From positions 1,024,501 to 1,088,500 of the forward strand of contig NZ_CP136921.1 in the NCBI RefSeq assembly GCF_033100095.1: a stretch of DNA of 64,000 nucleotides. The letters are read 5' to 3'. Below are positions 1 to 64,000 of this stretch, in pieces. Below the pieces are notes generated by a model. The model saw only the letters and a program-made list of their open reading frames with translations. It ran no database searches and had not been told where the DNA came from. Each line of letters begins with the position of its first letter. Position 1 is the first letter of the stretch. Source of the stretch: Diaphorobacter limosus (GTDB taxonomy: Bacteria > Pseudomonadota > Gammaproteobacteria > Burkholderiales > Burkholderiaceae_C). The translations under genes and the position numbers were made by a program.

Positions 1-1
1 C

Positions 2-1345
2 ACCGCCCTGCGCCAGGGCCTGACACAGCGCAACTACGGCCAGTCCGTGCGCCTGGAGGTGTCGGCGAGCTGCACACGCTTTCTGTCCGACTTTCTGCAG
101 GCCCAGTTCAGCCTGCCGGCGCAGGCGGTGTTTCGCGTGCATGGGCCGGTGAACCTGGTGCGCCTGGGCCAGCTCGTCGATCTGGCCGAACGCCCGTCGC
201 TGCTGTTTCCCGCCTGGCGCGCCGCCTGGCCGCAAGGGCTGGTGCAGGGCCATTCCATCCTGGCGCAATTGCGCAGCAATGATGTGCTGATGCACCACCC
301 GTTCGAGAGCTTTGATACCGTGCTCGCCTTCCTGCGCGAGGCCGTGCACGACCCCGATGTGCTGGTCATCAAGCAGACCATCTACCGCACCGGGGCCGAC
401 TCCGAACTGATGGAACTGCTGCGCGAGGCCGTGCGCCGCGGCAAGGAAGTGATGGCCGTGGTGGAGCTGAAGGCGCGCTTTGACGAGGAGGCCAACATCA
501 ACTGGGCCGAGGCACTGGAGGCCCTGGGCGCGCAGGTGGTCTACGGCGTGGTGGGCCTCAAGACCCACGCCAAGATGCTGCTGGTGACGCGCCGCGAGGG
601 CAAGGGCCTGCGCCGCTACGGGCACCTGTCGACCGGCAACTACAACCCGCGCACGGCACGCCTGTACACCGACCTGGGCCTGCTCACCAGCAACGAGGAC
701 ATCACCGCCGACATGGACGGCGTCTTCAGCCACCTGGCGAGCCAGAACCGCCCGCCCAAACTGCGCCAGCTCATGCTCGCGCCCTTCTACCTGCAGCAGC
801 GCATGCTGGAGAAGATTGCGCAGGTGGGCGAGGCGGCGCAGGCCGGGCAGTACGCGCGCATCGTCGTCAAGATGAATGCGCTCACCGATGAGGCGCTGAT
901 ACACGCCCTGATACGCGCCGGCCAGCAGGGGGCGCAGATCGACCTCATCGTGCGCGGCGCCTGCATGCTGCCGGCGCAGCTGCCGGGGCTGACCGACAAC
1001 ATCCGCGTGCGCTCCATCATCGGGCGCTTTCTCGAGCACACGCGGGTCTTCTACTTCGCCGCGGGCGAGCAGGAGAACCTCTACCTCTCCAGCGCCGACT
1101 GGATGAACCGCAACATGCTGCGCCGCGTGGAGCTGGCCTGGCCGGTGCACGACAGGGCGCTGCGCCAGCGCATCATCGACGAATGCCTGGTGGCCTACCT
1201 GCACGACGAGCGCAACGCCTGGACCCAGCGGAGCGACGGCAGCTACGCCCCGCCACCGCGCCCCAGTGTCGGCAACGGCGCGCAAACCGCCCTCATGAGC
1301 CGCTACGGCGGCGGCGCGTTGGCCAAACGCAAGAAACGCAAGTGA
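2..1345 (+). CDS. ppk1: Polyphosphate kinase (C-terminal part, 5' end outside window)
   Basis: Makes polyphosphate reversibly from ATP through a phosphohistidine. The reading frame is open from base 2, so only the last 447 codons are present of a family usually about 690 residues long. The visible part covers the two C-terminal phospholipase-D-like domains; the segment with GLKTHAKMLLVTRR carries the expected His, and YRTGADSELM lies just before it. It ends in a basic tail (KRKKRK). sixA follows 7 bp downstream in the same direction, and ppx and the pst-pho genes come next, so this is a phosphate-metabolism neighbourhood. Confidence 0.95.
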   Translation, partial: TALRQGLTQRNYGQSVRLEVSASCTRFLSDFLQAQFSLPAQAVFRVHGPVNLVRLGQLVDLAERPSLLFPAWRAAWPQGLVQGHSILAQLRSNDVLMHHPFESFDTVLAFLREAVHDPDVLVIKQTIYRTGADSELMELLREAVRRGKEVMAVVELKARFDEEANINWAEALEALGAQVVYGVVGLKTHAKMLLVTRREGKGLRRYGHLSTGNYNPRTARLYTDLGLLTSNEDITADMDGVFSHLASQNRPPKLRQLMLAPFYLQQRMLEKIAQVGEAAQAGQYARIVVKMNALTDEALIHALIRAGQQGAQIDLIVRGACMLPAQLPGLTDNIRVRSIIGRFLEHTRVFYFAAGEQENLYLSSADWMNRNMLRRVELAWPVHDRALRQRIIDECLVAYLHDERNAWTQRSDGSYAPPPRPSVGNGAQTALMSRYGGGALAKRKKRK

Positions 1346-1352
1346 TTCCAGG

Positions 1353-1817
1353 ATGATGGACCTGATTCTGTGGCGCCACGCCGAGGCCCATGAGGGCCAG
1401 GAGGGCGAAGACGACCTGCTGCGCCGCCTGACGCCGCGCGGCGAGAAGCAGGCCGCGCGCATGGCCGTCTGGCTCGACCGCAACCTGCCCGAGGGCCTGC
1501 GCGTGCTCGCCAGCCCGGCGCGGCGCGCCGAGCAGACCGCCCAGGCGCTGGGGCGCAAATTCAAGCTGCGCGCCGAACTGCTGCCCCAGGCCACGCCCGC
1601 GGATCTGCTGGAGCTCGCCCGCTGGCCCCAGGGGCGCGGCGCCGTACTGATGGTGGGCCACCAGCCCGTGCTGGGGCAAACGGCGGCCCAGCTGCTGGAC
1701 ATGCCGGGCGCGGATTGCGCGATACGCAAGGGAGCGGTGTGGTGGCTACGCCAGCGCCAGCGCCAGGGCGAAAGCCAGACCGTGTTGCTGGCGGCCATGT
1801 CGCCCGATCTTTTGTAA
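1353..1817 (+). CDS. sixA: Phosphohistidine phosphatase SixA
   Basis: Histidine phosphatase family protein of 154 residues, the usual SixA length. The catalytic RH motif is at the N-terminus (LWRHAEA, His9), and the second conserved His is in MVGHQPVLG. SixA removes phosphate from histidines of phosphorelay or PTS proteins in the cytoplasm. It starts 7 bp after ppk1 and is probably cotranscribed with it. The substrate in this organism cannot be told from the sequence. Confidence 0.9.
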   Translation: MMDLILWRHAEAHEGQEGEDDLLRRLTPRGEKQAARMAVWLDRNLPEGLRVLASPARRAEQTAQALGRKFKLRAELLPQATPADLLELARWPQGRGAVLMVGHQPVLGQTAAQLLDMPGADCAIRKGAVWWLRQRQRQGESQTVLLAAMSPDLL

Positions 1818-1857
1818 CAGCGGGCGGGCCAGCCGCAGGGCCATTCACTATTGAATT

Positions 1858-1901
1858 TGTAGCTGCGGGCGTTTTATATACAAGCGATAACGGCCAAAAC
1901 C
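1858..1901 (+). repeat. Dispersed ~45-bp repeat, copy 1
   Basis: Begins with TAGCTGCGGGCG and ends at an A-rich GGCCAAAAC. It matches the dispersed family seen nine more times here (core ATAGCTGCTTGCGCTT, a short variable loop, AAGCGCTAGAGGC, then an A/T run). It lies between sixA and ppx. A MITE-like element starts directly at its A-rich end. Confidence 0.6.
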
Positions 1902-2052
1902 CCTGACTATGCACATATCGCAGAGGCCCCTCACCCCTCCCTCTCCCCAAAGGGGCGAGGGCGACCGGTTGCGCCGGCTTTACTCCCTCTCCCTCTGGGA
2001 GAGGGTTGGGGTGAGGGCTCGCGGCACAGTCTGAGGTATATGCCTAATCAGG
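1902..2052. mobile_element. 151-bp MITE-like element with IS1595-like ends
   Basis: The left end CCTGACTATGCACATA and the right end ATATGCCTAATCAGG form imperfect terminal inverted repeats. The right end matches the right end of the IS1595-family element at 19122-19145 at 21 of 24 bases. Flanking 8-mers are CCAAAACC (1894-1901) and CCAAAATC (2053-2060), a 7/8 match to the 8-bp target duplication made by that family. The interior has no ORF of its own. It holds inverted CCCTCTCC / GGGTGAGGG blocks that also occur at 7656-7762 and 31858-31895. The right edge touches the ppx stop codon. Mobilisation by the IS1595-type transposase is an inference. Confidence 0.6.
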
Positions 2053-2058
2053 CCAAAA

Positions 2059-3534
2059 TCACTCAAAAATTTCCAGCACCCAGGGCGTGCGCTGCCAGTC
2101 CAGGCCTTCCTCGCGCAGCAGGTGGGCCGACTGCGGGTAACGCTCGGCCCAGCCGGCGGGCAGCCACAGGCTCAGGCGCTGGCCCTGCTGCTGCAGGCGC
2201 AGGCCCTGCAGGTCGGGGTCGCGCCGCGCGTGGCACAGGGCCACGGCCAGGCGCAGGCAGGCCAGTTGCAGCGCCAGCCCGGGGCGATCCCAGTCGAGGT
2301 CGAGCTTGCGCAGCTTGCCCCGGTGGGCGCGCAGCAGCTGGCCCAGGCGCTGCAGCTCGGGCTGGGCAAAGCCGGCGGCGTCGGTGTGCTCCAGGATGTA
2401 GGCGCCGTGGCGGTGGTAGCCGCTGTGGGCGATGCGCTGGCCGATCTCATGCAGCTGCGCGGCCCAGCCCAGCTCGCGCGCGGCGTCGTCGCCGGCCTGG
2501 GGCGTGGCCTGGGCAAACAGGGTGCCGGCCGCCCGCGCCACGCGCTCGGCCTGGGCGCCATCGACAGCAAAGCGCTGTGCCAGGCCGGCCACGGTGGCGC
2601 TGCGCTTATCAGTGCCGGGTGAAGATCTGTCGATCAGGTCGTACAGCGCACCCTGGCGCAGGGCCCCCTGGGCGACATGCAGGCGGTCGATCTGCAGCAG
2701 GTCGAACAGCGCGCGCAACACGCTCAGGCCGCCGCCGATGACGGGGCGGCGGTCGTCCTTGAGGCCGGACAGCTCCACGCGGCTGGTGTGGCCCGCGCGC
2801 AGCAGCTGCTGCAGCAGCCAGTCCAGGCCCTGGCGGTAGATCACGCCGCTCTCATGCCCGCAGGCGGCCAGGATCTCGGCCACCGCGCCCACCGTGCCCG
2901 ACGATCCGTAGGCCCGCTCCCAGCGCTCGGGCCGGTACACGGCCAGGGCCTCGTCGAGCATGGCCTGGGCGGCGGTCTCCGCCTGGCGGAAGGCAGCGGC
3001 CGTCAGCTGGCCATCGGCAAAGAACTGTTTGGACCAGGACACGCTGCCGACGCGAAACGAGGCCACCTCGTGCGCCTGGTACTGCCGGCCCAGGATGAGC
3101 TCGGTGGAGCGCCCGCCAATGTCCACCACCAGGCGGCGCTCGTCGGACTGGGGCAGCAGGTGCGACACACCCTGGTAGATCAGGCGCGCCTCTTCGGGGC
3201 CCGAGACGACCTCGATGGCATGGCCCAGGATGGCGTTGCCGCGCTCCAAAAAAACGTCCCGGTTCTTCGCCTCGCGCAGGGTTTGCGTGGCCACGGCGCG
3301 CACCTGCCGGGGGGCAAAGTCGGCCAGGCGCTCGGCAAAGCGTGCCAGGCAGTCCCAGCCGCGCTGCATGGCGGCCTGGCTCAGATTGCGTTCCTCGTCC
3401 AGGCCGCCGCCCTGGCGCACGGTTTCCTTGAGGTATTCGACGCGCTGGATATGGCCATGCTCGTAGCGGCCAATTTCCAGGCGAAAGCTGTTGGACCCCA
3501 GGTCCACGGCGGCGAGCAATGTTCCGTCTTGCAT
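2059..3534 (-). CDS. ppx: Exopolyphosphatase / GppA-type phosphatase
   Basis: Releases phosphate from the ends of polyphosphate, opposing ppk1. The 491-residue protein has the actin-like Ppx/GppA fold. The first phosphate loop is AVDLGSNSFRLEIG near residue 10. The second is DIGGRSTELILG, with Arg where many relatives have Gly. A C-terminal HD-like helical part follows. I start it at the ATG at 3534 (MQDGTLLAAVDLG); an upstream in-frame start at 3582 would add 16 unrelated residues. A Pho box pointing at this gene lies 78 bp upstream, so it is probably induced by phosphate starvation. Confidence 0.93.
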   Translation of the reverse strand: MQDGTLLAAVDLGSNSFRLEIGRYEHGHIQRVEYLKETVRQGGGLDEERNLSQAAMQRGWDCLARFAERLADFAPRQVRAVATQTLREAKNRDVFLERGNAILGHAIEVVSGPEEARLIYQGVSHLLPQSDERRLVVDIGGRSTELILGRQYQAHEVASFRVGSVSWSKQFFADGQLTAAAFRQAETAAQAMLDEALAVYRPERWERAYGSSGTVGAVAEILAACGHESGVIYRQGLDWLLQQLLRAGHTSRVELSGLKDDRRPVIGGGLSVLRALFDLLQIDRLHVAQGALRQGALYDLIDRSSPGTDKRSATVAGLAQRFAVDGAQAERVARAAGTLFAQATPQAGDDAARELGWAAQLHEIGQRIAHSGYHRHGAYILEHTDAAGFAQPELQRLGQLLRAHRGKLRKLDLDWDRPGLALQLACLRLAVALCHARRDPDLQGLRLQQQGQRLSLWLPAGWAERYPQSAHLLREEGLDWQRTPWVLEIFE

Positions 3535-3595
3535 ACGAGGGGGGGAGGCAAACAAAGCGGCGCAGCATAGCACCGGGGTCAATGGTCAACCGCGC

Positions 3596-3630
3596 AGCCT
3601 ACGAAGCCTGCATGACAGTGCCGTGACAGC
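3596..3630 (-). promoter_or_regulatory. Pho box and -10 for ppx
   Basis: On the minus strand the sequence reads CTGTCAC-GGCA-CTGTCAT, two 7-bp direct repeats 11 bp apart. This matches the PhoB consensus CTGTCAT with a 4-bp spacer. A possible -10, TAGGCT, lies 10 bp further on. Binding by the PhoB encoded at 8477 is inferred. Confidence 0.7.
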
Positions 3631-3670
3631 GCGCAGTCGGCGGCTTGCCACCAGCTTCCGGGCCGCCCAT

Positions 3671-3704
3671 ATGTCACAGCGCTGTCACAAAGCATGCCTA
3701 CATT
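3671..3704 (+). promoter_or_regulatory. Pho box and -10 for pstSCAB
   Basis: ATGTCAC-AGCG-CTGTCAC is a pair of 7-bp direct repeats with 11-bp periodicity. TACATT follows 10 bp downstream as a -10, which is the standard layout of a PhoB-activated promoter lacking a -35. The pstS start is 52 bp further on. It faces away from the ppx Pho box; the two sites are 41 bp apart. Confidence 0.8.
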
Positions 3705-3741
3705 GCGCTGCATCCCTTTCAACAACCTTCAAAGGTTTTTC

Positions 3742-4782
3742 ATGAAGCTGTGTGTGTTACGTGTTCTGGTGGCGGGCCTGGTGTCTGCCGCCGCCCTGCC
3801 CCAAGCCCTGGCCCAGAGCGAGGCCACCGGCGCGGGCGCGAGCTTTCCGGCGCCGCTGTACGCCAAATGGGCCGCCGACTACCACAAGGCCACGGGCGTG
3901 AAGATCAACTACCAGTCCGTCGGCTCGGGCGCGGGCCTGCGCCAGATCGAGGCCAAGACGGTGGACTTTGGCGCCTCGGACGCGCCGCTCAAGGACGAAG
4001 ACCTGGCCAAAAAGGGCCTGGTGCAGTTCCCCACCGTGATCGGTGGCGTGGTGCCGGTGGTCAACATCAAGGGCATTGCCCCGGGCCAGCTGAAATTGAG
4101 CGGCGCCGTGCTGGGCGACATCTACCTGGGCAAGGTCACCCAGTGGAACGACGCCGCCATCGCCGCGCTGAACCCCGGCGTGGCGCTGCCGGATGCAGCC
4201 ATCGCCCCGGTGCGCCGCGCCGACGGCTCGGGCACCAGCTTCATCTTCACCAACTACCTCTCCAAGGTGAACGCCGAGTGGAAGGCCAAGGTGGGCGAAG
4301 GCACGGCGGTGAACTGGCCCATCGGCGCCGGCGGCAAGGGCAACGAGGGCGTGGCCGCCTTCGTCGGCCGCCTGCCCAACTCCATCGGCTACGTGGAGTA
4401 CGCCTATGTGAAGCAAAACAAAATGAACTACGTGCAGCTGCAAAACGCCGATGGCGCCTTTGTGACGCCTGACGACGACAGCTTCAAGGCCGCGGCCGCC
4501 GGTGCCGACTGGAGCAAGAGCTTCTACCAGATCCTGACCAACCAACCCGGCAAGGCCGCCTGGCCGCTGACCGGCGCCACCTTCATCCTGATGCACAAGG
4601 CGCAGGACAAGCCGCAGCAGGCCGCAGCCACACTCAAGTTCTTTGAATGGGCCTACAAGAGCGGCGACAAGCAGGCCGGCGAACTGGACTACGTGCCCAT
4701 GCCCGAGGCCGTCAAAGGCCAGATCGCCAAATCCTGGGGCCAGATCGTGGACGGCGCGGGCAAGGCGGTGGCACTGAAATAA
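3742..4782 (+). CDS. pstS: Phosphate ABC transporter, periplasmic binding protein
   Basis: Binds phosphate in the periplasm and delivers it to PstCA. The 346-residue protein has a Sec signal peptide with likely cleavage after ALA at residue 24 (PQALA-QSEA). PstS motifs follow: [33 protein letters not shown] and [15 protein letters not shown]. The ATG at 3742 is chosen because the signal peptide starts there and AAAGG lies upstream; an earlier ATG at 3694 overlaps the promoter. First gene of the Pho-controlled operon. Confidence 0.96.
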
Positions 4783-4798
4783 TCTGCGGCTTTTCACT

Positions 4799-4819
4799 CC
4801 TTCCCCCTCTGGGGGTGGG
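4799..4819 (+). other. Stem-loop between pstS and pstC
   Basis: CCCCC-TCT-GGGGG with flanking pairs forms a short, very G/C-rich hairpin in the 54-bp gap between pstS and pstC. It has no T tract, so it is not a normal terminator. It might stabilise the pstS message, which is usually needed in excess over the permease; that role is inference. Confidence 0.3.
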
Positions 4820-4836
4820 AGAAAAAACGCCGCACC

Positions 4837-5877
4837 ATGCAACACAAAGGCCACCCCGTGTCCACCTCCTTGACTTCTCCCGCCGCGCCGCTGGCGCAGC
4901 CGGGCAGCGGCCAGTCGCGCCCGCCGGCGCGCCGCCCCTGGTTTTCCGCCAGTTGGGCCGACCGGCTGTTCGCCGCGCTCGCGCGCGGCGCCGCCCTTCT
5001 GACCCTGGCGCTGCTGCTGGGCGTGCTGGTGTCGCTGGTCATTGGTGCCTGGCCCGCCATCGCGCAGTACGGCCTGGGTTTCCTGACCAGCACGGCCTGG
5101 GACCCGGTACAGAACGAGTACGGCGGCCTGGTCATGGTCTACGGCACGCTGGCCACCTCGCTCATCGCCCTGCTCATCGCGGTGCCGGTGAGCTTTGGCA
5201 TTGCGCTGTTCCTCACCGAACTCTCGCCCACCTGGCTCAAGCGCCCGCTGGGCACGGCCATCGAGCTACTGGCCGCCGTGCCCTCCATCGTCTACGGCAT
5301 GTGGGGGCTGATGGTGTTCGGCCCCATCCTCGCCACCTGGGTGCAGCAGCCGCTGCAGGCTCTCTTCAAGGGCGTGCCGGTGCTGGGCGCGCTGGTGGCT
5401 GGCCCGCCGGTGGGCATTGGCATTCTGGCGGCCGGCATCATCCTGGCCATCATGATCATTCCCTTCATCGCCTCGGTGATGCGCGATGTGTTTGAAGTGA
5501 CTCCGCCACTGCTCAAGGAGTCGGCCTACGGCCTGGGCGCCACCACCTGGGAGGTGATGTGGAAGGTGGTTCTGCCCTACACCAAGTCCGGCGTGCTCGG
5601 CGGCGTGATGCTGGGCCTGGGCCGCGCTTTAGGCGAAACCATGGCGGTGACCTTTGTCATCGGCAACATGAACCAGCTCAACTCCCTCTCGGTGTTCGAG
5701 GCCGCCAACAGCATCACCTCGGCCCTGGCCAACGAATTCGCCGAGGCCGGCGAGGGCCTGCACCAGGCGTCGCTCATCTACCTGGGGCTGGTGCTGTTCT
5801 TCATCACCTTTGTGGTGCTATCGCTGTCCAAACTGCTGCTATCGCGCCTGCAAAAAGGCGAAGGGGCACGCGCATGA
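4837..5877 (+). CDS. pstC: Phosphate ABC transporter permease PstC
   Basis: Inner-membrane permease half of the Pst phosphate importer. The 346-residue protein has about six membrane helices and the ABC-permease EAA-type loop [21 protein letters not shown] near residue 230. The N-terminal ~45 residues are Pro/Ala-rich and cytoplasmic. A GTG at 4858 is an alternative start giving 339 residues. The stop overlaps the pstA start (ATGA at 5874-5877), which indicates translational coupling. Confidence 0.95.
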
Positions 5878-6755
5878 GCACGTCACAAAAGCTCCTTTCT
5901 GCCGCCACCCTGGCGCAGACCCGCCAGGCCCGCTTTGCCGCACGCAAGCGCCTGAACCAGGTGGCACTGGCGCTCTCGCTCGCCGCCATGGCCTTTGGCG
6001 TGTTCTGGCTGGTGTGGATTTTGTGGGAGACGCTGCGCCTGGGCCTGTCGGGCCTGTCGCTCTCGCTCTTCACCGAGATGACGCCGCCGCCCAACGAAGC
6101 CGGCGGCCTGGCCAACGCGCTGTTCGGCTCGGGCGTGATGGTGCTGCTGGCCACCTTTGTCGGCACGCCCATAGGCATTCTGGCGGGGGTCTACCTGGCC
6201 GAATACGGGCGCCAGGGTGCGCTTGCGGGCTGCACCCGTTTCGTCAACGACATCCTGCTGTCGGCGCCCTCCATCGTCATCGGCCTGTTCGTCTACACCG
6301 TGGTGGTGGCGCGTTTCAAGAGCTTTTCGGGCTGGGCCGGGATGCTGGCGCTGGCGCTGATCGTCATCCCCGTGGTCATCCGCACGACCGAGAACATGCT
6401 GCTGCTGGTGCCTGCCAGCCTGCGCGAAGCGGCCTACGCCCTGGGCACGCCGAAGTGGAAGGTGATTACGCTGGTCACGCTGCGCGCCGCGCGCGCGGGT
6501 GTGATTACCGGCGTGCTGCTGGCCGTGGCGCGCATTGCGGGCGAGACGGCGCCGCTTTTGTTCACGGCGCTCAACAACCAGTTCTGGAACGCTGACCTGA
6601 GTAAGCCCATGGCCAGCCTGCCGGTCACCATTTTCAAATTTGCCATGAGCCCGTACGAGAACTGGCAGCAGCTCGCCTGGGCGGCCGTCTTCCTCATCAC
6701 CGTGGCGGTGCTGGGCCTGAACATCCTGGCGCGCGTGCTGACGCGCCAAAAATAA
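5874..6755 (+). CDS. pstA: Phosphate ABC transporter permease PstA
   Basis: Second permease subunit of the Pst importer, 293 residues with about six membrane helices. It contains the EAA-type loop [20 protein letters not shown] and the conserved [10 protein letters not shown] segment. The start is the ATG overlapping the pstC stop; the open frame upstream of this in pstC is a shadow. pstB follows after 12 bp with a GGAAC ribosome-binding site. Confidence 0.95.
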
Positions 6756-6767
6756 GGAACAACCAAC

Positions 6768-7553
6768 ATGTCCACCGCTCCCCGCCCCTCCCAGCCGCCG
6801 CGTGCCAAGCTCGCCGTGCGCGACCTGAACTTCTACTACGGCAAGTTCCACGCGCTCAAGGGCATCAACCTCGACATTCCCGAGAACAAGGTCACGGCCT
6901 TCATCGGCCCCTCGGGCTGCGGCAAATCGACGCTCTTGCGCACCTTCAACCGCATGTTCGAGCTCTACCCCGAGCAGCGCGCCCAGGGGCAGATCCTGCT
7001 GGACGGCGAAGACCTGCTGACCAGTCGCCAGGACGTGGCGCTGATCCGTGCCAAGGTCGGCATGGTGTTCCAGAAGCCCACGCCGTTTCCGATGTCGATC
7101 TACGACAACATCGCCTTTGGCGTGAAGCTGTTCGAGAGCCTGAACGCCACCGACATGGACGAGCGCGTGGAATGGGCGCTGCGCAAGGCCGCGCTGTGGA
7201 CCGAGGTCAAGGACAAGCTGCACCAGAGCGGCGCGGGCCTCTCGGGCGGTCAGCAGCAGCGCCTGTGCATTGCGCGCGGCATCGCGGTGCTGCCCGAGGT
7301 GCTGCTCTTGGATGAACCCTGCTCGGCGCTGGACCCCATCTCCACCGCAAAAATCGAGGAACTGATTGCCGAGCTGAAGAACGACTACACCGTCGTCATC
7401 GTCACGCACAACATGCAGCAGGCGGCGCGCTGCAGCGACTACACGGCCTATATGTACCTGGGCGACCTGATGGAGTTCGGCGCCACCGAGCAGATGTTCT
7501 TCAAACCCCAGCGCAAGGAGACCGAGGATTACATCACTGGGAGGTTCGGATGA
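6768..7553 (+). CDS. pstB: Phosphate ABC transporter ATPase
   Basis: Energises phosphate import, 261 residues. Walker A is GPSGCGKST, the signature is LSGGQQQR and Walker B is [12 protein letters not shown], followed by a switch His in VIVTHNM. The protein ends EDYITGRFG, normal for the family. A second out-of-frame copy of the last eight codons, with different synonymous bases, lies 92 bp downstream (7622-7645). The 3' end of this gene has therefore been rebuilt by an insertion or duplication. Confidence 0.96.
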
Positions 7554-7645
7554 ACCGAGCAGTGATGCAACGGCGGAGGCTCACTTCGCGCAGCGAAGTT
7601 AAGCGCAGCGGCCGTAACCATTACATCACCGGCCGCTTCGGCTGA
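7554..7645 (+). other. 92-bp insert ending in a relic copy of the pstB 3' end
   Basis: Bases 7622-7645 encode YITGRFG plus stop, the same tail as pstB at 7530-7553, with 20 of 24 bases identical; differences are mostly at third positions. Between the two copies is a 68-bp segment with the small palindrome CTTCGCGCAGCGAAG. The offset of 92 is not a multiple of three, so the second copy is not translated with pstB. The second copy has the G/C third positions of the host, so it looks like the original end, with the insert carrying its own version. Confidence 0.6.
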
Positions 7646-7655
7646 TTTTTTCTTT

Positions 7656-7762
7656 CCCTCGCCCCCTTGGGGGAGAGGGCAGGGGTGAGGGGGTAGAGCA
7701 GGCACGGCGCCTGCCACCGAATCGCCCTCACCCCCACCCTCTCCCGCCAGCGGGAGAGGGAG
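7656..7762. repeat. Large inverted repeat of CTCACCC / GGGTGAG blocks between pstB and phoU
   Basis: The left arm (7656-7691) ends AGGGGTGAGGG and the right arm (7725-7762) begins CCCTCACCCCCACC. Each arm also folds on itself (CCCTTGGGGG; CTCCCGCCAGCGGGAG). Related blocks occur inside the MITE at 1926-2017 and at 31858-31895. It could form a cruciform or an RNA hairpin that separates pstB from phoU expression. No T tract follows. Confidence 0.5.
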
Positions 7763-7778
7763 AAAAACTAGAGACACC

Positions 7779-8480
7779 ATGACAGACAAACACCTCTCCA
7801 CCCAATTCGACAGCGAACTCAACCAGGTCTCCGCCCGCGTGATGGAGCTCGGCGGCCTGGTCGAGTCGCAGATTCGCCAGGCCATCGCCGCCCTGTCGCA
7901 GTTCAGCCTGGAGGCGGCCGAGCGCGTCGAGTTCATCGAGAACCGCGTGAACCAGATGGAGGTCGAGATCGACCACGAGCTCATCACCATCATCGCCCGG
8001 CGCCAGCCCACCGCCCGCGACCTGCGCCTGTTGATGGCCTTCTCCAAGGCGACGGCGAATCTGGAGCGCATGGGCGACGAGGCCACGCGCATGGCGCGCA
8101 TGGTGCGCTCCATCATCGAGCACGGCGCGGCGCGCTCGCTGCCCAGCAGCGACCTGCGCATGGCCGCCGACCTGGCCTCGGGCCTGCTGCGCAAGGCGCT
8201 GGACGCGTTTGCGCGCCTGGACACCCGCGCGGCGCTGGCCATCCTCAAGGAAGACGACCTGATCGACCGCGAGTTCGACGGCTTCGTGCGCAAGCTCATC
8301 ACCTACATGATGGAAGATGCGCGCACCATCTCGGCCAGCCTGGACCTGCTGTTCCTGGCCAAGGCCATCGAGCGCATCGGCGACCATTCCAAGAACATTG
8401 CCGAACTCATCATCTACCTGGTCGAAGGCAAGGACGTGCGCCACCAGGCGTTGGAACACATCGAGTCGGCACTTCAATGA
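7779..8480 (+). CDS. phoU: Phosphate signalling protein PhoU
   Basis: Cytoplasmic negative regulator linking the Pst transporter to PhoR. The 233-residue protein has two three-helix PhoU repeats (about 10-105 and 115-215). The metal-binding type motifs are LERMGDEATRMARM and IERIGDHSKNIAELI. It starts with MTDKHLSTQFDSEL and its stop overlaps the phoB start (ATGA), so phoU and phoB are translationally coupled. Confidence 0.95.
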   Translation: MTDKHLSTQFDSELNQVSARVMELGGLVESQIRQAIAALSQFSLEAAERVEFIENRVNQMEVEIDHELITIIARRQPTARDLRLLMAFSKATANLERMGDEATRMARMVRSIIEHGAARSLPSSDLRMAADLASGLLRKALDAFARLDTRAALAILKEDDLIDREFDGFVRKLITYMMEDARTISASLDLLFLAKAIERIGDHSKNIAELIIYLVEGKDVRHQALEHIESALQ

Positions 8481-9172
8481 AAACCTCCCCCCGTGTTCTG
8501 ATCGTCGAAGACGAACCGGCGATCGCCGAACTGCTGTCCGTGAACCTGCGCCACAACGGCTTTACGCCCATCTGGGCCGAGGACGGCGCGGCCGCGCAGC
8601 GCGAAATCGAAGCGCAGCTGCCCGACCTGATCCTGCTCGACTGGATGCTGCCGGGCCAGAGCGGCCTGCAGCTGGCGCGCAAGTGGCGCCTGGATGCGCG
8701 CAGCAAGGCCATCCCCATCCTGATGCTGACCGCGCGCGGCGACGAGCCCGACAAGGTCGCGGGCCTGGACGCCGGCGCCGATGACTACATCACCAAGCCC
8801 TTTTCCACCCAGGAGCTGCTGGCGCGCATCCGCGCCGTGCTGCGCCGGCGCTCGCCCGAGCATGGCGGCGAAAGTGTCAGCGTCGGCAGCCTGCATCTCG
8901 ACCCGGCCACGCACCGCGTCAGCTACGCCGGCCAGCCGCTCAAGCTCGGCCCCACCGAGTTCAAGCTGCTGCACCACCTGATGCGCCACGCCGAGCGTGT
9001 ACACAGCCGCGCGCAGCTGCTGGACAAGGTCTGGGGCGACCATGTCTACATCGAGGAGCGCACCGTGGACGTGCATGTCAAGCGCCTGCGCGAGGCGCTG
9101 GGCGAGGCCGCGGTGATGGTGGAGACGGTGCGCGGCGCGGGCTACCGCGTCACGGCCCAGGGACAGGCTTAA
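8477..9172 (+). CDS. phoB: Phosphate regulon response regulator PhoB
   Basis: Transcription activator of the Pho regulon, 231 residues. An N-terminal receiver domain has acidic residues EDEP, the phospho-acceptor Asp55 (LLDWMLPG) and the conserved Lys in YITKPF. A C-terminal OmpR/PhoB winged helix (about 135-228) ends with ERTVDVHVKRLREAL. It probably binds the two Pho boxes at 3596-3704. phoR follows after 52 bp that contain a dispersed repeat copy. Confidence 0.95.
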   Translation: MKTSPRVLIVEDEPAIAELLSVNLRHNGFTPIWAEDGAAAQREIEAQLPDLILLDWMLPGQSGLQLARKWRLDARSKAIPILMLTARGDEPDKVAGLDAGADDYITKPFSTQELLARIRAVLRRRSPEHGGESVSVGSLHLDPATHRVSYAGQPLKLGPTEFKLLHHLMRHAERVHSRAQLLDKVWGDHVYIEERTVDVHVKRLREALGEAAVMVETVRGAGYRVTAQGQA

Positions 9173-9175
9173 AAA

Positions 9176-9219
9176 TGATAGCTGCCTGCGCACTACCCTA
9201 TTGCCATAGAGGCATTTTT
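9176..9219 (+). repeat. Dispersed ~45-bp repeat, copy 2
   Basis: Reads ATAGCTGCCTGCGCAC, a loop, then CATAGAGGCATTTTTT. It fills nearly the whole gap between phoB and phoR, so phoR must be translated from a message carrying the repeat just before its start. Confidence 0.6.
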
Positions 9220-9224
9220 TGATC

Positions 9225-10661
9225 ATGTTCTGGCGCATAGCGATGCTGCTCATCGCCCAGCTGCTGGGCGCGGCCCTGGGGCTGTGGCTGGCCGGCGCCT
9301 GGGGGCTGGCGGCGGGCGTGGCGCTGGCCTCCTGGCTGTGCTGGGGCTGGGTGGCCTGGCGCGGCCTGCGGGTGCTGGCCTGGCTGCGCCAGGACGCAGC
9401 GGCGGGCCAGGCCCCGGCCTTGCGCGGCCCGCAGGGCCTGTGGGGCGAGGCGGTGGATCGCATGCGCCGCCAGCTGCGCCAGCGTGAGCAGCAGGCAGCC
9501 GCCAGCGAGGCGCGCCTGCAGGCCTTTCTGGCGGCGCTGCAGGCCTCGCCCAACGGCGTCATCCTGCTGGACGCCGAGGGCCATATCGAATGGTGCAACC
9601 AGACCGCGGCCGGGCATTTCGGCCTGGAGCTGCCGCGCGACCTGATGCAGTCCATCGGCAACCTGCTGCGCGAGCCCGATTTCAGCGCCTACCTGGCGGC
9701 GGGCGACTATGCCCAGGACCTGCTGCTGCCCGGGCGCGAGCGCAGCCCCCTGCAGCTGGTGCAGCTGTCGGTGCGCCTGCACCCCTATGGCGAGGGGCGG
9801 CGGCTGATGCTCTCGCGCGACGTGACGCAGCTGGAGCAGGCCGAGGCCATGCGGCGCGACTTTGTCGCCAACGTCTCGCACGAGATCCGCACGCCGCTCA
9901 CCGTGCTGGCGGGCTTTGTCGAAACCCTGCAGACCCTGCCGCTCGCCGACGACGAGCGCAGCCGCTACCTGGGCCTGATGGCGCAGCAGGCCCGCCGCAT
10001 GCAACTGCTGGTACAAGACCTGCTGACGCTCTCGCGCCTGGAGGGCAGCGCCCCGCCCGGCACGGGCCAATGGACCAGCGTGGGCGCGCTGCTGCAGCGC
10101 TGCGAGCAGGAGGCGCGCGCGCTGTCCGCGCAAATCACGCCCCCGGCCGCGGCGCCCCAGCGCCTGGTGTTTCCGCCGCCAGCGCAGCTGCAGGCCTGCG
10201 GCGAGATCGCCGGCAACCCCGAGGAGCTGCACAGCGCCCTGTCCAACCTCATCGCCAACGCCGTGCGCTACACGCCCGCCGGCGGCCTGATCACCGTGGA
10301 CTGGCAATGCCAGGACGACGGTGGTGCGCGCTTTTGCGTGCGCGACAGCGGCCCCGGCATCGCGCCAGAGCATCTGCCGCGCCTTGCCGAGCGCTTCTAC
10401 CGCATAGACCGCAGCCGCTCGCGCGACTCGGGCGGCACCGGCCTGGGCCTGGCGATTGCCAAGCACAGCCTGCAGCGCCATGGGGCGCAGCTGCACATCG
10501 CCAGCGTGCTGGGCCAGGGCTCGGCGTTCAGTGCCCATTTCCCGGCCCAGCGGGTGCGCGCGGCCGGGGTGAGCGCCCAGCCCCAGCCGCATCCCACTAC
10601 AGTGCAGGGCCAGGAGAACCACCGATGCCCAGCCTCACCCCAGCCGCTAACGAAGCCCTGA
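9225..10661 (+). CDS. phoR: Phosphate regulon sensor histidine kinase PhoR
   Basis: Membrane sensor kinase of the Pho system, 478 residues. Two hydrophobic helices come first (about 1-45), then a PAS domain (about 90-200), the HisKA domain with phospho-acceptor His219 (NVSHEIRTPL) and an ATPase domain with N, G1 (DSGPGI) and G2 (GTGLGLAI) boxes. I start at the ATG at 9225; a TTG two codons earlier is less likely. The 3' end overlaps cytX by 37 bp, which ties a transporter gene of the thiamine block to the Pho operon. Confidence 0.95.
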   Translation: MFWRIAMLLIAQLLGAALGLWLAGAWGLAAGVALASWLCWGWVAWRGLRVLAWLRQDAAAGQAPALRGPQGLWGEAVDRMRRQLRQREQQAAASEARLQAFLAALQASPNGVILLDAEGHIEWCNQTAAGHFGLELPRDLMQSIGNLLREPDFSAYLAAGDYAQDLLLPGRERSPLQLVQLSVRLHPYGEGRRLMLSRDVTQLEQAEAMRRDFVANVSHEIRTPLTVLAGFVETLQTLPLADDERSRYLGLMAQQARRMQLLVQDLLTLSRLEGSAPPGTGQWTSVGALLQRCEQEARALSAQITPPAAAPQRLVFPPPAQLQACGEIAGNPEELHSALSNLIANAVRYTPAGGLITVDWQCQDDGGARFCVRDSGPGIAPEHLPRLAERFYRIDRSRSRDSGGTGLGLAIAKHSLQRHGAQLHIASVLGQGSAFSAHFPAQRVRAAGVSAQPQPHPTTVQGQENHRCPASPQPLTKP

Positions 10662-11920
10662 CCCCGGTCGCCAGCCAGGCGCGCGTGTTTCACTGGCACG
10701 ACCACGCCTCGCTCTGGTTCAGTCTGGGCGTGGGCCTGCTGGTGATGCAGGTGGGCGCCTACCTGGTGCCAGCCTTGGGCACGCAGCAGGCGCTGCTGGC
10801 CATCGTCGCCGGCTCCGTCATCGGCGCGGGGCTGCTGGGCTGGGTGGCAAAAATCGGCTGCGACAGCGGCCTGGCCAGCGCGGGGCTGATGCATGCCGTC
10901 TATGGCCGCCGGTTTGCCAGCCTGCCCATCCTGCTGAACATCGTGCAGCTGGTGGGCTGGGGCACGTTCGAGCTGGTGGTGATGCGCGACGCCACCGTGG
11001 CCATAGGCCGGCAGTCGGGCCTGTTTGCCGCCGCCTGGTGGCCCGTGGCGGCCACGCTGCTGTGGGGCGGCGTGGTGGCGCTCTTGATCAGCGGCTCCAT
11101 GGTGCGGCTGGTGCGCCGCGTGATTGCGCGCGTGGCGCTGCCGCTGGTGGTGCTGTCGCTGCTGTGGCTGTCCTGGCAGTTCCTGTCCATGGCCCGGGCC
11201 CAGGGGCTGGAAGACATCTGGCAGCGCCGCGGCGCGGGCGGCATGGGGGTGATGCCGGCGCTGGATCTGGTGATCGCCATGCCCGTCTCCTGGCTGCCGC
11301 TGGTGGCCGACTACGCGCGCCATGGCGTCAGCGGCGCCGGCGCCCTGCGCGGCAGCTGGCTGGGCTATGCGCTGGCCAACATCTGGTGCTATTGCCTGGG
11401 CGTGCTGGTGGCGCTGACCCTGCCCAGCCAGGATCTGGTGACAGGCCTGCTGCTGGCCCAGGGCGGGCTGCTGGCGCTGTCGCTGATCCTCATCGACGAG
11501 GTGGACAACGCCTATGGCGACGCGTATTCGGGCGCCGTCTCGGCGCACAGCCTGCGGCCGGGCTGGAGCGTGCGCCGCTGGGGCCTGGTGCTGGCCGCGC
11601 TGTGCACGGGCCTGGCCCTGGTGCTGCCCATGCACAGCCTGGAGCCGTTTTTGCTGCTGCTCAGCTCGGTGTTCGTGCCGCTGTTCGGCGTGATCCTGGG
11701 ACGCCTGGCGTTCGGCGTGGCCGCGCCGCAGCGGCTGGATGCGCGCGCCGTGCACGGCCTGCCCGTGGCGCTGTGGCTGGGCGGCATTGCCTGCTATCAC
11801 CTGCTGCCGCGCGTGCTGCCCGGGCTGGGCGCGGCCCTGCCCACGCTGGCGCTGTGCCTGGTGCTGGCCTGGCTGACGCGCCCGCGCGGGGCGTGCTCGA
11901 CAAGACGAAGCACACATTGA
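10625..11920 (+). CDS. cytX: Putative hydroxymethylpyrimidine transporter CytX (NCS1 family), tail altered
   Basis: NCS1-family permease, 431 residues with about 12 membrane helices. It resembles CytX, thought to import the thiamine precursor hydroxymethylpyrimidine; its old neighbours thiD and thiOSGE support this. The first 37 bp overlap phoR. The last ~10 residues after LAWLTRPRG are atypical, and the DNA there runs into a cupin fragment. The native stop was probably lost when the island inserted and the present TGA lies in foreign DNA. Function may be intact because only the cytoplasmic tail is affected. Confidence 0.8.
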   Translation: MPSLTPAANEALTPVASQARVFHWHDHASLWFSLGVGLLVMQVGAYLVPALGTQQALLAIVAGSVIGAGLLGWVAKIGCDSGLASAGLMHAVYGRRFASLPILLNIVQLVGWGTFELVVMRDATVAIGRQSGLFAAAWWPVAATLLWGGVVALLISGSMVRLVRRVIARVALPLVVLSLLWLSWQFLSMARAQGLEDIWQRRGAGGMGVMPALDLVIAMPVSWLPLVADYARHGVSGAGALRGSWLGYALANIWCYCLGVLVALTLPSQDLVTGLLLAQGGLLALSLILIDEVDNAYGDAYSGAVSAHSLRPGWSVRRWGLVLAALCTGLALVLPMHSLEPFLLLLSSVFVPLFGVILGRLAFGVAAPQRLDARAVHGLPVALWLGGIACYHLLPRVLPGLGAALPTLALCLVLAWLTRPRGACSTRRSTH

Positions 11921-12039
11921 AACCCTTCGATGCGATCCTGCACCGTGGTACCAACCATGCCTGGATCAACCGCGGTACGCAGAAGGCAATGTTGATAGTG
12001 GTGCTCGTCGATTCGAGCGCCGGCTCATCGAACCGTTGA
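11895..12039 (+). pseudogene. Cupin-domain protein, 3' fragment
   Basis: In a frame different from cytX, about 45 codons read HTLKPFDAILHRGTNHAWIN and continue RGTQKAMLIVVLVDS before a TGA. This is the second half of a small cupin (the GTNHAW motif carries the metal-binding His). The first part is missing: the fragment abuts cytX directly, marking the left junction of the 11.9-18.1 kb island. Confidence 0.6.
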
Positions 12040-12057
12040 ATTGGGAAGGCAAGGTCG

Positions 12058-13080
12058 TCAGGTTCGATATTCGCTCGGCGTCTTGCCCGTCCAGCGCTTG
12101 AAGGCTCGGCGGAAGTTCGCAGCATCGCTGAACCCAACGAGTGCAGCGATGTCCTCCGTCGTCATCTTCGTGGTCTTGAGGTACTCAGCGGCCAACGACG
12201 CTCGCACGTCGTCGATGATCTGACCAAATGAGGTGCCCTCAGATTCGAGCTTGCGGCGCATGGTGCGCTCGTTCATGTGCACCATGGCCGCCACATCTTC
12301 CATGCGCGGCAGTTGCTCTGGACTCGCCATCAGGATCTGGTAGACCTGACCCGAGATGCCGACGGTGGTCTTGGCCTGGCCGATTAACCGCTCACAGGTC
12401 GCCTGCATGAGGGCCGAAGTGAGCTTGTGTGCCAGCTGAGTCGGTTGGTCAAGGATGGCAGCGTCGTAATGCAGCTCGCAGGTTTCGCTGCCGAAGTACG
12501 CCGGGCAACCAAGGTACTCCGCGTACAGGTGCTCGTGCGCAGGCGCAGGGTACGACAGCAGCGCGCGCAGCGGCCGGCATTCCGGGCCTGCCACGTCGTT
12601 CAAATGGATGGCGTGTTGCACCAGTTGCTGCTCGATCAGGAACTGAAACAAGTCGACGCTGAGTTCTGGTGCCACCAACCGTGGGAAGCTCCAGATGGCG
12701 GCGCCATCTTGCTCACGCCATTCGATGACCACTGTGGGCGTCGCAAGCTTGTGGTACTTGACGCCCTCGTTGAAAAAGTCGCGCAGCGTCAAGCTGCACA
12801 TCAACGCGTACCCATACATGCCATAAGCCGACAGGTGCATTCTCCGTCCAACCAGGAAAGGCGCGGCCGGCGTCTTGGACGTGCGCACGGCGTTCCGGCA
12901 AGCCGTGAAGTATTGACCGACCGACGTCTTGGTTTCCGGGTTCTCTACGTCGCACAGCGCCAAGCCTGTCCCCTGCAAGCTCATCTGTGAGGGTACGCCA
13001 AGTTCGGTCAGCGTCTCGACCAACGCTGCGAGCTTGTACGGCGCGTAGATTTTCTCGTTGATCCAGGGTTTTGCAGACAT
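12058..13080 (-). CDS. AraC-family transcriptional regulator (Arabinose_bd-type N-terminus)
   Basis: 340 residues. The N-terminal ~200 residues resemble the ligand-sensing domain of OruR/ArgR-like AraC regulators. The C-terminal ~95 residues are an AraC helix-turn-helix pair ending with AALVGFSDAANFRRAFKRWT. I choose the ATG at 13080 (MSAKPWINEK). It is transcribed away from the BKACE gene across a 277-bp gap and probably controls the degradation genes at 13.4-17.8 kb. GC content is visibly lower than in the flanking housekeeping genes. Confidence 0.85.
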   Translation of the reverse strand: MSAKPWINEKIYAPYKLAALVETLTELGVPSQMSLQGTGLALCDVENPETKTSVGQYFTACRNAVRTSKTPAAPFLVGRRMHLSAYGMYGYALMCSLTLRDFFNEGVKYHKLATPTVVIEWREQDGAAIWSFPRLVAPELSVDLFQFLIEQQLVQHAIHLNDVAGPECRPLRALLSYPAPAHEHLYAEYLGCPAYFGSETCELHYDAAILDQPTQLAHKLTSALMQATCERLIGQAKTTVGISGQVYQILMASPEQLPRMEDVAAMVHMNERTMRRKLESEGTSFGQIIDDVRASLAAEYLKTTKMTTEDIAALVGFSDAANFRRAFKRWTGKTPSEYRT

Positions 13081-13357
13081 CGATAAGGAGCCAGCGGTGG
13101 AGTTGCCAGGACAGGGGCAAAAGCGCCCGGTGCGCAGTATCACCGTCCTCGCAGGCGCGTACCCCTGGGTTTTTACTGACCCATAGATGTCCGGTATGCA
13201 CCCGCCATAGACCGGGAGCGACCTGTTTTACAAGCGATGCGACTTCTACGATTCGTGCCAGTTTGCAGCGATTGATCCGGCCACGTCGCATGACGTCCGG
13301 CCTCATGTATCGAGGCAGATGGAACCGCCAAACGAACCTCTGGAGACCGCGACCATC

Positions 13358-14299
13358 ATGGCCAAGCCACAAGACAAAGTCATCATCAGTTGTGCCGTGA
13401 CCGGCGCGATGCACACGCCGACCATGTCGCCGTACCTGCCCATCACACCGGATCAGATCGCTGAGCAGTCGATCGAGGCGGCCGAAGCGGGCGCCGCGAT
13501 CCTGCATCTCCATGCACGCAACCCGGTGGACGGCAGCCCCACGCCGGATCCGAAGATCTTCGACCAATTCGTGCCGCGCATCAAAGCGGCGACGGACGCT
13601 GTCATCAACATCACCAGCGGCGGCAGCACGCGCATGACGCTGGAGGAACGCTTGGCCTACCCGCTAATGGCCAAGCCCGAGATGTGCTCGCTGAACATGG
13701 GCTCGATGAATTTCTCCATCCATCAGGCCGCTCACAAGATCACGGATTGGAAGCACCCCTGGGAGAAACCGTATGTAGAGGGCATGGAAGACTTGATCTT
13801 TCGCAACACTTTCAAGGACATCAAGCACATCTTGCAGACCCTGGGCGATGGCTGCGGCACGCGCTTCGAGTTTGAGTGCTACGACATCGGCCACCTCTAC
13901 AACCTAGCTTACTTCATCGACGAAGGATTGGTCAAAGGCCCACTGTTCATCCAGTCGATCTACGGCATCCTCGGCGGCGTCGGCCCCGATCCAGAGAACC
14001 TGGTAATGATGCGCACCACGGCCGATCGGCTGTTCGGCCGCGAGAACTACCGTTTCTCCGTCCTCGGCGCGGGCCGGCACCAGATGTCGCTGCTGACCAT
14101 GGGCGCCGTCATGGGTGGCAACGTGCGCGTGGGTCTGGAGGACAGCCTGTACCTCGCCAAAGGCCAACTGGCGCACACATGTGCGGATCAGGTGCGCAAG
14201 ATCCGGCGCATTCTCGAAGAGCTGTCGTTGGAGATCGCCACGCCTGACGAAGCCCGCGCGATGCTGGGCCTTAAGGGCAAAGACAGCGTCGGCTTCTGA
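13358..14299 (+). CDS. 3-keto-5-aminohexanoate cleavage (BKACE) family protein
   Basis: BKACE enzymes split a beta-keto acid with acetyl-CoA into a CoA ester and acetoacetate. The 313-residue protein shows the TIM-barrel Zn motifs: ILHLHARNPVDG (His-x-His), SGGSTRMTLEERL, and the C-terminal GNVRVGLEDSLYL. The start at 13358 (MAKPQDKVIIS) has CTGGAGA upstream. It precedes a 3-hydroxyacyl-CoA-dehydrogenase-like gene by 12 bp. That pairing is typical of carnitine-type or related beta-hydroxy acid breakdown, in which the dehydrogenase makes the keto acid this enzyme cleaves. The substrate is unknown. Confidence 0.88.
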   Translation: MAKPQDKVIISCAVTGAMHTPTMSPYLPITPDQIAEQSIEAAEAGAAILHLHARNPVDGSPTPDPKIFDQFVPRIKAATDAVINITSGGSTRMTLEERLAYPLMAKPEMCSLNMGSMNFSIHQAAHKITDWKHPWEKPYVEGMEDLIFRNTFKDIKHILQTLGDGCGTRFEFECYDIGHLYNLAYFIDEGLVKGPLFIQSIYGILGGVGPDPENLVMMRTTADRLFGRENYRFSVLGAGRHQMSLLTMGAVMGGNVRVGLEDSLYLAKGQLAHTCADQVRKIRRILEELSLEIATPDEARAMLGLKGKDSVGF

Positions 14300-14464
14300 G
14301 CGAGGGCCGACATGCACAAAGCAATCTCCGTCACCGTGATTGGCGCTGGCCTGATGGGACACGGCATCGGCCAGGTGTTTGCGCGAGCCGGCCACGAGGT
14401 CGTGATCACCGATCCCAACGCAACGGTGCTCAACATGGCTCTGGAACGCGTGGAAGCCAACCTA

Positions 14465-15628
14465 GTGTAGTGTTCGATTCTTGATTGAACTTAAAAAGTC
14501 GGCTGGTATCCCATGCTCAACTGGAGCTTGAAAGGGAGCCAATCCATGCGAGTTGCGCCAAAGATCGAATTGACGGATGAAGAGCGTGCGGCGTTGACGA
14601 AGCTTTGGCGCTCGGGCCTGACGAGCGTACGTCTGGCGCAGCGCGCACGCATCATCTTGCTGGCAGACCAGGGCCTGAACAACAAGGATATTGCCGCGCA
14701 ACTGGGCATCGGTCGCATGCAGCCGGCGCGCTGGCGCGAGCGCTACCTGCAAGGCGGCATCAAGGCTATCGAGCGCGACTTGCCACGCGGCGCGCCGCCG
14801 GTAAAGGTGGACGTGGCCCAGCTGGTGCAGTTGACAACCCAGAGCAGCCCCGAAGCGATCACGCACTGGAGCACACGCAAGATGGGCACGCTGCTGGGCG
14901 TCAGCGCCAGCACCGTGATGCGCCATTGGCATGCGCACGGGCTCAAGCCGCATCTGGTGCACAGCTTCAAGGTCTCGCGTGACCCCCAGTTTGCCCAGAA
15001 GCTCGAAGACATCGTGGGCTTGTACATGTCCCCGCCTGAGCATGCCCTGGTGCTGTGCTGCGACGAGAAGAGCCAGGTGCAGGCGCTCGATCGCACGCAG
15101 CCGGGACTGCCCCTGAAGAAGGGGCGTGCGCAGACGATGACGCACGACTACAAGCGCCACGGCACGACCACATTGTTTGCGGCGCTCAACGTGCTCGATG
15201 GCCAAGTCATCAGCCAATGCCAGCAGCGCCACACCCATGTGCAGTGGTTGAAGTTCCTCAAGCAGATCGACCGCGAGACACCCAAGGACAAAACGCTGCA
15301 CCTGATCGCCGACAACTACGCCACGCACAAGCACCCGGTGGTGCAGGACTGGCTGGCCAAGCACCCGCGCTTTCACATGCACTTCACGCCGACCTCGGCG
15401 TCGTGGCTGAACATGGTCGAGCGTTTCTTTCGTGACCTGACCACAGAACGGCTGCGCCGCGGCGTATTCACCAGCGTGCCGCAGCTGGTGGCCGCCATTG
15501 ATGAATACGTGGCACATCACAATACCAACCCCAAACCGTTCATCTGGACCAAGAGCGCCCGCGACATCCTGCAGAAGGTCATTCGGGCCAATAGCCGATT
15601 AAGCTCCAAACAGAATGGAACACTACAC
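14465..15628 (+). mobile_element. IS630-family insertion sequence (1164 bp)
   Basis: The ends are inverted repeats: left GTGTAGTGTTCGATTCT, right (complement) GTGTAGTGTTCCATTCT. They are flanked by the duplicated dinucleotide TA (14463-14464 and 15629-15630), the hallmark of this family. The restored target reads CTAG, the preferred IS630 site. It carries one transposase gene and has disrupted a 3-hydroxyacyl-CoA dehydrogenase gene. Confidence 0.92.
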
Positions 15629-15631
15629 TAG
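14546..15631 (+). CDS. IS630-family transposase
   Basis: 361 residues. N-terminal helix-turn-helix domain (about 1-110, KDIAAQLGIGRMQPARWRER), then a DDE domain: Asp in CCDEKSQVQALDR, Asp in IADNYATHKHP, and Glu in LNMVERFFRDLT. I start at the ATG at 14546, which has AAGGGAG 8 bp upstream; an ATG at 14513 is also in frame. The TAG stop (15629-15631) lies outside the element: TA is the target duplication and G the next chromosomal base. The stop codon is therefore supplied by the CTAG target. Confidence 0.92.
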   Translation: MRVAPKIELTDEERAALTKLWRSGLTSVRLAQRARIILLADQGLNNKDIAAQLGIGRMQPARWRERYLQGGIKAIERDLPRGAPPVKVDVAQLVQLTTQSSPEAITHWSTRKMGTLLGVSASTVMRHWHAHGLKPHLVHSFKVSRDPQFAQKLEDIVGLYMSPPEHALVLCCDEKSQVQALDRTQPGLPLKKGRAQTMTHDYKRHGTTTLFAALNVLDGQVISQCQQRHTHVQWLKFLKQIDRETPKDKTLHLIADNYATHKHPVVQDWLAKHPRFHMHFTPTSASWLNMVERFFRDLTTERLRRGVFTSVPQLVAAIDEYVAHHNTNPKPFIWTKSARDILQKVIRANSRLSSKQNGTLH

Positions 15632-16443
15632 TCTCCGAGGGGGTCGATGTGAATCGCGTGTTGTGCAACATGCGCGTCGACGGCACGCTGCAGAGCGCGG
15701 TCGCTCAGGCCGACCTGGTGATCGAAGCTGCGCCCGAGAAGCTCGAACTCAAGCAGAAGCTGTTCGCAGACGTCGCCGCTGCTGCACCCAGGCATGCGGT
15801 GCTGGCCAGCAACACCTCGGTCATTCCAATCACGCGCATCGGCGAGGCGCTGGAGCCCCAGGCCCGCGCGCGGCTGGTCGGTACGCACTGGTGGAACCCG
15901 CCGCACTTGGTGCCACTGGTTGAAGTAGTGCGCACCGCTTACACCAGCGAAGAAGTGTTCGAACAGACGTTCGCCTGGCTGGCTGCCGCTGGCAAGTGCC
16001 CGGTACGCGTGCAGCACGACGTGACGGGTTTCATCGGCAACCGGTTGCAGCACGCACTGTGGCGCGAGGCCATCGCTTTGGTCGAAGACGGCGTGTGCGA
16101 TGCCGAGGCCATCGATCTGGTGGTCAAGAACAGCTTTGGCATGCGAATGCCGGTATTAGGGCCCATGGAAAACGCCGACCTGGTCGGTCTAGAACTGACG
16201 CGCGATGTGCACCGCGTGATGTTTCCGGATCTTAAGTGCGACAAAACCCCCTCGGCATTGCTCGGTCGCTTGATCGAGAAAGGAAGCACCGGCATGAAGG
16301 CCGGCCAAGGGCTGCGCGCCTGGACGCCCGAGCAGGCCCAAGAGGTGCACGCTCGACTGGCTGCGCACCTCATCCGCATGACCCGCGATTGATCTCTCGG
16401 TGCTTAGTTGCGCCAGAACGAACGAATAAACGTGGAGACACCC

Positions 16444-16696
16444 ATGCTGCAAGGTAAATCTACCCTGGTCACCGGCTCGACCAGCGCCATCGGCGCCGGC
16501 ACTGCAAATGCTCCCGCTGGCCATGGCGGCGCGCAACAGTGGCGATCTCGTGATCGTGCAAGCAGAGCGCATTGCGACGCAAGGAGCGCTAAACCCGCGC
16601 AAGGTCAAGATCTCCGGCGTCCTGGTCGACTGCGTCGTCGTGGATCAGACGGAACACCACGAGCAAACGTTCGGCACGTTCTACAGCGCGGCCTGA
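16444..16696 (+). pseudogene. Chimeric relic: 3-hydroxybutyrate dehydrogenase start fused to a CoA-transferase fragment
   Basis: Bases 16444-16505 encode MLQGKSTLVTGSTSAIGAG, the start of a short-chain dehydrogenase of the 3-hydroxybutyrate type. From 16508, in another frame, 62 codons contain RIATQGALNPRKVKISGVLV followed by DCVVVDQTEHHEQTFGT. That matches an internal segment of family I CoA-transferases (propionate/acetate type). Both genes are therefore truncated and joined by a deletion. Both would fit ketone-body or short-chain acid metabolism downstream of the BKACE reaction, which yields acetoacetate. Confidence 0.6.
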
Positions 16697-16823
16697 GGCG
16701 CGAAACAGGAGACAACTATCGATCCCATGCATGCCCGAATCAATCAATGGCGTTGACCTCGGGGTCAGCGTCGTCCTGCATCCACCGCTCTGCCAATTTT
16801 CACCTTTAGAGAGACATCCCAAA

Positions 16824-17816
16824 ATGACTTCAGCAACCCGACGTGACATCTTGAAAGCTGCTGCGGCAGGCACTTTCCTGTCGACACTCGCATCGCCGTA
16901 CGCCATGGCACTGGCCTCAGCCTGGCCAACGCGAGCGGTCAACCTGGTCGTGGGGTACCCCCCGGGCGGCCTGACCGATGCCGGCGCGCGCTTCATCAGC
17001 AACGGAATGACGAAATCGCTGGGACAGCCGGTGATCGTTGACAACAAGCCCGGAGCATCCGGTAACGTGGCTGCCAATGAAGTCCTGCGCACGCCAGGTG
17101 GGCTCAAGCTGTTGGTTGCCAATCCAAGTCTAACCATCAATCCCCACACCTTTTCTGCCCCGTCGCCAGATCCCACTGCGTTCACACCGATCGGACTGAT
17201 ACTGGAGTCGCAGTACATACTTTGCGTCCATCCATCCGCGCCTACCAAGAACTTGGCGGAGTTCGTTGCTTGGGCAAAAGCAGAGAGCAACAAGGGATTC
17301 AGCTACGCGACGGCCGGCGCCGGCGGCAACACCCATCTGATGATGGAGTACTTCCGAGAGCGGATGGGTTTGCCCAAACTCAGCCCGGTGCCGTACAAGG
17401 GCAGTGCCCCTGCGATTCAAGACGTTGTGGGGGGGCAAGTGCCATGCTTGCTTGATGCAGCGTCGCTCCTGATCCCGTTTATTGCAACAGGGAAGCTGCG
17501 TCCCATCCTTGTGACAGGCAGCACACGCCATCCTGCACTGCCTGATGTGCCGACGGCGACCGAATTGGGCATCAAGGATTTCAACATGACGGCCTTTATC
17601 GGCCTGTGGGGCCCACCGAACCTTCCCGCTGACATCGTGCAGAAGGTCAATACCGCGATGAACTTTGCGTTGGCCGATCCGGCGATCAGAGACACGATCA
17701 CCAAAAACGGGGATTCTGTGGGAGGAGGCACACCTGAACGGCTCGACACAATCACCAAAGCGAACTACAAGCTTTGGGGAGAAGTCGCGAAGCGAAACAA
17801 CATTCGTTCGGAGTAG
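16824..17816 (+). CDS. Bug/TctC-type extracytoplasmic solute-binding protein
   Basis: 330-residue periplasmic receptor of the tripartite tricarboxylate transporter type, very abundant in Burkholderiales. The N-terminus is a Tat-type signal (TRRDILKAAAAGTF). Mature-part motifs are VNLVVGYPPGGLTDAGAR, VIVDNKPGASGNVAANEV and a YATAGAGGNTHLMMEYF segment. The start at 16824 has GAGAGAC upstream. No transporter membrane subunits are in the window. It closes the catabolic island and may bind the compound degraded by its neighbours; that is inference. Confidence 0.88.
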   Translation: MTSATRRDILKAAAAGTFLSTLASPYAMALASAWPTRAVNLVVGYPPGGLTDAGARFISNGMTKSLGQPVIVDNKPGASGNVAANEVLRTPGGLKLLVANPSLTINPHTFSAPSPDPTAFTPIGLILESQYILCVHPSAPTKNLAEFVAWAKAESNKGFSYATAGAGGNTHLMMEYFRERMGLPKLSPVPYKGSAPAIQDVVGGQVPCLLDAASLLIPFIATGKLRPILVTGSTRHPALPDVPTATELGIKDFNMTAFIGLWGPPNLPADIVQKVNTAMNFALADPAIRDTITKNGDSVGGGTPERLDTITKANYKLWGEVAKRNNIRSE

Positions 17817-18030
17817 GCCGCGTAGGCGGCCAGAACTGTAACTTCAGCCCACCACAGCCGCTTGAAGGCCTGGATGCGTCCGTTCAAAGGGGTGGCGGCC
17901 AAATACTTGGATTCCTCCCTGGGCTGGTTCAGAACAATCCACCGTGCTCTCCACATCGTGACCAAGCCTGCTGCCCTGCGGGTTATGGACATTGGGAGCC
18001 AATCAATAGATATCGCTACTTGAGCCACTA
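17817..18030 (-). other. Unassigned short open stretch between the island and the IS1595 element
   Basis: On the minus strand a frame contains REESKYLAATPLNGRIQAF and KRLWWAEVTVLAAYAA, which look protein-like, but there is no clear start signal and I do not recognise a family. It may be the remnant of a small membrane protein cut at the right border of the island. No other gene is visible in these ~210 bp. Confidence 0.25.
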
Positions 18031-18080
18031 TTTTTATAGCTGCTTGCGCTTGCCAGACAATCGCTGCAGCCTTAAAAATA
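18031..18080 (+). repeat. Dispersed ~45-bp repeat, copy 3
   Basis: ATAGCTGCTTGCGCTTGCC, a loop, then GCAGCCTTAAAAATA. The IS1595-family element starts at its A-rich end, in the same relative position (about 44 bases from TAGCTG) as the MITE in copy 1 (42 bases). Confidence 0.65.
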
Positions 18081-19145
18081 CCTGATTAGGTACATACCCC
18101 ACACACACGCAACGAGCGCAGAGGCTGGGGTTTTGTAACCGTGACGGCCCGCAGGAGCCTGGGAATCATGGCGGGCATGTCAAAGCGCCGATTGAAGCGG
18201 TACGCGAACTCGGCCAGGTAGCGAGCGGCGTACCTGGCATGGTCAAACGAGTGCAGCGTACCCGTCAGACTGGTCTTGAGATTGCCCAGCAAGGTGTTGA
18301 CCCAGCGCAGCTGCGGTGTTCTGGCGCCTTGTCTGCCCCCGCCGGTGACGTGGCGTTCATGCGTAGCTGCCGCCTGCACCACTTGTGCAAAGGCCCATGT
18401 GACATCGCTGACCACATGGCAAACAGGGGCCAGATGGCCTTGGGCCCAGGGGGCCATGTCTGCGTTGGTGAAATCCACCACCGGTGTCAGGCGCATGCAC
18501 AAAGGATGCCCGTCATCGCTGGTTTGTATGGCAGCAACAAAGGCTGTTTTGTTGGCCGCCTTGCGCCCGCCGTTGATGTGCCCCTCGCGTTCGCCGCCCA
18601 AGTAAGCGTCGTCGATTTCCACACGGCCTTGCAAAGGGCGCGATTCTTCGCGCAGCAGCATGGTCTGCATCAGCTTGTGCTTGAGCAGCCAGGCAGTTCG
18701 GTAGGACACGCCGATCTGGCGGCTCAGCGCCAGGGCACTGAGGGTGTTTTTGTTCTGCGTCAGCAGGTACATGGCCTGGAACCACTTGGTCAGTGGCACT
18801 TTGGTGTGCTCCATGACGGTGCCCGCAATGCTGGAGCTTTGGTAGCCGCAGACAAAGCATTCCCACAGCAGGCGCCCATGGCCGTTGCGTGTATGGAAAA
18901 ACCGTTTGCAGCCGCCGTGCGCGCAGCGCCAGCCCCGCGGCCAGCGTGCTGCCACCACAGCAGCTTCGCATTGGGCCTCACTGCCGTAGCAGTCATGAAA
19001 CTGCGCCCACGACAGACCATGCTGGAATTGGATGACGTTCTGGGACATCACACACCTCCTGCTGCCTCGCAATCGAGCAAAACGCTCTTGCTGGTTTGAT
19101 GCCCAGAGCGAGCAGTGGTTCGTCTGAAATATGTGCCTAATCAGG
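18081..19145 (-). mobile_element. IS1595-family insertion sequence (1065 bp)
   Basis: The terminal inverted repeats are CCTGATTAGGTACATA (left) and the complement of TATGTGCCTAATCAGG (right). Perfect 8-bp target duplications TAAAAATA lie at 18073-18080 and 19146-19153; 8 bp is the length typical of IS1595. One transposase gene fills it. It sits one base beyond the thiD stop codon and at the A-rich end of a dispersed repeat. Related ends bound the MITE at 1902-2052. Confidence 0.9.
18086..19048 (-). CDS. IS1595-family transposase (ISXO2-like)
   Basis: 320 residues. The N-terminus has a zinc-ribbon region (RWPRGWRCAHGGCKRFF … LLWECFVCGYQSS), then helices, then the ISXO2-like DDE-type domain beginning VEIDDAYLGGEREGHINGG. 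The start is the ATG at 19048 (MSQNVIQFQHGLSW); the longer open frame would run out of the element. The stop codon lies inside the left terminal repeat. The frame looks intact, so the element may be active. Confidence 0.9.
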   Translation of the reverse strand: MSQNVIQFQHGLSWAQFHDCYGSEAQCEAAVVAARWPRGWRCAHGGCKRFFHTRNGHGRLLWECFVCGYQSSSIAGTVMEHTKVPLTKWFQAMYLLTQNKNTLSALALSRQIGVSYRTAWLLKHKLMQTMLLREESRPLQGRVEIDDAYLGGEREGHINGGRKAANKTAFVAAIQTSDDGHPLCMRLTPVVDFTNADMAPWAQGHLAPVCHVVSDVTWAFAQVVQAAATHERHVTGGGRQGARTPQLRWVNTLLGNLKTSLTGTLHSFDHARYAARYLAEFAYRFNRRFDMPAMIPRLLRAVTVTKPQPLRSLRVCGVCT

Positions 19146-19154
19146 TAAAAATAC

Positions 19155-19994
19155 CTACAAAATGACCTGCTCCACCGGCGCATAGCCATGGTTCAGCGGC
19201 CCATGGCCCCGGCCCGTGTGCACCGCGGCGCCTGCGGCGATGGCGCCCAGGATGTAGCCGCGCGCCGCCTGCACGGCGGCCACCAGATCCAGGCCCAGCG
19301 CCAGCTGCGCCGCGATCGCCGACGACAGCGTGCAGCCCGTGCCGTGGCCGTTATGCGTCGCAATGCGCGCCGAAGCCAGGCGATGGTGCTCGCCCCCGGG
19401 CAGGGCCAGCAGGTCCACCACGCGCTCGCCCCGCAGGTGACCGCCCTTGAGCAGCACGGCGCGCGCGCCCAGGGCCAGCAGCTCATCCGCCGCCGCATCC
19501 AGCTCGTCCTCGCGCGTGATCTGGCGCCCCAGCAGCCAGCCGCCCTCGTCCAGGTTGGGTGTGACCAGCGCGGCCAGCGGAAACAGCTCGCGCACCAGCT
19601 GGCCCACGGTTTCCTCGGCAATCAGTCGGTCGCCGCTGGTGGCCACCATCACCGGGTCCAGCACCACATTGGGCAGCTGGTGGCGGCGTATGGCATCGGC
19701 CACCACCTGCACCACCTCGGGCGCGTGCAGCATGCCGATCTTCACGGCATCGACGCCTATGTCCTCGACCACGGCATCGATCTGCGCACGCAGGATGTCC
19801 GGGGGCACGCCGTGGATGGCGCGCACCCCCTGGGTGTTCTGCGCCGTGATGGCGGTGATGGCCGTCATGCCATAGCAGCCAAGCGCACTGAAGGTCTTGA
19901 GGTCGGCCTGAATGCCTGCGCCGCCACCGCTGTCGGAGCCAGCGATGGACAGCACGCGCGCATAACGCGGCGCCGGGGTGTTGGAGTGGTTCAT
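19155..19994 (-). CDS. thiD: Hydroxymethylpyrimidine / phosphomethylpyrimidine kinase
   Basis: Phosphorylates HMP to HMP-P and HMP-PP for thiamine synthesis, cytoplasmic, 279 residues. Ribokinase-like motifs are SIAGSDSGGGAGIQADLKTF at the N-terminus, LDPVMVATSG in the middle and the anion hole GHGTGCTLSSAIA near the end. It is divergent from the thiO operon and convergent with cytX, which would have been its neighbour before the island came in. The IS1595 element is inserted right after its stop. Confidence 0.95.
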   Translation of the reverse strand: MNHSNTPAPRYARVLSIAGSDSGGGAGIQADLKTFSALGCYGMTAITAITAQNTQGVRAIHGVPPDILRAQIDAVVEDIGVDAVKIGMLHAPEVVQVVADAIRRHQLPNVVLDPVMVATSGDRLIAEETVGQLVRELFPLAALVTPNLDEGGWLLGRQITREDELDAAADELLALGARAVLLKGGHLRGERVVDLLALPGGEHHRLASARIATHNGHGTGCTLSSAIAAQLALGLDLVAAVQAARGYILGAIAAGAAVHTGRGHGPLNHGYAPVEQVIL

Positions 19995-20077
19995 GGCAAA
20001 AATTATGGCGGATGCAAGCTCTGTCCCAGGTCAATCCCATGGGCTTGCCTTCTGTGCTGTAATCCCGGCTCACGGAC

Positions 20078-20162
20078 GAAACAGGGGTGTCCCGGCCCAA
20101 CCAGGCTGGCGACTGAGAAACACCCTCCGCACCCGATCCAGGTCATGCTGGCGTGGGGAGTT
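20078..20162 (+). promoter_or_regulatory. TPP riboswitch (THI element)
   Basis: The conserved aptamer parts appear in order: ACAGGGGTGTCC, then CTGAGAAACACCC, then ACCCGATCCAGGTCATGCTG followed by GCGTGGGGAG. These match the P2/P3 and P4/P5 signature of thiamine-pyrophosphate riboswitches. It ends about 80 bp before the thiO start, so it controls thiO-thiS-thiG-thiE. No strong intrinsic terminator follows, which suggests control of translation initiation. Confidence 0.9.
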
Positions 20163-20240
20163 TTCAACCACCAGGGCCACGCCGCCCTTGGCGCCTGTTT
20201 TGTCCCCCCACGGTTTTGATTGGATAGCGGACAAAACACC

Positions 20241-21347
20241 ATGCAGCCACTGCTTTCTCCCTCTTCGTCGGTCACCATCCTGGGCGCGGGCCTGCTGGGC
20301 AGCCTGCTGGCCACCAGCCTGGCGCGCCAGGGCCACCGCGTGCAGGTTTTCGAGGCCGGCGGCCCCGACGGCGTGGGATCGGCCGCCTATGTGGCCGCGG
20401 CCATGGTGGCGCCTCTGGCCGAATCGGTGGTGGCCGAGGCCAGCATCGTGCGCATGGGCCAGCATGCACTCGCGCGCTGGCCGGAACTGATCGCGCCGCT
20501 GCCCGCGCCGGTGTACTGGCAGCAAAACGGCACGCTCATCGTCTGGCACCGCCAGGACGCGGGCGACGCGGCGCGCCTGCGCGGCCTGTTCGAGCATCGC
20601 CAGGCCGAGGTTGCCGGCCTGCCCGCCATGCAGCCCCTTGATGCCGCAGGTGTTGCCGCCGCCGACCCGGCCCTGGCCGGCCGCTTTTCCCAGGGCCTGC
20701 TGCTGCCGGGCGAGGGGCAGATCGACAACCGCCAGCTGTTTGCCGCGCTGGCCCAGGACATGCAGCAGCTGGGTGTGGCGGTGCATTACGACAGCCCACG
20801 CGAGCTGGGCGACTTCCGCCCCGGCGAGGCGGGCCAGAGCGACTGGCTTATCGACTGCCGTGGCCTGGGCGCACGCCAGCAATGGCAGGCGCTGCGCGGC
20901 GTACGCGGCGAGGTGGTGCGCATCCACGCGCCCGAGGTGACGCTGGCGCGGCCCACGCGCCTGGTCCACCCACGCTACTCGATCTATGTGGCGCCCAAGG
21001 AAAACCATGTGTTCGTCATCGGCGCCACCGAGATCGAGTCCGACGACCGCTCCGGCATGAGCGTGCGCTCGGCCCTGGAGCTGCTCTCGGCCGCCTACAC
21101 CATCCACAGCGGCTTTGCCGAGGCGCGCATCCTGGAGCTGAGCACGCAGTGCCGCCCCACCCTGCCCGACAACCTGCCCGGGATCCGCATGCCGCGGCCG
21201 CGCGTCCTGCAGATCAACGGCATGTACCGCCACGGCTTCATGCAGGCGCCCGCGCTGCACGACGTGGCGCTGCAATGGCTGAACCAGGGACAATCGCCGC
21301 TGGCCGCCCAATTCGACCTGGCCCTGCAGGGGACCGCTGTTACATGA
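20241..21347 (+). CDS. thiO: Glycine oxidase-type FAD-dependent oxidoreductase ThiO
   Basis: Oxidises glycine to the imine used for the thiazole ring of thiamine. The 368-residue DAO-family flavoprotein has the FAD dinucleotide motif ILGAGLLGSLLATSLARQGH at residues 11-30 and the C-terminal NGMYRHGFMQAPAL segment. The ATG at 20241 is chosen because the protein reaches its Rossmann motif soon after. Its stop overlaps the thiS start (ATGA). First gene after the TPP riboswitch. Confidence 0.92.
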   Translation: MQPLLSPSSSVTILGAGLLGSLLATSLARQGHRVQVFEAGGPDGVGSAAYVAAAMVAPLAESVVAEASIVRMGQHALARWPELIAPLPAPVYWQQNGTLIVWHRQDAGDAARLRGLFEHRQAEVAGLPAMQPLDAAGVAAADPALAGRFSQGLLLPGEGQIDNRQLFAALAQDMQQLGVAVHYDSPRELGDFRPGEAGQSDWLIDCRGLGARQQWQALRGVRGEVVRIHAPEVTLARPTRLVHPRYSIYVAPKENHVFVIGATEIESDDRSGMSVRSALELLSAAYTIHSGFAEARILELSTQCRPTLPDNLPGIRMPRPRVLQINGMYRHGFMQAPALHDVALQWLNQGQSPLAAQFDLALQGTAVT

Positions 21348-21541
21348 AGATTTTGCTGAACCAACAATCCACCGATCTGCCGGCGCAGGCCAGCGTACAG
21401 GACGCGCTCGCCCTGCTGGCACCGCGCCCGCCCTTTGCCGTGGCCGTGAACACGGTGTTCGTGCCCAAGGCGCAATACCCCAGCCACCTGTTGCAGGACG
21501 GTGACCGGGTAGAGGTGATTGCTCCCGTCACTGGTGGTTAA
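21344..21541 (+). CDS. thiS: Sulfur carrier protein ThiS
   Basis: Small ubiquitin-like sulfur carrier, 65 residues, ending in the essential Gly-Gly (APVTGG) that is thiocarboxylated and delivers sulfur for the thiazole ring. It is coupled to thiO by a 4-bp overlap. A dispersed repeat copy lies between it and thiG. Confidence 0.95.
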
Positions 21542-21542
21542 A

Positions 21543-21586
21543 ACTGCCTCTAACGCCCATCAAACAAGCGCCAGCAGCTATCAATA
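21543..21586 (-). repeat. Dispersed ~45-bp repeat, copy 4
   Basis: In reverse orientation it reads TTGATAGCTGCTGGCGCTTG, a loop, then GGGCGTTAGAGGCAG. It occupies most of the 58-bp gap between thiS and thiG inside the riboswitch-controlled operon. Confidence 0.65.
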
Positions 21587-21599
21587 CAGGATTGAAAAC

Positions 21600-22403
21600 A
21601 TGACTACAGACCCCCTTGTCCTCTACGGCCAGAGCTTTGCCAGCCGCCTGCTGCTTGGCACGGCGCGCTACCCTTCGCCGGCCGTGCTGCAAGCGGCCGT
21701 GCAGCGCGCGCGGCCGGCCATGGTCACGGCATCGCTGCGCCGCCAGGGCATCAACGCCACCAACGCCGGCAACAGCTTCTGGGAGCTGCTCAAAAGCCTG
21801 GCCGTGCCGGTGTTGCCCAACACGGCTGGCTGCCACAGCGTGCAGGAGGCCGTGACCACGGCGCAGATGGCGCGCGAGGTCTTCGACACGCCCTGGATCA
21901 AGCTGGAGGTGATCGGCGACGACTACACCCTGCAGCCCGACACCCAGCAAACCGTGGAGGCTGCCGCCATCCTCATCAAGGACGGTTTTCAGGTACTGCC
22001 CTACTGCACCGAAGATCTGGTGCAATGCCAGCGCCTGATCGACGTGGGCTGCCAGGCCGTCATGCCCTGGGCCGCCCCGATCGGCACGGGCCGCGGCCCC
22101 ATGAACCCCTACGCCCTGCAGCTGCTGCGCGAGCGCCTGAACGTGCCGCTGCTGGTGGACGCCGGCCTGGGCCTGCCCTCGCACGCCGCCCAGGTCATGG
22201 AATGGGGTTTTGACGGCGTGCTGCTGAACACGGCCGTGGCCCTGTCGCAAGACCCCGTGGCCATGGCCGGCGCCTTTGCCGACGCCGTGGCCGCCGGCCG
22301 CGCCGCGCGCCTGGCCGGTGCCATGGAGCAGCACAGCAGTGCCCAGCCCAGCACACCGGTGCTGGGCACGCCGTTCTGGCACCACGACAAGGCGCAGGCC
22401 TGA
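21600..22403 (+). CDS. thiG: Thiazole synthase ThiG
   Basis: Builds the thiazole phosphate from deoxyxylulose 5-phosphate, dehydroglycine and ThiS thiocarboxylate. 267-residue TIM barrel. [16 protein letters not shown] carries the Schiff-base Lys, and the phosphate-binding part reads [18 protein letters not shown]. The start at 21600 ([10 protein letters not shown]) is used rather than an upstream in-frame codon that lies within thiS. Third gene of the thiO operon. Confidence 0.95.
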
Positions 22404-22405
22404 AC

Positions 22406-23329
22406 ATGAGCAACACCGTCCCCCTGCCGCCCGCCACCGAGATGCAGCAGGCCATCCTGCAGCACCACGGCGCGGCCTTCGCCGACTTTCCCGCACAACC
22501 CGCGCCCGCACCCGAGTCCGACGAGCCGGTCTACCGCGCCGCGCTGGCCGCCTGCAGCGCCCTGGGCTTCATCGCCCAGGATGCCAGCTGCCTGGCGCGC
22601 GCCTGGGCCGCACAGACGCGCCGCCTGGGGTTTTTCGATGCCGCACATTGGCCTGACGAACCTGCGGACTTTGGCCTGCAGCCACGCCCGCACGCCCAGC
22701 CCTTTGCCCCCTGCCCCCAGGCCCTTGGCCTGTACGCGGTGCTGCCCGATGCCGCCTGGGTCGGCCGCATGGCGCGCGCCGGCGTGCCCACGGTGCAGCT
22801 GCGCTACAAGAGCGACGACAGCGCGGCGATCGCCCGCGAGGTGCAGGCCGCCGTCCAGGCCGTGCAGGGCACCGATGCACTGCTGTTCATCAACGACCAT
22901 TGGCGCGAGGCGATGGCCGCCGGCGCCTATGGCGCGCACCTGGGCCAGGAGGATCTGGACGCACTCACGCGCGAAGAATTGGATGAGCTGCGCGCCAGCG
23001 GCCTGCGCCTGGGCGTCAGCACCCACGGCTACGCCGAGATGCTGCGCGCCGACGCCGCCAGCCCCAGCTACATCGCCATGGGCGCGGTGTTCCCGACCAC
23101 GCTGAAGAAAATGGCCACCGTGCCCCAGGGCGTGGCACGCCTGGCGGCCTATGCGCGCCTCATGCGCGGCTATCCGCAGGTGGCCATTGGCGGCATCGGT
23201 CTGGAACAGTTTGGCCAGGTGCGGGCCACGGCCGTAGGCTCCATCGCCGTGGTGCGGGCCCTGGTGAACGCCGAACAGCCCGAGGCTGCCGCCGGCCGGC
23301 TGATGCACGCTCTGCGGGCCGGGTTGTAA
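22406..23329 (+). CDS. thiE: Thiamine-phosphate synthase ThiE with N-terminal extension
   Basis: Joins HMP-PP and thiazole phosphate to make thiamine phosphate. At 307 residues it is about 100 longer than the usual enzyme. The ThiE barrel begins near residue 108 (LGLYAVLPD) and has VQLRYKSDD, LFINDHWREAMAAGAYGAHL, LGVSTHGYAEM, GAVFPTTLKKMA and VAIGGIGLEQ. The first ~105 residues are Ala/Pro-rich with an LGFFDAAHW stretch and I do not recognise them. It starts 2 bp after thiG. Confidence 0.88.
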   Translation: MSNTVPLPPATEMQQAILQHHGAAFADFPAQPAPAPESDEPVYRAALAACSALGFIAQDASCLARAWAAQTRRLGFFDAAHWPDEPADFGLQPRPHAQPFAPCPQALGLYAVLPDAAWVGRMARAGVPTVQLRYKSDDSAAIAREVQAAVQAVQGTDALLFINDHWREAMAAGAYGAHLGQEDLDALTREELDELRASGLRLGVSTHGYAEMLRADAASPSYIAMGAVFPTTLKKMATVPQGVARLAAYARLMRGYPQVAIGGIGLEQFGQVRATAVGSIAVVRALVNAEQPEAAAGRLMHALRAGL

Positions 23330-23336
23330 CGCGCGG

Positions 23337-25376
23337 TCAGAAGCGCTTTTTGTCCATCTGATCCAGCTCGAAACGCAGTTCGAGCTTGTCGTCCTCCATG
23401 CCGAAACCCACGCCCTGCATTCGGGTGACGGCGGTAGTGGGGTGATCGTCGAATGCGATATCCGGCTGGCAGGTCTGCGACAAGTCCACGTCCAGCATGG
23501 GGCGTGGCGCCGGCTCGGGGGTCAGCACATCGTAGCCCGAAGGCATGAGCGACAGGTCTCCAGCGATCGAGTCCAGCGAACGCTCGGGCGGCAGGCTCAC
23601 CTTGTTGGCCCTGGGCGTGGTGCGCGCACGCGGCGCCGGCGCGCCGCGCAGATGCGCGGGCGTGGTCTGCGCAATGGCCAGCAGCAGCAGCAGGTCATCG
23701 AAGGCGGTCAGGTCGAAACGCTCGTCGTCAGCCCCCTCGCCGCGGCGGAACAGCAGGCCGTCGAGCACGCCCATGACCTCGGGCGATGACCACAGTGCCT
23801 CGATTTCCGCCAGGGCCTCGGGGTAGTCCTCCAATGCCTGGCCCGCATGGTGAAACTGGCCAAAGCCCGGAACCCGCACGTTGAAGCGCTCCTGGAACTG
23901 CAGCCGCTGGCGATTGAAGCTCTCCGTGCGCCCCAGCATGTGGAACAGGCGCAGCGATTCCAGATAGGCCCAGGGCATGGCGTCGCCATGCTCCTCGATA
24001 TGCGCGCGCAGCACGTCGATGGCCTGGTCGTGCTCGCCAATCGAGGTGAAAAACTCGGCCTGTTGCTGGATGTCGAATACCGCATCAGGCGGGAGAATCT
24101 GCTGCGCGCGCGCCGCCTTCGGCGTGGCGGGCGCCATGGCGGGCTGGATAGTGGGCTCGAACGCCGCAGGTGCAGTGGCCGCCGCCGACGGTCCCACCGG
24201 TATGGTGTCGGGGGCATCGACAGGCACATCGGGCTCATCTACCTCAGGCAGGGAGCTGGGTTGCCAGGTGTCGGCGGCATCGGGCTCCAGTGGCCAGTCG
24301 TCCTGGCCGCTCGGCCCTTCGGCCGCCACGGCGCCATGCTGCAGCGCCTCGCTGCGGGCCACCGAATGTTGCCAGGCCTGGGTTTCCTGGCGCCTGGCGC
24401 GCCGCAGCAGCCAGCCGATGCAACCCACGGCCAGTGCCAGCAGGCCACCCAGCCCATAGACCCAGGTGGCGGAAAAACTCTGTTCCTCCACCTGTGCCAA
24501 GCGTTGGCGCAGCTCGGCGGCGGCGGCCTTCTCGGCCTCGGCCTGCCTGACCTGGGCTGCGGCCTCGCCCTGCAGCTTGTCCAGAAGCGCCATGGACTCC
24601 CGCAGGTTCTCGGGCGAGGTATTCAGCGCCTTCCACAGGGCGGCAAATTCTGCACGCCTGGCCTCGTCGGGGGCCGAGACCAGCAACGGCTCTTCACGCG
24701 CCAGGCGCAAGGTCAGGGGTGTATCCAGCCACAGATCCAGCGGCTCGACGATCAGGCGTGCCGGGGCGGCCGGCACTGGCGCCAGCGCACGCGGCCTGGC
24801 GGGCCTGTCGGCGGTCTTGGCGCTGGATGGACGCGCCGGGCGCGCAGAGCCGCTGGCCAGCGCCCCCTCGCCCTCCAACCCGGCCAGGACGCGCTGGCGC
24901 GCGGCGGCACGCGTCGCCGCCGCATCGGCATCCGCCAGGCCCCAGCCATCGGTGCCGCGCGCCGCGGCGCCAAAACCGGCAACATCCAGCGGGCGCTGGG
25001 CAACGGCCGGGGTGCCCGATGGCGGATCGGCCAGAAACGTATAGCTGCGCGTCACGCGCCCTTCGCAACCGGCGGCAAGTGTCACCGTCAAGACGGGCTC
25101 ATCTGCGGTGATGCGCGCTTGCACACGCACCATGGGCACGGTGCCACCCAGCACCGGCGTGACTTGCACGCGCGAATCTGAAACAGTGCTGGCGCCTGAA
25201 ACCAGGCGCGCAGACAGACAGGACGATGCGAGATCCTTGCCCGCATCGGGCCGTACCTCAAACATCAGATCAATGGGCGAACCGAGCACCACTGCGCCGC
25301 GGCTTGGCCCCAGCGACAACGCGGCAACGCCAGAGGCCACGGTGCATAAGCAGGCGCCAACGATTACCTTACGCAT
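23337..25376 (-). CDS. FimV-like / TPR-domain membrane protein
   Basis: 679 residues. A signal peptide comes first (MRKVIVGACLCTVASGVAAL), then a periplasmic part beginning LSLGPSRGAVVLGSPIDL as in FimV N-terminal domains. A membrane helix lies near residues 305-325 (VYGLGGLLALAVGCIGWLL), followed by a long acidic Pro/Ala-rich cytoplasmic region and a TPR-like end. A short coiled coil precedes the membrane helix. The layout matches FimV/type IV pilus assembly hub proteins, though no peptidoglycan-binding LysM was seen. The start is the ATG at 25376. It is convergent with thiE (7-bp gap). Confidence 0.6.
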   Translation of the reverse strand: MRKVIVGACLCTVASGVAALSLGPSRGAVVLGSPIDLMFEVRPDAGKDLASSCLSARLVSGASTVSDSRVQVTPVLGGTVPMVRVQARITADEPVLTVTLAAGCEGRVTRSYTFLADPPSGTPAVAQRPLDVAGFGAAARGTDGWGLADADAAATRAAARQRVLAGLEGEGALASGSARPARPSSAKTADRPARPRALAPVPAAPARLIVEPLDLWLDTPLTLRLAREEPLLVSAPDEARRAEFAALWKALNTSPENLRESMALLDKLQGEAAAQVRQAEAEKAAAAELRQRLAQVEEQSFSATWVYGLGGLLALAVGCIGWLLRRARRQETQAWQHSVARSEALQHGAVAAEGPSGQDDWPLEPDAADTWQPSSLPEVDEPDVPVDAPDTIPVGPSAAATAPAAFEPTIQPAMAPATPKAARAQQILPPDAVFDIQQQAEFFTSIGEHDQAIDVLRAHIEEHGDAMPWAYLESLRLFHMLGRTESFNRQRLQFQERFNVRVPGFGQFHHAGQALEDYPEALAEIEALWSSPEVMGVLDGLLFRRGEGADDERFDLTAFDDLLLLLAIAQTTPAHLRGAPAPRARTTPRANKVSLPPERSLDSIAGDLSLMPSGYDVLTPEPAPRPMLDVDLSQTCQPDIAFDDHPTTAVTRMQGVGFGMEDDKLELRFELDQMDKKRF

Positions 25377-25460
25377 ATTCACAATGGTTTCTAAATGTTT
25401 TATTGATTCTGACACAAACCCATATGGTTCTTATGCCCAAAAGACAATTTGATCATGGAT

Positions 25461-25685
25461 ATGACATTTGCTTCGATGGGTATCGTGGGCACTGGGGCCA
25501 TGGGGCGCGCAATCGCGTAAATGTCGACCCAATCCAGTAGCCGGGTGTATCTTTTTGACAGCAAAGCCAGCTCCAAGCTGGTGCTGGCGACCATCGTCGA
25601 GCGCACGAAGAACCTTGTACGCGCCCTGGTTGTGCGCCAGGGCCGGCTGGGGTTTGAAGCTGCACAGTCAAACCGCTATTATTAA
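25461..25685 (+). pseudogene. 3-hydroxyacyl-CoA dehydrogenase N-terminal relic
   Basis: The frame from 25461 reads MTFASMGIVGTGAMGRAIA, then a stop (25518-25520), then SSRVYLFDSKASSKLVL and, near the end, GRLGFEAAQSNRYY and a stop. GIVGTGAMGRxIA followed by VYLFDS is the NAD-binding start of 3-HCDH enzymes, with the linking helix deleted and a nonsense codon added. Together with flanking low-GC DNA it fills much of the 500-bp gap between the FimV-like gene and the Crp-type gene. I see nothing else coding there. Confidence 0.6.
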
Positions 25686-25878
25686 CATAGCTTATTGCGC
25701 TTTGTTTATAAGCGTTGATAGGGTTTTGATACACAAAATGCAGACTGCTTTCTGATGGTCTTGCCTGCCCACTGGTGCGCTGGCCCGGGCCCCGGGACGC
25801 CCATGTGACAGCGCGGCACTGCCGCGCCCGTGCCCGACGCGACAATGGCTCGCATCCCAGTCACGCACAAGACAGACC

Positions 25879-26598
25879 ATGGACGAGCCGATTCTTACCA
25901 TCGAGGAACGCGAGGCGATCAACTCCGGTCGCTGGTTTTCCACCCTCTCCCCCTCCCTGCGTCACGACATATTGCGATGTGCCACGGTGAAACGCTACAA
26001 GGACGGCGCGCTCATGGCCGCGCGCGGCGAACCGCCCGAGGGCTGGATTGGCTGCGCGCGCGGCGCAGTGCGCGTCAGCTCCACCTCGCTGTCGGGCAAG
26101 CAGATCACGCTGACCTATGTAGAGCCTGGCATCTGGTTCGGCGACGTGGCGATGTTCGACGGCGACCGGCGCACGCACGATGCCTATGCCCATGGCGACA
26201 CCACCGTCCTGCATGTGGCACGCGCCGATTTCAAGAAGATCCTGGCCCAGCACACCGAACTCTACGAGGCCATGCTGCGCCTGCACGCGCGCCGCATACG
26301 CCAGCTGTTCGGTCTGGTGGAAGACCTGAACACCCTGCCCCTGCGCGCGCGCCTGGCCAAGCAGCTGTTGCACCTGGTGCGCAGCTATGGCGTGCCCAGC
26401 CTGGAGAACGGCAACGAAATCCGCATCGGCCTGCAGCTGGCCCAGGAAGAACTGGCACAACTGCTGGGCGCATCGCGCCAGCGCGTGAACCAGGAGCTCA
26501 AGGCCATGGAGCGCGAGGATGCGATCCGCATCGAAGCCGGCGGCCTGGTGGTGCGCGACCGCGAGGCACTGATGCGCATCGCCGAATCTGGCCCATGA
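25879..26598 (+). CDS. Crp/Fnr-family transcriptional regulator
   Basis: 239 residues. An N-terminal cyclic-nucleotide-binding-like barrel (about 20-140, PGIWFGDVAMFDG) leads to a dimer helix and a C-terminal winged helix (about 160-230) with recognition helix LGASRQRVNQELKAME. There are no clustered N-terminal Cys, so it is not a classic iron-sulfur FNR. It is followed 30 bp later by a phosphotransferase gene it may be cotranscribed with. The target genes are unknown. Confidence 0.88.
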   Translation: MDEPILTIEEREAINSGRWFSTLSPSLRHDILRCATVKRYKDGALMAARGEPPEGWIGCARGAVRVSSTSLSGKQITLTYVEPGIWFGDVAMFDGDRRTHDAYAHGDTTVLHVARADFKKILAQHTELYEAMLRLHARRIRQLFGLVEDLNTLPLRARLAKQLLHLVRSYGVPSLENGNEIRIGLQLAQEELAQLLGASRQRVNQELKAMEREDAIRIEAGGLVVRDREALMRIAESGP

Positions 26599-26628
26599 GC
26601 CCCCATTCCAACCCCTGTATCTGACCCC

Positions 26629-27714
26629 ATGAGCAATTTTGAGCAATTCGTCGGCACCCGCCCCGTTTCCGAGCAACACGCCTTCGACACCGAGGCCCTG
26701 ACTGCCTGGCTGTCGCAGCATGTGCAGGGCTTTGCCGGCCCGCTGCGGGTGGAGATGTTCAAGGGCGGCCAGTCCAACCCCACCTACCAGCTGATCACGC
26801 CCGCGCGCAGCTACGTCATGCGCTCCAAGCCCGGGCCGGTGGCCAGGCTGCTGCCCTCGGCCCACGCCATAGAGCGTGAATATGCGGTCATGCGCGGCCT
26901 GGCCGGCAGCGACGTGCCCGTGCCGCAGATGCTGGCGCTGTGCGAGGACGAATCCATCATCGGGCGCGCCTTCTACATCATGGAATTCATGGCCGGCCGC
27001 GTGCTCTGGGACCAATCCCTGCCGGGCATGAGCGTGCTCGAGCGCGGCGCCATCTACGACGAGATGAACCGCGTCATCGCGGCGCTGCACAGCGTCGACT
27101 ACGCCGCGCGCGGCCTGGGCGGCTACGGCAAGCCGGGCAACTACTTCGAGCGCCAGATCGGCCGCTGGAGCAAGCAGTACCAGGCCTCCATCACCGAGCC
27201 GATTGCCGAGATGGACAGGCTCATGCAATGGCTGCCCGAGCACATGCCCGCCAGCGCCCGCGATGAAAGCCGCGTCTCCATCGTGCATGGCGACTACCGG
27301 CTGGACAACCTCATGTTCCACCCCACCGAGCCACGTGCCATCGCGGTGCTCGACTGGGAGCTGTCCACCCTGGGCCATCCGCTGGCCGACTTTGCCTACC
27401 ACTGCATGAGCTGGCATATCCCGGCCACGCTGTCACGCGGCATCGGCGGGCTGGACATAGCCGCCCTGGGCATACCGCAAGAGGCGGACTACATCCGGCG
27501 CTATTGCCAGCGCACCGGCATCCAGGATGTGGACGCGCTGCACGCGGACTGGAACTTCTACCTGGCCTACAACATGTTCCGCATCGCCGCCATCCTGCAG
27601 GGCATCGCCAAGCGCGTCGAAGCCGGCACGGCCGCCAGCGCCCAGGCCAAGGCCGCCGGAGCCACGGCCCGCCCCATGGCCGAACTGGCCTGGACGTTCG
27701 CACAGAAACGATAA
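26629..27714 (+). CDS. Phosphotransferase family protein (APH / ACAD10-N-terminal type)
   Basis: 361 residues with the aminoglycoside-phosphotransferase kinase-like fold. The nucleotide loop region is FKGGQSNPTYQL. The catalytic loop is IVHGDYRLDNLMFHP and the metal-binding segment is AVLDWELSTLGHPLADF. This subgroup is usually found with acyl-CoA dehydrogenases in fatty or hydroxy acid breakdown rather than antibiotic resistance. None is adjacent, but a 3-HCDH relic lies 1 kb upstream, so the locus may have lost acyl-CoA genes. Confidence 0.85.
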   Translation: MSNFEQFVGTRPVSEQHAFDTEALTAWLSQHVQGFAGPLRVEMFKGGQSNPTYQLITPARSYVMRSKPGPVARLLPSAHAIEREYAVMRGLAGSDVPVPQMLALCEDESIIGRAFYIMEFMAGRVLWDQSLPGMSVLERGAIYDEMNRVIAALHSVDYAARGLGGYGKPGNYFERQIGRWSKQYQASITEPIAEMDRLMQWLPEHMPASARDESRVSIVHGDYRLDNLMFHPTEPRAIAVLDWELSTLGHPLADFAYHCMSWHIPATLSRGIGGLDIAALGIPQEADYIRRYCQRTGIQDVDALHADWNFYLAYNMFRIAAILQGIAKRVEAGTAASAQAKAAGATARPMAELAWTFAQKR

Positions 27715-27788
27715 GAGAGTGAAGCTCCGCCAATGGGCTCGGTGATACAGATGCAAACCATTACCCAGGGTTTGCCCTAGTCCGCCAG

Positions 27789-27832
27789 AGGTGCAACCTT
27801 TGCGATATTCGCAGACTTCATTGGTTGCACCT
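27789..27832 (+). promoter_or_regulatory. Candidate PutA operator: inverted GTTGCA sites
   Basis: AGGTGCAACC (27789-27798) and GGTTGCACCT (27823-27832) are perfect 10-bp inverted copies separated by 24 bp; the second ends 11 bp before the putA ATG. GTTGCA is the known core bound by the ribbon-helix-helix domain of E. coli PutA, and this PutA has such a domain. The site is inferred to serve autorepression when proline is absent. Confidence 0.7.
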
Positions 27833-27843
27833 TTTTCTTCCCC

Positions 27844-30800
27844 ATGAGCACTACCGTTGGCATCAAGGTCGATGACCTGCTGCGCGAGCGCATCCGCAAC
27901 GCCGCCCAGAATCTGAACCGCACCCCGCACTGGCTGATCAAGCAGGCGGTACTGCAATATGTCGATGCGCTGGAACGTGGCGCCAGCACCATCCGCATCT
28001 TTGGCACCGACGACGGCGTGCCTGACGATGGCAAGGACGAAGTGCAACCCCAGGCGCAACACGAGGTGCAACCCTTCCTCGAATTTGCCCAGTCCATCCT
28101 GCCGCAGACGCCGCTGCGCGCCGCCATCACCGCCGCCTGGCACCGCCCCGAGACCGAGTGCCTGCCGGCGCTGCTGCCGCTGGCGCGCACCCAGGACGAG
28201 GCCCAGGCCGCCAAGGTGACCGAGCTGGCCACGCGCCTGGTGCAGGGCCTGCGCGACGCGCCCGTGGCCAGCGGCGTGGCGGCGCTGGTGCAGGAGTTTT
28301 CGCTGTCCAGCCAGGAAGGCGTGGCGCTGATGTGCCTGGCCGAGGCGCTCTTGCGTATTCCCGACAAGGCCACGCGCGACGTGCTGATCCGCGACAAGAT
28401 CAGCCGCGGCGACTGGAAGTCGCACGTCGGCCGCTCGCCCTCGCTGTTCGTCAACGCCGCCGCCTGGGGCCTGGTGCTGACCGGCAAGCTGACCAGTACC
28501 AGCAGCGAGAAGAGCCTGTCGTCGGCGCTGACGCGCGTCATCGGCAAGGGCGGCGAGCCGCTGATCCGCCAGGGCGTGCACCGCGCCATGAAGCTGATGG
28601 GCGAGCAGTTCGTCACCGGCCAGAACATTGCCGAGGCGCTGGCCAATAGCCGCACTTATGAAAAGCAAGGCTTTCGCTACAGCTACGACATGCTGGGCGA
28701 GGCCGCGGCCACTGAGCATGACGCCCAGCGCTACCTGCGCGACTACGAGCAGGCCATCCACGCCATCGGCGCAGCGTCCGCCGGGCGCGGCATTTTTGAA
28801 GGCCCGGGCATCTCGATCAAGCTCTCGGCCCTGCACCCGCGCTACTCGCGCGCGCAGTACGACCGCGTCATGGGCGAGCTGCTGCCGCGCGTGCTGCACC
28901 TGGCCGAGCTGGCCAAGAAGTACGACATCGGCATGAACATCGACGCCGAGGAGGCCGATCGCCTGGAGATCTCGCTCGACCTGATGGAAGCCCTGTGCGC
29001 CGCGCCCAGCTTGAAGGGCTGGAGCGGCATCGGCTTTGTCGTGCAGGCCTACCAAAAGCGCTGCCCGCACGTCATCGACTATCTGATCGACCTGGCCCGC
29101 CGCAGCCGCCGCCGCCTGATGGTGCGCCTGGTCAAGGGCGCCTACTGGGACAGCGAGATCAAGCGCGCCCAACTGGACGGCCAGGCCGGCTACCCGGTCT
29201 ACACGCGCAAGGTCTACACCGACGTGAGCTACCTGGCCTGCGCACGCAAGCTGCTGGAGGCCCCCGACGCCATCTACCCGCAGTTCGCCACGCACAACGC
29301 GCAGACGCTGTCCTCCATCTACCAGCTGGCGGCCAGCGTGGGCGGCAGCTACTACAGCGGCCAGTACGAATTCCAGTGCCTGCACGGCATGGGCGAGCCG
29401 CTGTACGCGCAGGTCACCGGCGCGGCGTCGGAAGGCAAGCTGGCGCGGCCCTGCCGCATCTACGCCCCGGTGGGCAGCCACGAGACGCTGCTCGCCTACC
29501 TGGTGCGCCGTCTGCTGGAGAACGGCGCCAACACCTCGTTCGTCAACCGCATTGGCGACGCCAGCGTGCCGGTGTCCGAGCTGGTCGTCGACCCGGTGGT
29601 CGAAGTCATGCAAATCGCCAGCCAGGAAGGCCGCCTGGGCGCGCCGCACCCGCGCATTGCCCTGCCCACAGCGCTGTTCGCCGGCCTGGGCGCGCAGGCC
29701 CGCGCCAACTCGCAGGGCGTGAACCTGGCCAACGAGCAGCAGCTCGCGTCACTGGCCGCCGCCCTGCTCTACAGCACGCGCCAAACCTATCTGGCCGCAC
29801 CCGCTGGTGTGGAGCTGCCGGCCGACCCGGCGCGCACCGCGGGCTGGCAGGCCCTGCCCAACCCGGCCGAGCTGCGCGACACCGTGGGCTGGGTGCGCGA
29901 GGCCAGCGCCGACGAGGTGCAGACCGCCGCCGCACGCGCCGCGCTGGCCGGCCCGATCTGGGCTGGCACACCGCCGGCAGCCCGCGCCGACGCGCTGGCC
30001 CGCGCCGCCGACCTGCTGGAGCAGCGCAGCCAGCCGCTGATGGGCCTGATCCAGCGCGAGGCCGGCAAGACCCTGCCCAACGCCGTGGCCGAAATCCGCG
30101 AGGCAGTGGACTTTCTGCGCTACTACGGCGCCCAGGTGGCGGCCGAATTCGACAACGCCAGCCAGCGCCCGCTGGGCGTGGTGCTGGCCATCAGCCCATG
30201 GAACTTTCCGCTGGCCATCTTTGCTGGCCAGGTGGCCGCGGCCCTGGCCGCAGGCAACACCGTGCTGGCCAAGCCGGCCGAGCAAACGCCGCTCACCGCC
30301 GCCGCCATGGTGCAAATCCTGCACGAGGCCGGCGTGCCGCAGGACGCGCTGCAGCTCGTGCCCGGCCGCGGCGAGAGCGTGGGCGCGGCCCTGGTGGCGC
30401 ACCCGCAGGTCGCCGGCGTCATGTTCACCGGCTCGACCGAGGTGGCGCGCATCATCGCGCGCCAGCTGGCCAAGCGCCTGTCGCCCAGCGGCCAGGCGAT
30501 TCCGCTGATCGCCGAGACCGGCGGGCAAAACGCCATGATCGTGGATTCCTCGGCCCTGGCCGAGCAGGTGGTGGGCGACGTGCTGGCCAGCGCGTTTGAC
30601 TCGGCCGGCCAGCGCTGCTCGGCGCTGCGCGTGCTGTGCCTGCAGGAAGACGTGGCCGAGCGCACCCTGCACATGCTGCGCCACGCCCTGCAGGAGTGGA
30701 ACATGGGCAACCCGGACCAGCTGTCGACCGACGTTGGCCCGGTGATCGACGCCGAGGCGCGCGCCCAGATCGAGGCGCATATCGAGCGCATGCAGGCGGC

Positions 30801-31839
30801 CGGCCAGAAGGTCACGCGCGTGCAGCGCGGCAACGGCGCCGCGCTCAACGGCCACTTCGTGGCCCCGGCCATCATCGAGATCGACAGCCCGGCGCGCCTG
30901 ACGCGCGAGGTCTTCGGCCCGGTGCTGCACGTGATTCGCTTCCAACGTGAGCAGCTCGACCAGCTGATCGACGGCATCAACGCCACCGGCTACGGCCTGA
31001 CTTTTGGCATGCACAGCCGCATCGACGAGACCATCGCCCACCTGACCGAGCGCGTGCACGCCGGCAACATCTATGTGAACCGCAACGTCATCGGCGCCGT
31101 GGTCGGCGTGCAGCCCTTTGGCGGCATGGGCCTGTCGGGCACCGGCCCCAAGGCCGGCGGCCCGTTGTACCTGCACCGCCTGGTGCAAGGCAACCCCAAC
31201 GCCGCGCTGGCCAGCGTGCCCACGGCCGAGGCCGCACCGGCCAGCCGGGCGCTGCTCGAACGCCTGACGCAGGCCAACCTGCCAGGCGCCAGCGCCACGC
31301 AGCTGCGCGCGCTGATCGACGCCGCCCTGGCCGCCACGCGCGTGGGCGCCAGCTGGCTGCTGCCCGGCCCCACGGGTGAATCCAACCGCTACCGCCTGCT
31401 GCCGCGCGGCGCCGTCTGGGCGCTGCCGGCCAGCACCCTGGGCCTGGTGCACCAGGTGGTGGCGGCACTGGCCAGCGGCAACCCCTGCCATGTGGTGCTA
31501 CCCGAGCAGGACAGCGGCTGCACCGCGCTGTGGCAGGCGCTGCGCCAAAGCGCTGGCGCCGAGGGCACGGCCTGGCTGCACAGCGCCGAGGCAGCCAGCC
31601 TGGACGACGCGGCCACGCCCATGGCGGCGCTGCTGTTCGAGGGCGACGGCGACGCGCTGCTGCAGGTGGCGGCGCGCGTGGCCGCGCGTGACGGCGCCAT
31701 CGTGCGTGTTGAAAGCCGCTCCAGCGACGAGCTGGCCACCGGCCGCAGCTACGACCTGGCCGCGCTGGTGCACGAGCAGTCGATCAGCACCAACACCGCG
31801 GCGGCGGGCGGCAACGCCCAGCTCATGACCATGGCCTGA
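27844..31839 (+). CDS. putA: Trifunctional proline dehydrogenase / P5C dehydrogenase / repressor PutA
   Basis: Oxidises proline to glutamate on the membrane face and represses its own genes. 1331 residues: ribbon-helix-helix DNA-binding domain (about 1-47, GIKVDDLLRERIRNAAQNLN), proline dehydrogenase barrel (about 190-560, ending near RIGDASVPVSELVVDP), and aldehyde dehydrogenase domain (about 600-1110) with catalytic Glu891 (AETGGQ) and Cys925 (GQRCSALR). The rest is a C-terminal ALDH-like domain typical of long PutAs. The presence of the first domain makes the putative operator just upstream credible. putP follows. Confidence 0.96.
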   Translation: MSTTVGIKVDDLLRERIRNAAQNLNRTPHWLIKQAVLQYVDALERGASTIRIFGTDDGVPDDGKDEVQPQAQHEVQPFLEFAQSILPQTPLRAAITAAWHRPETECLPALLPLARTQDEAQAAKVTELATRLVQGLRDAPVASGVAALVQEFSLSSQEGVALMCLAEALLRIPDKATRDVLIRDKISRGDWKSHVGRSPSLFVNAAAWGLVLTGKLTSTSSEKSLSSALTRVIGKGGEPLIRQGVHRAMKLMGEQFVTGQNIAEALANSRTYEKQGFRYSYDMLGEAAATEHDAQRYLRDYEQAIHAIGAASAGRGIFEGPGISIKLSALHPRYSRAQYDRVMGELLPRVLHLAELAKKYDIGMNIDAEEADRLEISLDLMEALCAAPSLKGWSGIGFVVQAYQKRCPHVIDYLIDLARRSRRRLMVRLVKGAYWDSEIKRAQLDGQAGYPVYTRKVYTDVSYLACARKLLEAPDAIYPQFATHNAQTLSSIYQLAASVGGSYYSGQYEFQCLHGMGEPLYAQVTGAASEGKLARPCRIYAPVGSHETLLAYLVRRLLENGANTSFVNRIGDASVPVSELVVDPVVEVMQIASQEGRLGAPHPRIALPTALFAGLGAQARANSQGVNLANEQQLASLAAALLYSTRQTYLAAPAGVELPADPARTAGWQALPNPAELRDTVGWVREASADEVQTAAARAALAGPIWAGTPPAARADALARAADLLEQRSQPLMGLIQREAGKTLPNAVAEIREAVDFLRYYGAQVAAEFDNASQRPLGVVLAISPWNFPLAIFAGQVAAALAAGNTVLAKPAEQTPLTAAAMVQILHEAGVPQDALQLVPGRGESVGAALVAHPQVAGVMFTGSTEVARIIARQLAKRLSPSGQAIPLIAETGGQNAMIVDSSALAEQVVGDVLASAFDSAGQRCSALRVLCLQEDVAERTLHMLRHALQEWNMGNPDQLSTDVGPVIDAEARAQIEAHIERMQAAGQKVTRVQRGNGAALNGHFVAPAIIEIDSPARLTREVFGPVLHVIRFQREQLDQLIDGINATGYGLTFGMHSRIDETIAHLTERVHAGNIYVNRNVIGAVVGVQPFGGMGLSGTGPKAGGPLYLHRLVQGNPNAALASVPTAEAAPASRALLERLTQANLPGASATQLRALIDAALAATRVGASWLLPGPTGESNRYRLLPRGAVWALPASTLGLVHQVVAALASGNPCHVVLPEQDSGCTALWQALRQSAGAEGTAWLHSAEAASLDDAATPMAALLFEGDGDALLQVAARVAARDGAIVRVESRSSDELATGRSYDLAALVHEQSISTNTAAAGGNAQLMTMA

Positions 31840-31857
31840 TGCGCGTTGCGCCGGTTT

Positions 31858-31895
31858 GACCCCCTCTCCCTCTGGGAGAGGGTGGGGGTGAGGGC
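31858..31895 (+). repeat. CTCTCC / GGGTGAGGG inverted repeat between putA and putP
   Basis: CCCTCTCCCTCTGGGAGAGG followed by GTGGGGGTGAGGG is nearly the same as the right half of the MITE at 1990-2017. The flanks also match (TTGCGCCGG before; TCTGAAACATGCC after). It looks like a partial copy of that element and can fold into a hairpin between putA and putP. Confidence 0.5.
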
Positions 31896-31929
31896 CGGCA
31901 GCCGTATCTGAAACATGCCGTCAAGCAAT

Positions 31930-31974
31930 TAAATAGGCTGCATCTCTTTTAAATAAAGCGTTTGTAGCTATCAA
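31930..31974 (-). repeat. Dispersed ~45-bp repeat, copy 5 (diverged)
   Basis: In reverse orientation: TTTGATAGCTACAAACGCTT, an A/T-rich loop, then GATGCAGCCTATTTAA. It lies just upstream of the putP ribosome-binding region. Confidence 0.5.
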
Positions 31975-31988
31975 AACGAGAGTAAATC

Positions 31989-33509
31989 ATGCAATACAAC
32001 TGGAACGACCCGACGGCGATCATGTTCGCCGTCTACCTGGTCGCCATGCTGGGCATTGGCGCCCTGGGCTACCTGGGCACCAAGAACCTGTCGGACTACA
32101 TCCTGGGCGGGCGCAGCCTGGGCAGCTTTGTCACGGCGCTGTCGGCCGGCGCGTCCGACATGAGCGGCTGGCTGCTCATGGGCCTGCCCGGTGCGGTCTA
32201 TCTGTCGGGCCTGTCGGAGTCGTGGATTGCCATCGGCCTGGTGGCAGGCGCCTACCTCAACTGGCGCCTGGTGGCGGCGCGCCTGCGCCTGTACACCGAG
32301 CGCGCCGGCAACGCGCTGACCCTGCCCGACTACCTGGCCAACCGCTTTGAAGACAAGGGCAACCTGCTGCGCATCGTCACCGCCCTGGTGATTCTGGTGT
32401 TCTTCACGCTGTACTGCGCCTCGGGCGTGGTCGCCGGTGCGCGCCTGTTCGAAAACATGTTCGGCATGCCCTACGCAACCGCCCTGTGGGTCGGCGCGGC
32501 CTGCACCATTGCCTATGTGCTGATCGGCGGCTTTCTGGCCGTCAGCTGGACCGACACCATCCAGGCCTCGATGATGATTACCGCGCTGATCCTGGCGCCG
32601 GTCATGGCCTATCTGGCCGTCGCAGGCCAGCTGCAGCCCGGCCAAGACTGGAGCGCCATCGTCAGCGCCGAGAAGTTCGACCTGTTCAAGGGCGCAAGCT
32701 TCGTCGGTATCGTCTCGCTGCTGGCCTGGGGCCTGGGCTACTTCGGCCAGCCGCACATCCTGGTGCGCTTCATGGCCGCGTCGTCGGTGCAGACCATTCC
32801 TGCCGCGCGCCGCATCAGCATGACCTGGATGATTCTGTGCCTGATGGGCGCCGTGGCCGTGGGCTTTGTCGGCATCCCCTTCTTTGCCGCGCACACGAGT
32901 GGCGCGGCGGCCGTGAACGCCAACGCCGAGACGGTGTTCATGGAAGTCTCCAAGCAGCTGTTCAACCCCTGGATCGCCGGCGCCCTGCTGGCCGCCATTT
33001 TGGCTGCGGTGATGAGCACGCTGTCGTGCCAGCTGCTGGTGTGCTCGAGCGCCTTGACCGAGGACATCTACCGCGTCTTCCTGCGCAAGAACGCCAGCCA
33101 GACCGAGCTGGTCTGGGTCGGCCGCATCATGGTGCTGGTGGTCGCGCTGATTGCGATTGCCATCGCCAGCAACCCCGAGGCCAAGGTGCTGGGCATGGTC
33201 AGCTACGCCTGGGCCGGCTTTGGCGCGGCGTTTGGCCCGGTCATCATCCTGTCGCTGTTCTGGGGCCGCATGACGCGCGGCGGCGCGCTCGCCGGCATCA
33301 TCGTCGGCGCCGTCACGGTGCTGGTGTGGAAGCAGTTCGCGCTGTGGGGCCTGTACGAAATCGTGCCCGGCTTCATCCTGGGCTGGGTGTCGGTGGTGGT
33401 GGCAAGCCTGCTGAGTGCCGAGCCATCAAAGAGCATGCGCCAGGCCCATGCTACGGTGGAGCGTGAATTTGCCCAGATCAGCCAAGGCCGATGGGTCAGC
33501 GCGGCATGA
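31989..33509 (+). CDS. putP: Sodium/proline symporter PutP
   Basis: Imports proline with Na+ for breakdown by PutA. The 506-residue member of the solute:sodium symporter family has about 13 membrane helices. The conserved region LSDYILGGRSLGSFVTALSA is near residue 40, followed by GASDMSGWLLMGLPG, typical of PutP. It lies 149 bp after putA in the same direction, separated by two repeat elements, so it may have its own promoter or partial readthrough. A terminator follows. Confidence 0.95.
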   Translation: MQYNWNDPTAIMFAVYLVAMLGIGALGYLGTKNLSDYILGGRSLGSFVTALSAGASDMSGWLLMGLPGAVYLSGLSESWIAIGLVAGAYLNWRLVAARLRLYTERAGNALTLPDYLANRFEDKGNLLRIVTALVILVFFTLYCASGVVAGARLFENMFGMPYATALWVGAACTIAYVLIGGFLAVSWTDTIQASMMITALILAPVMAYLAVAGQLQPGQDWSAIVSAEKFDLFKGASFVGIVSLLAWGLGYFGQPHILVRFMAASSVQTIPAARRISMTWMILCLMGAVAVGFVGIPFFAAHTSGAAAVNANAETVFMEVSKQLFNPWIAGALLAAILAAVMSTLSCQLLVCSSALTEDIYRVFLRKNASQTELVWVGRIMVLVVALIAIAIASNPEAKVLGMVSYAWAGFGAAFGPVIILSLFWGRMTRGGALAGIIVGAVTVLVWKQFALWGLYEIVPGFILGWVSVVVASLLSAEPSKSMRQAHATVEREFAQISQGRWVSAA

Positions 33510-33532
33510 AATAGGTAAACCCGACCGATACC

Positions 33533-33567
33533 AGGCCCGGTACTGCGCAGCAGGCCGGGCCTTTTGC
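33533..33567 (+). terminator. Rho-independent terminator after putP
   Basis: Stem AGGCCCGG / CCGGGCCT with a 14-base loop, followed by TTTGCTTTG. It lies 24 bp after the putP stop. Confidence 0.7.
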
Positions 33568-33632
33568 TTTGCAGCCTGCAGGTTTGCGTTTCACCTCGTA
33601 AAATGCAACCGTTACCAACCGTTTTCATTGTC

Positions 33633-34436
33633 ATGAAGAAAACCCCGACGGATGTCCAACCCAAACCCAGCGTGCAGGTGCTGGAGCGCATGTTCCGGTT
33701 GATCGATGTGCTGGCGTCCAGGGAGGAGTCCGTCTCGCTCAAGGAAATCAGCGAACGCACCGGCCTGCACCCGTCCACGGCGCACCGCATCCTCAACGAC
33801 ATGACGATAGGCCGCTTCGTGGATCGCCCCGAATCGGGCAGCTACCGCCTGGGCATGCGCCTCCTGGAGCTGGGCAACCTGGTCAAGGCGCGCCTGTCGG
33901 TGCGCGACGCCGCCATGGCCCCGATGCGCCACTTGCACAAGCTGATACAGCAGCCGGTGAACCTGAGCGTGCGCCAGGGCGACGAGATCGTCTATGTCGA
34001 GCGCGCCTACAGCGAGCGCTCGGGCATGCAGGTGGTGCGCGCCATTGGCGGGCATGCACCGCTGCACCTGACCTCCACCGGCAAGCTGTTTCTGGCCTCG
34101 GAAGACACGCAGCGCGTGCGCGCCTACGCCACGCGCACCGGCCTGCCCGGCCATACGCGCAACAGCATCACCCAATTGCCAATGCTGGAGCGCGAACTGA
34201 GCAAGGCGCGCCAGTACGGCATTGCGCGCGACAACGAGGAGCTGGAGCTGGGCGTGCGCTGCATGGCCGCCGGTGTGTTCGACGACCAGGGGCAGCTGGT
34301 GGCCGGCTTGTCGATCTCGGCACCAGCCGATCGCCTGGACGACGGCTGGGTGCCGAAGCTGCAGGCCGCGGCACAGGAGATCTCGCTGGCGCTGGGCTAC
34401 AGCACGGGTCAGCGCACCGTGCTCCAGGGGGTGTGA
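33633..34436 (+). CDS. IclR-family transcriptional regulator
   Basis: 267 residues. N-terminal winged helix (about 12-75, LKEISERTGLHPSTAHRILN), then the IclR effector-binding domain (about 90-265) with the MAAGVFDDQGQLVAGLSIS segment. I use the ATG at 33633 (MKKTPTDVQPK); ATG 33603 is in frame but lacks a better ribosome site. It follows putP after a terminator and is convergent with pbpG, so its target is not obvious. Confidence 0.88.
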   Translation: MKKTPTDVQPKPSVQVLERMFRLIDVLASREESVSLKEISERTGLHPSTAHRILNDMTIGRFVDRPESGSYRLGMRLLELGNLVKARLSVRDAAMAPMRHLHKLIQQPVNLSVRQGDEIVYVERAYSERSGMQVVRAIGGHAPLHLTSTGKLFLASEDTQRVRAYATRTGLPGHTRNSITQLPMLERELSKARQYGIARDNEELELGVRCMAAGVFDDQGQLVAGLSISAPADRLDDGWVPKLQAAAQEISLALGYSTGQRTVLQGV

Positions 34437-34449
34437 GGACTGAGCCTGA

Positions 34450-34474
34450 GCGCCACCGTTTTTCCAGGTGGCGC
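34450..34474. other. Stem-loop between iclR-type gene and pbpG
   Basis: GCGCCACC and GGTGGCGC form an 8-bp stem with a T-rich loop in the 48-bp gap between two convergent genes. No T tract follows on either strand, so terminator function is uncertain. Confidence 0.35.
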
Positions 34475-34484
34475 CGCAGCTCGG

Positions 34485-35570
34485 TCAGCTACGCGGCGTG
34501 GCAGCCGCGCCCAGGCTGATGCTGCTGCCGGGGTGCATCTTCTCGACCCAGGAGCGCACCCGCTCGGCATCGCCCAGGCGGCTGAACTTGCCCGCCGAAT
34601 CCAGGAACACCATGATCAGCTTGCGCCCCGCCACCTCGGCCTGCATCACCAGGCAGCGACCGGCCTCGGAGATGTAGCCGGTCTTCTGCAGACCGATGTC
34701 CCAGGTCGGGCTCTTCACCAGGCGGTTGGTATTGTTGTATTGCAGCACGCGGCTACCCACGGTGACCTCGTGCCCCGGGGAGGTGGACAGCTCGCGCAGC
34801 AGTGAGTCGCCATGTGCCACGTTGACCAGCGTGGCCAGGTCATGGGCGCTGGACTGGTTGCTGCTGGACAGGCCGGTGGGCTCGACAAAGCGCGATTCCG
34901 TCATGCCCAGCAGCCGGGCCTTGGCATTCATGCGCTGCACGAAGGCCGTCAGGCCGCCGGGATAGGTGCGCCCCAGCGCGTGCGCGGCGCGGTTCTCGCT
35001 GGACATCAAGGCCAGGTGCAACAGTTCTCCGCGCGACAGCGTGGTGCCCACGGTCAGGCGCGACCCGCTGCCCTTTTCGGTGTCCACATCGTCCTGCGTG
35101 ATGGTGATGGGCTCGTCCATGGGCAGGCGCGCCTCGGAAACGAGCAGGCCGGTCATCAGCTTGGTCAGCGAGGCAATCGGCAGCACCGCATGGTCGTTCT
35201 TGCTCAGCAACACCTCCTTGGTGTCCTGATCGATCACCAGCGCCACGCTGGACTTCAGATCCAGCGGGTCACTGACCGAATGCAGTCCCGCCAGCTGACC
35301 AAAGGACAGGCGTGCGGGCTCGGCCGCCATGCGCACCGGCGCCTTGGCGCTACGCGCTGCCATGCGCGTGGACTTGACCGAACCGGCCTTGCGCTGCGCC
35401 TTGGCGCTCGATTTCACGGCCGCACGCTTGGCCACCACCTGCGACTGTTTCTTGGAGGCAGCGGGTTTGCGTTCGGCGGCCTGCGCACCGGGAAATGCCA
35501 GGGACAGGCCCAGGGCTGCAATGGCCAGAACTTGGGAAAAACGGGTTGCGATGCGAAAACGGGCGTGCAT
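34485..35570 (-). CDS. pbpG: D-alanyl-D-alanine endopeptidase (PBP7-type)
   Basis: Periplasmic penicillin-binding protein of the S11 peptidase family that cleaves peptidoglycan cross-links. 361 residues: signal peptide (cleavage near PGAQA-AERK), a Lys/Ala-rich linker of about 50 residues, then the catalytic domain with SxxK (ASLTKLM), SxN (SSENRAAH) and KTG (LQKTGYISEAG). The start at 35570 (MHARFRIATRF) gives the proper signal peptide. The basic linker is longer than in E. coli PBP7 and may bind the wall or DNA-like polyanions; that is inference. Confidence 0.92.
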   Translation of the reverse strand: MHARFRIATRFSQVLAIAALGLSLAFPGAQAAERKPAASKKQSQVVAKRAAVKSSAKAQRKAGSVKSTRMAARSAKAPVRMAAEPARLSFGQLAGLHSVSDPLDLKSSVALVIDQDTKEVLLSKNDHAVLPIASLTKLMTGLLVSEARLPMDEPITITQDDVDTEKGSGSRLTVGTTLSRGELLHLALMSSENRAAHALGRTYPGGLTAFVQRMNAKARLLGMTESRFVEPTGLSSSNQSSAHDLATLVNVAHGDSLLRELSTSPGHEVTVGSRVLQYNNTNRLVKSPTWDIGLQKTGYISEAGRCLVMQAEVAGRKLIMVFLDSAGKFSRLGDAERVRSWVEKMHPGSSISLGAAATPRS

Positions 35571-35592
35571 CAGAGGCTCCGAACGTAAGAAA

Positions 35593-35610
35593 CTGTACAC
35601 CAGTGTACAG
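35593..35610. promoter_or_regulatory. Perfect palindrome upstream of pbpG
   Basis: CTGTACAC-CA-GTGTACAG, 8-bp arms, 23 bp before the pbpG start. It could be an operator. It resembles a LexA box but the spacing (CTGT-N10-ACAG) is 2 bp longer than the SOS consensus. Confidence 0.35.
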
Positions 35611-35611
35611 A

Positions 35612-35656
35612 ATCAAAAAAAGCCGCGCAAGATCAATATCTTGCGCGACTCTTTTA
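35612..35656 (-). terminator. Rho-independent terminator after leuA
   Basis: A 10-bp stem CGCGCAAGAT / ATCTTGCGCG with a CAAT loop, followed on the minus strand by GGCTTTTTTT. The plus-strand side also has a short T run (CTTTT), so it may act in both directions. Confidence 0.85.
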
Positions 35657-35688
35657 AAAAGAACCTGAATTATATGGGTAACCAGGCT

Positions 35689-37230
35689 TTAACCCTGGGC
35701 TGCCACACGCTCGGCTTTGCTTTGCAGCTTGTTCAGGGCACTCAGGTAGGCCTTGGCCGAGGCCACGACGATGTCCGGATCCGCGCCCACGCCATTGACG
35801 ATGCGACCGGTGTTCTGCAGGCGCACCGTGACCTCGCCCTGGCTTTCGGTGTTGCCGCTGATCGCCGTCACCGAATACAGCACCATTTCCGCGCCACTTT
35901 TCACCTGGCTCTCGATGGCCTTGAGCGAGGCATCGACCGGGCCGTTGCCGTCCGATGTGCCACGCACCTCGCGGCCATCGATGGTGAAGACGATCTCGGC
36001 ATGCGGCATCTCGCCGGTCTCGCTGCGCTGGGCCAGGGAGATGAAACCGTATTGCTCTTTCTCCGCCGTCACGCTTTCGTCGCCGACCAGGGCCAGGATG
36101 TCCTCATCAAAGATCTCGCTCTTGCGGTCGGCCAGATCCTTGAACTTGGCGAAGGCCGCCATGATCTCGCCCTCGGATTCGAGCACCACGCCCAGCTCCT
36201 GTAGCCGCTGCTTGAACGCCGTGCGCCCGGACAGCTTGCCCAGCACGATCTTGTTGGCGCTCCAGCCCACGTCCTCGGCGCGCATGATCTCGTAGGTGTC
36301 GCGCGCCTTGAGCACGCCGTCCTGGTGGATGCCGCTGGCGTGGGCAAAGGCATTCGCCCCCACCACCGCCTTGTTGGGCTGCACCACGAAGCCGGTGGTG
36401 GTGCTGACCATCCGGCTGGCCGGCACGATCTGCGAGGTGTCTATGCCCACGTCCAGGCCAAAGTAGTCGCGGCGCGTCTTCACGGCCATGACGATTTCCT
36501 CGAGCGAGCAATTGCCCGCGCGCTCACCCAGGCCGTTGATGGTGCATTCGACCTGGCGCGCGCCGCCGATCTTCACGCCCGCCAGGCTGTTGGCCACGGC
36601 CATGCCCAGGTCGTTGTGGCAATGCACGCTCCAGATGGCCTTGTCGCTGTTGGGCACCTTCTCGCGCAGCGTCTTGATGAAGTTGCCGTACAGCTCGGGA
36701 ATGGCATAGCCCACGGTGTCGGGGATGTTGATGGTGGTCGCGCCGTCGTTGATCACCGCCTCGCACACGCGCGCCAGGAAGTCGATCTCGCTGCGGTAGC
36801 CGTCCTCGGCGCTGAACTCGATGTCGCCCATCAGGTTGCGCGCAAAGCGCACCGCCAGCTTCGACTGCTCCAGCACCTCCTCGGGCGTCATGCGCAGCTT
36901 TTTCTCCATGTGCAGCGGGCTGGTGGCGATGAAGGTGTGGATGCGGCCGCGCTCGGCGTCCCTGAGCGCCTCGGCGGCGCGCGCGATGTCGCGGTCGTTG
37001 GCGCGCGAGAGCGAGCAGATGGTCGAGTCCTTGATGGCACGCGCAATCGCCTGCACGCACTCGAAGTCGCCATTGCTGCTGGCGGCAAAGCCGGCCTCGA
37101 TCACGTCCACCTTCAGGCGTTCGAGCTGGCGCGCGATGCGCAGCTTCTCGTCGCGCGTCATGCTGGCGCCGGGCGACTGCTCGCCGTCGCGCAAGGTGGT
37201 GTCGAAGATGATGAGTTTGTCGCTGCTCAT
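35689..37230 (-). CDS. leuA: 2-isopropylmalate synthase (standard form)
   Basis: First committed step of leucine synthesis: acetyl-CoA plus 2-ketoisovalerate. 513 residues, the usual length of the short LeuA type. N-terminal TIM barrel with [19 protein letters not shown] and the metal site [15 protein letters not shown]-terminal LeuA dimer regulatory domain (about 390-505) for leucine feedback. It lies 30 bp downstream of leuA2 in the same direction, so two isopropylmalate synthases are made from one transcript. Confidence 0.93.
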
Positions 37231-37260
37231 GGCTGCCTCTGTCGTGGTGAATATTCGATA

Positions 37261-38928
37261 TTAAGCGGCTACCACCTGCATCTGCGGTGCACGCTGCAGA
37301 CCGCTGAGGATGGCGCGCATGGAGGCGGAGACGATGTTGGCGTCCATGCCCACGCCGTACACCGTTTGGCGCTCGTCGATGCGCATCTCCACATAGGCCA
37401 CGGCCTGGGCGTTGGCGCCCTCGCCTATGGCGTGCTCTGTGTAATCGAGCACCCGCAGCTGGCGATCGAGCGCCGTCGAAAGGGCCTGCACGAAGGCATC
37501 GATGGGTCCTGTGCCCTCGCCTTCCAAGTCCAAGATGTCGCCCTGCCACTGCACCGTGGCCGCCAGCTGCATGCGGCCGCCATCGTCCTGCATGCGATAG
37601 GCGGGCGCGGCCACGGCTTGGATCTGATATTCGCTCTGGAACAGCGCCCACAGATCGGCCGCGGTCAGCTCCTTGCCGCTGGCGTCCATTTCGCGCTGCA
37701 CGGCGGCGCTGAATTCGATCTGCAAGCGGCGCGGCAACTGCAGGCCGTATTCGCTCTCCAGCAGGTAGGCGATGCCGCCCTTGCCCGACTGGCTGTTGAC
37801 GCGGATCACGGCCTCGTAGCTGCGGCCCAGGTCCTTGGGGTCGATGGGCAGATAGGGCATGTCCCAGATGTCGCCTTCCTTGCGCTCGGCAAAGGCCTTC
37901 TTGATCGCGTCCTGGTGCGAGCCCGAGAACGAGGTGTAGACCAGGTCGCCAACATAGGGGTGGCGCGGATGCACGGGCAACTGGTTGCAGTATTCCACCG
38001 TGCTGCGGATGGCGTCGATGTCGGAAAAATCCAGCCCCGGGTGCACGCCCTGGGTGTACATGTTGAGGGCCACGTTTACTACGTCAAGGTTACCGGTGCG
38101 CTCGCCGTTGCCGAACAAGCAGCCCTCCAGCCGGTCGGCGCCCGCCATCAGCGCCAGTTCGGCCGTGGCCGTGCCGGTGCCGCGGTCATTGTGCGGGTGC
38201 ACCGACAGCACCACGCTGTCACGGCGCGCGATGTGGCGGTGCGTCCACTCCACCATGTCGGCAAAGATGTTGGGCGTGGAATGCTCGACCGTGGTGGGCA
38301 GGTTGATGATGCATTTCTTCTCGGGCGTGGGCTGCCAGACCGCGGTCACCGCATCGATCACGCGCTTGGAAAATGCCAGCTCGGTGTCCGAATACATCTC
38401 GGGCGAATACTCGAAGGTCCAGTCGGTCGCCGGCTGGCGTGCGGCCAAGTCCTGGAACATCTGCGCGTGGCTCACGGCCAGCTCCACGATCTCGTCCTCG
38501 CTCATGCCCAGCACCACGCGGCGCATCACCGGCGCGGTGGCGTTGTACAGGTGCACGATGGCGCGCGGCGCCCCGGCAAGCGCCTCAAACGTGCGGCGGA
38601 TCAGCGGTTCGCGCGCCTGGGTCAGCACCTGGATGGTGACGTCGTCGGGAATGCGGTCTTCCTCGATGAGCTTGCGCACGAAGTCAAACTCGACCTGCGA
38701 GGCGGAGGGAAATCCGACCTCGATCTCCTTGAAGCCGATCTTCACCAGCTGCTCGAACATGCGCATCTTGCGCGCAATGTCCATGGGCTCGATCAGCGCC
38801 TGATTGCCGTCGCGCAAATCCACGCTGCACCAGATGGGGGCCTGGGTGATCACCGCGTCGGGCCAGCGGCGATCGGCCAGGCGCACGGGCGCGAAGGGGC
38901 GGTATTTGCTGGCGGGGTTGTGCAACAT
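37261..38928 (-). CDS. leuA: 2-isopropylmalate synthase (long LeuA2 type)
   Basis: Second isopropylmalate synthase of the long type: 555 residues from [14 protein letters not shown]. Catalytic barrel with [18 protein letters not shown] and [21 protein letters not shown]-terminal regulatory domain from about 430. An ATG at 38946 would add six residues; neither start has a strong ribosome site. It is preceded by a leucine leader peptide and intrinsic terminator, which indicates attenuation. Having both types side by side suggests different leucine sensitivity or substrate preference. Confidence 0.92.
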
Positions 38929-38983
38929 GGACGGACTCGCTTTCATGGAACAGGAAAAGATGAAACCCGGTTCCAGCGACTTG

Positions 38984-39023
38984 CACAAACAAAAACGGCC
39001 CGTCGCTGGTGCTCACGGGCCGT
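38984..39023 (-). terminator. Attenuator upstream of leuA2
   Basis: On the minus strand a perfect 9-bp stem ACGGCCCGT / ACGGGCCGT with an 11-base loop is followed by TTTTTGTTTG. It lies between the leader peptide (stop at 39053) and leuA2 (start at 38928), the arrangement of a transcription attenuator. Confidence 0.85.
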
Positions 39024-39052
39024 GGAAGTAGTGTGTGTACGCGCGCGCTACT

Positions 39053-39106
39053 CTATGCCTGCCCGTGGGACAAGTTCTGTAGTAGTGCTAGCGACAGGAA
39101 ATGCAT
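39053..39106 (-). CDS. leuL: Leucine leader peptide (17 residues)
   Basis: Encodes MHFLSLALLQNLSHGQA. Five of 17 codons are Leu (CTG, CTA, CTA, CTA, TTG). Three are CTA, which is very rare in this G/C-rich genome, so the ribosome should stall when charged leucyl-tRNA for that codon runs short. An intrinsic terminator follows 30 bp later and leuA2 after that. It begins 12 bp beyond the end of the lysR-type gene, so its promoter must lie within that gene or upstream of it. The gene name is by analogy with E. coli leuL. Confidence 0.8.
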   Translation of the reverse strand: MHFLSLALLQNLSHGQA

Positions 39107-39117
39107 AGCGACAGACT

Positions 39118-40020
39118 CTAGCACAAACGCGAGGACTGCAATTGATCCTCCAGAAATGTGCGGAATTCCTGCGCCGCCGGCGACAGCGCCCTGCCCCGGC
39201 GCGTGAAGACCCAGAAGCTGCGCTCCACCACCGGGTCGCCCACCGGGCGCATGACCAGGCCGAACTGCTCGACCAGCGTGCGCGCATAGGGCATGCACAG
39301 CGTGATACCCAGGCCCGCACGCGCCAGCGCCAGCGCCGTGGTCATATAGGTCACCTGCATGAAGGCCTCCTTGTGCATGTCGCGCGCGGCCTCGCCCACG
39401 TCGCTCACCAGCAGCTCGGTGAACTGGCCCTGCAGCGTGATCAGCGACTGGCCGGACAGGTCTGGCCACAGCAGCTTCTTGCGCCGCGCCAGGGCATGGG
39501 TGGGCGGCATCACGGCCATGAAGGGCAGGCTGAACAGCTGCTCAGCGGCGATGTCTGAATTGGCCTCGCGCTCCGGGCCTATGCCGATGTCCACCTCGCC
39601 GGAGAACACGCGCGCCATCACGCTCTCGACCGCGCAATCGACCAGGCGCAGGCTCACGCCCGGGTACTGGGCGCGAAAGCCCGCCATCAGCTCGGGCAGC
39701 AGCGTGCAGGCCAGCAGCTGCGGCACGGCGACGCGCACCGTGCCGCGCTGCAAATCCTTGAGGTTGCCGACCTCGCTGACCACGCCGTCCAGGTCGTGCA
39801 GGATTTTCTCGATCTGCGGGTACAGCTCGCGCCCGGTGTCTGACAGGCGCAGGCGGCGCGTGCTGCGGTCGAACAGGCGCAGGCCCAGGGTCGATTCCAG
39901 CTCCTTGATCAGGCCGCTGAGCGCCGACTGGGTGATGAACAAGCGCTCTGCCGCCAGCGTGAAGCTGCCGGTATCGGCCACGGCCACGAAGGCGCGCAAC
40001 TGGCGCAGCGTCACATTCAT
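39118..40020 (-). CDS. LysR-family transcriptional regulator
   Basis: 300 residues. N-terminal HTH (about 1-60, RQLRAFVAVADTGSFTLAAE and ITQSALSGLIKELE), then the LysR substrate-binding domain (about 90-295). It is divergent from the aromatic-degradation cluster across a 106-bp A/T-rich gap and is the likely activator of that cluster, responding to the substrate or an intermediate. The leucine leader begins 12 bp after its stop codon on the same strand. Confidence 0.9.
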   Translation of the reverse strand: MNVTLRQLRAFVAVADTGSFTLAAERLFITQSALSGLIKELESTLGLRLFDRSTRRLRLSDTGRELYPQIEKILHDLDGVVSEVGNLKDLQRGTVRVAVPQLLACTLLPELMAGFRAQYPGVSLRLVDCAVESVMARVFSGEVDIGIGPEREANSDIAAEQLFSLPFMAVMPPTHALARRKKLLWPDLSGQSLITLQGQFTELLVSDVGEAARDMHKEAFMQVTYMTTALALARAGLGITLCMPYARTLVEQFGLVMRPVGDPVVERSFWVFTRRGRALSPAAQEFRTFLEDQLQSSRLC

Positions 40021-40023
40021 GAG

Positions 40024-40074
40024 TCAATCCGATAAATAGATCAATAAATACCGTTTGAATAATAAATCAATCCG
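40024..40074. promoter_or_regulatory. Candidate LysR-regulated divergent promoter region
   Basis: An unusually A/T-rich patch between the lysR-type gene and the MBL gene. TCAATCCG occurs twice in direct orientation (40024-40031 and 40067-40074) and AATAAAT occurs twice between them. A T-N11-A type operator would be expected here; which bases bind the regulator cannot be told from the sequence. Confidence 0.35.
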
Positions 40075-40126
40075 GCCTCAAATACACCCCATCGCACCCT
40101 TACCACATAACTCAGGAGCCAACGCC

Positions 40127-41092
40127 ATGACCGACAAAAAATTTGCCTCCCAGGCCGATCTGGAAGAAAAGAAGATCAGCTGGGAAAAACTCAGCGACAA
40201 CGCCTACGCCTACACGGCCGAGGGCGACCCGAACACCGGCGTCATCATCGGCGATGACGGCTGCATGATCATCGACGCCACCGCCACCCCGGTGGCCGCG
40301 CAGGGCGTGATCGCCAAGGTCCGCGAGATCACCGACAAGCCCATCAAGTACGTGGTGCTGACGCATTACCACGCCGTGCGCGTGCTGGGTGCCTCGGGTT
40401 ACAAAACGGAAGGCCTGGAGCAGATCATCGCCAGCCGCGACACCTACGACCTGATCGTCGAGCGCGGCCAGCAGGACATGGATTCCGAGATCGGCCGCTT
40501 CCCGCGCCTGTTCCAGGCCGTGGAGAGCGTGCCCGGCCTGACCTGGCCGACCATGACCTTCGAGGGCGAGATGGCCCTGTGGCTGGGCGAGCTGGAGGTG
40601 CGCATCAAGCAGGTGGGCCGCGGCCACACCAAGGGCGACGCCATCGTCTACATCCCCAGCCAGAACATCTGCTTCTCGGGCGACCTGGTCGAGGCCGACG
40701 CCGCCTGCTACACCGGCGATGCCTACCTGGCCGACTGGCCGCAAACCCTGGACAACCTGGCGGCGATGAAGTTCGACAAGCTCATCCCCGGCCGCGGCCC
40801 GGCGCTGATGACGCCAGCGGACGTGCAAAAGGGCCTGGCCTATACCCGCGACTTTGTCTCCACGCTCTACAAGAGTGCGCAAGAGGCCGTCGCCCAAGGG
40901 ATGGACTTGAACGCCACCATGAAGCACACGCGCCAGGCCATGGACCCGAAGTTTGGCCATGTCTTCATCTACGAGCACTGCCTGCCGTTTGACGTGACGC
41001 GAGCGCACGACGAGGCCAGCGGCATCCGCGACCCGCGCATCTGGACGGCCGAGCGCGACCAGCAGATGTGGCATGCGCTGCAACAAGCCTAA
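40127..41092 (+). CDS. MBL-fold protein with altered metal-binding motif
   Basis: 321 residues with the metallo-beta-lactamase fold order. The usual HxHxDH motif reads HYHAVR (His80, His82, then Val84-Arg85), so the Asp and third His are missing. Later conserved positions (GRGHTKGDAIV, FSGDLVEADA) remain, but the C-terminal His is replaced in PGRGPALM. The metal site is therefore reduced or rebuilt. The start at 40127 has CAGGAG upstream. First gene of the LysR-controlled cluster, it may hydrolyse an ester or thioester intermediate, or have a binding role. Confidence 0.8.
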   Translation: MTDKKFASQADLEEKKISWEKLSDNAYAYTAEGDPNTGVIIGDDGCMIIDATATPVAAQGVIAKVREITDKPIKYVVLTHYHAVRVLGASGYKTEGLEQIIASRDTYDLIVERGQQDMDSEIGRFPRLFQAVESVPGLTWPTMTFEGEMALWLGELEVRIKQVGRGHTKGDAIVYIPSQNICFSGDLVEADAACYTGDAYLADWPQTLDNLAAMKFDKLIPGRGPALMTPADVQKGLAYTRDFVSTLYKSAQEAVAQGMDLNATMKHTRQAMDPKFGHVFIYEHCLPFDVTRAHDEASGIRDPRIWTAERDQQMWHALQQA

Positions 41093-41100
41093 ATAAAAAC

Positions 41101-41144
41101 AATAGCTGTCAGCGCTTACCAGATAAGCGCTAGAGCCATATTTC
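41101..41144 (+). repeat. Dispersed ~45-bp repeat, copy 6
   Basis: ATAGCTGTCAGCGCTTACC, then AGATAAGCGCTAGAGCC. AGCGCTTA / TAAGCGCT form a clear hairpin. It lies between the MBL gene and the FAD monooxygenase gene, inside the catabolic cluster. Confidence 0.7.
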
Positions 41145-41170
41145 ACCATCTTTGAGGATTCGAGAGACAC

Positions 41171-42835
41171 ATGCTGAAGACCTACACCTATCCCAAGTTC
41201 GACTATGTGCGCCCACCCGAGCTGGTGGAGCAGCACAGCGGCCACTACCCCGTGGTCATCGTCGGCGCCGGCCCGGTGGGCCTGTCCATGGCCATTGACC
41301 TGGCGGCCCAGGGGCAAAAAGTGCTGCTGCTGGACAACGACGACACCGTGTCCATAGGCTCGCGCGGCGTGTGCTATGCCAAGCGCACGCTGGAGGTTCT
41401 AGACCGCATGGACTGCGGCAGCCCCTGCGTGGACAAGGGCATGTCCTGGAACGTGGGCCGCACCTTCTTTGGCGAGGGCGAGGTCTTCAACTTCAACCTG
41501 CGCCCGCAGGACGGCCACAACCGCCCCGGCATGGTGAACCTGCAGCAGTACTACCTGGAGGACTACCTGGTGCAGCGCGCGCGCCAGTTGCCCAACCTGG
41601 AGATGCGCTTCAAGAACAACGTCATCAGCGTGGAGCAGGACGACAAACAGGCCACCGTGCGCGTGGAGACGCCCGACGGCGCCTACACCCTGACCACTGA
41701 TTGGCTGGTGGCCGCCGACGGCGCGCGCTCGCCGATCCGCAACATGCTGGGCCTGGAGATCGACGGCAAGATCTTCATGGACCGCTTCCTGATCGCCGAC
41801 GTCATCATGAAGGCCGACTATCCCGCAGAGCGCTGGTTCTGGTTCGACCCGCCCTTCCATCCCAACCAGTCGGTGCTCTTGCACAAGCAGGCCGACAACG
41901 TCTGGCGCATCGACTTCCAGCTCGGCTGGGACGCCGACCCCGAGGCCGAGAAGAAGCCCGAGAAGGTCATCCCGCGCATCAAGGCCATGCTTGGCGACGA
42001 GCGCGAATTCGAGCTCGAATGGGTCAGCGTCTACACCTTCCAGTGCCGGCGCATGGGCCAGTTCAACCACAACCGCGTGCTGTTCGTGGGCGATGCGGCG
42101 CACCAGGTCTCGCCCTTTGGCGCACGCGGCGCCAACAGCGGCATCCAGGACTCGGACAACCTGGCCTGGAAGCTCAAGCTCGTCATCGACGGCAAGGCGC
42201 CCGCGTCGCTGCTGGACAGCTACAGCAGCGAGCGCTGCTACGCCGCCGACGAGAACATCATGAACTCCACGCGCTCCACCGACTTCATCACGCCCAAGAG
42301 CAAGACCAGCAAGGCCTTTCGTAACGCCGTGCTGGAGCTGGCGCAGGACTACCCGTTTGCCCGCGCCCTGGTCAACTCCGGCCGCCTGTCGGTGCCCAGC
42401 TGGCTCGTCGATTCGCCGCTGAACACCCCCGACGAAGACGGCTTTGCCGGCAACATGGTGCCCGGCGCGCCCATGGACGACGCCCCCGTCACCGGCGGCA
42501 AGACCGCCTGGCTGCTGGGCGACATGGACACGCGCTTTCACCTGCTGCACTACGTGGAAGACGCCGGCGCGCTGAGCGCGCAGCAGGCCCAGGCCCTGGC
42601 CGGCCTGGCCGACCACCCCATAGCCGTGCACGCCATCGTCGTGGCCCAGCGCGGCACCGCCCCCGCCGGCCTGGCCACGCTGATCGACGCCCAGGGCGCG
42701 CTGCGCGAGCGCTACGACCTGCAGCCCGGCACCAGCTACCTGCTGCGCCCGGACCAGCATGTGGCTGCGCGCTGGCGTCAGCTTGATGCCGCCAAGGTGC
42801 GCGCCGCCGTGAACCGCGCCACCGGCAACGTCTAA
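41171..42835 (+). CDS. FAD-dependent aromatic-ring monooxygenase (PheA/TfdB/MhpA family)
   Basis: Flavoprotein hydroxylase of 554 residues. The FAD motif VIVGAGPVGLSMAIDLAAQG is near residue 28, the second FAD/NAD(P)H motif is near residue 170 (LVAADGARSPIR), and GDAAHQVSPFGARGANSGIQ is near residue 312. A thioredoxin-like C-terminal domain follows. The family adds a hydroxyl to a phenolic ring using NAD(P)H and O2. With maleyl-isomerase and fumaryl-hydrolase genes downstream, I infer that it makes a hydroquinone-type (para-diol) substrate. The exact substrate is unknown. Confidence 0.88.
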   Translation: MLKTYTYPKFDYVRPPELVEQHSGHYPVVIVGAGPVGLSMAIDLAAQGQKVLLLDNDDTVSIGSRGVCYAKRTLEVLDRMDCGSPCVDKGMSWNVGRTFFGEGEVFNFNLRPQDGHNRPGMVNLQQYYLEDYLVQRARQLPNLEMRFKNNVISVEQDDKQATVRVETPDGAYTLTTDWLVAADGARSPIRNMLGLEIDGKIFMDRFLIADVIMKADYPAERWFWFDPPFHPNQSVLLHKQADNVWRIDFQLGWDADPEAEKKPEKVIPRIKAMLGDEREFELEWVSVYTFQCRRMGQFNHNRVLFVGDAAHQVSPFGARGANSGIQDSDNLAWKLKLVIDGKAPASLLDSYSSERCYAADENIMNSTRSTDFITPKSKTSKAFRNAVLELAQDYPFARALVNSGRLSVPSWLVDSPLNTPDEDGFAGNMVPGAPMDDAPVTGGKTAWLLGDMDTRFHLLHYVEDAGALSAQQAQALAGLADHPIAVHAIVVAQRGTAPAGLATLIDAQGALRERYDLQPGTSYLLRPDQHVAARWRQLDAAKVRAAVNRATGNV

Positions 42836-42852
42836 AACCAAAGGAGACAACC

Positions 42853-43083
42853 ATGAGCCTGAACACCCAGCCCAACCTGCGCGAGCCCGGCAAGCGCTAC
42901 TTCCAGGCCTATTCGCCCGGCGACGACTTCTACGAGGCCCTGATCGACACCCACCAGGGCCTGTCGGACGAGCAAAGCGCCGCCCTGAACGCGCGCCTGA
43001 TCCTGCTGCTGTCCAACCATATTGGCGACATCAGCGTGCTACGCGAGGCCCTGGCCATCGCCCGCAAACCCTTCAACAATTGA
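42853..43083 (+). CDS. DUF2783 domain protein (small partner of the monooxygenase)
   Basis: 76 residues, no signal or membrane segment, mostly helical. Segments such as DDFYEALIDTHQGLSDEQS and ILLLSNHIGDISVLREALA are those of DUF2783. This family occurs next to FAD monooxygenases of this type, so it may be a small accessory subunit. It sits 17 bp after the monooxygenase with AAAGGAGACA upstream, and 26 bp before the VOC gene. Confidence 0.75.
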   Translation: MSLNTQPNLREPGKRYFQAYSPGDDFYEALIDTHQGLSDEQSAALNARLILLLSNHIGDISVLREALAIARKPFNN

Positions 43084-43109
43084 CACCGCTAGCCCCCAAG
43101 GAGACAACC

Positions 43110-43664
43110 ATGGCCTTTCTCAACGGCGTACACCATGTCGCATACCGCTGCAAGAACGCAAAGCAGACCGTGGAGTGGTACCAGAAGTACCTCGATGCCA
43201 ACTTCATCCTCGCCATCGCCGAGAACGAAGTGCCCTCCACCAAGGAGCCCGATCCGTACATGCACATCTTCATCGACATCGGCGGCGGCAACATCCTGGC
43301 CTTCTTCGAGCTGCCCACCAAGCCGGAGATGATCGCCCCCTCGGACGCCAACACGCCGTCGTGGACGCAGCACCTGGCGCTGAAGGTGGATTCGGTCGAA
43401 ACCATGATGAAGGTCAAGGCCAAGATGGAGGCCGACGGCATCGAGGTGATTGGCCCCACCAACCACACCATCTTCCAGTCGATCTACTTTCGCGACCCCT
43501 CGGGCCACCGCCTGGAGCTGGCGGCCAATACTTCCACGCCGCAGATGGACAAGGCGCTGGACGATGTGAAGTGGGACATGCTCAACGAGTGGGATCGCAC
43601 CAAGCAGGCCCCCACCCACGCCCGCTGGATGCACGACGGCTCGGGCCGCGTAGGCCCGCACTGA
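43110..43664 (+). CDS. VOC-family protein, candidate ring-cleavage dioxygenase
   Basis: 184 residues with two beta-alpha-beta-beta-beta modules of the vicinal-oxygen-chelate fold. Likely metal ligands are His in GVHHVAYRC, His in WTQHLALKVDS and Glu in GHRLELAANT. Start at 43110 with AAGGAGACAACC upstream. No cupin-type gentisate or homogentisate dioxygenase is in the cluster, so this protein is the best candidate for opening the ring between the hydroxylase and the maleyl isomerase. That role is inference; it could instead be a glyoxalase-like isomerase. Confidence 0.75.
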   Translation: MAFLNGVHHVAYRCKNAKQTVEWYQKYLDANFILAIAENEVPSTKEPDPYMHIFIDIGGGNILAFFELPTKPEMIAPSDANTPSWTQHLALKVDSVETMMKVKAKMEADGIEVIGPTNHTIFQSIYFRDPSGHRLELAANTSTPQMDKALDDVKWDMLNEWDRTKQAPTHARWMHDGSGRVGPH

Positions 43665-43829
43665 TGGCCTGCGGCTGACGCCGCGGCAAGCCCCCTACCC
43701 CTACCCAACCACCCGCGCGCGCGCCCAGGCGCCGCGTGGCGGGCGCTGCTGCGCCCCGCTTCACCCCCCACCCCAAAGAGACAAGCCGCCGCATCAGCGT
43801 TCGGCGCTATAAAAAAAGGAGATTTCTCC

Positions 43830-45209
43830 ATGTCCCACGCACACAGCGCAGCAGCCGTAGACATAGGCCGCACGCTAGACCACGGCCCGTTTTCCAGCCT
43901 GCAGAAAATGGTGGTGCTGATGGCCGCACTGTCCATCATCCTGGACGGCTTTGACGGTCAGCTCATAGGCTTTGCCATTCCCGTCATGATGAAGGAATGG
44001 GGCATAGCGCGCAGCGCCTTTGCTCCGGCCGTGGCCACCGGCCTGGTCGGCATGGCGATAGGCAGCGCCTTCGCCGGCTACATGGCCGACCGCATCGGGC
44101 GCCGGCTGGTGATCGCCGCCAGCGTGGCGCTGTTTGGCGCCACCACCATCGCCATCGGCTTTGCCCCAAACATCGACGCCATCACCGTGCTGCGCTTCAT
44201 CGCCGGCCTGGGCATTGGCGGCGCCCTGCCCAGCGCCTCCACGCTGACGGCGGAATTCACGCCTTTGAAGTACCGCACCGTGGCCGTGACCGGCACCATC
44301 GTCAGCTACCCGCTGGGCGGCATGCTGGCCGGACTGTTCGCCAGCTTTGTGCTGCCCACTTTGGGCTGGCGCGCCATGTTCTGGATCGGCGGCGCGCTGC
44401 CGCTGGCCTACAGCTTCTTCCTGCTGGCACGCCTGCCCGAATCACCGCGCCTGATGGCGCGCCACAGCGCCCAGTGGCCCCAGCTGCGCACCCTGCTGGC
44501 GCGCATGCAGCGCCCCACGGCGGCAGACGCGCCCTTTGTCGATGCCGTGGAGCAGGCGGCCGGCCAGAAGCAGAACGCCGGTTTTGGCGCCCTGTTCAAG
44601 GACGGCCTGGCGCGCGACACCCTGGCCATCTGGATGGGCTTCTTCATGGTCATGCTGGCCTCGTACAGCGCCTTCAGCTGGCTGCCATCGATGCTCACCG
44701 CCGAGGGGCTGCCGGTCTCCATGGCCAGCTCGGGCCTGACGGCCTACAACCTGGGCGGCGTGCTGGGCGCCCTGGGCTGCGCCTGGGCCATGTCGCGCTT
44801 TGGCTCGCGCTGGCCACTGGCGCTGGCCTGCGCCGGGGCCGCGGCCAGCGCCCTGGCACTCAAGGGCGTGGACTTCCACCAGGACGCCAGCCTGCTGATG
44901 CTGGGCCTGGGCGTGCACGGCATGTTCGTCAACGGCGTGCAGGCGCCCATGTATGCGCTGTGCGCCCATGTCTACGCCACCCATATCCGCGCCACCGGTA
45001 CCGCGGCTGGCCTGGCCTTTGGTCGCCTGGGCGCCATCCTGAGCTCGTTCGCCGGCGCCGCCATCATCACCAGCAATGGCGCGCAGGGCTATCTGTCGCT
45101 GCTGGGCTATGCCATGCTTGCGGCACTCGTGGCGCTATTCCTGGTCAAGCACCATATCCGCGGTCGACGCGCCGCCGACACGCCCAGCACCAACGCCAAG
45201 GCGGCCTGA
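43830..45209 (+). CDS. MFS transporter, aromatic acid:H+ symporter type
   Basis: 459 residues, 12 predicted membrane helices. The AAHS-type motif DGFDGQLIGFAIPVMMKEWG is in helix 1, GYMADRIGRR between helices 2 and 3, and GALPSASTLTAEFTP in helix 4/5. AAHS carriers take up benzoate-like or hydroxyaromatic acids, so the cluster's substrate is probably an aromatic carboxylic acid. The gene has AAAAAAAGGAGA as ribosome site. The 165-bp gap before it has no other feature I recognise. Confidence 0.88.
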   Translation: MSHAHSAAAVDIGRTLDHGPFSSLQKMVVLMAALSIILDGFDGQLIGFAIPVMMKEWGIARSAFAPAVATGLVGMAIGSAFAGYMADRIGRRLVIAASVALFGATTIAIGFAPNIDAITVLRFIAGLGIGGALPSASTLTAEFTPLKYRTVAVTGTIVSYPLGGMLAGLFASFVLPTLGWRAMFWIGGALPLAYSFFLLARLPESPRLMARHSAQWPQLRTLLARMQRPTAADAPFVDAVEQAAGQKQNAGFGALFKDGLARDTLAIWMGFFMVMLASYSAFSWLPSMLTAEGLPVSMASSGLTAYNLGGVLGALGCAWAMSRFGSRWPLALACAGAAASALALKGVDFHQDASLLMLGLGVHGMFVNGVQAPMYALCAHVYATHIRATGTAAGLAFGRLGAILSSFAGAAIITSNGAQGYLSLLGYAMLAALVALFLVKHHIRGRRAADTPSTNAKAA

Positions 45210-45246
45210 ACGCCGCACCCGACATCACAAGGAAAGGACTCACATC

Positions 45247-46260
45247 ATGAAACTCGCAACCCTCCAGCAAGGCGGCCGTGACGGCACCCTGGTGGTCGTC
45301 AGCCGTGACCTGAAGCGCTGCCGCGCCGTACCCGCCATCGCCCGCACCATGCTGGCCGCCATGGACGACTGGGCCACCGTCGAGGCGCAGCTGCGCCAGG
45401 TCTACGAGGCGCTGAACAGCGGCGCCATCGAGGGCGAGGCCTTCGACCAGAACGCCTGCCACTCGCCCCTGCCGCGCACCTGGCAATGGGCCGACGGCTC
45501 GGCCTATATCAACCATGTGGAGCTGGTGCGCAAGGCACGCAACGCCGAGGTGCCCGAGAGCTTCTACACCGACCCGCTGATGTACCAGGGCGGCAGCGAC
45601 GGCTTCATCCCGCCGCGCGGCAAGGTGCTGGCCCAGGAAGCCTGGGGCATAGATTTCGAGGCCGAGGTGACGGTGGTCACCGGCGACGTTCCCCAGGGCG
45701 CCACGCCCGAGCAGGCCGCCAAGGCAATCCGCCTGGTGATGCTGGTCAACGACGTGTCGCTGCGCAACCTGATCCCGGCCGAGCTGGCCAAGGGCTTCGG
45801 CTTCTTCCAGAGCAAGCCCGCCAGCGCCTTCAGCCCCGTGGCCGTCACGCCCGACGAACTGGGCGAGGCGTGGAAGGACGCCAAGGTGCACCTGCCCCTG
45901 GTCGTGCACCTGAACGAGCAGCTGTTTGGCAAGCCCAACGCCGGCGTGGACATGACGTTTGACTTTGGCCAGCTGGTGGCCCATGTGGCCAAGACACGCA
46001 CACTCTGCGCCGGCTCCATCGTGGGCTCGGGCACGGTGAGCAACAAGCAGGGCGACCTGTGGGGCTCGTCGATCGCCAACGGCGGCATGGGCTACTGCTG
46101 CCTGGCCGAGGTGCGCACCTACGAGACGATAGAGCAGGGCAAGCCCGCCACCCCCTTCATGAAACATGGCGACAGGGTGCGCATAGAAATGTTCGACGGC
46201 CAGGGCCAGAGCATCTTTGGCCAGATTGAGAACGAGGTGGACACGCATGGCGCCGCCTGA
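45247..46260 (+). CDS. Fumarylacetoacetate hydrolase family protein
   Basis: 337 residues, the length of the fuller FahA-type enzymes. The N-terminal domain leads to the hydrolase fold with EVPESFYTDPLMYQGGSDGF, a metal-binding DFEAEVTVVTGDV segment and SIVGSGTVSNKQG. The family hydrolyses the C-C bond of fumarylacetoacetate or fumarylpyruvate to fumarate plus acetoacetate or pyruvate. Start at 45247 (MKLATLQQGG). Its 3' end overlaps the next gene by 14 bp, so isomerase and hydrolase are coupled. Confidence 0.9.
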   Translation: MKLATLQQGGRDGTLVVVSRDLKRCRAVPAIARTMLAAMDDWATVEAQLRQVYEALNSGAIEGEAFDQNACHSPLPRTWQWADGSAYINHVELVRKARNAEVPESFYTDPLMYQGGSDGFIPPRGKVLAQEAWGIDFEAEVTVVTGDVPQGATPEQAAKAIRLVMLVNDVSLRNLIPAELAKGFGFFQSKPASAFSPVAVTPDELGEAWKDAKVHLPLVVHLNEQLFGKPNAGVDMTFDFGQLVAHVAKTRTLCAGSIVGSGTVSNKQGDLWGSSIANGGMGYCCLAEVRTYETIEQGKPATPFMKHGDRVRIEMFDGQGQSIFGQIENEVDTHGAA

Positions 46261-46984
46261 GCTCGCAACCCTGCCCGAGCGGCCGGCCACGCCCGCCGGC
46301 GCCAGCGCGCACCAGGCGGGTGAGCGCGCCCTGCCCCGGCTGTATTCGTACTTCCGCAGCTCCGCGGCCTACCGCGTGCGCATTGCCCTGGCGCTCAAGG
46401 GCCTGGCCTACGAAACCGTCCCGGTGCATCTGGTCAAGAATGGCGGCCAGCAACACGCCAGCGGCTACCGCAGCGCCAACCCGCAGGGGCTGGTCCCGGC
46501 ATTGCAACCCGCCGTGGGCGGCCCGGTGCTGGCGCAGTCGCTGGCCATCATGGAATACCTTGACGAGGTACACCCCCAGCCCGCCCTGCTGCCCGCCGAT
46601 GCCCTGGGGCGCTCGCGCGTGCGGGCGCTGGCCCAAATGGTGGCCTGCGAGATCCATCCGCTGAACAACCTGCGCGTGCTCCAGTACCTGACGCAGGAGC
46701 TGGGCGTGTCGGGCGCGCAAAAGGACGCCTGGTACGCCCATTGGGTGGCGCTGGGCCTGCAGGCCGTGGAGGACAGCCTGGCGCGCAGCCCGGACACCGG
46801 CCGCTTCTGCCATGGCGACACCCCGGGCCTGGCCGACTGCTGCCTGGTGCCCCAGGTGTTCAACGCCAGGCGCTTCAACTGCGCGCTCGATGCCTATCCC
46901 ACCATCACGCGCATCGTCGCTGCCTGCGAGCAACTGCCGGCCTTCCAACAAGCCGCGCCAAGCGCGCAGCCGGACGCCGAGTAA
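46247..46984 (+). CDS. Maleylacetoacetate / maleylpyruvate isomerase (zeta-class GST)
   Basis: Glutathione-dependent cis-trans isomerase acting before the hydrolase encoded upstream. 245 residues; the GST fold begins at RLYSYFRSSAAYRVRIALAL (residue ~31) with the SSAAYRVR glutathione-site motif of the zeta class, and NPQGLVPAL and the helical domain (QVFNARRFNCALDAYPT) follow. About 30 extra residues precede the fold; no later start codon fits. Last gene of the cluster, ending 6 bp from the convergent pssA. Confidence 0.9.
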   Translation: MAPPELATLPERPATPAGASAHQAGERALPRLYSYFRSSAAYRVRIALALKGLAYETVPVHLVKNGGQQHASGYRSANPQGLVPALQPAVGGPVLAQSLAIMEYLDEVHPQPALLPADALGRSRVRALAQMVACEIHPLNNLRVLQYLTQELGVSGAQKDAWYAHWVALGLQAVEDSLARSPDTGRFCHGDTPGLADCCLVPQVFNARRFNCALDAYPTITRIVAACEQLPAFQQAAPSAQPDAE

Positions 46985-46990
46985 AGGGGA

Positions 46991-47830
46991 TCAGTGGTGT
47001 AGCCCCTGCTCGTCGGGTTCGTCGGTCGAGGTGCTGATCACACTCGTGTGCTGGCCCTTGGCCTTGCGCCAGGCATACAGCACGTAGCCCGACAGGCCGT
47101 ACAGCACAAAGATGCCGAACAGCACCGTGGGCGGGTGGATGTTGACCACGGCGATGCCCAGCGCGATGAGCACGATGGCGGCAAAGGGCACGCTTTTCTT
47201 CATGTGCAGATCCTTGAAGCTGTAGAACGGCACATTGGTGACCATGGTCAGGCCGGCGTAGAGCGTGAAGCCGAACATCACCCAGGTGATATGCACCCAG
47301 GACAGGCCCAGCAAGTCCTGCCCCGGGTGCACGCCGGCATCGGTCAGCAGCCAGATGAAACCCATCACCAGGGCGGCGGCCGCTGGCGAAGGCAGGCCCT
47401 GGAAGAAGCGCTTGTCCACCACCCCCGTGTTCACATTGAAACGCGCCAGGCGCAGCGCGGCACAGGCACAGTAGACGAAGGCCGCAATCCAGCCCCAGCG
47501 CCCCAGGCCCTGCAGCGCCCACATGTAGGCGATAAGCGCCGGCGCGGCGCCGAAGGACACCATGTCCGACAGCGAATCCATTTGCTCGCCAAAGGCGCTT
47601 TGCGTATTCGTCATGCGCGCCACGCGGCCATCCAGGCTGTCGAGCACCATGGCGCAGAACACGCCCATCGACGCCAGTTCGAAACGCCCGTTCATGGCCA
47701 TGACGATGGCGTAAAACCCACCAAACAGCGCCGCCAGCGTGAACAGGTTGGGCAGCACGTAAATGCCCTTGCGGCGCTTGTGCACCAAGACCCCGGTGTT
47801 TTCGGTAGCTTCGTCGCCATCATGCATCAA
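46991..47830 (-). CDS. pssA: CDP-diacylglycerol-serine O-phosphatidyltransferase
   Basis: Makes phosphatidylserine in the inner membrane. 279 residues with about six to eight helices and the CDP-alcohol phosphatidyltransferase motif DSLDGRVARMTNTQSAFGEQ followed by MDSLSDMVSFG (residues ~65-95). In Burkholderiales it commonly follows ilvBHC, as here. The ilvC terminator and a dispersed repeat lie in the 174-bp gap before it. Confidence 0.92.
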   Translation of the reverse strand: MMHDGDEATENTGVLVHKRRKGIYVLPNLFTLAALFGGFYAIVMAMNGRFELASMGVFCAMVLDSLDGRVARMTNTQSAFGEQMDSLSDMVSFGAAPALIAYMWALQGLGRWGWIAAFVYCACAALRLARFNVNTGVVDKRFFQGLPSPAAAALVMGFIWLLTDAGVHPGQDLLGLSWVHITWVMFGFTLYAGLTMVTNVPFYSFKDLHMKKSVPFAAIVLIALGIAVVNIHPPTVLFGIFVLYGLSGYVLYAWRKAKGQHTSVISTSTDEPDEQGLHH

Positions 47831-47873
47831 AATGACCTCCAGCGCCCGTCAATAAAGCGCAAACAGCTATATA
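47829..47873 (-). repeat. Dispersed ~45-bp repeat, copy 7
   Basis: In reverse orientation: ATAGCTGTTTGCGCTTTATT, then GACGGGCGCTGGAGGTCATTT. It abuts the pssA start codon. Confidence 0.65.
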
Positions 47874-47937
47874 TTTAATAGTATTCAGGATTGCACCAGG
47901 GGTGCGAGAGGCAGCAGTGTAGCCCTTGCCGGCACAC

Positions 47938-47963
47938 GCAAAAAAGGCCACCGAGGTGGCCTT
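47938..47963 (-). terminator. Rho-independent terminator after ilvC
   Basis: Stem AAGGCCAC / GTGGCCTT with a four-base loop, followed on the minus strand by TTTTTTGCG. It lies about 40 bp after the ilvC stop and before pssA. Confidence 0.85.
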
Positions 47964-48004
47964 GTGCATCACCGTGGCGCTGCCCGGGGCCGCGCCTTTG
48001 GCAA

Positions 48005-49562
<1,558 letters not shown>

Positions 49563-49702
49563 GAAATGTGCTTCCTCTTTTTGCGACAACAGCACGATCA
49601 AAAAAATGGTCGCAGAAAACTGTCGTTTTTCGCTGCCCTCCCCTGGCGCCGGTAAGCGCCAGGCTTGGCAGGCAATAGATTCGTCAAATAATGCTATTCA
49701 AT

Positions 49703-49746
49703 GAATAGCTGCTTGCGCTTATAGGATAAGCGCTGGGTGCCGATTT
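49703..49746 (+). repeat. Dispersed ~45-bp repeat, copy 8
   Basis: ATAGCTGCTTGCGCTTATAG, then GATAAGCGCTGGGTGCC. GCGCTTAT / ATAAGCGC can pair. It lies between ilvB and ilvH within one operon. Confidence 0.7.
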
Positions 49747-49749
49747 GCC

Positions 49750-51528
49750 TTAAAGATCTTCCGACCCCAGCAGCATCTCGGTAATGCCCTTGCCCGCGCG
49801 CACCATGGGGAACACGTTCTCGGAAGGGTCGGTACGGAAGTCCAGGAACACCGTGCGATCCTTGAGCTTGCGCGCCTCGCGCAGCGCCGGCTCCACGTCC
49901 TGCGGGCGCTCGATGAGCAGGCCCACATGGCCATAGGACTCGGCCAGCTTCACGAAGTTGGGCAGCGCGTCCATGTAGCTGTGGCTGTAGCGGCCCGAGT
50001 ACTCGATCTCCTGCCACTGGCGCACCATGCCCAGGTAGCGGTTGTTCAGCGAGACGATCTTGATCGGCGTGTTGTACTGCAGGCAGGTGGACAGCTCCTG
50101 GATGTTCATCTGCACCGAACCCTCGCCGGTGATGCAGAACACCTCGGCCTGCGGCTTGGCCAGCTTGATGCCCATGGCGTAGGGAATGCCCACGCCCATG
50201 GTGCCCAGGCCGCCGGAGTTGATCCAGCGGCGCGGCTCATCGAACTTGTAGAACTGCGCGGCCCACATCTGGTGCTGGCCCACGTCCGAGGTGATGTAGG
50301 CCTCCACATCCCGCGTCATGTTCCACAGCGTCTCCACCACATACTGCGGCTTGATGACCTCGGTGTTGCCCCGGTCGTACTTCAGGCAGTCGCGGCCGCG
50401 CCAGGACTCGATCTGATCCCACCAGGCGGCCAGGGCGCCAGCATCGGCGCGGGTGGTGGTCTCGCGGATCATGGCGATCAGCTCGGCCAGCACCTCCTTG
50501 ACGTCGCCGACGATGGGGATGTCCACCTTCACGCGCTTGGAGATGCTCGACGGATCAATGTCGATATGGATGATCTTGCGGTCGTTCTGCGCGAAATGCT
50601 TGGGGTTGCCGATGACGCGATCGTCAAAACGCGCGCCCACGGCCAGCAGCACGTCGCAGTTCTGCATGGTGTTGTTGGCCTCTATCGTGCCGTGCATGCC
50701 CAGCATGCCGACGAAGCGCCTGTCGGTGGCCGGAAAGGCGCCCAGGCCCATCAGCGTGTTCGTGACCGGGTAGCCCAGCATGTCCACCAGGGTGCGCAGT
50801 TCTTGCGTGGCATTGCCCAGCAGCACGCCGCCGCCGGTGTAGATGTAGGGACGCTTGGCCGTCAGCAACAGCTGCAGTGCCTTGCGGATCTGGCCCGCAT
50901 GGCCCTTCTTGACCGGGTTGTAGGAGCGCATTTCCACGCTCTTGGGGTAACCGTTGTAGGGCGCCTTCTTGAAGGAAACATCCTTCGGGATGTCCACCAC
51001 CACCGGGCCGGGGCGGCCGGTGCGCGCGATGTGGAAGGCCTTTTTCATCGTCAGCGCCAGGTCGCGCACGTCCTTGACCAGGAAGTTGTGCTTGACGATG
51101 GGGCGCGTGATGCCCACGGTGTCGCATTCCTGGAAGGCATCCAACCCGATCGCGGGCGTGGGCACCTGACCGGTGATGATGACCATGGGAATCGAGTCCA
51201 TGTAGGCCGTGGCGATGCCGGTGACGGCATTCGTCACCCCGGGACCGGAGGTGACCAGCGCCACCCCCACGTCGCCGGTGGCACGGGCGTAGCCGTCGGC
51301 CGCATGCACGGCCGCCTGCTCATGGCGCACCAGCACATGCTGCATGGTTTCCTGCTTGTACAGGGCATCGTAGATGTGGAGCACGGCGCCACCGGGGTAA
51401 CCCCAGATGTACTGCACGTTCTCTGCCTGCAGGGCCTTGACGAGGATTTCGGCACCCATGAGCTCCTGGGAGCCCGATGCCTGCGATGCTGCTGCTGCCG
51501 AGGTCAGCTCGGCCTTGGAGATTTCCAT
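49750..51528 (-). CDS. ilvB: Acetolactate synthase large (catalytic) subunit
   Basis: TPP- and FAD-dependent enzyme, first common step of branched-chain amino acid synthesis. 592 residues: N-terminal TPP-PYR domain with the catalytic Glu in RHEQAAVHAADGYAR, central FAD domain and C-terminal TPP-binding domain with CITGEGSVQMNIQELST … NNRYLG. I start at the ATG at 51528; a TTG two codons upstream is possible. A 286-bp gap separates it from the divergent sigma-factor gene. Confidence 0.95.
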   Translation of the reverse strand: MEISKAELTSAAAASQASGSQELMGAEILVKALQAENVQYIWGYPGGAVLHIYDALYKQETMQHVLVRHEQAAVHAADGYARATGDVGVALVTSGPGVTNAVTGIATAYMDSIPMVIITGQVPTPAIGLDAFQECDTVGITRPIVKHNFLVKDVRDLALTMKKAFHIARTGRPGPVVVDIPKDVSFKKAPYNGYPKSVEMRSYNPVKKGHAGQIRKALQLLLTAKRPYIYTGGGVLLGNATQELRTLVDMLGYPVTNTLMGLGAFPATDRRFVGMLGMHGTIEANNTMQNCDVLLAVGARFDDRVIGNPKHFAQNDRKIIHIDIDPSSISKRVKVDIPIVGDVKEVLAELIAMIRETTTRADAGALAAWWDQIESWRGRDCLKYDRGNTEVIKPQYVVETLWNMTRDVEAYITSDVGQHQMWAAQFYKFDEPRRWINSGGLGTMGVGIPYAMGIKLAKPQAEVFCITGEGSVQMNIQELSTCLQYNTPIKIVSLNNRYLGMVRQWQEIEYSGRYSHSYMDALPNFVKLAESYGHVGLLIERPQDVEPALREARKLKDRTVFLDFRTDPSENVFPMVRAGKGITEMLLGSEDL

Positions 51529-51814
51529 GATCAACCTTTGCGAATTTCTCTAACGAAAAACCTTGGGTGCCCCTTGTACGCACTCTTATGGAGCCGACTT
51601 GGGACTTGAGGCCTCAGCCATGAGCGAGAGGAGTGAACGCCGAACCGAGACCCGTTTGCCTTTTTGATTTGCAGCGCAGATTATTGCACTGCACACAAGG
51701 TCTGGCGCGTCATGCCACAAAAAAACATGCACGCAATGCGATAATTGCCCGCTTATCGACGAGCCCAGTGCCCGCCCGACCGTCACAGCAGGCCCTTCGC
51801 GGGTCTTTTGCCTT
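51529..51814. other. Divergent leader/promoter region between ilvB and the ECF sigma gene
   Basis: On the minus strand the ilvB leader contains GAGGCCTC and GGGGCACCC stem sequences and a short frame MAEASSPKSAP (51586-51621) without branched-chain residues. No clear attenuator terminator is seen. TGCAATAATCTG (minus strand, about 51677-51688) could hold a -10. Nothing else coding was found. Confidence 0.3.
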
Positions 51815-52384
51815 TTGGCCACCGAACAAGAGCTATCCGACTTCCTCAAGAGCGTGGACAAGCGTGCCTTCAAGCGCACGCTGTACCACGTTCGCAACGA
51901 GGAAGCGGCCCTGGACATCGTCCAGGACAGCATGCTCAAGCTGGCCGAACATTACGGCGACAAACCGCCGGGCGAACTGCCCATGTTGTTCCAGCGCATT
52001 CTGACCAACTGCACGCTGGACTGGTTCCGCCGGCAAAAGACGCGCAATGCCCTGTTCTCCAGCCTGAGCGACTTTGAAGGCCCGGGCGAGGACGGCGCGG
52101 ATTTCGATTTCCTTGAGGTGCATGCGGGCGTCCCCGAAGGCGAGACCGCGCAAAGCGCCGAGGACAGCCTGCGGCGCGCCCAGGTCCTGCGTGCCATCGA
52201 AACCGAGATACAACTGTTGCCCGCACGTCAACGTGAAGCGTTTTTGATGCGTTACTGGGAGGAAATGGATGTCGCAGAAACAGCCGCCGCCATGGGCTGC
52301 TCGGAAGGCAGCGTCAAGACACATTGTTTTCGCGCCGTGCAAACCCTCAGCAAGGCACTGAAGGCCAAAGGAATCGTCCTATGA
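51815..52384 (+). CDS. ECF-type RNA polymerase sigma factor
   Basis: 189 residues. Sigma region 2 (about 10-75, EEAALDIVQDSMLKLAEHYG) and region 4 (about 125-180, LPARQREAFLMRYWEEMDVA and GCSEGSVKTHCFRAVQ). A linker with an acidic stretch lies between. The only start that fits is TTG at 51815, a weak codon suggesting low expression. Its stop overlaps the next gene (ATGA), a DUF3619 membrane protein that may act as its anti-sigma factor. Confidence 0.88.
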   Translation: MATEQELSDFLKSVDKRAFKRTLYHVRNEEAALDIVQDSMLKLAEHYGDKPPGELPMLFQRILTNCTLDWFRRQKTRNALFSSLSDFEGPGEDGADFDFLEVHAGVPEGETAQSAEDSLRRAQVLRAIETEIQLLPARQREAFLMRYWEEMDVAETAAAMGCSEGSVKTHCFRAVQTLSKALKAKGIVL

Positions 52385-52842
52385 ACCGCACCACAGAACC
52401 CAGCATGCAAGCCAATCAGGCTGCCGACGCCTACGCGCGGCGCCTGACGGCGCGCCTGACACACGGCAATGCCGACCTGCCCTACGACATCACCGAGCGC
52501 CTGCGCGCCGCGCGCATGCAGGCCCTGGCCCAGCGCAAGCGGCCTGCCATTCAAACGGTGCAGCAGACCGAATCCGCGACGCAGATTCTTGTCCATGGCG
52601 CCAGCGCCTCGCTCGGTGGCTGGGGGCGCGAGGGTGGCAACTGGTGGCGCGCAGTGATGTCCGCCGTCCCTTTGGCGGCCCTGGTCATTGGCCTGTTTCT
52701 CGTGAATATGGAGCAGGATGATGCCGTTGCCAGCGAGATTGCCGAAGTGGACGCCGCGTTGCTGACGGGCGACCTGCCCCCCTCCGCCTACGCCGATCCA
52801 GGTTTTGTGCAATTTCTGAAGTCATCGCACCAGACCCCGTAA
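52381..52842 (+). CDS. DUF3619 family membrane protein, possible anti-sigma factor
   Basis: 153 residues. The N-terminal ~95 residues are cytoplasmic and helical (YARRLTARLTHGNADLPYDI), followed by one membrane helix (about 100-119, VMSAVPLAALVIGLFLVNM) and a ~35-residue C-terminal end. Coupling by overlap to an ECF sigma gene and this single-helix layout resemble anti-sigma factors. That function is inferred; the family itself has none assigned that I know of. Confidence 0.75.
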   Translation: MNRTTEPSMQANQAADAYARRLTARLTHGNADLPYDITERLRAARMQALAQRKRPAIQTVQQTESATQILVHGASASLGGWGREGGNWWRAVMSAVPLAALVIGLFLVNMEQDDAVASEIAEVDAALLTGDLPPSAYADPGFVQFLKSSHQTP

Positions 52843-52870
52843 TCCGCCGACCCGCAAACCCAGCGCCTGC

Positions 52871-53689
52871 ATGCACCTAGCTCCTCCCCGTACCCCCGCC
52901 CACAGACTGCCAGCATTCGTGCTGGCTTTTGTGTTGCTGGGCGTGCTGGCCGCCGGCGGCTGGTGGATGACGGCCTATACCCGTATTGCGCCCAGTACCC
53001 CTATGCCTGCGCAGGCTCTGAGTGGCGGAAAATTTGGCGAGATGCGGTTTGCCCCGCAACCCGAGGTCGGCCCGCCCTGGTCCACCCTGACCACGCCTCA
53101 AAAGGAGGCTCTGTATCCGCTGGCCAATCGCTGGTCCCTGCTCAGCGAGTTGCAAAAACGCAACTGGTTGAATCTGGCAGCCGGATTCCATGCGCTCACC
53201 CCAGAGGAGCAGGAAAAGATGCTGGAGCGCATCACCGACTGGGCCAGTCTGAGCGCCCAACAACGCAGCCAGGCACGCCTGAACTACGCCGCCGCGGCCA
53301 AGCTGCCCACCGACGACAGGCGCGCCCAGTGGGAGGCCTACCAGGCGCTGAGCGCCGAGGAAAAGAAACGGCTGGCCGCCAGGGCCGCACCCAGGCCGCG
53401 TGGAGCAGCCACGGCCATCCACCCGGTGTCGCCCAGGAAACTGGCACGCGTGCCGGCTGCCACAGAGGCCCCGCCGGCCGTGCTCAACCCGCCCAAAATC
53501 GTGGCGCCCACGGTTCTGCACCCGGCGCCGATCACCCTGCCGCCGCCGCCCATCGCCGTCGAGACGGCCCCTATCAACACCCCCTCGGCCGTGGCCGCGC
53601 CGCTGGCGCCGCTGGAGCCCGCCTCGGGCGCATCCGAGGCCAAGGAAGAGCCGGCGCGTTACTATCCGCCGCTGCATCCTCCGGAATAA
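52871..53689 (+). CDS. DUF3106 domain protein
   Basis: 272 residues. One N-terminal membrane anchor or signal (about 13-38, AFVLAFVLLGVLAAGGWWM). Then a DUF3106 region of repeated short helices with WSTLTTPQKEALYPLANRW, WLNLAAGFHALTPEEQEKM and WASLSAQQRSQARLNY, which look like three copies of a W-x-x-L-x-x-x-Q/E-x unit. A long Pro/Ala-rich tail follows. Probably periplasmic; part of the sigma-factor module; function unknown. Confidence 0.75.
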   Translation: MHLAPPRTPAHRLPAFVLAFVLLGVLAAGGWWMTAYTRIAPSTPMPAQALSGGKFGEMRFAPQPEVGPPWSTLTTPQKEALYPLANRWSLLSELQKRNWLNLAAGFHALTPEEQEKMLERITDWASLSAQQRSQARLNYAAAAKLPTDDRRAQWEAYQALSAEEKKRLAARAAPRPRGAATAIHPVSPRKLARVPAATEAPPAVLNPPKIVAPTVLHPAPITLPPPPIAVETAPINTPSAVAAPLAPLEPASGASEAKEEPARYYPPLHPPE

Positions 53690-53713
53690 CCACGCTTGCC
53701 GCCCCGCTCCCGC

Positions 53714-54289
53714 ATGTCCACGTCCAGCCCGCCAGGCCCGTCAAAAACCACCACTGGCGCGCCCCCTGCCCCAACATCACCGCCAACCGACGGCATGGCC
53801 CCGCCGCTGCACCGGCGCATGGCCTGCTGGCTCTATGAGGGCATGCTCATGTTCGGCGTCGTGTTCATCGCCGGCTACCTGTTCGGCACACTGACACAGA
53901 CACGCAACGCCCTGGACAACCGCCATGGGCTGCAGGCCTTCCTGTTCATTGTCTTCGGCATCTATTTCGTCTGGTTCTGGTCGCGCGGCCATACCCTGGC
54001 CATGAAGACCTGGCATATCCGCGTGGTCGATCGCCAGGGCCGGCTCATCAGCCAAAAGCGCGCCCTGCTGCGCTATATGCTGAGCTGGATCTGGTTCGTG
54101 CCGCCCCTGGCGGTGATCGCGCCCTACCACCTCTCGGGCGGCGCATCGGCCGTCATCGTGCTCGGCTGGGTGGCCATCTGGGCATTGCTCAGCCGCCTGC
54201 ACCCGCAACGCCAGTTCTGGCACGATGCGCTGGCGGGCACGCGCCTGGTGCACCACGAACTGCCGCCGGCGCCACGCAAGAAAAAATAA
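53714..54289 (+). CDS. RDD family membrane protein
   Basis: 191 residues. A Pro/Ser/Thr-rich N-terminus, then the RDD domain with about four membrane helices (RRMACWLYEGMLMFGVVFIA; KTWHIRVVDRQGRLIS loop; a C-terminal FWHDALAGTRLV). The start at 53714 is chosen as the first ATG. Some RDD proteins act as Na+/H+ transporters; nothing here fixes the role. It follows the DUF3106 gene by 24 bp. Confidence 0.8.
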   Translation: MSTSSPPGPSKTTTGAPPAPTSPPTDGMAPPLHRRMACWLYEGMLMFGVVFIAGYLFGTLTQTRNALDNRHGLQAFLFIVFGIYFVWFWSRGHTLAMKTWHIRVVDRQGRLISQKRALLRYMLSWIWFVPPLAVIAPYHLSGGASAVIVLGWVAIWALLSRLHPQRQFWHDALAGTRLVHHELPPAPRKKK

Positions 54290-54306
54290 CACGCACCCGC
54301 ACCGCC

Positions 54307-54696
54307 ATGCCCGATACCCCCGCCCCCCACCCACACAAGCAGCGCACCGGCCTGAACCGCCTGTGGCATGCCACGGGCTATTCGCTGGCCGGGTTGCGCG
54401 CGGGCTGGCGCGAAAAGGCCTTCCGCCAAGAGGTCTTACTGGCCGCCGTGCTGTTGCCGCTAGCGTGCTGGCTGGGCCGCGGCTGGGTCGAAACCGCGTT
54501 GCTGACGGCCAGCGTGGTGCTGGTACTGATCACCGAGCTGCTCAACTCCGGCATTGAGGCGGCCATAGACCGCATAGGCCCCGAGTTGCACGACCTGTCC
54601 AAGCGCGCCAAGGACATGGGCAGTGCCGCCGTGCTGCTCAGCCTGCTGCTGTGCGGCGCTGTCTGGGCTGCGGCGCTTTTCCAAAGGTTTTCCTGA
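54307..54696 (+). CDS. dgkA: Diacylglycerol kinase
   Basis: Phosphorylates diacylglycerol in the inner membrane. 129 residues, three membrane helices, with the active-site segments REKAFRQEVLLAA and ELLNSGIEAAIDRIGPELHD typical of bacterial DgkA. The stop (TGA at 54694-54696) overlaps the start of the next gene by one base. Confidence 0.92.
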   Translation: MPDTPAPHPHKQRTGLNRLWHATGYSLAGLRAGWREKAFRQEVLLAAVLLPLACWLGRGWVETALLTASVVLVLITELLNSGIEAAIDRIGPELHDLSKRAKDMGSAAVLLSLLLCGAVWAAALFQRFS

Positions 54697-55289
54697 TGGC
54701 TGATATGGCATTTTCCGTATGCGTCTACCTCGGCTCACGCCAGGGCGACAACCCTTTGTTCACCGAAGCCGCACAGGCCGTGGGCCGCTGGATTGGCCGC
54801 CATGGCGGGCAGCTGGTCTATGGCGGTGGGCGTAGCGGCCTGATGGGTACGGTGGCCGAGGCCACGCGCCTGGCCGGCGGAAGCGTGGTGGGCATCATCC
54901 CGCAGGCGCTGGTGGACAAGGAGTTGGCCAACCAGCTGTGCGACGAACTGCATGTGGTCACGAGCATGCACGAACGCAAGGCCATGATGGCCGAGCGCAG
55001 CGACGCCTTCCTGGCCCTGCCCGGTGGCATAGGCACGCTGGAAGAGCTGTTCGAGGTCTGGACCTGGCGCCAGCTGGGCTACCACGACAAGCCCGTGGGC
55101 CTGCTGGACACCGACGGCTACTACAGCGGCCTGATGGCCTTCATGCAGCATGCCGTGAAGAACGGCCTGATGAGCGAGTGGCAGATGGGCCTGATTCGCA
55201 CCGGCACCGAACCCGCCGGGCTGCTCGCTGCCCTGGTGCAGGATGCCGGCCTGAACGCCACCACCATCCCGCTGCGCGACGTGATCTGA
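54696..55289 (+). CDS. LOG family protein (nucleoside 5'-monophosphate phosphoribohydrolase)
   Basis: 197 residues, Rossmann fold of the YvdD/LOG type. The conserved PGGIGTLEELFEVWTWRQLG motif (residues ~108-127) carries the catalytic Glu and Arg set (with MHERKAMM). The family removes the base from AMP-like cytokinin or purine nucleotides. It overlaps dgkA by one base and is convergent with glnB; CGGCGGT / ACCGCCG between them can pair. Confidence 0.88.
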   Translation: MADMAFSVCVYLGSRQGDNPLFTEAAQAVGRWIGRHGGQLVYGGGRSGLMGTVAEATRLAGGSVVGIIPQALVDKELANQLCDELHVVTSMHERKAMMAERSDAFLALPGGIGTLEELFEVWTWRQLGYHDKPVGLLDTDGYYSGLMAFMQHAVKNGLMSEWQMGLIRTGTEPAGLLAALVQDAGLNATTIPLRDVI

Positions 55290-55299
55290 CGGCGGTGGT

Positions 55300-55680
<381 letters not shown>

Positions 55681-57345
55681 TCAGGCCCTGAATTTGTTCG
55701 TCATCGGATAGCGCCAGTCCTTGCCAAAGCTGCGGCGCGTGACGCGCACGCCCACGGGTGCCTGGCGGCGCTTGTATTCATTGACCTGGATGAGGCGGGT
55801 CACGCGCTCCACGTCGGCGTGTGCAAAGCCGGCGCGCACGATGTCTTCGACGGGTTCATCGTTTTCCATGTAGCGCTCGACGATGGCATCCAGCACCTCG
55901 TAGGGCGGCAGGTTGTCCTGGTCGGTCTGATCGGGGCGCAGCTCGGCGCTCGGGGGGCGGGTGATGATGCGCTCGGGGATGGGATTGGCGCCCGTGCCAT
56001 AGGGGTCGTGGGCATTGCGCCAGCGCGCCAGCGCGAACACGCGCGTCTTGAGCACATCCTTGATCACGGCAAAGCCGCCGGCCATGTCGCCATACAGCGT
56101 GCAATAGCCCGTGGCCAGCTCGCTCTTGTTGCCCGTGGTCAACACCACGCTGCCGAATTTGTTGGACAGCGCCATCAGCAGCGTGCCGCGGATGCGCGCC
56201 TGCAGGTTTTCCTCGGTAGTGTCCTCGGCGCGGCCGGCAAACTGGGGCGCCAGCGCGGCCTTGAAGGCCTCGAACTGAGGCGCGATGGCGATCTCGTCGT
56301 AGCGCACCTGCAGGCGCTCGGCCATGTCGCGCGCGTCTATCCAGCTGATGTCGGCGGTGTAGGGCGAGGGCATCATCACCGTACGCACCTTGTCCGCCCC
56401 CAGCGCGTCCACGGCAATCGCCAGCACCAGGGCCGAATCCATGCCGCCCGACAGCCCCAGCAGCACGCCGGGAAAGCCGTTCTTGCCAACATAGTCGCGC
56501 ACGCCCAGCACCAGGGCCGCCCACAGTTCGGCCTCCCAGCCTTCGCGTGGCGCCACATCTGCTTCAATAGTAATAGCTGCTTGCGCTTGCTGTACCTGAG
56601 CAAACAGCATTTTTTCTTCAAATCCTGGCGCACGCGCCGCCACGCTGCCATCGGCGTTCAGAGCAAACGAGCGCCCCTCGAACACCACCTCGTCCTGCCC
56701 GCCCACCAGGTGGGCGTAGACCAGGGGCAGGCCGGTTTCCTGCACGCGCTCGCGCATCACCTGCTCGCGCTCGCCACCCTTGCCCAGGTGGTAGGGCGAG
56801 GCATTGATGGTGAGCAGCATCTGCGCCCCGGCCTCGCGCGCGCGGCGGGCGGGCTCGGGATACCAGGCATCCTCACAGATCAGCAGGCCCAGGCGCAGGC
56901 CATCAACCTCGAACACGCAGCTGTCAGTGCCCGGCACGAAGTAGCGACGCTCGTCGAACACCTCGTAGTTGGGCAGGTATTGCTTGGCGTAGGTTTGCTC
57001 GATGCGGCCCGCGCGCAACACGCTGGCGGCGTTGTGGCACAGGTTGCGGCCGCCTTCGCCGATCCCATGCGGCAGGCGCTGCGGATGGCCCACCACCACA
57101 GCCAGGCCGGGCAAGGCCGCTGTCGCCGCCACCACCTCGGCCAGGGCCTGCTCACAGGCTGCGAGAAACGCCGGCCGCAGATAAAGATCCTCGGCGGCGT
57201 AGCCGCACAGGGCCAGCTCGGGCGTCAGCAGCAGCCTGGCTCCGGCCGCGTGGGCATCCTGGGCAGCGCGAATGATCTTGCGGGCGTTGCCCGGCAGGTC
57301 GCCCACCACGAAATTGAGCTGGGCGATGCTGATGGCGAAGGACAT
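55681..57345 (-). CDS. nadE: Glutamine-dependent NAD+ synthase
   Basis: Last step of NAD synthesis. 554 residues: N-terminal nitrilase-type glutaminase (Glu in TPELALCGYAAED, Lys in TYAKQYLPNYE, Cys in LLICEDAWYP) and C-terminal synthetase with the SGGMDSALVLAIAVDALG P-loop. Start at 57345 (MSFAISIAQLN). A copy of the dispersed ~45-bp repeat lies inside the gene at 56571-56615. It is read in frame as part of KMLFAQVQQAQAAITIEA, between the two domains, without breaking the frame. Confidence 0.95.
   Translation of the reverse strand: MSFAISIAQLNFVVGDLPGNARKIIRAAQDAHAAGARLLLTPELALCGYAAEDLYLRPAFLAACEQALAEVVAATAALPGLAVVVGHPQRLPHGIGEGGRNLCHNAASVLRAGRIEQTYAKQYLPNYEVFDERRYFVPGTDSCVFEVDGLRLGLLICEDAWYPEPARRAREAGAQMLLTINASPYHLGKGGEREQVMRERVQETGLPLVYAHLVGGQDEVVFEGRSFALNADGSVAARAPGFEEKMLFAQVQQAQAAITIEADVAPREGWEAELWAALVLGVRDYVGKNGFPGVLLGLSGGMDSALVLAIAVDALGADKVRTVMMPSPYTADISWIDARDMAERLQVRYDEIAIAPQFEAFKAALAPQFAGRAEDTTEENLQARIRGTLLMALSNKFGSVVLTTGNKSELATGYCTLYGDMAGGFAVIKDVLKTRVFALARWRNAHDPYGTGANPIPERIITRPPSAELRPDQTDQDNLPPYEVLDAIVERYMENDEPVEDIVRAGFAHADVERVTRLIQVNEYKRRQAPVGVRVTRRSFGKDWRYPMTNKFRA
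56571..56615 (+). repeat. Dispersed ~45-bp repeat, copy 9, inside nadE
   Basis: Plus strand: AATAGCTGCTTGCGCTTGC, then CAAACAGCATTTTTTC. It is the only low-GC stretch in nadE and encodes about 15 residues between the glutaminase and synthetase domains. Confidence 0.7.
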
Positions 57346-57451
57346 AGGGAGAAAGGCGAAAAAACGCGCTTGATTATGCCCGCAGCCCCCATGCCACGCG
57401 GGCCAGCGGTTTTGGCGCCATGATGGGCCCCCCACCACCTACGCCCTGCCC

Positions 57452-58681
57452 TTGACCAGCACCACGCCCCCCTACGAACTGCGGCTGCACGATGCGGCCA
57501 GCCAGGTCGACGCCACCGCCTGGGACGCCCTGCTGGCGCTCCAGTCCCAGCCCACTCCCTTCATGCGCCACGCCTATCTGGCCGCACTCGAAACCAGCGG
57601 CAGCGCCACGGCGCGCACGGGCTGGGTGCCGCGCTATTTCACGCTGTGGCAGGGCGAGCGGCTGTGCGCCGCCTGCGCTCTCTACATCAAGGCCCATTCG
57701 TATGGCGAGTATGTCTTCGACTGGGCCTGGGCCGACGCCCATGAGCGCCATGGCCTGCCCTACTACCCGAAGGCCGTGGTGGCCGTGCCCTTCACGCCCG
57801 TGCCCGGAAGCCGCTTGCTGGCCCAGGGCGACGCATCGCGGACGGCGCTGCTGCGGGCCTTGCTGGACTGGGCGCGTGAAAGCGGCCTGTCGTCGCTGCA
57901 CCTGCTGTTCGCGGCCGACGACGAGCTGGCCACCGCACGCGCGGCCGGCCTGCTGCTGCGCCACCAGGTGCAGTTCCACTGGCACAACCGGCATCCCCAA
58001 AATGCCGCCAGGTTCGCCGATTTCGATGATTTCCTGGCGTCGCTGACCCAGGACAAGCGCAAGAAAATCCGCCAGGAGCGCCGCCGCGTGCTTGAGGCCG
58101 GCGTAGTGTTTCGCGTGCTGCGCGGACGTGAGATCACGGCCGCCGACTGGGATTTTTTCTACCACTGCTACCAGCGCACCTACCTGGAGCATGGCAACCC
58201 GCCCTACCTCACGCGCGGGTTTTTTACGTTGATGCAGGAGCAGATGCCCGAGGCCTGGGTGCTGTTCGTGGCCGAGCGCGGCGGCCAACGGATAGCTAGC
58301 AGTTTGATAGCTGTCAGCGCTTACCCATCAAGCGTTAGAAGCGAAAATAGCTTGACATCAACAGCCTATGGCCGCTACTGGGGCGCGCTGGAGCGCGTGG
58401 ACTGCCTGCATTTCGAGGCCTGCTACTACCAGCCCATCGCCTGGTGCATCGCCCAGGGTGTGCACCGCTTCGAGGGCGGGGCCCAGGGCGAGCACAAGAT
58501 GGCGCGCGCCCTCATGCCGGTGCAGGCCGGCAGTGCGCATTGGCTGGCGCATCCGGCCTTTGCCCAGGCCGTGGGGCATTTTCTGGCGCGCGAAGGCCAA
58601 GGCGTGCAGCACTACCTGGAAGATCTGGACAACCGCAGCCCGTTCAGGCGCGCCCATCAGGACGGCCGCATCAAACCATAG
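57452..58681 (+). CDS. FemAB/GNAT-like acyltransferase (DUF482, peptidogalycan biosynthesis type)
   Basis: 409 residues. The PF04339-type fold: N-terminal acyltransferase half and a second half with DFLASLTQDKRKKIRQERRR and FYHCYQRTYLEHGNPPYLT, then CYYQPIAWCIAQGVHRFEGG near the end. The only suitable start is TTG at 57452. A dispersed repeat copy at 58302-58349 is read in frame (LIAVSAYPSSVRSENS) between ERGGQRIASS and AYGRYWGALE. The last 11 bp overlap the convergent cheW. Substrate unknown. Confidence 0.8.
   Translation: MTSTTPPYELRLHDAASQVDATAWDALLALQSQPTPFMRHAYLAALETSGSATARTGWVPRYFTLWQGERLCAACALYIKAHSYGEYVFDWAWADAHERHGLPYYPKAVVAVPFTPVPGSRLLAQGDASRTALLRALLDWARESGLSSLHLLFAADDELATARAAGLLLRHQVQFHWHNRHPQNAARFADFDDFLASLTQDKRKKIRQERRRVLEAGVVFRVLRGREITAADWDFFYHCYQRTYLEHGNPPYLTRGFFTLMQEQMPEAWVLFVAERGGQRIASSLIAVSAYPSSVRSENSLTSTAYGRYWGALERVDCLHFEACYYQPIAWCIAQGVHRFEGGAQGEHKMARALMPVQAGSAHWLAHPAFAQAVGHFLAREGQGVQHYLEDLDNRSPFRRAHQDGRIKP
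58302..58349 (+). repeat. Dispersed ~45-bp repeat, copy 10, inside the FemAB-like gene
   Basis: TTGATAGCTGTCAGCGCTTA, then CAAGCGTTAGAAGCGAAAAT. It is close to copy 6 and stands out as low-GC DNA within a G/C-rich gene, yet keeps the frame open. Confidence 0.75.
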
Positions 58682-59177
58682 CAGCGGCCTGCACCAACCC
58701 CATTTCCGAACCGCTGAGCAAAGACTCAATGTCCAGCACGATGAGCATGCGCTCGCCCACGGTGGCGATGCCGCGCACGAAACTGCCGTCCACCTGGCCC
58801 TGGAACTGCGGGGCGGGCTTGATGGCCTCGGCCTGCAGGGCGACCACGTCGGCCACGGCGTCCACCACCGCCCCGAGCACGGTGCCGCCCACGTTGAGGA
58901 TGATGACCACGGTGAAATCGGTGTATTCGGCCTGCGCGCAGTGCAGCTTGAGGCGCAGATCGACGATGGGGACGATGACGCCACGCAGGTCGATCACGCC
59001 CTTGATGAAGTCCGGCGCATGGGCCAGGCGCGTGGGTTGCTCGTAGGAGCGGATTTCCTGCACGCGCAGGATGTCGATGCCGTACTCTTCCTGCCCCAGG
59101 CGGAAGGTCAGGTACTCCGCAGCGTTGCTCGTGGCGGCATTGCTGGCGGAAGGACGCTGGGCGGTGGCAGACAACAT
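58671..59177 (-). CDS. cheW: Chemotaxis coupling protein CheW
   Basis: Links chemoreceptors to the kinase CheA. 168 residues: a short variable N-terminus, then the CheW domain with EYLTFRLGQEEYGIDILRVQ, PDFIKGVIDLRGVIVPIVDL and the C-terminal GERMLIVLDIESLL. Start at 59177 (MLSATAQRPS). No other chemotaxis gene is in the window. Its 3' end overlaps the FemAB-like gene by 11 bp. The 236 bp before the ppa stop hold its promoter and the ppa terminator. Confidence 0.92.
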   Translation of the reverse strand: MLSATAQRPSASNAATSNAAEYLTFRLGQEEYGIDILRVQEIRSYEQPTRLAHAPDFIKGVIDLRGVIVPIVDLRLKLHCAQAEYTDFTVVIILNVGGTVLGAVVDAVADVVALQAEAIKPAPQFQGQVDGSFVRGIATVGERMLIVLDIESLLSGSEMGLVQAAAMV

Positions 59178-59337
59178 GGCAACTCCTAGGAAAACGGTAT
59201 TTGGCAAGCACCAGGGCCGGTGGATATCAACGCCGCCTGACCCCGTGTGTCTCAGCAGAATACCAGCTGAACGTTACTTATTTTGACATTTCTACCAAAA
59301 ACCTACTAAAGATCACCGTCGCGTCCACACTCGACAA

Positions 59338-59376
59338 CAAAAAAGCCTGCCGGCAAACACTGCCGGCAGGCTTTCA
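59338..59376 (-). terminator. Rho-independent terminator after ppa
   Basis: A 12-bp stem AAGCCTGCCGGC / GCCGGCAGGCTT with a loop of about seven bases, then TTTTGTTG on the minus strand, about 40 bp after the ppa stop. Confidence 0.9.
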
Positions 59377-59413
59377 CGCAATGCGGATAAGCAGTCCCAG
59401 GGCTGCCCCGGAT

Positions 59414-59944
59414 TCAACCCTTCTTGTAGCTCTCCACGCCGTCCAAGATTTCCTTGTGCGCGGCATCGATGCCGCCCCAGCCCAGCACCTTGACCCATTT
59501 GCCGTCTTCCAGATCCTTGTAGTGCTCGAAGAAATGGCTGATGGCCTTCAGGCGCATGGGGTTCACGTCCTCCACGGTCTTCCAGTTTTCATACATCGGC
59601 AGGATCTTGGTGGTGGGCACGGCCAGCACCTTGCCATCCACGCCGGCTTCGTCTTCCATCTTCAGGATGCCCAGTGCACGGCAGGGCACAACCACGCCGG
59701 GCAGCAGCGGATAGGGGGTGATGATCAGCACGTCCACCGGGTCACCGTCGCCCGACAGCGTCTGGGGGATGTAGCCATAGTTGCAGGGGTAGTACATCGC
59801 CACGGTCAGGAAGCGATCCACGAAGACGGCGCCGGATTCCTTGTCCACCTCGTATTTCACGGGATCGGATTCGGCCGGAATTTCCACAACCACGTTGAAG
59901 GAATCGGGGATGTTGGTGCCAGGCTTGACGTTGTTCAGCGACAT
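59414..59944 (-). CDS. ppa: Inorganic pyrophosphatase (family I, soluble)
   Basis: Hydrolyses pyrophosphate in the cytoplasm. 176 residues with the family I metal site [18 protein letters not shown], preceded by [14 protein letters not shown] and followed by [19 protein letters not shown]. It is divergent from the membrane pyrophosphatase hppA across a 269-bp gap, so the cell has a dissipating and an energy-conserving enzyme for the same substrate side by side. Confidence 0.96.
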
Positions 59945-60213
59945 GTTTGGAGGTTGGAGTGGTTGATACGAGGTGGCTCCCGCGCCAATGGCCGTGCAGG
60001 TCGTAGCACCAGCGGCTCGGGATTAACCCTGGATTTTAGATCGACGCGGCTTGCAGCCAGCTTGCAGGCCGGGGTTTCGCAGTAAATTGCCCCCGTTGGC
60101 CAATCGTCTCCAGGCTGTTTGCGGCATCGGCATGGCGAGGAAGCAACGCAGCGGAAGCACTTCCCCGGCGTTGCGCTTCCACCCGTGTGACCCCTTGCCC
60201 ATGGAGATCGCGT

Positions 60214-62670
60214 ATGGCTGGTCAAGCAGCATTGACTTCCCCCCTGATACTGGCTTTGGCGTGCGGCTTGCTCGCCGTGGTGTACGGCCTTTGGGCCCGC
60301 AGCTGGATTCTGTCCAAGGACGCGGGCAACGCCCGCATGCAAGAGATCGCCGCCGCCATCCAGGCCGGCGCCGCGGCCTACCTGGCGCGCCAATACAAGA
60401 CGATTGCCGTCGTGGGCGTGGTACTTGCCGTGCTCATCGGGCTGTTCCTGGACACGCTCACCGCCGCCGGATTTGTCGTCGGCGCCGTGCTCTCGGGCGC
60501 CTGCGGCTTCATCGGCATGAACGTCTCGGTGCGTGCCAACGTGCGCACTGCCCAGGCCGCCACACAGGGCATGGGGCCGGCGCTGGATGTAGCGTTTCGT
60601 GGCGGCGCCATCACCGGCATGCTGGTGGTGGGCCTGGGCCTGCTAGGGGTGACCGGCTTTGCCTGGTTCCTGCTGGGCCGCTCGGGTGCGGACGCGCAGC
60701 TGGCCGCCACGCTGAACCCCCTGATCGGTTTTGCCTTTGGCTCATCCCTGATTTCCATCTTTGCGCGCTTAGGGGGAGGCATCTTCACCAAGGGCGCCGA
60801 CGTTGGCGCCGACCTGGTGGGCAAGGTCGAGGCCGGCATCCCCGAGGATGACCCGCGCAACCCCGCCGTGATCGCCGACAACGTGGGCGACAACGTGGGC
60901 GACTGCGCCGGCATGGCGGCCGATTTGTTCGAGACCTACGCCGTGACGCTGATCGCCACCATGGTGCTGGGCGCGCTGCTCATAGGCGCCGCGCCGACGG
61001 CGGCCGTCGCCTATCCGCTGGCGCTGGGAGCCGTGTCCATCGTCGCCTCCATCATCGGCTGCTTCTTCGTCAAGGCCAGCCCCGGCATGAAGAACGTCAT
61101 GCCTGCGCTCTACAAGGGCCTGGCGATTGCGGGCGTGCTCTCGCTGGTCGCCTTCTGGTTCGTCACCGCCTGGATCATTCCCGACAACGCCCTGGGCGGC
61201 AGCGGCGCTGCAATACGGCTGTTTGGCGCCTGCGCCACCGGCCTGGTGCTGACGGCCGCGCTGGTGTGGATCACCGAGTTCTACACCGGTACGCAGTATT
61301 CGCCGGTGCAGCATATCGCCCAGGCCTCGACCACCGGCCATGGCACCAACATCATTGCCGGGCTGGGCGTGTCCATGCGCTCCACCGCCTGGCCGGTGCT
61401 CTTTGTGTGCGCGGCCATCATCGTGTCGTACATGCTGGCCGGCCTGTATGGCGTGGCCGTGGCGGCCATGTCCATGCTGTCCATGGCGGGCATCGTGGTG
61501 GCGCTGGACGCCTACGGCCCGATCACCGACAACGCCGGCGGCATCGCCGAGATGAGCGAGCTACCCAGCAGCGTGCGCGACATCACCGACCCGCTGGACG
61601 CGGTGGGCAACACCACCAAGGCCGTTACCAAGGGCTACGCCATTGGCTCGGCCGGTCTGGCCGCCCTGGTGCTGTTCGCCGACTACACGCACAAGCTCGA
61701 CAGCTACGGCCAGGCTGTGAAGTTCGATCTGTCCGACCCCATGGTCATCGTCGGCCTGTTCATCGGCGGTTTGATTCCCTATTTGTTCGGCGCCATGGCC
61801 ATGGAGGCCGTGGGCCGCGCCGCCGGCAGCGTGGTGGTGGAGGTGCGGCGCCAGTTCTCCGAGATCAAGGGCATCATGGAAGGCACGGCCAAGCCGGAAT
61901 ACGGCCGCGCCGTGGACATGCTGACCAGCGCCGCCATCAAGGAGATGATCATCCCCAGCCTGCTGCCCGTGGCCGTGCCCATCGTCGTGGGCCTGGCCCT
62001 GGGGCCGAAGGCGCTGGGCGGCCTGCTGATGGGTACCATCGTCACCGGCCTGTTCGTGGCGATTTCCATGTGCACCGGCGGCGGCGCCTGGGACAACGCC
62101 AAGAAATACATCGAGGATGGCCACCACGGCGGCAAGGGCAGCGAGGCGCACAAGGCCGCCGTCACCGGCGACACCGTGGGCGACCCCTACAAGGACACGG
62201 CCGGCCCGGCGGTCAACCCGCTGATCAAGATCATCAACATCGTCGCCCTGCTGATCGTGCCGCTGGTGGTGGCCATGCATGGCGGCGCCAAGGTGGCGGC
62301 CACCGCACCGGCCGCGCCCACCGCCGCCGTGGCCACGGCCGGCGATGCGGCCTCGGTCGTCATTGAGAACGAGAAGGTGATCTTCTATTTCGCAAGCGGC
62401 AAGGCCGAGCCGCATGCCGATGGCGCGGGGGCTCTGGCACGCATCGTGGACGGGGTCAAGGCCGGCAAGAAGGCGGTCATCAGTGGCTATGTGGACAGCA
62501 CCGGCAGCGCTGCAGCCAATGCCGAAATAGCCAAACAACGCGCCTTGGCGGTACGCGACTTGCTGATGGGCCTGGGCGTCGCCGAGGATCAGGTTGAGCT
62601 GCAAAAACCCGCCGACATCCAGGCTGGCAGCGGAGCACAGGCGCGTCGCGTGGAAGTGGTATTGATGTAG
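60214..62670 (+). CDS. hppA: Membrane H+-translocating pyrophosphatase with C-terminal OmpA-like domain
   Basis: Pumps protons using pyrophosphate hydrolysis. 818 residues: about 16 membrane helices with the catalytic loops [20 protein letters not shown] and [20 protein letters not shown], and [14 protein letters not shown] near the end. The segment [16 protein letters not shown] has Lys at the position that marks K+-independent H+ pumps. After ~700 residues and an Ala-rich linker comes an OmpA/MotB-like domain of ~105 residues ([36 protein letters not shown]), which most family members lack. Start at 60214 with GGAG upstream. Confidence 0.93.
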
Positions 62671-62694
62671 GCGCCACCAGGTCGACAACCACAG

Positions 62695-62719
62695 AAAAAC
62701 CCGCTTCAAGCGGGTTTTT
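62695..62719 (+). terminator. Rho-independent terminator after hppA
   Basis: AAAACCCGCTT-CAAGCGGGTTTTT, an almost perfect palindrome 25 bp after the hppA stop. The A run on the left makes it able to work on both strands, for hppA and for the convergent YbdD-like gene. Confidence 0.9.
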
Positions 62720-62758
62720 CATTGGCTGGCCAGGCCGATGGCCGAGTTGGGATCGACC

Positions 62759-62980
62759 TCAACAACAACCCGCGCGACCGCCGCCGTAGCGGGCCTGCAT
62801 GCGGTTCTTGAAGAACTCCTCGTAATTGAGCGGCGCCTCCTGCGGATGTTCGCGACGCATGTGCGCCAGATACTGGCCGTAGTCGGGCACACCCACCATC
62901 ATGCGCGCGGCCCGTGCCAGGTAGCTGCCGCTTTCTTGCGCGGCATGCGCCAGGCTGCTGAGGGTAACCAAACCTGGCAT
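62759..62980 (-). CDS. YbdD/YjiX family small protein
   Basis: 73 residues, including ARAARMMVGVPDYGQYLAHM and a C-terminal MQARYGGGRAGCC, as in the YbdD/YjiX family. It begins 4 bp after the cstA stop, the standard partner position. The family is thought to assist CstA-type transporters. The start at 62980 (MPGLVTLSSL) is the nearest ATG. Confidence 0.85.
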   Translation of the reverse strand: MPGLVTLSSLAHAAQESGSYLARAARMMVGVPDYGQYLAHMRREHPQEAPLNYEEFFKNRMQARYGGGRAGCC

Positions 62981-62984
62981 GGCG

Positions 62985-64000
62985 TCAGGCTCCAGTGGCC
63001 GGCAAGGGCTGGTAAGGTGTCTCGCGCACGCTCGGTTTGTTGTGCGAACGCGCATGCAGCACGGCCTTGATGCCGAAGATCACTCCCGATACAACCACCA
63101 GCATGAAGACGGCGCATAGGGCTGCATCCAGGTAGTTGTTGAAAACGATCTGCTGCATCTGCTCGATCGTGGGCCCCTTCTCCGGCAGCGTTCCCTCGGC
63201 CTGGTGCCTGGCGACCTCGGCGCTGAACTTGCGCGCCGTGGCAACAAAACCCACGCGCGGGTCGGCTGAAAACAGCTTCATCCAGCCGGCAGTCAGCGTA
63301 CAAGCCAGCAACCAGACAGTGGGCACGACAGTGACCCAGGCGTAGCGATCCTTCTTCATCCGGAACAGCACCACGGTGCCCAGCGTCAGCGCCAGCGCCG
63401 CCAGCATCTGATTGGCAATGCCAAACAACGGCCACAGCGTGTTGATGCCGCCCAGCGGATCAACCACCCCCTGGTAGAGAAAGAAGCCCCAGGCTGCGAC
63501 GCACAGGCAGGTCGAGATCACGTTGGCGGGCAGTGAATCGGTGCGCCCCATCGACGGAACAAAGGTGCCCAGCAAATCCTGCAGCATGAAGCGGCCGGCA
63601 CGCGTACCGGCATCCACCGCGGTCAGTATGAACAAGGCCTCGAACAGGATCGCGAAGTGGTACCAGAAGGCCATCATGCCCTCGCCGCCAAACAACTGGT
63701 GCAGGATATGCGCCATGCCCACGGCCAAGGTAGGCGCGCCGCCAGCGCGCGAAATGATGGTCGTCTCGCCCACATCCTTGGCCGTGGCCAGCAGCACTTC
63801 CGGTGTCACGGCAAAGCCCCAGGACGACACCACCTGTGCCACCTGCTCGGGTGTTGTCCCTATCAAGGCCGCCGGGCTGTTCATGGCGAAGTACACCCCC
63901 GGCTCGATGACACAGGCGGCAATCATGGCCATCGAGGCAACGGCCGACTCCATCAGCATGCCGCCATAGCCGATCAGGCGCGCCTGGGTTTCGTTCTCCA
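62985..64000 (-). CDS. cstA: CstA-type carbon-starvation / pyruvate transporter (C-terminal part)
   Basis: The frame is open to the window edge, so only the last ~338 residues are seen; the N-terminal half lies outside. About seven membrane helices are visible. Family segments present are ETQARLIGYGGMLMESAVAS, DAGTRAGRFMLQDLLG and GGINTLWPLFGIANQMLAAL. CstA relatives import pyruvate or peptides during carbon limitation. The partner YbdD-like gene follows in the same operon. Confidence 0.93.
   Translation of the reverse strand, partial: ENETQARLIGYGGMLMESAVASMAMIAACVIEPGVYFAMNSPAALIGTTPEQVAQVVSSWGFAVTPEVLLATAKDVGETTIISRAGGAPTLAVGMAHILHQLFGGEGMMAFWYHFAILFEALFILTAVDAGTRAGRFMLQDLLGTFVPSMGRTDSLPANVISTCLCVAAWGFFLYQGVVDPLGGINTLWPLFGIANQMLAALALTLGTVVLFRMKKDRYAWVTVVPTVWLLACTLTAGWMKLFSADPRVGFVATARKFSAEVARHQAEGTLPEKGPTIEQMQQIVFNNYLDAALCAVFMLVVVSGVIFGIKAVLHARSHNKPSVRETPYQPLPATGA

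Follow-up and report, generated by a model that had tools for sequence, protein, structure and literature searches.

The question raised by this locus is which enzyme opens the aromatic ring in an operon that encodes a ring hydroxylase, a maleylacetoacetate isomerase and a fumarylacetoacetate hydrolase-family protein, in a genome with no match to either of the expected dioxygenases. The window, meaning the whole stretch of 64,000 nucleotides that was analysed, is G000:C1:1024501-1088500 in a single-contig genome of 4.10 Mb. All of the genes named in the original prediction (MBL-fold protein, FAD hydroxylase, DUF2783 protein, VOC protein, MFS carrier, FahA-like hydrolase and zeta-class GST, with a divergent LysR gene) were found as open reading frames in that place and order, and Pfam and NCBIfam assignments agreed with it (Table 1). 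The seven operon genes were tightly packed, with intergenic gaps of 78, 17, 26, 165, 37 and -14 bases, the last being a 14-base overlap of the isomerase gene with the FAH gene. No NCBIfam model scored above its cut-off for the FAH-family protein. The closest named record was a MAG labelled Alicycliphilus sp. (L002), in which the cluster proteins were 98-100% identical, and a counterpart of the LysR regulator with 76-99% identity occupied the same position in L002, L003, L005, L011, L012, L016, L017 and L020.

Table 1. Genes of the cluster, with positions counted from the first nucleotide of the window
Feature	Position	Strand	Assignment and remarks
LysR-type regulator	39118..40020	-	LysR_substrate 1.5e-43, HTH_1 3.9e-23; divergent from operon
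MBL-fold protein	40127..41092	+	Lactamase_B 1.5e-13; first operon gene
FAD-dependent aromatic hydroxylase, MhaA-like (proposed 3-hydroxyphenylacetate 6-hydroxylase large component)	41171..42835	+	FAD_binding_3; NCBIfam PRK08132, 851.9 bits, cut-off 416; 554 aa
DUF2783 protein, MhaB-like (proposed coupling component)	42853..43083	+	DUF2783 4.5e-30; 76 aa
VOC-fold protein (proposed homogentisate 1,2-dioxygenase)	43110..43664	+	Glyoxalase/dioxygenase family; 184 aa
MFS carrier, aromatic acid/H+ symporter type	43830..45209	+	TIGR00895 3.6e-89, 299.5 bits, under cut-off 418.55
Fumarylacetoacetate hydrolase-family protein (proposed fumarylacetoacetase)	45247..46260	+	FAA_hydrolase 1.4e-35, FAA_hydro_N_2 2.2e-27
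Zeta-class GST, maleylacetoacetate isomerase (maiA)	46247..46984	+	TIGR01262 3.6e-89, 297.9 bits, cut-off 171.05

It is very likely that this operon encodes a full route from 3-hydroxyphenylacetate (3-HPA) to fumarate and acetoacetate, in which homogentisate is cleaved by the VOC protein and not by HmgA. The MFS carrier would import 3-HPA, and the FAD enzyme with its DUF2783 partner, a pair of the MhaA/MhaB type, would hydroxylate it para to the hydroxyl group to give homogentisate. The VOC protein, with a mononuclear metal expected to be Fe(II) and held by a 2-His-1-Glu set, would then cleave homogentisate between C1 and C2, giving maleylacetoacetate, which the zeta-class GST would isomerise before the FAH-family protein hydrolysed the product to fumarate and acetoacetate. 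All of these reactions, like the starting substrate and the metal of the VOC protein, are predictions.

The rest of the genome was consistent with a need for such an enzyme. An HppD gene (366.3 bits, cut-off 277) lay at 3213319-3214353, about 2 Mb from the operon and beside the gene for an aromatic amino acid hydroxylase of the Biopterin_H family, so the genome should form homogentisate. The search for HmgA or a gentisate dioxygenase elsewhere that the original prediction had proposed was run on the whole 4.1-Mb genome and upheld the candidacy of the VOC protein: neither HmgA (TIGR01015, three candidates scored) nor gentisate 1,2-dioxygenase (TIGR02272, seven candidates scored) gave a match, and a hidden copy of either was thereby discarded as an explanation. 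Searches of this genome took in HmgA, gentisate dioxygenase, HppD, maiA and the VOC protein only. As homogentisate should be formed and no known cleaving enzyme was matched, another cleaving enzyme is needed; the VOC enzyme would also be expected to act in tyrosine and phenylalanine breakdown, because HppD forms homogentisate and HmgA had no match. Two maiA-type genes scored above the cut-off. The second (G000:C1:863079-863735) was close to polyhydroxyalkanoate synthase and thiolase genes, and no ring-cleavage gene was found in the six adjacent frames scanned.

The His/His/Glu metal ligands assigned to the VOC protein at the outset, H8 (or H9), H88 and E136, were invariant together with H119 and Y126 in 122 alignment rows and in the 74 rows of alignment A1. 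We take these residues to have the roles of their counterparts in catechol 2,3-dioxygenase. No NCBIfam model scored above its cut-off for this protein and it had no match to the HmgA model; where homologues were named among the 120 matches listed, the labels were "VOC family protein", "glyoxalase" or "lactoylglutathione lyase". Single-sequence fold prediction gave a pLDDT of 41.7 and no usable model. HmgA is a cupin-type enzyme with a fold unrelated to VOC; the reaction proposed for the VOC enzyme and the steps downstream are the same as for HmgA. Cleavage of para-diols by VOC proteins has a precedent in LinE and PcpA, the (chloro)hydroquinone dioxygenases of this superfamily. These are para-diol-cleaving VOC enzymes like the one proposed here, but they are larger two-domain proteins and their hydroquinone substrates carry no acetate side chain.

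The closest structural relative was PDB 9u42, to which the VOC protein had 54-55% identity over about 170 residues, a similarity of full-length sequence and of fold. This entry, released on 2025-07-23 and containing Zn, is titled "Homogentisate 1,2-Dioxygenase from Acinetobacter". The fold and the His/His/Glu and His/Tyr positions are common to both proteins; the genomic settings differ, since the A. baumannii homologue adjoins hppD, fahA and maiA, whereas the VOC gene of the window lies in an MhaAB-type operon some 2 Mb from hppD. The VOC protein is thus probably best read as a para-diol dioxygenase, likely for homogentisate, with the function of 9u42 known from its title only. The earlier view of this protein as a para-diol cleaver, and as the sole candidate within the operon for ring cleavage, gained support from this similarity, from the phylogenetic profile and from gene context. 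Searches confined to the open literature listed no paper recognisable as describing a VOC homogentisate dioxygenase and found none on 9u42. A VOC-type homogentisate dioxygenase has probably already been deposited as 9u42, and the protein in the window would be a further example of a recently recognised alternative enzyme.

The distribution of the VOC protein and HmgA was examined in a class-wide sample of 369 genomes, drawn evenly, in which a close VOC protein was defined by E<1e-60 and weak HmgA-like matches were counted as HmgA. HppD was above the cut-off in 56 genomes, 44 with an HmgA match and 12 without. A close VOC protein was present in eight of the 12 genomes without HmgA and in none of the 44 with it (Fisher p 3.5e-7, or 1.6e-6 leaving out the genome of the window). 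These eight genomes span six families, and because three of them share one genus, the number of independent events is lower than eight. In six of these genomes, the distance between the VOC and HppD genes was 35 to 1408 bases. Both solutions occurred within family f140 (VOC in G139, HmgA in G348) and within family f19 (VOC in G017, a weak HmgA-like match in G275). Four of the 12 had no close VOC protein, which indicates that further ring-cleavage solutions may exist; two of these (G107 and G224) carried a VOC protein of 40-41% identity and the other two (G060 and G103) had none at E<=1e-20. One genome (G149) had a close VOC protein and no HppD match. G149 and the four genomes without a close VOC protein count against the main reading, as does the 2-Mb distance between hppD and the operon in the genome of the window. 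Among 200 genomes of the window's own family, 27 had HmgA and a close VOC protein, 63 the VOC protein only, 54 HmgA only and 56 neither (Fisher p 0.009, odds ratio 0.44).

Gene context was compared in 80 related loci, some of which end at contig edges. The FAD enzyme, the DUF2783 protein and the VOC protein occurred together in 56 of them, indicating that the gene order is not due to chance; 10 had the FAD enzyme without DUF2783 and 14 had neither. HmgA had no match within the flanks of any of the 80, and hppD was found in six: five of the 14 loci without the FAD enzyme, plus L071, which also has the FAD enzyme and DUF2783. On a tree built from 97 VOC rows, five changes were required to account for the hppD label, two of them forced by well-supported branches, and one group with this label (L025, L060, L079 and L080) fell with the window's own clade. 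Two of the loci read come from Acinetobacter. The order is fahA-maiA-VOC-IclR in A. baumannii (L082), where hppD is present, and fahA-maiA-VOC-CoA transferase A/B-thiolase in Acinetobacter sp. NCu2D-2, where the CoA transferase and thiolase fit acetoacetate as the end product and therefore favour homogentisate over gentisate. A gentisate route, from 3-hydroxybenzoate through gentisate to maleylpyruvate, could draw on isomerases and hydrolases of the same classes, but it yields pyruvate and not acetoacetate; with the isomerase identified as maiA by a curated model (TIGR01262) and the relatives tied to hppD and acetoacetate genes, this route is highly improbable and was set aside. In L006, L011, L017 and L057, no acetoacetate genes were found among the six flanking frames scanned with NCBIfam. 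The frames there encoded a FadB/FadJ-like protein and carriers, and one had no match.

The upper part of the homogentisate route has a counterpart in characterised enzymes. According to the portion of PMC3053370 available, MhaA (a flavoprotein of 566 aa, accession AAY16572) and MhaB (a coupling protein of 60 aa) of P. putida U form a 3-HPA 6-hydroxylase that produces homogentisate and is termed highly specific for 3-HPA, and counterparts in Paraburkholderia xenovorans LB400 lie directly 5' of hmgA1B1C1, with a role there that is proposed, not shown. The pair in the window (554 aa and 76 aa, encoded 17 bases apart) compares with 566/560 aa for MhaA and 60 aa for MhaB as given in that portion, and like the mhaAB genes of LB400 and P. 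putida U it combines a large FAD enzyme with a small coupling protein, encoded immediately upstream of homogentisate genes. The difference from the mhaAB-hmgABC cluster, as described there, is that HmgA cleaves the ring in LB400, whereas in the window the VOC protein is proposed to do so and an MBL gene heads the operon. The FAD enzyme gene was followed by a DUF2783 gene in the annotated records L150-L153. Together with an MBL gene, this pair was found beside hmgA in Sulfitobacter, Sinorhizobium fredii and Roseomonas plasmids (L151-L153) and in L143 and L144, the S. fredii locus adding maiA and acetoacetate-CoA ligase; in Sphaerotilus the same three genes were beside a VOC gene. The FAD enzyme and DUF2783 protein most likely fit an MhaA/MhaB-type 3-HPA 6-hydroxylase, a link made by size, neighbourhood and description.

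Even with the VOC protein as homogentisate dioxygenase, the hydroxylase pair might act on another phenol, such as 4-hydroxyphenylacetate (by 1-hydroxylation) or a substituted 3-hydroxyphenylacetate. Near-identical operons with different flavoproteins would agree with this: in L003 the VOC protein was 98%, the MFS carrier 90% and FAHn2 92% identical, but the FAD enzyme was only 33% identical and DUF2783 was absent, and the FAD enzyme lacked DUF2783 in the 10 loci mentioned above. As the window has an MhaAB-type pair, and given the specificity for 3-HPA stated in the available portion of PMC3053370, a different substrate appears rather unlikely. The original prediction had also suggested that this could be a pathway of its own, acting on an unknown aromatic acid. 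This part did not survive, and such a pathway was rejected: the evidence and context lead to homogentisate, likely from 3-HPA, with the usual isomerase and hydrolase. It is probably the dioxygenase that has been replaced and not the pathway.

HmgA and the VOC protein also met in the same type of operon. In the 200 family genomes, 150 DUF2783 places were listed, of which 43 had only a close VOC protein within 4 kb, 37 only HmgA, 11 both and 59 neither, so that one of the two stood alone in 80 of the 91 listed places that had either. A distant-branch VOC protein was close by in 25 of the 59. Both dioxygenases were carried by 11 operons with IclR followed by MBL-VOC-FAD enzyme-DUF2783-HmgA, a FahA-like gene coming next in nine of them; in L130 the frame between DUF2783 and HmgA encodes a TctC receptor. 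One further dual operon had LysR followed by VOC-MFS-HmgA-FahA. Because both enzymes occur in 27 of the 200 family genomes and at 11 of the 150 listed DUF2783 places, a plain exchange of one enzyme for the other is argued against, and the VOC protein there may differ in role or be redundant; redundancy, differing affinity and a second role for the VOC protein are all possible.

These dual operons (L130-L140 and L146), together with operons that have HmgA and no VOC gene (L143 and L144) and the limited set of proteins searched for in the window's genome, could also be accommodated if ring cleavage fell to an unrecognised dioxygenase elsewhere and the VOC protein were only an accessory that handles, for example, a side product such as a quinone or lactone. 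We judge this improbable in view of the 8/12 against 0/44 distribution among HppD genomes, the title of 9u42, the intact extradiol-type site and the lack of any genomic match to HmgA or gentisate dioxygenase. With ring cleavage by the VOC protein as the preferred reading, we tentatively suggest that this enzyme has repeatedly displaced HmgA in conserved 3-HPA/tyrosine operons of Burkholderiales and other Pseudomonadota, that some operons keep both, and that a sister branch of VOC proteins, about 40% identical, may cleave a different para-diol. This branch has its own FAD enzyme and DUF2783 protein, and an isomerase or hydrolase was not found near the two loci examined. A 995-aa ORF beside the branch in L141, considered as a pathway member, proved to be valyl-tRNA synthetase.

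This kind of enzyme appears to be genuine and to occur widely. It offers a clean case of two unrelated folds serving one reaction within operons that are otherwise alike, and naming the family would fill a gap, as genomes that use the VOC enzyme appear to be without tyrosine and homogentisate breakdown. The VOC reading also bears on Acinetobacter pyomelanin papers (PMC7646211 and PMC11945678, both in excerpt). The excerpted text of PMC7646211 (2020) places the A. baumannii homologue of the VOC gene between hmgC and hmgR and reports that no hmgA homologue was found; there the product was guessed to be without dioxygenase activity, to explain the pigment, which counts against the VOC reading. 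The excerpt of PMC9431530 describes an "hmgA" disrupted by a transposon in a pyomelanin strain of A. baumannii, whose expression from a plasmid abolishes the pigment. A 633-bp "hmgA" reference was used according to the excerpt of PMC11945678. In length it equals maiA of L082, and like that gene it overlaps a 1308-bp fahA by 14 bases; because the reference has the size and place of maiA, the "hmgA" name in that excerpt is unreliable.

The MBL-fold protein at the head of the operon travels with the FAD enzyme, its gene being present in 52 of the 56 loci with the FAD enzyme and DUF2783 versus one of the 14 without the FAD enzyme. Conservation across 77 sequences showed that metal site 1 is retained (H80, H82, H167 and D186) and that the customary site-2 positions are substituted (HYHAVR, GRG).

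A second branch of VOC proteins, in which all of the invariant VOC residues were kept (H8/H9, H88, E136, H119, and Y126), was found near DUF2783 in 25 of the 59 listed DUF2783 places that had neither a close VOC protein nor HmgA within 4 kb. Proteins of this branch were 37-46% identical among the matches listed. It was seen within 4 kb of DUF2783 at three loci (L141, L142, and L096). At L141 and L142 the second-branch VOC gene adjoins one for an FAD enzyme of 36-39% identity, and at these two loci no isomerase or hydrolase match was found near it. This branch may cleave another diol.

The operon at locus L003 is near-identical to that of the window (VOC 98%, MFS 90%, and FAH with the FAA_hydro_N_2 domain 92%), but it lacks DUF2783 and has a different FAD enzyme, 33% identical to the window's; the upstream step has apparently been exchanged. 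VOC and HmgA were both encoded in the same operon at each of L130-L140 and L146. In one complete genome of 2.0 Mb (G149, locus L093), the close VOC gene (53%) adjoins a gene for an MhaA-like FAD enzyme (54%); the HppD profile search of the sampled genomes gave no match in G149. Beside the VOC cluster of Acinetobacter sp. NCu2D-2, an FAD monooxygenase (~569 aa) is encoded together with a hypothetical protein (~61 aa) at L156, 851-2742; the two resemble MhaA and MhaB in size.

The MBL gene was present in 52 of the 56 loci with both the FAD enzyme and DUF2783, 5 of the 10 with the FAD enzyme alone, and 1 of the 14 without it. Across the related MBL sequences one metal site was retained: H167 and D186 were found in 77/77, H82 in 76/77, and H80 in 74/77. 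HYHAVR stands in place of HxHxDH and GRG in place of GHG, which we take to be the usual MBL motifs, and these substitutions were themselves conserved (V84 in 76/77, R85 and R223 in 77/77).

Three features of the window are listed below.

Positions of features in the window
Feature	Position	Strand	Remarks
Two long open frames, 291 and 927 aa	35329-39108	+	Beyond LysR gene
MBL-fold protein	40127-41092		Leads the operons; compared across 77 related MBL sequences
Short inverted repeat AGCGCTT-N6-TAAGCGCTAGAGC	41111-41136		Between MBL and FAD genes

The genome contains this inverted repeat in two exact copies, and none appeared in 100 shuffles of the window. The open frames, which had no Pfam match, may be real or antisense frames.

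In a study of A. baumannii pyomelanin (PMC11945678), the 'hmgA' reference is 633 bp and overlaps a 1308-bp 'hmgB' by 14 bases. Compared with the A. baumannii locus L082, these dimensions match maiA and do not fit the VOC gene.
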